From a virus, in IMG/VR virus record IMGVR_UViG_3300030102_004358, positions 1 to 25,401 of that record: a stretch of 25,401 nucleotides of DNA; one strand, given 5' to 3'. Shown piece after piece: positions 1 to 25,401 of this stretch. The translations under genes were made by a program, and so were the position numbers. Under the pieces are notes generated by a model. The model searched no databases, was not told where the DNA came from, and saw only the letters and a program-made list of their open reading frames with translations. The first letter of the stretch is position 1, and each line of letters starts with the position of its first letter.

Positions 1-131
1 TGAGCGTTCATCCCATTCTCATAAGCAAAGTCCATATGCTCTCCAGGCATCCCCAAACCATCGAATGGAGATAAGCCTGAGTGAGCATGAAGACCAACGA
101 ACGGAATCTTACTTTCAATTCGGTCAGTCAT
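1..131 (-). CDS. DNA polymerase III alpha-like protein, PHP-domain N-terminus (partial)
   Basis: Only the first 43 codons are in the window; the gene continues past the left edge. The ATG at 131 has an AAAGG ribosome binding site and its own promoter just upstream. The translation carries FVGLHAHS at residues 11-18, the HxH metal-binding motif that opens PHP domains, followed by SPFDGLG, the family-C polymerase pattern (HxHS..S..DGL), and then FAYENGMNA, matching the helix before the next PHP motif. Family knowledge: this is the N-terminus of bacterial DnaE/PolC-type replicative polymerase alpha subunits and of phage homologues. It could also be a stand-alone PHP phosphoesterase, since the polymerase palm is not visible. 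The PHP assignment is fairly sure; the polymerase part is inference. It forms a transcription unit separate from the genes to its right. Confidence 0.7.
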   Translation of the reverse strand, partial: MTDRIESKIPFVGLHAHSGLSPFDGLGMPGEHMDFAYENGMNA

Positions 132-160
132 TGACTACCTTTCTATTTTGGTGTGCTAAT

Positions 161-188
161 ATTATAGCGTACTTTTCAAATTGTTCAA
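161..188 (-). promoter_or_regulatory. Sigma70-type promoter for the PHP/polymerase III alpha-like gene
   Basis: On the minus strand TTGAAC (188-183) and TATAAT (166-161) are separated by exactly 16 nt. The -10 is perfect and the -35 matches TTGACA at five of six positions. It lies immediately downstream of the terminator at 191-222 and about 30 nt upstream of the ATG at 131, so it fits as the start of a new transcription unit read by host RNA polymerase. Confidence 0.75.
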
Positions 189-190
189 GT

Positions 191-222
191 AAAAAATGAG
201 CAGGGCACCATCAGCCCTGCTC
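191..222 (-). terminator. Rho-independent terminator of the groES operon
   Basis: Read on the minus strand, GAGCAGGGC (222-214) and GCCCTGCTC (206-198) form a perfect 9-bp GC-rich stem with a 7-nt loop, followed directly by A and six T residues (197-191). It lies 45 nt after the stop of the 121-residue gene and just before the next promoter, so it separates two transcription units. Confidence 0.9.
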
Positions 223-266
223 TCCACCCATCGTATGGGGAACTCCGATTGATTTAAATAGGATTA

Positions 267-632
267 TTATTTTTCTTCTTCCTCTTTATCTTCATCGGGT
301 TTGTGTCCGTAGACATCTTTTGTTCCGTCCTGATAGGTGATGATAGTTTGGTTGCCTGGGTGTGGTTCGATGTGAACTTTCACAAAGTCGCTCATACTAT
401 CAAAGATGGCAATACCTCCACGAGGTGGTGGGTAAAGCCAGTGAACAACGCATTGACCTGTCGCCATAACCACACCCTCAATGACTACACCGTCACCTGA
501 AACTCCTGTCTCATCGTGCTGACGGTAGACTGTGAAACTGGTAATCCCTCTTGGTGCCAACTTGGGTGGTGGCTTTGGGATTAGATCATCAGCAACCTCT
601 TCAACCGTTTTCTGTTCTTCGCTCATCTTCAT
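267..632 (-). CDS. Hypothetical protein, 121 residues, acidic C-terminal tail
   Basis: Last gene of the operon that begins at 2622. I do not recognise a named family. The protein has a charged N-terminus, a Pro/Lys linker (KPPPKL, residues 20-25), a compact beta-rich core (about residues 30-108, containing TVYRQHDETGVSGDGVVIEG and CVVHWLYPPPRGG) and a Glu/Asp/Lys-rich tail (DEDKEEEEK). The core looks like a small soluble domain without membrane segments or signal peptide. The start overlaps the previous gene by 32 nt. Two ATGs are possible: 632 (GGAG only 3 nt away) and 626 (GGAG 9 nt away, MSEEQ start); the second has the better spacing. The intrinsic terminator follows the stop. Function unknown. 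Confidence 0.7.
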   Translation of the reverse strand: MKMSEEQKTVEEVADDLIPKPPPKLAPRGITSFTVYRQHDETGVSGDGVVIEGVVMATGQCVVHWLYPPPRGGIAIFDSMSDFVKVHIEPHPGNQTIITYQDGTKDVYGHKPDEDKEEEEK

Positions 633-915
633 GTTCTCCGTAAGCAGTCATAACATTCTGCAACCACTTTGGGCTCACTGGTGTAAGATGGTCCCCTCTT
701 ACCTCATCAAAAAATTTTGCCGAGGAACCCATCTTCTTGTTCCATGCTTCGGCTGCGATGGCAATATCGTCCTCAAGCCAATCAACTTGAAAATATGCCC
801 AGCCGTGGTCGTCAGTGCGCTTTTCTCGCACAACACCAAGGCGCAAAAGTTTGTGACGAAAGTTCATTACAAATGTTCCTACGTCAATGCCGTAGGGTTC
901 TCCTTTAAGTCTCAT
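601..915 (-). CDS. Hypothetical protein, 104 residues
   Basis: Not recognised. The protein is basic and soluble. A stretch around residues 24-50 (LLRLGVVREKR...GWAYFQVDWLEDD) reads as a small beta-barrel-like segment with W/Y/F residues, and the C-terminus is strongly charged. The ATG at 915 has an AAAGG site 6 nt upstream. It lies 13 nt after the ADP-ribosyltransferase-like gene and overlaps the next gene by 32 nt, so it belongs to the groES operon. No catalytic motif is visible. Confidence 0.65.
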   Translation of the reverse strand: MRLKGEPYGIDVGTFVMNFRHKLLRLGVVREKRTDDHGWAYFQVDWLEDDIAIAAEAWNKKMGSSAKFFDEVRGDHLTPVSPKWLQNVMTAYGEHEDERRTENG

Positions 916-928
916 GCTATTACCTTTC

Positions 929-1441
929 TTACTTGCCCTCTAGCTGGGCTTGTTCTTCGGGTGGTACTCTGGTCGCCTCATAAGGAATGAACAGCGACAC
1001 TACATCAAATGCGTTCAGGGAATAGTATACACCAGCATAGTTGTCTCGTATATCCTCTAGCATAGTATTCCATTCTTCGCCTTTTCTTAGTTTATAAATT
1101 GGGTGGCTATGTTTTTTCTTGTAGCCCTCGGGATCATTTCTAAAATCATATATTTCTCCCGCTGGGATTGTTGCTTTATAAAGTTTGCGACCTTGGGCCA
1201 CCTGTCTCTCTCTTTGTTGCGGGTCAACATACCAAAAGGTTCTAGGAACCGTGCTAGTCTCATACTCTCTCATAGTAAAAGAACTTCTCTTGGCTCTATC
1301 CGCAAAATACTTTGGGTCTACGATAATTGTTTCCGCATCTACAGGGGCATAATGAAAAAGCATCAACTCGCCGCCAACCTCATAGTCACCCTTCTGTGCC
1401 TCTGTGAGAAACTTTTTAAAGTTTTCCATTATCTTTTTCAT
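929..1441 (-). CDS. Candidate head-packaged ADP-ribosyltransferase-like protein
   Basis: 170 residues. The first 15 residues (MKKI..NFKKFLTE|A) resemble the T4 capsid-targeting sequence of internal head proteins and Alt (MKTYQEFIAE|A), ending in LxE before Ala, the prohead-protease consensus; the cut would fall after E14. The body resembles small ART-fold domains of phage polyvalent and MuF-linked proteins: FHYA at 29-32 (strand 1), DPKYF at 42-46, PRTFWYVD at 66-73, LYKATIPAGEIYDF at 87-100, DPEGY at 103-107, YAGVYYS at 135-141 and a final VSLFIPYEATRV strand at 148-159. This recognition is by pattern memory, and the catalytic triad is not firmly assigned. The gene overlaps the upstream DUF3293-like gene by 4 nt (ATGA), so the two are translationally coupled. 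By analogy with T4 Alt it may be injected with DNA to modify host proteins. The alternative is an inactive ART-like or unrelated packaged protein. Confidence 0.5.
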   Translation of the reverse strand: MKKIMENFKKFLTEAQKGDYEVGGELMLFHYAPVDAETIIVDPKYFADRAKRSSFTMREYETSTVPRTFWYVDPQQRERQVAQGRKLYKATIPAGEIYDFRNDPEGYKKKHSHPIYKLRKGEEWNTMLEDIRDNYAGVYYSLNAFDVVSLFIPYEATRVPPEEQAQLEGK

Positions 1442-2136
1442 AGGTTCTTTTTTAGTTCCCTGAGTTTGAGGCGGAGGATTTGGCGGTGATGCCAGCGAGA
1501 CTTGGGGGCTCGGTCAGCATCCAGAGTGTAACCAATCCTGTCGTTAATTTCTTTAATAAGTTCTTTGTTCGCTTCTTTTTGGATCTCGCTTAGACTGGGC
1601 AAATCATAATCATATTCAAACCCCTCTTCCATTTCGTACTGCTCATCAAAAAACGGAATAAAAAATTTGCGTCCGGATGACTGTCTCTCCTGGGAAAAGA
1701 AATCCTCTCGTGCTTGGACATCATCATCGAACAGGACCGCATCCCTTTTTTGTAATGTTTTGTCGCCTTCAATATATTCAAAGACAAACTTATCTTCTCC
1801 TGTCTTAGCTCCCCAAATGACAGACTCTTGGTTGAAGTACTGTCCAGCCTCTACCATATCCTCCCTGGTAACATTTGGAATGATCATTGAGCGCTCTTTG
1901 TTTCCAAAACTTCCACGAATACGAATGGGTCCGTAGCCTCGTTCACGCATCCAAGCCATCAACTCTTTGTTGAGGTCTCTGTTTTCGCTGGAGGATAGCT
2001 TTTGAGCCATAGGGTTTTCTGCTGTCATAAACCCCACAGTGCTCACGGAGGCCACGTCACCTTGTAAAATGTTCTTAATTCTATTGAATCCAGACTCATT
2101 CAAGAACTTTTTCCACTCATTTAGTATTTTTTTCAT
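1438..2136 (-). CDS. DUF3293-like protein with capsid-targeting-like N-terminus
   Basis: 232 residues. The N-terminus MKKILNEWKKFLNE|S shares 9 of 14 positions with the next gene and ends in LxE before Ser, the same protease-site pattern. Residues about 30-110 resemble DUF3293, a small domain of unknown function: VGFMTAENP at 34-42, SSENRDLNKEL at 49-59, RGYGPIRIRGSFG at 66-78, ERSMIIP at 81-87, and EAGQYFNQESVIWGAK at 96-111, which matches the family's closing GQ-A/V pattern. The rest is charged and contains an acidic Tyr-rich segment (EEGFEYDYDLP) and a basic helical C-terminus (about 212-232, RWHHRQILRLKLRELKK) that could bind nucleic acid. The ribosome binding site is weak; the gene starts 4 nt after groES, so coupling is likely. 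Function unknown; packaging in the head is inference. Confidence 0.6.
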   Translation of the reverse strand: MKKILNEWKKFLNESGFNRIKNILQGDVASVSTVGFMTAENPMAQKLSSSENRDLNKELMAWMRERGYGPIRIRGSFGNKERSMIIPNVTREDMVEAGQYFNQESVIWGAKTGEDKFVFEYIEGDKTLQKRDAVLFDDDVQAREDFFSQERQSSGRKFFIPFFDEQYEMEEGFEYDYDLPSLSEIQKEANKELIKEINDRIGYTLDADRAPKSRWHHRQILRLKLRELKKNL

Positions 2137-2140
2137 TATA

Positions 2141-2392
2141 TTATTCTACACAGATCAGGTGATTCTCTCCGACAAAAGTATATCTTTTTCCCCTGACAGT
2201 TACTTCTTCCCTCCCGAAAGCATGAACAACAACAATCTTGCCAGTTAAGTCATTTGCACAATCCTCAGCACAAGCAATTACTTTAGCTGGCAAGAACTCC
2301 TCAACCTTTTCCTCCACGGGAACGAAGAAGGCACCTTGCTGTGGTTCCTCCTCAATTACTTCAATAAGTAGTCTGCGATTTAATGGTTTCAT
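2141..2392 (-). CDS. groES: Co-chaperonin GroES-like protein
   Basis: 83 residues, slightly shorter than bacterial GroES (about 95). MKPLNRRLLIEVIEEE matches the GroES opening (KPL.DRVLVK..E.E). Residues about 16-34 fit the mobile loop that contacts GroEL. KVIACAEDC..DLTGKIVVVHAFGREEVTVRGKRYTFVGENHLICVE (36-83) follows the usual GxVxxVG..., Gx.V.F....EV...G..Y..V.E..IL pattern, although the canonical glycines of the KVIA turn are changed. Family role: caps host GroEL. T4 gp31 does this for capsid protein folding, and a similar role is inferred here because the operon also encodes two proteins with capsid-targeting-like peptides. The start overlaps the preceding stop as ATGA, with AAGGA 6 nt before the ATG. 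Confidence 0.85.
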   Translation of the reverse strand: MKPLNRRLLIEVIEEEPQQGAFFVPVEEKVEEFLPAKVIACAEDCANDLTGKIVVVHAFGREEVTVRGKRYTFVGENHLICVE

Positions 2393-2622
2393 CGTAATTC
2401 CTTCCAGTAGTCTTGTAGCATTTCAAATTCAAAGCGAGAAGTCTGGGTCCATTCCCTCATCCCGCAGTGCTTGCAGTAGCACTCAATCGCTACCTCATCA
2501 CCGAATATAGCACGGGTTTGGCCAGATGGCAACCAAGAATGTTTGACTTTGTTAGTTTTTTCTTCTCGCTCGCAAAAGCCGTCTTTCAAATCACGGGGCA
2601 TAATAAAGTTTAATGTAGCCAT
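2389..2622 (-). CDS. Hypothetical protein, 77 residues, CxCxxC motif
   Basis: First gene of the groES operon. The start is well supported (AAGGAG 6 nt before the ATG at 2622). It contains Cys17 and the cluster C48-x-C50-x2-C53 in ECYCKHCGMREW, which could bind a metal or be half of a small zinc ribbon. The C-terminal 15 residues look helical and carry W and acidic residues. It is too short for a confident family call; small zinc-binding accessory proteins are common in large phages. The TGA stop overlaps the groES ATG, so translation of the two is coupled. Confidence 0.65.
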   Translation of the reverse strand: MATLNFIMPRDLKDGFCEREEKTNKVKHSWLPSGQTRAIFGDEVAIECYCKHCGMREWTQTSRFEFEMLQDYWKELR

Positions 2623-2635
2623 GATGGGCTCCTTT

Positions 2636-2653
2636 CTGCCCTTACATTATATT
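2636..2653 (-). promoter_or_regulatory. Possible promoter (-10 region) of the groES operon
   Basis: The minus strand in the 48-nt gap between the oxidoreductase stop and the 77-residue gene carries two overlapping perfect TATAAT hexamers in an AT-rich stretch, about 20-30 nt upstream of the ATG at 2622. The -35 candidates (CTTAAA or TTAAAG) are poor. No terminator is visible before it, so readthrough from the replication operon is also possible. Confidence 0.4.
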
Positions 2654-2670
2654 ATATTTTTTGTTTCCCT

Positions 2671-3000
2671 TTAAGTTTTCTTAGGGAGATTGGGGCGAAT
2701 CCAGCGGGAGAAAATAAAGTAGCCAGCATCCATCAAATTCCTTATGACAGGGAGACGTGAGAATGCTACGGCTCGTTTAAATCCCATCTTCTCATATAGC
2801 CTTCTAAATGTTTCAGCGCCGCTGGTTTCTTCACCGCCAAACTCACCAATCATTTCTGTGTCGTAATCACCTTGCTGGTTAAATTCAGGGGAACTTATAT
2901 CAACAAATTCTATGCCGCAGGCTTCGCCACGTTTTCTAACTGTATTTATTTCTAGGGAGCAAACGTAGCAACTCTCGTCGTAGTATACTTTATCTTTCAT
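2671..3000 (-). CDS. DCC/DUF393-family thiol-disulfide oxidoreductase-like protein
   Basis: 109 residues from the ATG at 3000, chosen because AAAGGA lies 4-5 nt upstream; an in-frame ATG at 3024 would overlap the reductase gene and lacks this site. VYYDESCYVCSLE (residues 5-17) is the YDxxCxxC signature of the DCC family (thioredoxin-like fold), with redox cysteines C11 and C14. IEFVDISSPEF follows as expected, then GAETFRRLYEKMG and AFSRLPVIRNLMDAGYFIFSRW, which match the family's C-terminal half. It starts 8 nt after the ribonucleotide reductase stop. Inference: it may supply electrons to the reductase's C-terminal cysteine pair, a job usually done by thioredoxin, glutaredoxin or NrdH. A general thiol-redox role is the alternative. 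Confidence 0.75.
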   Translation of the reverse strand: MKDKVYYDESCYVCSLEINTVRKRGEACGIEFVDISSPEFNQQGDYDTEMIGEFGGEETSGAETFRRLYEKMGFKRAVAFSRLPVIRNLMDAGYFIFSRWIRPNLPKKT

Positions 3001-3008
3001 TTTTTCCT

Positions 3009-4880
3009 TTAAGTGATTTCGCACGCACCGCCAGCACAGGCTGCTTCACCTTTGAGGTCGGTGTTGTCGTCCTCTTCAACAATCTTGGTGAGGTCAACAT
3101 TTTCTAGCGTGGCAAGCATCGCTTCAAACTTCTCCTTGGAGCAGTCTTCAAAGGGTGCTTGCTGGTAGGTACCACCGTTGAATGGGAGAACTGCCAAGCC
3201 ATTATAATAATTGCGGTTGTCCCACATCCACTCACCAGCATCGGTCCACTCGTTTTCGTGGAGGCTGATGGTGGCTGAAACATTATGTCCGTTCTGCCCT
3301 GTTCGCTTGCCAGGGTTGACCCACTCTTTGGTAATCTTCTTTACTCGCCGCAAAAGTTGGAACGCACTTTCATCACGCAGGATAGAACCTTCGGGTGCTC
3401 GTTGAGGCACAGAGATGACGGCTGTATCGTGTGGACGGAAGAACTCATCTTCTACCAGTTCAGGGTGGTTGACAGCGAGGTGCCAATAAATTGGCTCATT
3501 TTTGCCAACTCTGATTCGGCGGATATAATAATCGTTGTGCCAGGCGTGGATGCCGCTGGATGTTCCCAGGGTCAAACTCGTGGTTCCCGCAGGTTTTACG
3601 CAGGTTGTACGGGCTGCCTTGTTAATGCCAATCGCCTGGGCAACACGAGCATTTTCTTCTTTCACCACGTTGGCGGCATCCGTCAAACTGATGTCGTCTT
3701 GGAGTACACGGCCCGAAGCGATGCCTGTCATAGACACGCCAATGAGAGCATCTCTCTCTGTGGTTCGCTGCCAAACTGGGCGAAGATAATGAAAGTCTGT
3801 GTAGCCTGCTTGGAGTGTACCGATGAAAGTGGCAGCCCTCACCCGCTGTTCCAAGTCGTTCTGTCCTGTGATGTTGCTGACATTTACTTCTGTCAGATTA
3901 CAGAACTGGAATGGTCGTAGTCCAATCTCACAGCACGGGTTGGTTCCCCAGTCCTTGTCGTTCGACAAGTAGATGCCAGGCTCGCCAGCGTTGGATGCTT
4001 CTACTCGCTTCCATAGATCCATAAAAAATTCTTTTGTTACTTTGTGCCGCAAAAGTACGGCAGAGTTGTTGGCTCGTCCTCGCTGTGGGTTGGTCTCCCA
4101 CCAGTTGCCAGACTTGCAGGCAATCATCTCATTGTCACTTGCGGAAAACAAAGAGATAAGAGCAGCACGACGGATGCCACCAGCCAACACAGCATCAGCA
4201 ATATGACAAACGATGTCGTGGACTTCAATAGCCGACAGTCTGCTTCCGTCTTCCTTTTCAGATAGGACGCCCTCAACCTTTACCAAACATTCTTTAAGAG
4301 GTTGCGGTCCTGGGGCTTTGCCGCCAGAGGTTACAAGGCGAGCACCTTTAGGGCGAATATCGCTATAATCAAATCGTAACTTCGAACCACCAAAGAAGTA
4401 GCTGCGAATAAGATACTTGACGGCATCAGCCCATCCTTCAATACTATCATTTACTAAATACCTCCGAGTTCGATTAGGATTAGGTTTTCTAATTTCTGGT
4501 AGCTCATCAACGTGATGCTGCTGGACTGAGTACCCAACGCCAGTTCCGCCAAGCAACAAAAACATAATCTCGCCGAACACACGCCAGTCATCTACGGGAG
4601 CATAGGCGCAGTTGAATACACGGTTGGGAGAGATTTCAATAGGTTTCCCTGCGAACTGCATAGAACGCATAGAAGGTAAAACCTTTTTGTCAAATACAAA
4701 TTTATAATTTTCTTTGATTTCTTTTTTGAGGTTCGGGTATTTTTTGAGGTGCATTTGCATGTTCCGAGTAACTAACTCTTCCCAAGTCTCACGGCGTTTC
4801 TGTTCTGGTAAATAACGGGCGTACTTCATGTACACTGTAATATCTGAAAGGATCTTAGTTGAGATGTCTTGCTCGTTCAT
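3009..4880 (-). CDS. nrdJ: Adenosylcobalamin-dependent (class II) ribonucleoside-triphosphate reductase
   Basis: 623 residues, resembling the monomeric Lactobacillus leichmannii RTPR type (739 residues), shorter but with all key parts. It reduces ribonucleotides to deoxyribonucleotides using a B12-generated thiyl radical. Visible residues: C91 in VFNCAYAP; GGTGVGYSVQ at 111-120; PKGARLVTSGGKAPGPQPL at 177-195 (regulatory/substrate loop); NPC316-C317-E318 with C327 in FCNLTEVNV, spaced by 11 like the RTPR thiyl cysteine and its partner; and C615AGGAC620 at the C-terminus, the redox pair regenerated by an external thiol donor. The extra Cys317 next to the presumed radical cysteine is unusual. 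No intein is seen. The ATG overlaps the helicase stop (ATGA). As a B12 enzyme it needs no oxygen and depends on host cobalamin. The next gene encodes a CxxC protein. Confidence 0.93.
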   Translation of the reverse strand: MNEQDISTKILSDITVYMKYARYLPEQKRRETWEELVTRNMQMHLKKYPNLKKEIKENYKFVFDKKVLPSMRSMQFAGKPIEISPNRVFNCAYAPVDDWRVFGEIMFLLLGGTGVGYSVQQHHVDELPEIRKPNPNRTRRYLVNDSIEGWADAVKYLIRSYFFGGSKLRFDYSDIRPKGARLVTSGGKAPGPQPLKECLVKVEGVLSEKEDGSRLSAIEVHDIVCHIADAVLAGGIRRAALISLFSASDNEMIACKSGNWWETNPQRGRANNSAVLLRHKVTKEFFMDLWKRVEASNAGEPGIYLSNDKDWGTNPCCEIGLRPFQFCNLTEVNVSNITGQNDLEQRVRAATFIGTLQAGYTDFHYLRPVWQRTTERDALIGVSMTGIASGRVLQDDISLTDAANVVKEENARVAQAIGINKAARTTCVKPAGTTSLTLGTSSGIHAWHNDYYIRRIRVGKNEPIYWHLAVNHPELVEDEFFRPHDTAVISVPQRAPEGSILRDESAFQLLRRVKKITKEWVNPGKRTGQNGHNVSATISLHENEWTDAGEWMWDNRNYYNGLAVLPFNGGTYQQAPFEDCSKEKFEAMLATLENVDLTKIVEEDDNTDLKGEAACAGGACEIT

Positions 4881-6367
4881 GCTGTTTGTTGTTCCTCTTG
4901 TAATTTAGTGGCTAATTCTCGTAACTCATCTTTAAGGCTCTTCTCTTGGTTCACTGCTTTTTTTTTATTTTCTTCCGCTTGTGTTTTGCGGCGCTCTTCT
5001 TTGAACTTCTTATACTTCTTGCGTAGATGTTCGTCTTGTTCTTGTTTCGTCTTCATCACTACAGCATCAATCGTTGAATGCTCGTCAGGTGGTAGCACTC
5101 GCAGATGAACCTTGGCTGTGTCAATTTCCATTGGGTAGACGATGCCGTCAATGCCGTTGCGGTTTTTGGCAACAAACATACGACCTTTGTTCTCGGTCTT
5201 GTCCTCAATCGTGCGGGAAATAGAACAGATAAAATCAGCCACAAAGCACTTGCTAAATGCTTCGCTAATAGCTTCCATCGTAATGACCTCGGCATTCAAT
5301 CCGCTGCGGTTTGTTTGGGAGGCCGTCCACACTGGGATATCAAAAGTCTGTCCGATCCCCCGCAGTTCTTCATAAATATTTCCAAGACTATGGCGTAACT
5401 CCTGAGACTTAAAGCCTGTGGCTGTTGGTTTTAAGAGGTCAGCGTAATCCACAATAATCATATCGGGATTGATGCCCTTTTGTCGTAGCTTTTCTAGGTG
5501 CCCAATAATTGTACGGGTAGAGGCTGACTTGGTTGGGTACTCTTTGATAATCAGCTTGCCTGGGATGTGTTCCACTGCCATGACAATTGAGTCTTTCATA
5601 GACATTAGATTTTTTAAATCGATGCCCGTAATACAGGAGTCATAGCGTTGTCCCACTACGGTGTCTGCAAGCTCTAATGTATAATGAACTACGGTTTTGC
5701 CCTTAACTACCGCAAAGGCACCAAGATGGGCGAGTGCCATAGACTTGCCCGCACCAGTTGGGGCGACCACCACACCGAGTTCACGCTTGCCAAGTCCGCC
5801 CTTGGTAATGCTGTCAATCTCATCCCAATATGTAGAAATAGGATTACGCATCTTCATCTCAAAGCGGTCAAGAACATCCTTATGATAGTCGTGCCCGTGG
5901 TCGTTGTCTGCACCAAGGTTCATTGCCTCGTTGATGACCTTTTGAATCTGGTCAAAACTCTGTGACTGAAGAAGGTCCACGGATTTGAGGATGGCTTCTT
6001 TTAGTTTCTGCTTCTTACAGAAGTCTAGGGACTTTTCCTTGACATACTCTTCGTCGTCATCACCGATAGCATTGCTTTTGATGCGAGCCAAAAATTCAAT
6101 GACTTGTTTGATAATGCTATCAGAGTAGTCCTCGGTCTGGGTCCGTACCACCGAGACCATTGCCTCGTAGGTTGGGTGTGGGTAGGATTGCTTGTGCTGG
6201 AACAGAAGGTCCACAAAAACCTGTAGGTACTTTAGTTCCAGATAGTTTGTATCAAGAACCTCTTCCATTTGATTCGCAAAGTTGCGGTCAAACAGGATGG
6301 TCTTTACTAGTTTTTCTTGGAAGGACTTTCCGAACTTGCTGAAAGTATCATATTGTTGTTCGGTCAT
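4877..6367 (-). CDS. DnaB-type replicative DNA helicase (T4 gp41-like)
   Basis: 496 residues. The N-terminal helical domain is about residues 1-150. A RecA-fold helicase core follows: TKGGLGKRELGVVVAPTGAGKS at 188-209 with Walker A APTGAGKS (202-209), E232 in HYTLELAD, Walker B MIIVDYADLL at 303-312, TASQTNRSG at 348-356 and KNRNGIDG near 400-410. The last 70 residues are Lys/Glu-rich and predicted coiled coil, an extension that may contact the polymerase or primase. Family role: 5'-3' hexameric unwinding ahead of the replication fork. No primase is fused or present in the window. The ATG at 6367 has AAGGA at good spacing. It sits between the exonuclease and the reductase in one operon. Confidence 0.9.
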   Translation of the reverse strand: MTEQQYDTFSKFGKSFQEKLVKTILFDRNFANQMEEVLDTNYLELKYLQVFVDLLFQHKQSYPHPTYEAMVSVVRTQTEDYSDSIIKQVIEFLARIKSNAIGDDDEEYVKEKSLDFCKKQKLKEAILKSVDLLQSQSFDQIQKVINEAMNLGADNDHGHDYHKDVLDRFEMKMRNPISTYWDEIDSITKGGLGKRELGVVVAPTGAGKSMALAHLGAFAVVKGKTVVHYTLELADTVVGQRYDSCITGIDLKNLMSMKDSIVMAVEHIPGKLIIKEYPTKSASTRTIIGHLEKLRQKGINPDMIIVDYADLLKPTATGFKSQELRHSLGNIYEELRGIGQTFDIPVWTASQTNRSGLNAEVITMEAISEAFSKCFVADFICSISRTIEDKTENKGRMFVAKNRNGIDGIVYPMEIDTAKVHLRVLPPDEHSTIDAVVMKTKQEQDEHLRKKYKKFKEERRKTQAEENKKKAVNQEKSLKDELRELATKLQEEQQTA

Positions 6368-6384
6368 TAGATTTCCTTATTCCT

Positions 6385-6390
6385 ACTATA
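6385..6390 (-). promoter_or_regulatory. Possible internal -10 element before the helicase gene
   Basis: The minus strand shows TATAGT about 20 nt upstream of the helicase ATG, with TATAGTAG identical to the element before the gp32-like gene (9338-9331). No good -35 hexamer is seen 16-18 nt upstream. It would give an internal start within the replication operon; support is weak. Confidence 0.25.
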
Positions 6391-6420
6391 ACTCATTTGA
6401 CGAAAATATAAAGAGCACTC

Positions 6421-7377
6421 TCAAACTTTTTTATGAGAGCGAAGCATCAGCATTAGTTCGTCAATATTAAGAGTACCGATACCATCCTTGAGGAGCATTT
6501 TCCTAATTTCTGAGCGATTGAGATTAACCCCGTCATTCTGAATCGCATACTTGAGTTTGTTGACTCCTTGTGGTGATATGGTAGAGGTATATAGCTGCAT
6601 GATTTCATAATTTAGAGCAATAACTTCTTCATTTTCAGCAACATTTTGATAAGCCTTTATTTTATTTTTATTATTTTTTGCGTGCGACATAATGTCATCG
6701 AGGCCATAGTCTTTATTTTCCGAAAGGAACGGAAATCTTTTAGAAACTGTCTTCAGTCCGAGACCCTTTACGCCGTCAAGGTTGTCAGACTTGTCACCCA
6801 CGATGGCACGAGCCCACGCAAAATTGCGAGGATGGATGCCATATTCTTCTAAGACTTTGTTCTTGTTGAGAACTTGTTCGTTTTTGCCAGGTCGCAGTAA
6901 GACGGTTTTGTCATCACATAGCTGTAGAAAATCTTGGTCATTAGATACGATAACCTTCTGCCACTCTGCATACTCATTACAGTTACACAGCCAAGCAATG
7001 ATGTCATCAGCTTCAACACTTTCAAGCGACATCTGAAGGATTGGTAAATTCTCTAGGTACTCTGTCAGTCGAAGCAGTTGCTCGTACTTATTCTCTCGCT
7101 CTTCCTCTGGCGTGGCGAACTCGTACTCACGGTTGAGTTTGGGTGCCTTGCGTCCAAGTTTATAATTCTTGTTTTTCTCTCGGCGTTTTTGTGAGCCGCC
7201 TGGTCCTTCCCAACAAACTACAACTCGGTCAGGCTTGGCACGCCGTACTTCTTTTTGAAGGGAACGCATAAAACCAGTCAGTCCCCCAATAGGATGTCCA
7301 TTGATATCCAGTTGGGGAGACATAACATAGTTGCGAATGAACATATTTTGTCCATCAATAATAAGCAATCTTTTCAT
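6421..7377 (-). CDS. 5'-3' exonuclease / flap endonuclease (T4 RNase H-like)
   Basis: 318 residues, the usual size of stand-alone phage 5'-nucleases. The PIN-like domain has metal-binding acids in order: D8 (LLIIDGQN), E122, D124 and D125 (VEADDIIAW), D147 and D149 (SNDQDFLQL), and D195 and D198 (GDKSDN). The helix-hairpin-helix DGVKGLGLKTVSKRF at 201-215 binds the DNA duplex. Family role: removal of RNA primers from Okazaki fragments and flap cleavage. This matters because the family-A polymerase in this window has no 5' nuclease domain of its own. The start has GGAGA near the ATG. It follows uvsX by 19 nt and precedes the helicase by 53 nt. Confidence 0.9.
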   Translation of the reverse strand: MKRLLIIDGQNMFIRNYVMSPQLDINGHPIGGLTGFMRSLQKEVRRAKPDRVVVCWEGPGGSQKRREKNKNYKLGRKAPKLNREYEFATPEEERENKYEQLLRLTEYLENLPILQMSLESVEADDIIAWLCNCNEYAEWQKVIVSNDQDFLQLCDDKTVLLRPGKNEQVLNKNKVLEEYGIHPRNFAWARAIVGDKSDNLDGVKGLGLKTVSKRFPFLSENKDYGLDDIMSHAKNNKNKIKAYQNVAENEEVIALNYEIMQLYTSTISPQGVNKLKYAIQNDGVNLNRSEIRKMLLKDGIGTLNIDELMLMLRSHKKV

Positions 7378-7396
7378 GGGGTCTCCGATAAGAGTG

Positions 7397-8467
7397 TTAC
7401 TTCTTACCTATTCTACATTCGTCTTCCAAAATGTCAAGAACTCTTTCTTTGAATTTCTTGTCTTCCAGAAGCTTTAGAAAGTCCTTACTTTGGAACTTTT
7501 TATCTTCCCCGTCAACATTGATTGTATACCAAGCACCGCTGCGAATACAGCCAGGCGTGCCAGCGATGGCAGAAAGCCAGGAGCCCTCGTCATCAACTCC
7601 AACTCGGTCATTAGCAAGGTCAAACAATACATCAAACTCACAACTCCTTGGTGATGGACCGAAGCGGGACTTCATAGTCTTGGCACTCGTGTGGAAGCCG
7701 ATGACCTGTTTCTTCTCGTTGAGGATCTGTCCGTTGGCTTTGCCCTTATGCTGGGTCAGCCAGATACGGCTGGAAGCGTGATAGGGCAGAGCCTTACCTC
7801 CTGGCTCAACTCGGTTGTCTCCGAACATCACACCGATGTTGGTCTTCAACTGGTTAGTAAAAACCATAGCAATTTGTTCTTTGCCGAGCGTCTCTGTGAC
7901 TTTCCGCATACCTTTGGCTAGTGCCTTGGCTGTCAAACCAATGCGGCTGTTGGGGTCATAATCCCCTTCAACCTCGGCTTTGACTGGCGTGCCAGCAACA
8001 CTATCCCACACAATACAAACAAGTTTGTCTGGTGCTTTTTCTCGCAGCCGACCAATCAGTCGCTCGATCGTCTCAAATACTTCTTCAATCGTGCCAGGCT
8101 GAACGTATAAAAAATTATTCTTGGTATCAAGTCCCAACTGTTCCATGAAGTCTGGGGAGGCTGCGTTCTCTGTGTCAATATAAACAGCAACTCCTCCCAT
8201 CTTTTGCGTGTTCGCCAAAATCTGTGTGACGATGAGGCTCTTACCGCTGGCAGACTCACCAGCAATCGTGGTGAGCTTGCCGACAGGGATACCCCCGTCT
8301 CGGCGGTTAGAAATAATATAATCTAGAAGAGTTGAACCTGTTGAGATCCAAGTCTTCACATCTGTCGGGTTGTCCCCGTGCAGATCGTATGCGATATTTT
8401 CTTTTGCTGCCTTGTTTAATTCGCTACGCAAATCACTTACAAGGCTATTTCCTGTTTTGTTTGCCAT
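7397..8467 (-). CDS. uvsX: RecA/UvsX-type recombinase
   Basis: 356 residues. The opening ISTGSTLLDYIISNRRDGG (41-59) and GGIPVGKLTTIAGESASGKS (58-77) give the family signature, with Walker A GESASGKS at 70-77. YIDTEN (96-101) holds the catalytic Glu (E100), and LVCIVWDSVAG (149-159) is Walker B. FTNQLKTNIGVMFGDN and EPGGKALPYHASSR (203-234) are the L2 DNA-binding region and the following strand. The C-terminus is charged. Family role: strand exchange in recombination-dependent replication and repair, with the gp32-like protein encoded just upstream. The ribosome binding site GGAGA is buried in a small hairpin (see 8472-8487), which suggests translational control. No UvsY-like gene was seen nearby. 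Confidence 0.93.
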   Translation of the reverse strand: MANKTGNSLVSDLRSELNKAAKENIAYDLHGDNPTDVKTWISTGSTLLDYIISNRRDGGIPVGKLTTIAGESASGKSLIVTQILANTQKMGGVAVYIDTENAASPDFMEQLGLDTKNNFLYVQPGTIEEVFETIERLIGRLREKAPDKLVCIVWDSVAGTPVKAEVEGDYDPNSRIGLTAKALAKGMRKVTETLGKEQIAMVFTNQLKTNIGVMFGDNRVEPGGKALPYHASSRIWLTQHKGKANGQILNEKKQVIGFHTSAKTMKSRFGPSPRSCEFDVLFDLANDRVGVDDEGSWLSAIAGTPGCIRSGAWYTINVDGEDKKFQSKDFLKLLEDKKFKERVLDILEDECRIGKK

Positions 8468-8471
8468 TTTA

Positions 8472-8487
8472 TCTCCATAAATGGAGA
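8472..8487 (-). promoter_or_regulatory. Hairpin covering the uvsX ribosome binding site
   Basis: Minus-strand TCTCCA-TTTA-TGGAGA is a perfect 6-bp inverted repeat with a 4-nt loop. Its 3' arm contains the GGAGA Shine-Dalgarno sequence 4-5 nt before the uvsX ATG (8467). Folding would hide the site from ribosomes. It lies in the 61-nt gap after the gp32-like gene, so coupled translation or protein binding could control it. Confidence 0.55.
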
Positions 8488-8528
8488 GACACCTGTACCC
8501 CGTGCCTCCCTGCGGGCTTGGCGGTCAA

Positions 8529-9296
8529 CTACGCCAATAAGTCGTCAAACGCTGACTCGATGTCGCTAACACCTTCCATCTGACTCACAGGAGTCGTATT
8601 GGTGTTGTTGTAACGAGTGGTCTCATTGGTTCCACTGGTATCAGTGTCACCAAGCGTCTCGTTGAGAACCTTCTCGCAGTCCTCATAAGAGGCAACATCA
8701 AAAATCTCGTCAGCAGTCTTGATGCTTTCCAGAAGAGTGTTGACTTCTTCTTCCGTCGTCGCCAGAGGCGAGGTGCGACGCATCGGGCGGACATCAGTCG
8801 TCGGGAAGGACTGACCAGACTTCTTGCCGTAGTCAATACGGATGTCGGTGCCCTTCTCGGTGTCGGTGATGTCACCGTACTCAGGGTCAAGAACTACATC
8901 AAGTAGTGCTTGGTAGGTGGTGCGGGAAAAGCCCCACCAGCGAACGCCCTTGTCCTCTTCGCCACGAACGACGATGGGAGCGAAGATACGCATCTTAGGC
9001 CAGAAACGCTTGGCTGCTTCCTTGGAGCCGTCGGTGCCTTCATTCCACAGGCGGGTTCCCCACTCTGCGATCGGGTCGGCATCACCGTTGGTCCGTGGGC
9101 TGAGAACGGTAGTCTTTCCTTCAGCGCCCATACCATAGTGGTAATAGGCTTCAAAGAAGGGGTCGCCGTCTGGCGGGCAGACCAAACGAATTTGATGCGT
9201 GCCTTCTTCGGGCTTCCAAAAGTTGTCAGCGGAGTCTCCGCCTCGGTTAGTAAGAGCAGCGTGCTTCTGCCGCATCTTTGCAAGATCAATACCCAT
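8529..9296 (-). CDS. Single-stranded DNA-binding protein (T4 gp32-like)
   Basis: 255 residues from the ATG at 9296, chosen because AAGGAG sits 6 nt upstream; an in-frame ATG at 9311 overlaps that site. A basic N-terminus (MGIDLAKMRQKHAAL) fits the cooperativity segment, FWKPEEGTHQIRLVCPPDGD (26-45) opens an OB-fold like gp32, and FWPKMRIFAPIVVRG and RWWGFSRTTYQALLDVVLDPEYGDITD (about 98-145) follow. The C-terminus is acidic and ends in DIESAFDDLLA, typical of SSB tails that recruit other proteins. Only two cysteines exist, so the zinc site of T4 gp32 is absent. Gene order before uvsX fits joint action at the fork. It is the first gene of the replication operon. Confidence 0.82.
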   Translation of the reverse strand: MGIDLAKMRQKHAALTNRGGDSADNFWKPEEGTHQIRLVCPPDGDPFFEAYYHYGMGAEGKTTVLSPRTNGDADPIAEWGTRLWNEGTDGSKEAAKRFWPKMRIFAPIVVRGEEDKGVRWWGFSRTTYQALLDVVLDPEYGDITDTEKGTDIRIDYGKKSGQSFPTTDVRPMRRTSPLATTEEEVNTLLESIKTADEIFDVASYEDCEKVLNETLGDTDTSGTNETTRYNNTNTTPVSQMEGVSDIESAFDDLLA

Positions 9297-9332
9297 TTTA
9301 TTCTCCTTCATGGTTTAGTTGACCGTGAATCT

Positions 9333-9341
9333 ACTATACCA
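9333..9341 (-). promoter_or_regulatory. Extended -10 promoter of the replication operon
   Basis: Minus strand TGG-TATAGT (9341-9333) matches an extended -10 (TGn plus five of six of TATAAT), about 37 nt upstream of the gp32-like ATG and just downstream of the hsp20 terminator. No good -35 is present, as expected for extended -10 promoters. Confidence 0.5.
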
Positions 9342-9380
9342 CACCCTATGATGGTTTATAGTAATTTTAAATCTTTTTTT

Positions 9381-9419
9381 GTTTTCCTAATAAAAAGGAG
9401 GGGTTAGACCCCTCCTTTT
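9381..9419 (-). terminator. Rho-independent terminator after hsp20
   Basis: Minus strand: an 11-bp perfect stem, AAAAGGAGGGG (9419-9409) with CCCCTCCTTTT (9403-9393), a 5-nt loop, and a T-rich 3' side. It starts 22 nt after the hsp20 stop. The A-rich 5' arm means it could also work, less well, on the other strand, but no plus-strand gene is present. Confidence 0.9.
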
Positions 9420-9440
9420 GGCTGTGCGAATTTTGATATC

Positions 9441-9857
9441 TTAATTGATATCAATAATAACAGGCTGGACCTCAGCCTTCCGTGGGATAGTGACTGACAA
9501 TAGCCCGTTGTGAAAGTCAGCAGTACTAGCCGTTAGGTCTAGGTTGCTATCATAGTTCACAAAAGTCTTTTGGAAGCTACGGCGTGCAATACGTCTATTG
9601 CTGTCCCCATCGCCGTTAGCCTCCGCACGCACAGTTAGACTGCTTTTTTCTGGTTGGATCTCAATGACAAGATCCTCTTTACTGAAACCTGCGAGAGCAA
9701 ACTCAAGGGTTGTGCTGCCATCTTCATTAGAAAAGATATCCGCAACAGGATAGCCCTGTGTTGATCGTCTCGTTAATTGTTGGAAGTCTCCGAACAGTTC
9801 ATCAAAGATTGAACGTCCAAGAAGACTAGGTGTGTTGTATCGTACTAAATTGCTCAT
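9441..9857 (-). CDS. hsp20: Small heat shock protein, Hsp20 / alpha-crystallin family
   Basis: 138 residues from the ATG at 9857, preceded by AAAGGAGG at good spacing (upstream in-frame TTG rejected). The short N-terminal arm (1-35) has RSIFDELFGDF, the usual amphipathic opening. The alpha-crystallin domain runs about 36-130: PVADIFSNEDGSTTLEFALAGFSKEDLVIEIQ (A-G-F at 56-58) and FHNGLLSVTIPRK (115-127, the NGxLxVxIP signature). It ends in VIIDIN, an IxI-like tail motif. Family role: ATP-independent holdase, also seen in T4-like cyanophages, where its virion or infection role is unsettled. It is a single-gene unit with its own strong promoter, structured leader and terminator, so it is regulated apart from its neighbours. 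Confidence 0.93.
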   Translation of the reverse strand: MSNLVRYNTPSLLGRSIFDELFGDFQQLTRRSTQGYPVADIFSNEDGSTTLEFALAGFSKEDLVIEIQPEKSSLTVRAEANGDGDSNRRIARRSFQKTFVNYDSNLDLTASTADFHNGLLSVTIPRKAEVQPVIIDIN

Positions 9858-9942
9858 TTTGTTTCCTCCTTTAATAAGCAAGGTTGTTGTGACTCCCGAA
9901 GGCAGTCAAGATCGCAAGCACCGCACAGCCACTTGCTTTCTG
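9858..9942 (-). promoter_or_regulatory. Structured 5' leader of hsp20 (candidate RNA thermometer)
   Basis: About 85 nt of predicted leader. Three possible helices read on the minus strand: GCAAG/CTTGC around a 13-nt loop (9936-9914); GACT-G-CC with a UUCG tetraloop closed by GG-AGTC (9907-9891); and CCTT-GCTTATTA-AAGG (9883-9868), whose 3' arm overlaps the AAAGGAGG ribosome binding site. It also contains TTGCT, the short anti-SD motif known from ROSE thermometers of heat-shock genes. Function is inference. Confidence 0.35.
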
Positions 9943-9948
9943 TATATA

Positions 9949-9976
9949 AATATAAACTATTTTCTTATTTTGTCAA
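9949..9976 (-). promoter_or_regulatory. Near-consensus sigma70 promoter of hsp20
   Basis: Minus strand TTGACA (9976-9971, perfect), 16-nt AT-rich spacer, TATATT (9954-9949, five of six). This is the best -35 in the window. It lies about 95 nt upstream of the hsp20 ATG, in a 189-nt intergenic stretch that otherwise holds no gene. Confidence 0.8.
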
Positions 9977-10046
9977 GCAATAAAATTAAAAAATATATGG
10001 GGCTATACAAAATACCCACAAAAAGGTTCAAATAAGCATGAATCAT

Positions 10047-10478
10047 TTAGGTCTCTTCAGGGTCTTCGATTTTAAATATTTTTGTCACCTGTAAGGGGAC
10101 AACCTTTAGTTGTTTTCCTGAAGTTAGCAAAATACAATTTTCATATGCTGACCAATCCAGCTTTAGATGTTTGCCCGTCTGTCCGTCGTGCTGCTCAGAC
10201 ACAGCCTTGTTCAAAGCGTTGATGGTATAAAGAGTATTAGTTTGTTTTTTACGATGAACTCGCATGGTATATAAACGTGGGTTGAAAGGATCTCCTTTTT
10301 TAACAACAGCGTTATATGTAATAATTTTTCTAAGCGGATCCTTCTCATCTTGCAAAAGAAAGATGTAATTATTGGTAATCTGAATATTATTGACAATAAA
10401 CTCCACCTCATCTTGGACCTTGCTGTCGTCATCTGTTGTTAAAAAAGAAGCTAACAATATACCTCGCTCTCTTGACAT
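10047..10478 (-). CDS. Hypothetical protein, 143 residues
   Basis: Not recognised. A soluble, mixed alpha/beta protein without membrane segments. It opens with MSRERGILLASFLTTDDDSKVQDEVEF, has a middle NNYIFLLQDEKDPLRKIITYNAVVKKG and a C-terminal half NTLYTINALNKAV...LDWSAYENCILLTSGKQLKVVPLQVTKIFKIE that looks like a compact beta-rich domain. The ATG at 10478 follows a G-rich stretch. It lies 59 nt downstream of the tubulin-like gene and is the last gene before the hsp20 unit; no clear terminator follows it, only an AT-rich 70-nt stretch. Neighbours give no functional hint beyond replication or assembly. Confidence 0.65.
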   Translation of the reverse strand: MSRERGILLASFLTTDDDSKVQDEVEFIVNNIQITNNYIFLLQDEKDPLRKIITYNAVVKKGDPFNPRLYTMRVHRKKQTNTLYTINALNKAVSEQHDGQTGKHLKLDWSAYENCILLTSGKQLKVVPLQVTKIFKIEDPEET

Positions 10479-10537
10479 CTATTCAATCTTCCCCCAAACA
10501 ATTTGTCTTAATATATAGTTGGCTCAAGTGTATATGT

Positions 10538-11389
10538 TTATTGTAGTGATTGGATTTTTGAACTAAACGCCACACATAGTACAATTATGTTATCCAAAGA
10601 GGTCTCATAAACTGAAAAACTGGTTGAAAGATCCTCTGTCTTATAGCTCTTTACATGTTCCTTGATTTTTTTAACCAAAGACTGATCATTTTTTAAATCC
10701 TCTGAAGGAATGCCATAATAAAAATGGATGTCTTTAATTTCTTCCAGAGGGAAAAGCAAATTTATTTCTTTATTATCGTCTTCCAGAGAAGAAACACCAT
10801 AAGTAACAACTCTAGCAATATCAGGAGGATTAATTGGACTAGCCAGCACTGATTTTGTATGTTTGAAAAAATTTATCATTGCAACAACATATGAAACAAA
10901 ATAAGAAATTGTCTTTTCATATTCACTAATTGGAACATGTCCCGCCATCTCGTCAACGTCAGGTTTATTAACAAGAAAAATGTTTTCAAATTTACCCGAG
11001 CGAGCATATTCTTGCAGCACATTAAATGCTATTTTGTCGTCCCGTTTTTGGGTCTCTGAAATCATTTGCCTGTCAGGACAAAGGTAAAGAACATTTAGTT
11101 TAGCATCTTTTATAGTTTCTAGAATTTTTAGCACTGCGCCTGAAATAGGGTCACCGCCCTCAACCACTAAAAGAACCCCGTCTTTCTTTTTGACAGAGCG
11201 AAGGTAGACACCGACCTCATCAGTGTCAACACCTGCTTCAAAAGAGGCCATATCACCATATTCGCCGATAGACAAACTTCCACGCTCGTCAATATCGCCG
11301 TCAATCTTGTAAATTCTATATTCTGGGTATGCTGTTAGTTCTTCTGCAATAGCACAACCGAGCTTCCCTAGACCAATAACTTTATCCAA
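10538..11389 (-). CDS. Candidate tubulin/FtsZ-like GTPase
   Basis: 283 residues. It starts with VIGLGKLGCAIAEEL (4-18) and a strand ending in D30, like the FtsZ T1 loop. VVEGGDPISGAVLKILETI (75-93) sits where FtsZ and tubulin have the GGGTGTG signature, but the motif is degenerate with one extra residue. NIFLVNKPDVDEM (136-148) fits the T6 loop, PINPPDIARVVTYG (185-198) fits the T7 region before the central strand, and STSFSVYETSLDNIIVLCVAF (255-275) resembles the last activation-domain strands. Length fits phage TubZ/PhuZ-like proteins (about 300-400). The start is TTG with AAGGAT 7-8 nt upstream, overlapping the polymerase stop by 8 nt. The alternative is a TrkA-like Rossmann nucleotide-binding protein. 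If tubulin-like, it could position DNA or virions in the cell. Confidence 0.45.
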   Translation of the reverse strand: MDKVIGLGKLGCAIAEELTAYPEYRIYKIDGDIDERGSLSIGEYGDMASFEAGVDTDEVGVYLRSVKKKDGVLLVVEGGDPISGAVLKILETIKDAKLNVLYLCPDRQMISETQKRDDKIAFNVLQEYARSGKFENIFLVNKPDVDEMAGHVPISEYEKTISYFVSYVVAMINFFKHTKSVLASPINPPDIARVVTYGVSSLEDDNKEINLLFPLEEIKDIHFYYGIPSEDLKNDQSLVKKIKEHVKSYKTEDLSTSFSVYETSLDNIIVLCVAFSSKIQSLQ

Positions 11390-12614
11390 GTCGTATATCC
11401 TTCATAGAACCGAGAGTTTTACCTCTTTTTATGTTTACCCTGAATTTGCCGAAATTCGTAGAGCCCATAAGTGCAGCCATTGATTTAAGTAGGTTCGCAT
11501 CCTCGTTTTTCATATCAATCACAATAGCATCGTGGATTAGGAAAGCGATGTGTGAACCTTGTGATTGTTTCCGCAAAAGGTACTCTATCTTTAGAGCCTG
11601 CTTTAAAGTTAATTCTGCGGCTGTTGATTGGACTAGGTAGTTCAAGGCGTGATGTTCGCTCGTATCGGGTATCTCTTTTTTAAACGGCGTTCTAACTGTT
11701 GTTCCGTCCCAATATTCTTTGAGTAGTCGGTCCTTTTCGTAAAACTCCGCTAGTTTGGTCATTTCTTGCTGATCAGCGGCTGTTTTTGAGCCGTACAACC
11801 AAGCGAAAAAGGCGACCTTGGCTTGGTCACGGTTGTTAATTTTCGTAAAGATTTCCTGAAGGTGGAAATCGTGTACATCACCCTCTGGCTGCTCCTTGCC
11901 GAGAAGACCAAGCAATGTGCGAACTTCTGCTCCGTTAAAATCTAGCTCTACAAAACAGTCATTCTGTGGCTTAACCGCTGAACGAAACTCTTTGCTCATC
12001 GTTAGGATTGGGAAACTTCCTTTTTTGGTCGTAAGTCTGCCTGTTTTCGTGCCGAACTGGTTATAGCGAACATATGGAGCCGCTGATAAAATGTTTCTGG
12101 CGTGGTTCTTTAGCTTTGGACTCTGCAAGTAGACCGACACCAACTGGGGGTCTATAAGTACTTTCTTGTTGCTTATGTCCTCTAGCATCATTGCAGTGTG
12201 CTTATAGAATTCATACCTGGCAGGCTTTTTAACATTCTTGAAGACATACTCTGTTATCTTGTTTTTTATCTCGCAAAAATCAATTAGAAATCTTTTTGGA
12301 ACCAAGTCAAAAAAACAATTTTCATACGTGTCAACTTGAGACACGGACAACGACCTCTTGAAAGCTGTTATTTTTTTTGAAACATCCTCCCAGTCATCCC
12401 TCAAATATTCAGGAAGAACCTCATCCAAGGAGCATCCTTCCAGATACAACGAGGCATAATCAATTTCAAGATCCCTCAAGTAAGGAGCATATTTCCAGGT
12501 TTGGCGCAGTCCCTCTGGAAACTCTGTTAAATCGAAAATTAATTTATTGGCTGTATATATGCCAACACACTCGGACTTGTCGTCTAAAGTTTGAAATAAC
12601 AATTTTAGCCCCAC
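11382..12614 (-). CDS. Minimal family-A DNA polymerase-like protein
   Basis: 410 residues, against about 600 for a Klenow-type fragment. TGRLTTKKG (191-199), motif A VELDFNGAEVR (222-232, catalytic D225 and E230), motif B RDQAKVAFFAWLYG (262-275), NYLVQSTAAEL (325-335) and motif C LIHDAIVI (359-366, D362) are present. Motif C reads HDA instead of the usual HDE. The first about 180 residues show no exonuclease motifs, so neither a 3'-5' nor a 5'-3' nuclease is evident, and the thumb and fingers look shortened. The start is GTG overlapping the previous TAG (TAGTG) with no good ribosome binding site, so expression probably depends on translation of the upstream virion gene. It could be a repair or lesion polymerase or a degenerate replicative one. 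Confidence 0.8.
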   Translation of the reverse strand: MGLKLLFQTLDDKSECVGIYTANKLIFDLTEFPEGLRQTWKYAPYLRDLEIDYASLYLEGCSLDEVLPEYLRDDWEDVSKKITAFKRSLSVSQVDTYENCFFDLVPKRFLIDFCEIKNKITEYVFKNVKKPARYEFYKHTAMMLEDISNKKVLIDPQLVSVYLQSPKLKNHARNILSAAPYVRYNQFGTKTGRLTTKKGSFPILTMSKEFRSAVKPQNDCFVELDFNGAEVRTLLGLLGKEQPEGDVHDFHLQEIFTKINNRDQAKVAFFAWLYGSKTAADQQEMTKLAEFYEKDRLLKEYWDGTTVRTPFKKEIPDTSEHHALNYLVQSTAAELTLKQALKIEYLLRKQSQGSHIAFLIHDAIVIDMKNEDANLLKSMAALMGSTNFGKFRVNIKRGKTLGSMKDIRLG

Positions 12615-14122
12615 TAGAGTCTAATTATATCCCCAACGGTATCTAGCGTTAAAGTTCCAGTATCGGCGGGGCCAATAAACTCATTTTGTGCAACTCGGAG
12701 GGCTCGTGTATAGGCTGCCTCTAAATCCTGTCTAGAGGCCAAATTATAATTATTCATTATACGCTGGATCTCTATTAGCTTTCTTTTATTTGGCACAGTC
12801 CTATTTCTTTCCAGATTCCGTACAATATAAAACGTCTTGAGTTTCCACCTGTCCCCATAAGTAGATACAAAATCCTCTTTGGACATTATCTCTCTGGAGA
12901 ACGTATAGTTTCTAGGACCGCAACTTGAATCATAAGGTGACAAGGTTTGAACGGGTACATCAGGCTGAAGGGATACATAATAATTGTAAAAAAACAATAA
13001 ATAATCTTGTAATAAGTTTATATCTAAGTTCCACGTTTCAGTATAGTCGATAGTAAACATCGCATTAAATATTTCAGGTTGACTATCTTTATCAAAAATC
13101 GGTACCCACTGATCTCCGTTTTGCCTCTTGTATCTTTCATAGCCTGGTTCTGTCTTGGTTTCGCCGTTATCTCCCTGATAGGTGTAGAAAGCTATTCTTC
13201 GTCGCACATCTTCAAAGCCAGGAATTTGAGAATATCCGTAAGCCATCGGGGGTGATTCTGGTGCGCCGATCAAAGGATCACACTCATAATCTACATTCTC
13301 ACCAATATCAAAGTCCACTATAGGAACACCAAGCATGTATTCAACCATTGCAGGATTTCTAAGGTCAGCGACTAGTCTCCAAGGAATATTCTTATCGATG
13401 GAAAATCCGTACTGAGAGGCTATGCTGGCCACAAGCGAAAAATTACTGTCTCCAAACTTAAAGGCTTTATTAAAATCATCATCGTAATTATCGTCAGCTA
13501 TTTCTATGATGAGTCCAGAAGAATACAAAGGAGCATAAGTACTTTCAATAAACCCAGACAAAGTAACTGGACCTGCCTTTGTCATAATATTTTTTGTGAA
13601 CTCACTAAAATAATTCATGAAAGAATCAATATTTCTTATTTTTTGGTTTCTTCCATTTGAATAAAGAAATTCATCATAAAAGACAGGATATATTTTTTCA
13701 CGCATATAAAGATCATAACTATCTTGAACTGGCTCCCAAGCCTTGACAACTTGAGGGGAAGCCCAAGGACTGTCTTTAAAGGTTATATTTTGAGCGGCGA
13801 GTTCTCTAAGTTTTTTGGCCAAGTCATACCAGGCATCAGCGACAAAGTTTAGGGCGTATTTATTAACTGAGTCATCCGAGTTGAACCGAAGGCTTTTAAG
13901 ACTAATAAGATCAGGCACTGATGTGTTGCCCTTGTTGTTAACCAACCCATACAATCTTTCCGTAGTCCAAGTGCTGACAAAGTTTCTAATTAAAAAATCT
14001 GGAAACACATAGAAATCGTACTTAAGCCGCTCAAAGAATATCTCTTTTGCGTTAAGGTTGTTAGAGCCATATGAATAAATCTCAGGCTCCGCTAAGGGGT
14101 TTGGTCTGTCTTGTTTAGCCAC
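12614..14122 (-). CDS. Virion structural protein, probably baseplate-associated
   Basis: 502 residues, Tyr/Phe/Asn-rich, with no signal peptide or membrane segment. I do not know a named family. It contains FPDFLIRNFVSTWTTERLYG early, GFSIDKNIPWRLVADLRNP about residue 240-258, a repeated-looking aromatic middle (LLQDYLLFFYNYYVSL) and WKLKTFYIVRNLERN near the C-terminus. These aromatic-rich patterns are common in phage tail and baseplate proteins. The start is GTG, overlapping the hub gene stop by 8 nt. Position at the end of the tail module supports a late structural role. Function inferred from context only. Confidence 0.6.
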   Translation of the reverse strand: MAKQDRPNPLAEPEIYSYGSNNLNAKEIFFERLKYDFYVFPDFLIRNFVSTWTTERLYGLVNNKGNTSVPDLISLKSLRFNSDDSVNKYALNFVADAWYDLAKKLRELAAQNITFKDSPWASPQVVKAWEPVQDSYDLYMREKIYPVFYDEFLYSNGRNQKIRNIDSFMNYFSEFTKNIMTKAGPVTLSGFIESTYAPLYSSGLIIEIADDNYDDDFNKAFKFGDSNFSLVASIASQYGFSIDKNIPWRLVADLRNPAMVEYMLGVPIVDFDIGENVDYECDPLIGAPESPPMAYGYSQIPGFEDVRRRIAFYTYQGDNGETKTEPGYERYKRQNGDQWVPIFDKDSQPEIFNAMFTIDYTETWNLDINLLQDYLLFFYNYYVSLQPDVPVQTLSPYDSSCGPRNYTFSREIMSKEDFVSTYGDRWKLKTFYIVRNLERNRTVPNKRKLIEIQRIMNNYNLASRQDLEAAYTRALRVAQNEFIGPADTGTLTLDTVGDIIRL

Positions 14123-17100
14123 TTGGTTTCTTCCGTTTTTTGTTTCCTGTCCTTAACTCAAAAACACAGTCCAACGTTGTGTTATATCCTTGGTTAGTGA
14201 TCTGGTGTGTTGAACGAATAACCCTATAATACCCACCAATACCTAGTATCTTTCCAGCAAAGTCGCCGAGGGCTGCCCGAGTGTCTACATATATTAGGTC
14301 GCCATTTCTGTGCAAACTGTTACCATACATCTCTATGTTAACGTTCTGCGGGAGAAAGAGTGCTTGAATTCTATCTTCTGGGTTATTTGACTCAATTAGC
14401 ATCTCTTGGAAATACTGTGTTTCTTGTCTTGAAAAATTGAAAGTCTTAGCTAGCCCTCGATCACTCCCGACCATATAATGAAAAATACCATCTTTAACAT
14501 CGTCTTTTATAGAGCCTGTTCGGTCACCAAAGCCCGTCTTTTTAACAAAGATGGCGTAGTAAGCTTGATATTTGATATTCTTCTTGGACAAAGGGTCTCT
14601 CATACCTTTTCTTATCTTTGCAAATTCACGACGAGTCAAAGTATTGTTTTTACCACAAGCCACGTTTGTCTCGCTGGAATATATTGTGGTATAATCAAAT
14701 GAAATTCTTTCCGAAGTTTGAGGATTTTGGTTCATTGTCTTTGCCACAAAGTTCAAAAAGTCATTCATAAATCGTCTAAAAGGATAGGCTGTTAGTTGTG
14801 TGGCCACGATTCTTTCAAAAAAGAATTTTGCAAACGTTTCTATGCTGATTGGGATATTGTATATTGATCTAATATTACCATTTACATCTTCAAAGTTGCC
14901 CAGAAGAAGTGTAATATCCTCTCTAAGACCTGACGTTTTTGCCATGATTTGAAATATATCACCGAGAAAGAAATAATAGAACTTCTGGCTTGTGCTATCT
15001 CTATTGGCTGATGGCTTTGTTCTGGCTTCTTTTTTGCTTTTCTCTAAAAGGTTAGACACAAGCCCGCCAAGAAAATTATTTTGTCTTCCAACTTCCTCTA
15101 GGTATTTCTCGGCGGCTTTGGCGGCGGCTTGAGCAACCTGTTCAATCTCTTGCCGAACAGCTACGAGTCTTGGGTTAAGATTTAATATGGGCTTGTCCTT
15201 TTCAGTGTCAGCGTAACCAACTCTTAAAACCTTATCCTCTATCATCTGCCTTAAGAATGTAGAGTACATGTCACGCAACCTTGTCCTCAAAGCCCTCTGG
15301 TAAAGTATTACAATGTACTGTCCTCTTCTTTTAATCTTTTTTATAGAATCGTCTTTAGGGTCCACATTTTTTGCTTCTTTCAGTTTTAATTCGAGAGTTA
15401 CTAATTCTTGAGCAAGGCGGAGTCCAGCCATCTGAACCACAAGGTACCTCTGTCCGTATATATTTTTGGGCGAGCCACCTTCTCTCTTTTTTATTTCAGA
15501 ATAAAGCTTATTCAGATAAGGATCGCCCAATGAGCGGATTTTTGTGGTTGCAGAAGATTTGCCTCCAGAGTTTGCCCCTTTAGCATCTGATAGAATATTG
15601 TTTTCTTCGAGGATCCCCTCTAGTGAAACCTCTGTATCCTTGTACATAAAGTCATTTAGTCCATCTGGATTAAAATTATTAGAGCCAAAAATGTCAGAAT
15701 TATCGCTCGCTAGATAGTTGTCTGTTGAACCAAAATACTTAAGAGATAGCGTGGTGGGACCCTCTTGGGTAAAATTAACATTGTAATCGGCTAAGTTTAA
15801 AAGAATTGCTGTGTGTGTTTTTTCTATGTCTTCTTTGAATTTTTTGAATTTATCTTTACCAAAGATGGACTGCAACTGTTCTCTGTTGCCTTCTGGGAGG
15901 GACCACCCAACAATAACCTTTAACTGTCTGAAGTTTTTCTTTGAAGATGCGGTTAGTTGTGTGTTGTTTTTTGTGACAAAAGATTCTATCTCTTTGTTTC
16001 CTTTTTGCAAAACAGTCTTATACTTGTCTATTTCTGTTTGCATCTTCTTAAGAAGGTCATCACTGGTTGTTCGGTTGAAGGTGCTTTTAGCTGCTCTGCT
16101 CTTCTTTGCTCGTTCTGTCAATTCTTCAGCTACATCAACATCATTGCCAGTTGGAAACAAGAAGCGTAGATAATTTACGTTTGCCAATTCTACAAGGCTC
16201 CCGAAATACAATTCAAGATCTGCCTCAATGATAAAATCACCCTCGTGTTTGTTGTTAAAATTCCAAGTAAATGATTTTATTCCAGCCTCTCCGCCTCTGC
16301 TGGTTTTGTAATTTATGATCTCACTGACGGATTTGCCTTTCAATTCTGCCATTTTTTTAATATGTTGCTCCGAGACTATATCACTAAAATATATTTCTTC
16401 TTGGTTGCCGTCTTGGTCCACAATGTAAAACCGAAGCAATGGCACCAAAGAGGACAACTGAGCGGGCGTAGCCTCCAGAAAGGCGTTATTGGTGCCCGTA
16501 AAAAGTCCCTCGGTAGAAAGCCTCTGAGTGAAGGCACCCGAGCCAACTCCCGAAGTTTTTGATGATTCATTTTTAGAAATTCTATAAACTTTTTGGTCGC
16601 ATAATATTTTAAACTCATCACCATTGAGTTCACCCATTTTATTAAACAATTGAGCCTGTAGGTTCTTTGTAAACTGTTTAAGATCTTTGGCCTTGGCAAG
16701 ATTTTTGTTCCTAGCTGCTTCTGCCGCCTGTTCCTCAGCAAGTCTTACCTCTGCCTGAAGGCTTTCCATTTCCCGTATCTCGCTCATCGGGAGATGTCTT
16801 AATTGTTCGTCGTAATATTGTCCAGTGTTTTGGTCCAGATACATCGTGACCCCAAGACCAAATGCGTTTTCTACTTTTATCAATCCAGCTTTTGCCGCTG
16901 CCTCATTGGCACGGACTACGGCACTAGCTTTTTCTTTTTTTATGGCTTCGCCTTTTTGTTTTGCTGATCTAAAATATGCTTCTCGGGTGGCGATCTCTGT
17001 TTGTGCCCGAGTCTTGACTTCTTTTAACAGTGTGCCATATTCTGCTGTGGCCTCACTTTCTGCCATAAACAGGTCGCCTGAATCACGACTGTCAAGTCCG

Positions 17101-17252
17101 TCAGCGATTACTATTTCAGCCTGTCGATCCTTAATCCATTGCTCACGGGTTTTCCCCTGAAAAGCAGCGCTAGACAATTCCTTTGTTCTTGTCTCAATGA
17201 GTTCCTGTTTGTACTCTTCGGTGTATGAGTCGCCCTTTACGCCATTAGCCAC
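14115..17252 (-). CDS. Large baseplate hub-like structural protein
   Basis: 1045 residues. The N-terminal 230 residues are Ala/Glu/Lys-rich with long predicted coiled coils (about 1-120 and 150-215). A middle part has SLVPLLRFYIVDQDGNQEE and SFTWNFNNKHEGDFIIEADLELYF, which resemble tail hub domains. The C-terminus has MYGNSLHRNGDLIYVDTRA (975-993) and ILGIGGYYRVIRSTHQITNQ (1002-1021), the pattern ending many gp27/gpD-type hub proteins (Gxx.xxxGDxIYVD ... LGIGGYYxVxxVxH.I). Inferred role: the central ring at the tail tip joining tube, baseplate and the cell-puncturing device. The start is GTG with AGGGG upstream. It lies 11 nt after the gp53-like gene. No lysozyme domain was recognised. Confidence 0.65.
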   Translation of the reverse strand: MANGVKGDSYTEEYKQELIETRTKELSSAAFQGKTREQWIKDRQAEIVIADGLDSRDSGDLFMAESEATAEYGTLLKEVKTRAQTEIATREAYFRSAKQKGEAIKKEKASAVVRANEAAAKAGLIKVENAFGLGVTMYLDQNTGQYYDEQLRHLPMSEIREMESLQAEVRLAEEQAAEAARNKNLAKAKDLKQFTKNLQAQLFNKMGELNGDEFKILCDQKVYRISKNESSKTSGVGSGAFTQRLSTEGLFTGTNNAFLEATPAQLSSLVPLLRFYIVDQDGNQEEIYFSDIVSEQHIKKMAELKGKSVSEIINYKTSRGGEAGIKSFTWNFNNKHEGDFIIEADLELYFGSLVELANVNYLRFLFPTGNDVDVAEELTERAKKSRAAKSTFNRTTSDDLLKKMQTEIDKYKTVLQKGNKEIESFVTKNNTQLTASSKKNFRQLKVIVGWSLPEGNREQLQSIFGKDKFKKFKEDIEKTHTAILLNLADYNVNFTQEGPTTLSLKYFGSTDNYLASDNSDIFGSNNFNPDGLNDFMYKDTEVSLEGILEENNILSDAKGANSGGKSSATTKIRSLGDPYLNKLYSEIKKREGGSPKNIYGQRYLVVQMAGLRLAQELVTLELKLKEAKNVDPKDDSIKKIKRRGQYIVILYQRALRTRLRDMYSTFLRQMIEDKVLRVGYADTEKDKPILNLNPRLVAVRQEIEQVAQAAAKAAEKYLEEVGRQNNFLGGLVSNLLEKSKKEARTKPSANRDSTSQKFYYFFLGDIFQIMAKTSGLREDITLLLGNFEDVNGNIRSIYNIPISIETFAKFFFERIVATQLTAYPFRRFMNDFLNFVAKTMNQNPQTSERISFDYTTIYSSETNVACGKNNTLTRREFAKIRKGMRDPLSKKNIKYQAYYAIFVKKTGFGDRTGSIKDDVKDGIFHYMVGSDRGLAKTFNFSRQETQYFQEMLIESNNPEDRIQALFLPQNVNIEMYGNSLHRNGDLIYVDTRAALGDFAGKILGIGGYYRVIRSTHQITNQGYNTTLDCVFELRTGNKKRKKPSG

Positions 17253-17263
17253 TTTAGAAACCC

Positions 17264-17605
17264 CTAATTAATAAATTCTAAAACAGCTTCGAGAGGAAGC
17301 GGAACATAGTATTGATCACCTACTTCAAACTCTGCCTCAGATGCTCTCTTGTTATACCAAGCAATAACCCACCAATATTTTGGAGACCCATAAAACTTGT
17401 TAGATGTATTATAAAGAGTATCTGTAGCACCCCAGACTTGAACAACGTTTTCCAAATCTCTGGTTTCCTCTGGAGTTGGATATGATATATTTGGCATATC
17501 ATATTGATAGGTTTCTTGGATATCTCTATCTTTGAAAAAGACATTCTTATAGTTTTTATCTTTATTTAGAAAAATTTCTCTTCCGTTATATCTTGAGTAT
17601 GGCAT
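17264..17605 (-). CDS. Baseplate wedge protein, T4 gp53-like (LysM-type core)
   Basis: 113 residues, shorter than T4 gp53 (196). Residues 58-103 contain the diagnostic pattern: WGATDTLYNTSNKFYGSPKYWWVIAWYNK then FEVGDQYYVPLP, a DxL....FYG....WW.I...N.......GxxxxIP motif shared by gp53 and LysM-like tail proteins. Family role: links baseplate wedges around the hub. The N-terminus (MPYSRYNGREIF) is short and basic. The ATG at 17605 has AGGA somewhat far upstream. It lies 13 nt after the preceding structural gene and 11 nt before the hub gene, consistent with a baseplate cluster. Confidence 0.8.
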   Translation of the reverse strand: MPYSRYNGREIFLNKDKNYKNVFFKDRDIQETYQYDMPNISYPTPEETRDLENVVQVWGATDTLYNTSNKFYGSPKYWWVIAWYNKRASEAEFEVGDQYYVPLPLEAVLEFIN

Positions 17606-17618
17606 AGTAATTTAATTC

Positions 17619-18458
17619 CTATTTGTCTCCGTCAGGATCATCATCCTTCTCCAGAGGAGGACCCAAAGGATTGCCCCCAGGAGGACCCGATGGTCCAAAA
17701 AGGTTTCTAATTTGCTTTCCAATCCTTGTCGAAGCAGCATTTGCAGCATCGGCAGTCGCAGTAACTAATTGAGAGCCTACCTCTCCCGCCAACTTTGCAA
17801 AGGCGGCGGCTTCAGTTTCTGTGGGTAAAGATACGCCATATGGAAAATTGTTTTGTTTTACAGACTTGTTTCTAAATTTGAAAGTATTACCACTCTTTAC
17901 GAAGCCTAGTTCGTGCTCATGCAAAACATTTAATTCAAAGTTAAGAAGTATCGTCTTAGGGTAGTATTCAACATCGCTCTGCTTTAGTCCAAAACCAGCG
18001 TTGCCTCCTTCTGAATAAAACATACCATTTTCAATGCGAGGATCAAAAGTAAACCCATTGACATACCCAAGCAGTCCCTTACCAGTTGTAGACTCTCTAA
18101 TTAGGTTCCCAAAGCTGACTCGCATGAGCGGACCCTGATTGATGGCAGTGGCTCCTTTGGCACCTGTTTTTTCGGAATACAAAGGATATAAAAAACTCAT
18201 TAACTTATTTACATTCATCATATTTATTTTTGCGTCGTCGTAAGAGTCTGCTGGCACATTCCAAGAGAGTGAGATTGCTCTACGAGTATTCATAAAGGTA
18301 GTGATGGGATCCATACGACCATAAACATCTTCGGCGGTCCAGTTTGATGTGAACATATCTGCTAAGTTTTCTAGGTATGCTGGGAACTCAACCTTAAACC
18401 CTGTCGGCACATGTACAAACTTAAGTTTTAAATTATTTTTAGTACCCAGTGTTGCCAT
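17619..18458 (-). CDS. Baseplate / tail-tube junction-like structural protein
   Basis: 279 residues. The core (about 10-190) has VPTGFKVEFPAYLENLADMF, NWTAEDVYGRMDPITTF and NTRRAISLSWNVPADS, followed by NKLMSFLYPLY and MRVSFGNLI, a pattern I associate with phage tube-initiator or baseplate proteins (mainly beta, tube-like fold). The last 80 residues are Ala-rich, then a Gly/Pro/Asp tail (PSGPPGGNPLGPPLEKDDDPDGDK). Position between the tape measure and gp53 suggests the role of T4 gp48/gp54, where the tube begins on the baseplate. The ATG has GGAGA nearby. Precise T4 equivalence is inference. Confidence 0.55.
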   Translation of the reverse strand: MATLGTKNNLKLKFVHVPTGFKVEFPAYLENLADMFTSNWTAEDVYGRMDPITTFMNTRRAISLSWNVPADSYDDAKINMMNVNKLMSFLYPLYSEKTGAKGATAINQGPLMRVSFGNLIRESTTGKGLLGYVNGFTFDPRIENGMFYSEGGNAGFGLKQSDVEYYPKTILLNFELNVLHEHELGFVKSGNTFKFRNKSVKQNNFPYGVSLPTETEAAAFAKLAGEVGSQLVTATADAANAASTRIGKQIRNLFGPSGPPGGNPLGPPLEKDDDPDGDK

Positions 18459-18475
18459 CTTTGTTCTCCATCACT

Positions 18476-20608
18476 TTATCGCTCCGCTCGCATAACCTTG
18501 TCCATAGCAGCCGCCAGCGTTTGGTTATTAAACGTCAGTTTTGAATGCACAACCAATTCATCTATAACTACTCGAATAGGCAATACCGAACCATCACTAA
18601 ATTCCATTCGATCACCCGAGCCCCCTGGGGAGACTGCGGTGGCCTGGGCTGGTGGCTGAGCAGACATCCTACTTGCATCTCTAGCTATATTGGTCCCCAA
18701 CAGCCCAAGGGAAACGGCGGTTCCAACACCTGGGACAAGCGATGCAGCACCCGAAAGAACGTCAATTCCTGCCCCAAGAAAATCACCCCTACCAACACGA
18801 GAAGTGGCATCCATAAGAGCTAATCCAAGACCTAAGCCTGGTAAAAGCTTGCCGCCAGCCTTCGCTAGTCCCTTGCCTGCGACAGCTTTAAGCCCTACTT
18901 TAGCCACATCGTCAGCGACTGCTGGAGCAGCTTTGGCAGCGGTCTGGGCGAGGTGAGCAGGGACCAAAAGTCCACTTTTAGTCATAACATGTCCTGCTGT
19001 TTTTGCTGCGGCTGGGGTAAGAATTGCTGGGGCGGCTTTGGCGGCTGTGGCGGTGGCGGCGGTTGCGCCTCTACCTAATACTTTTCCAAATATGGCTCGC
19101 AGTCCACGACCTTTGACACCACCAACACCTGATACAAGACCCCTCAGCAGACCTCCCGCTCCCAATCCTCGTAGCATCAGTCCTGTGCCAACTATGTTAA
19201 GGATTCCAGATCCCGCAGCGGCAGCAGCAGAACCAGCGGTCTTCAGTGCTCCTAGCCCAAAAAGTCCTGTACCAACTTCGCCGGCGTTTTCAGCTATGTA
19301 GGCAAACATTTTAAGTTGTGCCTCGTTTAGATCGTTACCATAACCCATGGCTTTGAGTTGTTTCTCAGCAGATTTTTTTAAAGAATCAAAAACTGCCTGT
19401 TCAGCAGATTTTGTTCGCTCCTCCAATTTGATGAAGCGATTTAGATCATCGTCTCTTCCAACATCCTCTTGGAATCTTGCTAAGTCCATCCCTTCGCCAA
19501 AAAACCTCGCAACAGTCCCAACATCTCGTCCAAAAATACTAGCCACCATCTGTTTTTGACGCCTGTCAAGATTTTGAAAAGTTTTTCCCTGAAGAGCAAA
19601 TTCTTGTTTAAGTATATCTACCCTTTCTTCGTGGCTCGCTCTCATTAATTCAACTGAATTAAGCTGCATACCAAACTGGGCATTCATTCTACCCGTTATT
19701 TCGGCTGCTCCTTGAAAAGTATCAAGCTGCTCAGTTATGTCAAAAGCATCCTTAACCGTCATACCAAGGCTACGTGCTCTCTTTTGTAGTTCCGAAAAGA
19801 CCCTTGGAGCATCACTGCCAAAGCGTGCAAGGTCGCCACCCATAGAAGTAATGCCTTCTGCCAAAACCTCAAGACCCAGCCCTGTTTCCTTACTTAATTC
19901 ACGGAGATCTTTAAATGCTGCGGTTCCCGAGCTACCCATAAGCCCAAAAGAAAAATGTATCTGATCAATAACCTGGGCGGACATTTCTCCCGAAAGTCCC
20001 AATTGTTCAAATTGTCCCACGAGCATCGTAATATTATTTCTGTTTGTTTCGGACAAAGAATCAAACGCTGCAAAATTTTTGTTGAGTGCTAGTAGGTTTT
20101 TTTCTAAAACATCTTGGGTGAGACCAATCCTATTGTACGCATTTCTTAATTTGCCAAAAGATCGGACGTATCGATTTTGAAATCCTGTCGAGCGACGCAG
20201 ACCGACTTCTATACTCTGAATTTCGTTGTTAAACTCTAGCACGGCTGCCGCAGCGCTGCCGATACCGTCTGTCAACCTAGAGAAGCCTGTCCCATAAGCA
20301 CTATCAATCCCTTTAACAAACCCAGGTATAACAGCCGCCATTCCCATCATAGCTGCTTTTGCCTTATCAATAGCCTCTGTCTGATCGTTTATAGCTTCAG
20401 TAGAGTCTGATAGCGTATCATTTAGTTTGTCTTCTTTTTGAATTAGTTCTTCTCTGGACTGTATAAGCCCTGCATCTGCTTGACGACCCTCTAAGCGAGC
20501 ATCATTAATCTCACGCTCGACTTTTGCTCTTTCCCTCTGGATGCCGAGAAGTTCTTTTTCTCTCTTGATTACCTCTTCTGGTGATAGGGCATTGTTTTCA
20601 TCTGCCAT
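18476..20608 (-). CDS. Tail tape measure protein
   Basis: 710 residues. The first 90 residues are charged with predicted coiled coil (VIKREKELLGIQRERAKVEREIN). A helical region with RELSKETGLGLEVLAEGITSMGG and GAAEITGRMNAQFGMQLNSVELM (about 240-330) resembles tape-measure domains. Residues about 440-645 are a Gly/Ala-rich hydrophobic stretch with several possible transmembrane helices, typical of tape measures that help form a channel at DNA injection. The C-terminal 60 residues return to a beta/charged domain that could bind the baseplate. T4 gp29 is 590 residues; at about 1.5 angstrom per residue this one predicts a tail near 105 nm. Gene order (tube, chaperone-size genes, tape measure, baseplate) agrees. 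Confidence 0.85.
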   Translation of the reverse strand: MADENNALSPEEVIKREKELLGIQRERAKVEREINDARLEGRQADAGLIQSREELIQKEDKLNDTLSDSTEAINDQTEAIDKAKAAMMGMAAVIPGFVKGIDSAYGTGFSRLTDGIGSAAAAVLEFNNEIQSIEVGLRRSTGFQNRYVRSFGKLRNAYNRIGLTQDVLEKNLLALNKNFAAFDSLSETNRNNITMLVGQFEQLGLSGEMSAQVIDQIHFSFGLMGSSGTAAFKDLRELSKETGLGLEVLAEGITSMGGDLARFGSDAPRVFSELQKRARSLGMTVKDAFDITEQLDTFQGAAEITGRMNAQFGMQLNSVELMRASHEERVDILKQEFALQGKTFQNLDRRQKQMVASIFGRDVGTVARFFGEGMDLARFQEDVGRDDDLNRFIKLEERTKSAEQAVFDSLKKSAEKQLKAMGYGNDLNEAQLKMFAYIAENAGEVGTGLFGLGALKTAGSAAAAAGSGILNIVGTGLMLRGLGAGGLLRGLVSGVGGVKGRGLRAIFGKVLGRGATAATATAAKAAPAILTPAAAKTAGHVMTKSGLLVPAHLAQTAAKAAPAVADDVAKVGLKAVAGKGLAKAGGKLLPGLGLGLALMDATSRVGRGDFLGAGIDVLSGAASLVPGVGTAVSLGLLGTNIARDASRMSAQPPAQATAVSPGGSGDRMEFSDGSVLPIRVVIDELVVHSKLTFNNQTLAAAMDKVMRAER

Positions 20609-20614
20609 ACGATA

Positions 20615-20944
20615 TTACCTCAAAGGCCAATTGAGCTTGGACTCTCTTTCAAATCTTTTTATAGCAACGTCTAAAGTAGCTTTTTGGCGGTAAGTCATAG
20701 GGTCATCAAGTCCATATTTCTTGATGTAATCCATATATCTTTTTTCATTTACTAGAGCGTCAGTAAATCTTTCTACTTCTATTCGGTTCCCACGAACTCG
20801 AACAGGAATTCTACGCCCCTTGTACATCTTCGACAAGAGATATTGGATCCAAGCCGCAAAAACATTGAGTATGTTTTCGTTTAGTTGCTGCTCTTCCTTG
20901 AGAGCCTCTAAATCCAAAACCTCATTTTCGAAATCAATATTCAT
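20615..20944 (-). CDS. Hypothetical tail-module protein, 109 residues
   Basis: Not recognised. An acidic N-terminus (MNIDFENEVLDLEALKEEQQ) is followed by a hydrophobic helix FAAWIQYLLSKMY (29-41) and a basic segment KGRRIPVRVRGNRIEVERF. The C-terminal half is helical and charged. It lies directly before the tape measure (6-nt gap) and after the gp51-like gene, where many phages encode tail assembly chaperones; that role is only positional inference. No slippery-sequence frameshift into the neighbouring frame was evident. An AGG ribosome binding site lies about 9 nt before the ATG. Confidence 0.65.
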   Translation of the reverse strand: MNIDFENEVLDLEALKEEQQLNENILNVFAAWIQYLLSKMYKGRRIPVRVRGNRIEVERFTDALVNEKRYMDYIKKYGLDDPMTYRQKATLDVAIKRFERESKLNWPLR

Positions 20945-20969
20945 CTAACAAACCTCGCACACATATGCT

Positions 20970-20998
20970 TAATAAATAGTTGTCAAATATATTTATTA
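20970..20998. repeat. AT-only inverted repeat before the 109-residue gene
   Basis: TAATAAATA (20970-20978) and TATTTATTA (20990-20998) form a perfect 9-bp inverted repeat with an 11-nt spacer. Minus-strand TAATAAATA (20998-20990) also contains NATAAATA, the late-promoter pattern described for T4-like cyanophages, 46 nt upstream of the ATG at 20944. The first arm is part of a 12-nt sequence repeated at 22688-22699. Confidence 0.4.
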
Positions 20999-21268
20999 CG
21001 GTTTATAGGTTTTGCCACGACTGGAAGAGCTTGTCTTTCCGCTGGCGGCGTCGGACTCATCTTTTTTCTGTTTTATGAGTCGCTCCAAAAACCACATTCT
21101 GACGCTCACTGGAAGGTTATAACTCTCAAAAAAGCTCCACCCACCGTAATATTTTAATTGGAAAAGTTGCTCGTAAACTGCCTCTATATAATCATCACTT
21201 AGGCCAAAAAAAGTCGAGTCCGAGCGGAACCTCCATGTCCGCCTCGTATCCACAATTCGAGCATTCAA
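20996..21268 (-). CDS. Small tail protein in T4 gene 51 position
   Basis: Up to 90 residues. The conserved-looking core is FFGLSDDYIEAVYEQLFQLKYYGGWSFFESYNLPVSVRMWFLERLIKQ (about 20-67), an aromatic helical segment I associate with small baseplate-hub assembly genes next to gp26 in T4-like phages; assignment to gp51 is positional inference. The C-terminal 20 residues are Ser/Lys-rich and probably disordered. The start is uncertain: the reading frame opens at TTG (21268) with only GGATC upstream, and the other in-frame option is GTG at 21253. Either way it overlaps the 3' end of the gp26-like gene by about 60-74 nt, an unusually long overlap in this window. Confidence 0.6.
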   Translation of the reverse strand: MNARIVDTRRTWRFRSDSTFFGLSDDYIEAVYEQLFQLKYYGGWSFFESYNLPVSVRMWFLERLIKQKKDESDAASGKTSSSSRGKTYKP

Positions 21269-22052
21269 AGTTTTGATCCAAAACTATGTTAGGAATAATT
21301 GCAGAGTACACATTTCTTAAAAACCTAGCATCACGAGCAGGCATAGATTGTACAAATGACTCAATGGTGAATATGCTGTCATCTCCATTCACCGAAACGA
21401 TATATGATCTAAAGGCGTCTGTAGCAGCCGCAGAATCTTGCTTTTTCTTGCTTTTTCTCTCTATTTCCTTGAGAAGTTTTGCCTCGTCTGCACTTGTGAG
21501 CAGGCGGCAAATGACTTCTACACCAGTCATTGGTAATTTAATCCCAACAAGTCCATCAGCAGTAAGATTGACGCCCCACTCTTCTGCTTCCTTTGCAAAA
21601 TTGTTACAAGGAGGCTCTGAGATATCAAAAGAATATTCTTGAGCCGTGTCACAAGAGGGGCACACCACCCTTGTCTCGTATTCTGGTCCGTACCCTGTGC
21701 GCCGAGCAGCGACGAGAAGAGCATTTTTGTCTCCGACCAGAAGCGAGTTAATGTCTATAGCGCTATCAACTAATATGTTTTGCAGCATTCTGTCAAGAGC
21801 AACCCCCTCTTTCAACAGAGATCGAGAAGTAAGAATATCCTCCTCTTTTGCTGTCATATATCTAATTTCTACTGTTTTTTGCCCTGCAAGTGGATGACCT
21901 GCTGGATAAAAGATTCCTTGGCTTGGCAACTCTACAAACTCTGTCGGAACAGACCAACTAAATGCTGGCCCGTCAGAACCAACAGCAGGCGCTGGAGATT
22001 GATCAGAGTTTGGATTTGTGCCTAAACCAAGGCGGTCTTCGTTTCTACTCAT
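21195..22052 (-). CDS. Baseplate hub assembly protein, T4 gp26-like
   Basis: 285 residues. VPTEFVELPSQGIFYPAGHPL (35-55), VEIRYMTAKEEDILTSRSLLKEG (61-83) and LLVGDKNALLVAARRTGYG (104-122) match the gp26-type family of T4-like phages. Two Cys pairs, C131PSC134 and C264SNC267, could form a zinc ribbon between distant parts of the chain. Family role: acts in baseplate hub assembly; some relatives are counted as tail assembly chaperones. An N-terminal 30-residue Gly/Pro/Ser-rich stretch looks disordered. The ATG has AAAGG upstream. It follows the tube gene by 50 nt and its 3' end overlaps the next gene. Confidence 0.75.
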   Translation of the reverse strand: MSRNEDRLGLGTNPNSDQSPAPAVGSDGPAFSWSVPTEFVELPSQGIFYPAGHPLAGQKTVEIRYMTAKEEDILTSRSLLKEGVALDRMLQNILVDSAIDINSLLVGDKNALLVAARRTGYGPEYETRVVCPSCDTAQEYSFDISEPPCNNFAKEAEEWGVNLTADGLVGIKLPMTGVEVICRLLTSADEAKLLKEIERKSKKKQDSAAATDAFRSYIVSVNGDDSIFTIESFVQSMPARDARFLRNVYSAIIPNIVLDQNFECSNCGYEADMEVPLGLDFFWPK

Positions 22053-22102
22053 ATTTGTAACCTTTCTTAACTAGTGTAACCGATTAATTTTTAGCTGTTA
22101 AA

Positions 22103-22669
22103 TTAGCTGCGAGTAGAAGCTGGAGTTGTCGAAGAAACACCACTCTTAGAAAGTTCCGCCCAATCATAAGTTATTGTGCATTGAACTTCTACCATCTCAT
22201 CTGATTCATATGAAAGGGTTCCACCAAAATCAATATTTGTGATGATTGGATTAATCAAGGTCCACTCTTCGATGGTTCTATTGTCAGCATCAATTTGTTT
22301 TAATTTCACGTTTCCAATTGTCTCTGTAAATGCTTTTTTGCTCAAGCTTTTTCTGGAGATACTATCTGTATCAGGATATTTGTATCCTGCGGCTCCGAGA
22401 ACGTCCAAAAAAGCAAACGAAAGGTCTGGATTTACAGGGTCAACCAGAGTCACAGTGATTGGCTGCCAGGTCACTCGACCAGGAAAATTGAAAGTGTGAT
22501 CAATATACTGGTGTGTAATAGTCGTTACTTCTGCGACGGGCTTAGTTGCGGTCTTAACGGACCAGACAGGAATATCTCCTGGCTGGTTGCCATTTCTAGA
22601 AGTAAAACTTAGTTCAAATCGAAACTGGCGTTTTGGCTCTGCGTTCGCTTGACCCCAAAATAGACTCAT
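22103..22669 (-). CDS. Tail tube protein (T4 gp19-like)
   Basis: 188 residues, close to T4 gp19 (163). RQFRFELSFTS, VWSVKTATKPVAEVTTITHQYIDHTFNFPGRVTWQPITVTLVDP (about 35-78), GNVKLKQIDADNRTIEEWTLINPIITNIDFGGTLSYESDEMVEVQCTITYDWAEL (119-173) give the standard tube fold with the W.K...P and YD.A end patterns. Hexameric rings stack to form the inner tail tube through which DNA passes. The last 15 residues are Ser/Thr-rich. GAGGAG precedes the ATG. It lies 40 nt after the sheath gene, the order seen in T4-like phages (18-19). Confidence 0.88.
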   Translation of the reverse strand: MSLFWGQANAEPKRQFRFELSFTSRNGNQPGDIPVWSVKTATKPVAEVTTITHQYIDHTFNFPGRVTWQPITVTLVDPVNPDLSFAFLDVLGAAGYKYPDTDSISRKSLSKKAFTETIGNVKLKQIDADNRTIEEWTLINPIITNIDFGGTLSYESDEMVEVQCTITYDWAELSKSGVSSTTPASTRS

Positions 22670-22687
22670 TGCTTATCTAGCTCCTCG

Positions 22688-22699
22688 TAATAAATAGTT
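22688..22699 (-). repeat. 12-nt intergenic repeat between sheath and tube genes
   Basis: Minus-strand AACTATTTATTA occurs here, just before the tube gene's GAGGAG, and again at 20981-20970 before the 109-residue gene. Both copies lie in gaps between tail genes. It may be a processing site or promoter-like element; chance in AT-rich gaps is possible. Confidence 0.3.
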
Positions 22700-22709
22700 A
22701 TCCAGCAAA

Positions 22710-25401
22710 TTAATCTTCAAAAGATGCTCCACTGTTTGTAATTATGAAGTCGATGGCAAAGAACTCTACCGCTCTTGTTGGCTTGACATACAACTTAGCA
22801 TAAATAATGTTGCGATCAATAAGATCAGGTGTTGTGGTTGACTCATCCAAAATCAATCTGAAGTCATCAATACCGAACTGAGCTTTAACATCACGGAGGA
22901 CTGGTTCTGCCTGACCCAGGAATCGATCCCACGTTGCCTGTGCATTCGGAGCAAAAAGAAGTCTTGATGCGATGAAAGAAATTTCACGCTTCAAGAAAAT
23001 CATCAAGCGACGTACATTAATTCGATCGAGAGCACTAGCAGTTTGCTGAAGTGTCTTCTGCCCAAAAATTACAATTCCTTCTGCGGGGAACTTAGCGATT
23101 GGGTTAATGTTATTCTCGTATAACTTGTCACGATCATCAGAAGTTAATCTGCGTGAGACATCCAAAACTGGAACGCCTGCTGCGCCCTCACTGAGTCCAC
23201 CTCGGGTAAATCCAGCAGGGGCAAACCAAGGTGCCTGTTTTCTATCAGTGTTAGACAGAACGCCAAGGGCAGCAACTGATGGCGGTACCCAAAGGGTCTG
23301 GTTTGTATTGGTGTCCAATATTCTGACCCAGGGGTAATAGGTTGCGCCATAGCTATTATTAATACTACGGTCTGCTAACGCATTGGCGGCAGCAGTTGGC
23401 GTATTACCTGAATTTCTGCTTTGCTCATTCCCTGTTGTTTCTGTATCAGGGGTGTAGGCGTTAGCAATATCAATCAACGCTATGGCATCGCCTCTATCTT
23501 CGGCTGTATCAAGAAGATAGTTTGTCACAGCAGCCACTGTGACGCCAGGAATTGTTATAGCATTCATCTGGACATCATCAGGGTCTGAGACTATGTTAAT
23601 AGCCTTACGAAGTGTAAAAAGTTCATAAGAATTAGTCTCGCTGATGCTATCAATCGCATTCATCTTGCTGTTTCTAAATGGCTCACGCTCCGTAATATCG
23701 AGACCATCAAAGCCACCGTGAAGAGTTGTGGTGAATCGATCAATGCCCGCATCTAGAGTCCCTGTGAAAGAGCCCGATATAGCACTAAGACTTGTACCAT
23801 CTACACGATAACTACTATTATACTCGTAGCCAGCAGTCACTGATCCCGAGACGTTATCTAGGGAGAACACCCAAGAAGTAACGTGAGGATCAGTCCCCTT
23901 ATTGGTGGTTGTTTCACCTTCGACATCAAGGGCAGTAGATGCAGGGTTAGTATTAATTCCAGAGATGTCGAATGTGCGAACTCTCAAGCAATCTGGAATC
24001 TGTGGGTTATAAAAGACATCTGTTGCGCTTCTTCCTGTCCAAGCTCCCCAGAAGGTGTTCTTGGTGCTCTTTGGCGAGCCCCAGGTACTCTTGGTACGCA
24101 AAGGAACGGACGGGAATCGAATAGAGCCAGTAAAGCCTGCATTCACATAATCGCTCGCAACCAAATGAGGGGCCACCCTGTTAAGAGTCAAAATGCCGTT
24201 GTATGCTTCGTTTACGCTGTAGCCAGCGTTTCCATATTCAGCAGCGGGTCCACCGTCAAGCATTGTTCGAACCGAACCTACTGCGGCAGAAGCATGAGTT
24301 TCACCACGAACTGTGAATCCGCCCGAACCGCTAATTATTCCAACGTCTCTGTACTTAACTGGTCCGAACACACCGAAAGGCAACAAGCGAGGCTCTGCTG
24401 CACCAGCGGCGATGTCATCATTCATTACTACACGAACATAATTGGAGCGGTTCTTAAACTGACCGTATTCTACATTTCTCTTGTCCGTAGTATCGTATAC
24501 CTGATACCTGTCTCCAATAACTTTGGCAATATAATTTTCAGAGGCGGGGTTTAAATTAAGATTGTCAAATCGCTCCAAGATAATCGGTCTATTGTCTGAG
24601 TCGGCAATATCACGAATCAGGACAGAGAATGTTCCGTAACTCTGGAAGTTGCCTTTGGCTGCTTTAATGTTTGAAATAGACACCTTAATTTCTCTTTGAA
24701 CCCATTCGCCAGCAGAAAGAGCTTCAAGGCGAAAAAGCTGCTGCTGATTACGAGCAGCATAAGAGGCTGTGTCTGTGCTTAGATCTTGTGAGATAAAGAA
24801 TCCAGTAGTAGCCTTTGTTGCTGCGGCATGAAAATCGTTTTGCTGTGTAGCTTTGGCTCCATTAACTGCCATTGGCATAATGGCTGCGTGAAACGGACCA
24901 GTTGCACTAGCAGCAGATTCAGCATTCCCTAACAATCCGATAGAGTCAGAACCTGTAGCTTCTAGAGAATACTCAAATGTTTCACCCAGGAAGTAAGTTC
25001 CACCTTGGTAAAAGTTTCTTGTACCAGCAGAGGTAATGTCGCTGTTTGTAATTGTAGGGTTCGTATTCAGAACTTTACGAATAAAGTTTTGTGAATTTGG
25101 ATTCAAGCTTACTTTTACCTTTTCATCTACGGAAGTGTCGGTAAATTGCAGCACAAAATCATTCCTTGAAGGAACAGAAATAAGCTCAGACCCACCAAGA
25201 TCATTGTGCGTATTAGCGCCGCCAGACAATCTTACTTTTCCTGTTTCCATGTAGATTTGTGCGGCAACGATGCCCTCAACAGCGGTTCCAGCTTCAGGAT
25301 TGGCTGTGTGACGTCCTAGCGATGCAGATGGGAATACCACCAAAGCGTATACGCCACCAGAGTCAGCGCCTGTGTCGTTAGTATCGGCAGTTCCTACAGA
25401 C
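22710..25401 (-). CDS. Tail sheath protein (T4 gp18-like), 5' end outside the window
   Basis: 896 codons are visible and the frame stays open to the right edge, so the true start lies outside; the in-frame TTG at 25343 is not a credible start. T4 gp18 has 659 residues, so this sheath is large, with extra domains in the middle. The C-terminal 230 residues are diagnostic: WVPPSVAALGVLSNTDR and APWFAPAGFTRG, then PIAKFPAEGIVIFGQKTL, RINVRRLMIFLKREI and RNIIYAKLYVKPTRAVEFFAIDF, the conserved sheath core that joins neighbouring subunits. The sheath contracts to drive the tube into the cell. The variable middle (Ser/Thr/Asn/Gly-rich) is probably surface exposed. Confidence 0.93.
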   Translation of the reverse strand, partial: SVGTADTNDTGADSGGVYALVVFPSASLGRHTANPEAGTAVEGIVAAQIYMETGKVRLSGGANTHNDLGGSELISVPSRNDFVLQFTDTSVDEKVKVSLNPNSQNFIRKVLNTNPTITNSDITSAGTRNFYQGGTYFLGETFEYSLEATGSDSIGLLGNAESAASATGPFHAAIMPMAVNGAKATQQNDFHAAATKATTGFFISQDLSTDTASYAARNQQQLFRLEALSAGEWVQREIKVSISNIKAAKGNFQSYGTFSVLIRDIADSDNRPIILERFDNLNLNPASENYIAKVIGDRYQVYDTTDKRNVEYGQFKNRSNYVRVVMNDDIAAGAAEPRLLPFGVFGPVKYRDVGIISGSGGFTVRGETHASAAVGSVRTMLDGGPAAEYGNAGYSVNEAYNGILTLNRVAPHLVASDYVNAGFTGSIRFPSVPLRTKSTWGSPKSTKNTFWGAWTGRSATDVFYNPQIPDCLRVRTFDISGINTNPASTALDVEGETTTNKGTDPHVTSWVFSLDNVSGSVTAGYEYNSSYRVDGTSLSAISGSFTGTLDAGIDRFTTTLHGGFDGLDITEREPFRNSKMNAIDSISETNSYELFTLRKAINIVSDPDDVQMNAITIPGVTVAAVTNYLLDTAEDRGDAIALIDIANAYTPDTETTGNEQSRNSGNTPTAAANALADRSINNSYGATYYPWVRILDTNTNQTLWVPPSVAALGVLSNTDRKQAPWFAPAGFTRGGLSEGAAGVPVLDVSRRLTSDDRDKLYENNINPIAKFPAEGIVIFGQKTLQQTASALDRINVRRLMIFLKREISFIASRLLFAPNAQATWDRFLGQAEPVLRDVKAQFGIDDFRLILDESTTTPDLIDRNIIYAKLYVKPTRAVEFFAIDFIITNSGASFED

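Follow-up and report, generated by a model that had tools for sequence, protein, structure and literature searches.

Why do two neighbouring phage genes encode proteins that begin with almost the same residues and are otherwise unrelated, and what would such a pair do during infection? The genes lie on a 25,401-base fragment from IMG/VR (the whole stretch of DNA that was analysed, called the window here). By gene content the window comes from a marine T4-like myophage, with a tail sheath homologue, RNR, a DnaB-like helicase and others. Nucleotide searches of the window against named phages and against plasmids gave 0 matches. The features of the pair are as follows.

929 to 1441, minus strand: tagged 170-aa protein with a predicted ADP-ribosyltransferase (ART) fold (ORF; AF2 model; ART-fold matches)
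1400 to 1441, minus strand: tag of the ART protein, residues 1-14, MKKIMENFKKFLTE, predicted cut before A15 (sequence; tag statistics)
962 to 1378, minus strand: ART-fold domain, residues about 22-160 (AF2 model; structure matches; alignment)
1438 to 2136, minus strand: tagged 232-aa protein, DUF3293 / SAM lyase superfamily (PF11697; AF2 model; T3 SAM lyase match)
2095 to 2136, minus strand: tag of the SAM lyase-like protein, residues 1-14, MKKILNEWKKFLNE, predicted cut before S15 (sequence; tag statistics)
1651 to 2064, minus strand: SAM lyase-like (PII/ferredoxin-type) domain, residues about 25-162 (structure match; alignment)
1441 to 1590, minus strand: C-terminal helical extension of the 232-aa protein, residues 183-232, close clade (relatives; AF2 model)
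1438 to 1441, minus strand: ATGA overlap of the SAM lyase-like gene stop and the ART gene start (sequence)

As the initial annotation had reported, the N-termini of the two adjacent ORFs are near-identical: M1, K2, K3, I4, K9, K10, F11, L12 and E14 occur in both (9/14 residues). The tag ends in FLTE followed by A in the 170-aa protein and in FLNE followed by S in the 232-aa protein. The remainder of the two proteins is unrelated, as had also been stated, and their predicted folds differ. The exact T4-type late promoter TATAAATA is absent upstream of the gene pair. Directly upstream of the pair, the window encodes a short GroES-like (Cpn10) protein at 2141-2392 on the minus strand.

The frequency of such tags was assessed in 746 distinct proteins from 7 large relative viral contigs, grouped by body similarity into 327 body families. 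At the N-terminus, 151 pairs of unrelated body families had an identity of at least 8/14, and at the control offsets of 14, 20, 28, 42 and 56 the number of such family pairs was 0. Twenty-eight unrelated families fell into one cluster, in which the leaders are of either a MKKLLTEWRKFLKE-like or a MKITKSQLRQIIKEE-like type. Regular expressions written for these types matched 63/746 N-termini and 11/3430 internal Met; by this count, 19 tagged families are encoded by the largest relative (190 kb) and 16 by the next largest (172 kb). Which of the two leaders precedes the SAM lyase-like body differs between phages, as expected for an address label. The alignment of the 170-aa family retains E14 in 38/49 sequences, and that of the 232-aa family in 31/32. 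Both AF2 models give the leader with low confidence (pLDDT below 50 for residues 1-12 of the ART protein), and the bodies are well predicted. In the ART homologues L152 and L154 (5995-6450), the leader helix is kept and the glutamate of the cut site is absent (MQMKLLLENWRKY...). Two strict patterns found no such tags in the named phage that is nearest by gp23, Flavobacterium phage immuto, and a text search of the literature found no published use of a MKITKSQLRQIIKEE-type leader.

The T4 prohead protease gp21 prefers [L/I]xE sites. T4 internal proteins have only an N-terminal leader in common, which directs packaging (PMC12373910; PMC3012670) and is cut off by gp21 (PMC9958956; PMC5694885). 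The initial annotation had interpreted the common N-terminus as a head-targeting propeptide cut by a protease of this type. We looked for the gene of such a protease (S77, PF03420); it is absent from the 25-kb window fragment and present in close large relatives. Of the relative contigs, which are fragmentary, 6/11 encode it, as do 3/19 further ones, mostly short. In the relatives it sits in a terminase-portal-protease-scaffold-gp23 cassette. The gp23 leaders of the relatives contain AQLLKE followed by Q or T, and that of immuto KQIVSE followed by A; the protease N-termini contain DDLLTE in the relatives and GLLTE in immuto. At the sequence level, these [LV]xE sites of the gp23 and protease leaders resemble the FLTE end of the tag with its following A. 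A small conserved protein within the head cassette starts with MKKSELKNIIKECVKEV, a tag-like helix, and is perhaps a core protein that the leaders resemble. Its gene is seen in L053 (G002) at 16814-17200, between protease and scaffold, with homologues in L064, L051, L090 and L049. The tag statistics, the protease and the LxE leaders make a head-targeting propeptide the best reading of the common N-terminus. Since the tag is not a chance likeness and the relatives have both the S77 protease and similar LxE leaders, packaging, cleavage and injection of both proteins appear likely.

The 170-aa protein had 0 matches in Pfam and PHROG, and tblastn of this protein in named phages likewise gave 0; in NCBIfam, neither protein of the pair had a match. 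Its AF2 model (pLDDT 89.0, pTM 0.83) and the structure matches predict the ART fold that had been proposed for it. The best VIA-align PDB rows are ART folds, comprising RES toxins (MbcT), ParT, diphtheria-type toxins, the anti-CRISPR 6kyf and PARPs. The scores are modest (best PDB Z 6.7; Foldseek E 0.065), so the fold assignment relies on the agreement among rows and not on any single row. Among the viral models of BFVD, named PolyVal ARTs are found to match the ART model, as is a Flavobacterium elemo structural protein. Eleven residues are invariant in 49/49 ART sequences (H30, P66, R67, F69, Y71, E78, L87, Y98, D103, G137 and Y140); D146 is found in 33/49, the third H-Y-D position thus being variable. 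The R-S-E set is absent among the invariant columns, and H30 lies on strand 1, where the R-S-E class has Arg. Alt belongs to the R-S-E class, and H-Y-D ARTs occur in polyvalent phage proteins, where Tox-ART-HYD2 is defined by H on strand 1, Y on strand 2 and D on strand 5 (PMC5512222). Judged from the model and the alignment, the 170-aa protein appears to fit these H-Y-D ARTs. It had been described as a small counterpart of Alt; in terms of family this is not supported, the protein having invariant H30 and Y71 and mostly D146 as against R-S-E in Alt. A mini-Alt by family was therefore rejected on active-site class.

The 232-aa protein matches DUF3293 (PF11697, 1.3e-9), in agreement with the DUF3293-like label it had been given. 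That label came with no function, whereas the predicted structure and the conserved residues indicate that the protein is a member of the SAM lyase superfamily in which the active site is retained. Its AF2 model (pLDDT 83.7) matches the T3 SAM lyase (8bb1) with a VIA-align Z of 13.5 at 2.5 Å over 129 residues, far above unrelated rows, and Foldseek returns the SAM lyase fold at E 5e-4 and probability 1.00. The family PF23780 (S-AdoMet lyase) scores 21 bits with the window protein against a cut-off of 28, and matches 16/27 homologues. Two of these exceed the cut-off, L036 with 59.5 bits and L044 with 35.6 bits, and an ART gene directly adjoins in L035, L038 and L043, close kin of L036. Sequence searches of the PDB with the queries A1, A2 and L036 found no relative. 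The sole invariant columns in 32 sequences are G75, E81, S83 and Q103 (32/32). G56, E69 and Q104 are among the residues under strict conservation in Svi3-3, where S71 binds ribose and the Y58F substitution lowers activity five-fold (PMC7877911). G75, E81, S83 and Q103 correspond to G56, E69, S71 and Q104 of Svi3-3, and position 77, at the place of Tyr58, is F or Y. When the SAM lyase alignments were compared by hhalign with T3 SAMase alone, the result was weak (probability 12% for A5 and 2% for A4); in the A5 alignment, weak as it is, GSY lies opposite GCY and QDS opposite QDC. Because this direct alignment is weak, the residue correspondence is based on order, E-x-S spacing and invariance. 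A SAM-AMP lyase is known from phage, and enzymes of this kind agree with SAM lyases in fold and in the E/Q residues of the site (PMC12255297). Because SAM-AMP is the substrate of some proteins related by this fold, the 232-aa protein could act on SAM or on SAM-AMP. In L009, at 4352-4901, the SAM lyase-like gene appears to be split by a frameshift and the ART gene is intact.

The two domains are linked beyond the window. A SAM lyase-like ORF lies directly upstream of 34 of the 61 distinct ART ORFs, and in L151 SAM lyase and ART are fused in one 424-aa ORF under one leader. Both domains are also present in QMP85339.1 of Elemovirus (Flavobacterium podophages), a 3694-aa protein annotated as 'structural protein', with the SAM lyase-like domain at 1294-1499 (1e-44) and the ART-like domain at 2075-2207 (hhalign probability 80%, 1.4e-5). 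We looked for the basis of this annotation and found none. Provided that the label is right, the presence of both domains in this one protein supports joint delivery in unrelated phages.

Our favoured explanation, which we consider quite probable, is that the two proteins, a SAM (or SAM-AMP) lyase and an H-Y-D ART, are delivered in the manner of T4 internal proteins and would thus be packaged, cut and injected. The modular tag, the protease in the relatives, both folds, the conserved site residues, the adjacency and the natural fusion were computed directly, and from there we infer packaging, cleavage, injection, substrate and targets. Late in infection, the 14-residue propeptide would dock each protein into the prohead core. 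Cleavage after E14 by the S77 prohead protease would shorten the SAM lyase-like enzyme to 218 aa and the ART to 156 aa inside the head, and both would be ejected along with the DNA. As its fold and site residues suggest, the SAM lyase-like enzyme would destroy the S-adenosylmethionine of the host, or else the alarm molecule SAM-AMP, and in this way could disarm SAM-dependent defences (for example restriction-modification, BREX or type III CRISPR-CorA) ahead of phage gene expression. The ART would ADP-ribosylate at least one host protein, acting like T4 Alt. The SAM pool, however, may be too large for a few hundred injected copies to exhaust.

A variant keeps the tag as a packaging signal and takes SAM-AMP as the target of the lyase, making the pair partly an injected anti-CRISPR against type III/CorA. 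The fold and E/Q residues common to both kinds of lyase and the known phage SAM-AMP lyase agree with it, and a low-copy injected enzyme suits a low-abundance signal; the matches found here, however, are to SAM lyases, that of T3 with Z 13.5, and sequence cannot tell the substrate. We regard this variant as possible, if on the doubtful side. The N-terminus might instead be another sorting signal or a docking helix, directed for instance to a host receptor, the membrane or a degradation pathway, on host-takeover proteins that the infected cell synthesises. Some tags are indeed without the cut-site glutamate, but it is retained in most rows of both families, T4 internal proteins likewise have only such a leader in common, the relatives possess the protease and the [LV]xE gp23 leaders, and the small protein of the head cassette has a tag-like N-terminal helix. 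We therefore think such a signal unlikely.

The genes overlap, and the solved structures nearest in fold to the ART model are toxins of toxin-antitoxin systems (MbcT, ParT, RES); both observations would suit a module with an ART/RES-type toxin and its antitoxin encoded upstream. The upstream protein, however, is predicted to be an enzyme with a conserved active site and carries the same tag as its neighbour, 27/61 ARTs have no partner found directly upstream (some of these contigs are cut), and L151 fuses both domains. A toxin-antitoxin pair is thus very improbable, and we rejected it on the enzyme fold of the partner and the L151 fusion. Finally, short helices rich in K, L and E are common, and two ordinary accessory genes could have N-termini that are alike by chance or as a by-product of a common helix. 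This is scarcely credible given 151 family pairs at the N-terminus against none at internal offsets, and chance likeness was rejected on that control.

Delivery from the head, as we favour it, resembles T4 IPI-IPIII (CTS) in the short leader on otherwise unrelated proteins, the gp21-type cut site at its end, the T4-like head genes and the S77 protease (here in relatives). It differs in that many more families per genome are tagged, with two leader types, and in that packaging is predicted; its cargo has SAM lyase-like, ART, GNAT-like and 2H phosphoesterase-like folds, whereas T4 IPI-IPIII are small GmrSD inhibitors. With T4 Alt, the 170-aa protein shares an ART with a cleavable leader and head packaging, both predicted here, but it is much smaller and has an H-Y-(D) site where Alt has R-S-E. 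Like the polyvalent ARTs (Tox-ART-HYD2 / ART-PolyVal; Iyer et al. 2017, PMC5512222), it has H on strand 1, Y on strand 2 and mostly D on a late strand, matches named PolyVal ARTs structurally and is homologous to a domain of a giant phage protein annotated as structural; unlike them, it is a tagged stand-alone protein with no Pfam sequence match and not a domain of a huge multidomain protein. The 232-aa protein shares its fold and the G, E, S and Q site residues, with F/Y77 similar to Tyr58 of Svi3-3, with T3 SAMase, Svi3-3 and DUF3293, and differs from phage SAM lyases by the head-targeting-like leader and the C-terminal helical extension. Elemovirus QMP85339.1 combines the same DUF3293/SAM lyase-like and ART-like domains, but in one giant untagged podophage protein with about 580 residues between them.

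Most of the known head-packaged anti-defence proteins are those of T4 (IPI-IPIII, Alt) and P1. We find the case evenly poised for a class of marine T4-like phages with at least a dozen tag-addressed injected effectors per genome, in which unrelated enzymes (SAM lyase, ART, acetyltransferase, 2H phosphoesterases) bearing leaders that can be swapped would serve counter-defence at DNA entry, and in which the leader alone could find unknown anti-defence proteins. If the proposed delivery is true, a pre-made SAM-destroying enzyme would enter with the DNA, ahead of SAM-dependent restriction, and DUF3293, on which a search of one literature library found no paper, would gain a predicted function. The leader also gives a simple sequence rule to list candidate injected effectors in uncultured marine phages. 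The tagged MKKLLTEWRQFLKE protein of L062 (G002), at 12266-12778, matches GNAT acetyltransferases (PF00583, 3.6e-6) and is a candidate further injected enzyme. Tagged proteins in L068 (G001) at 16358-16807 and L084 (G005) at 1894-2358 have 2H-phosphoesterase-type matches (LigT 4e-4; tRNA_lig_CPD 5e-7) and could possibly degrade cyclic-nucleotide alarm molecules. A tagged 169-aa protein of L084 (1380-1889) has 0 family matches and a stretch, IYRGMTID, that looks like strand 1 of an R-S-E ART. In L057 (G002), at 17254-18363, a tagged 369-aa protein has VVYHYTNG right behind its leader and is possibly ART-like.
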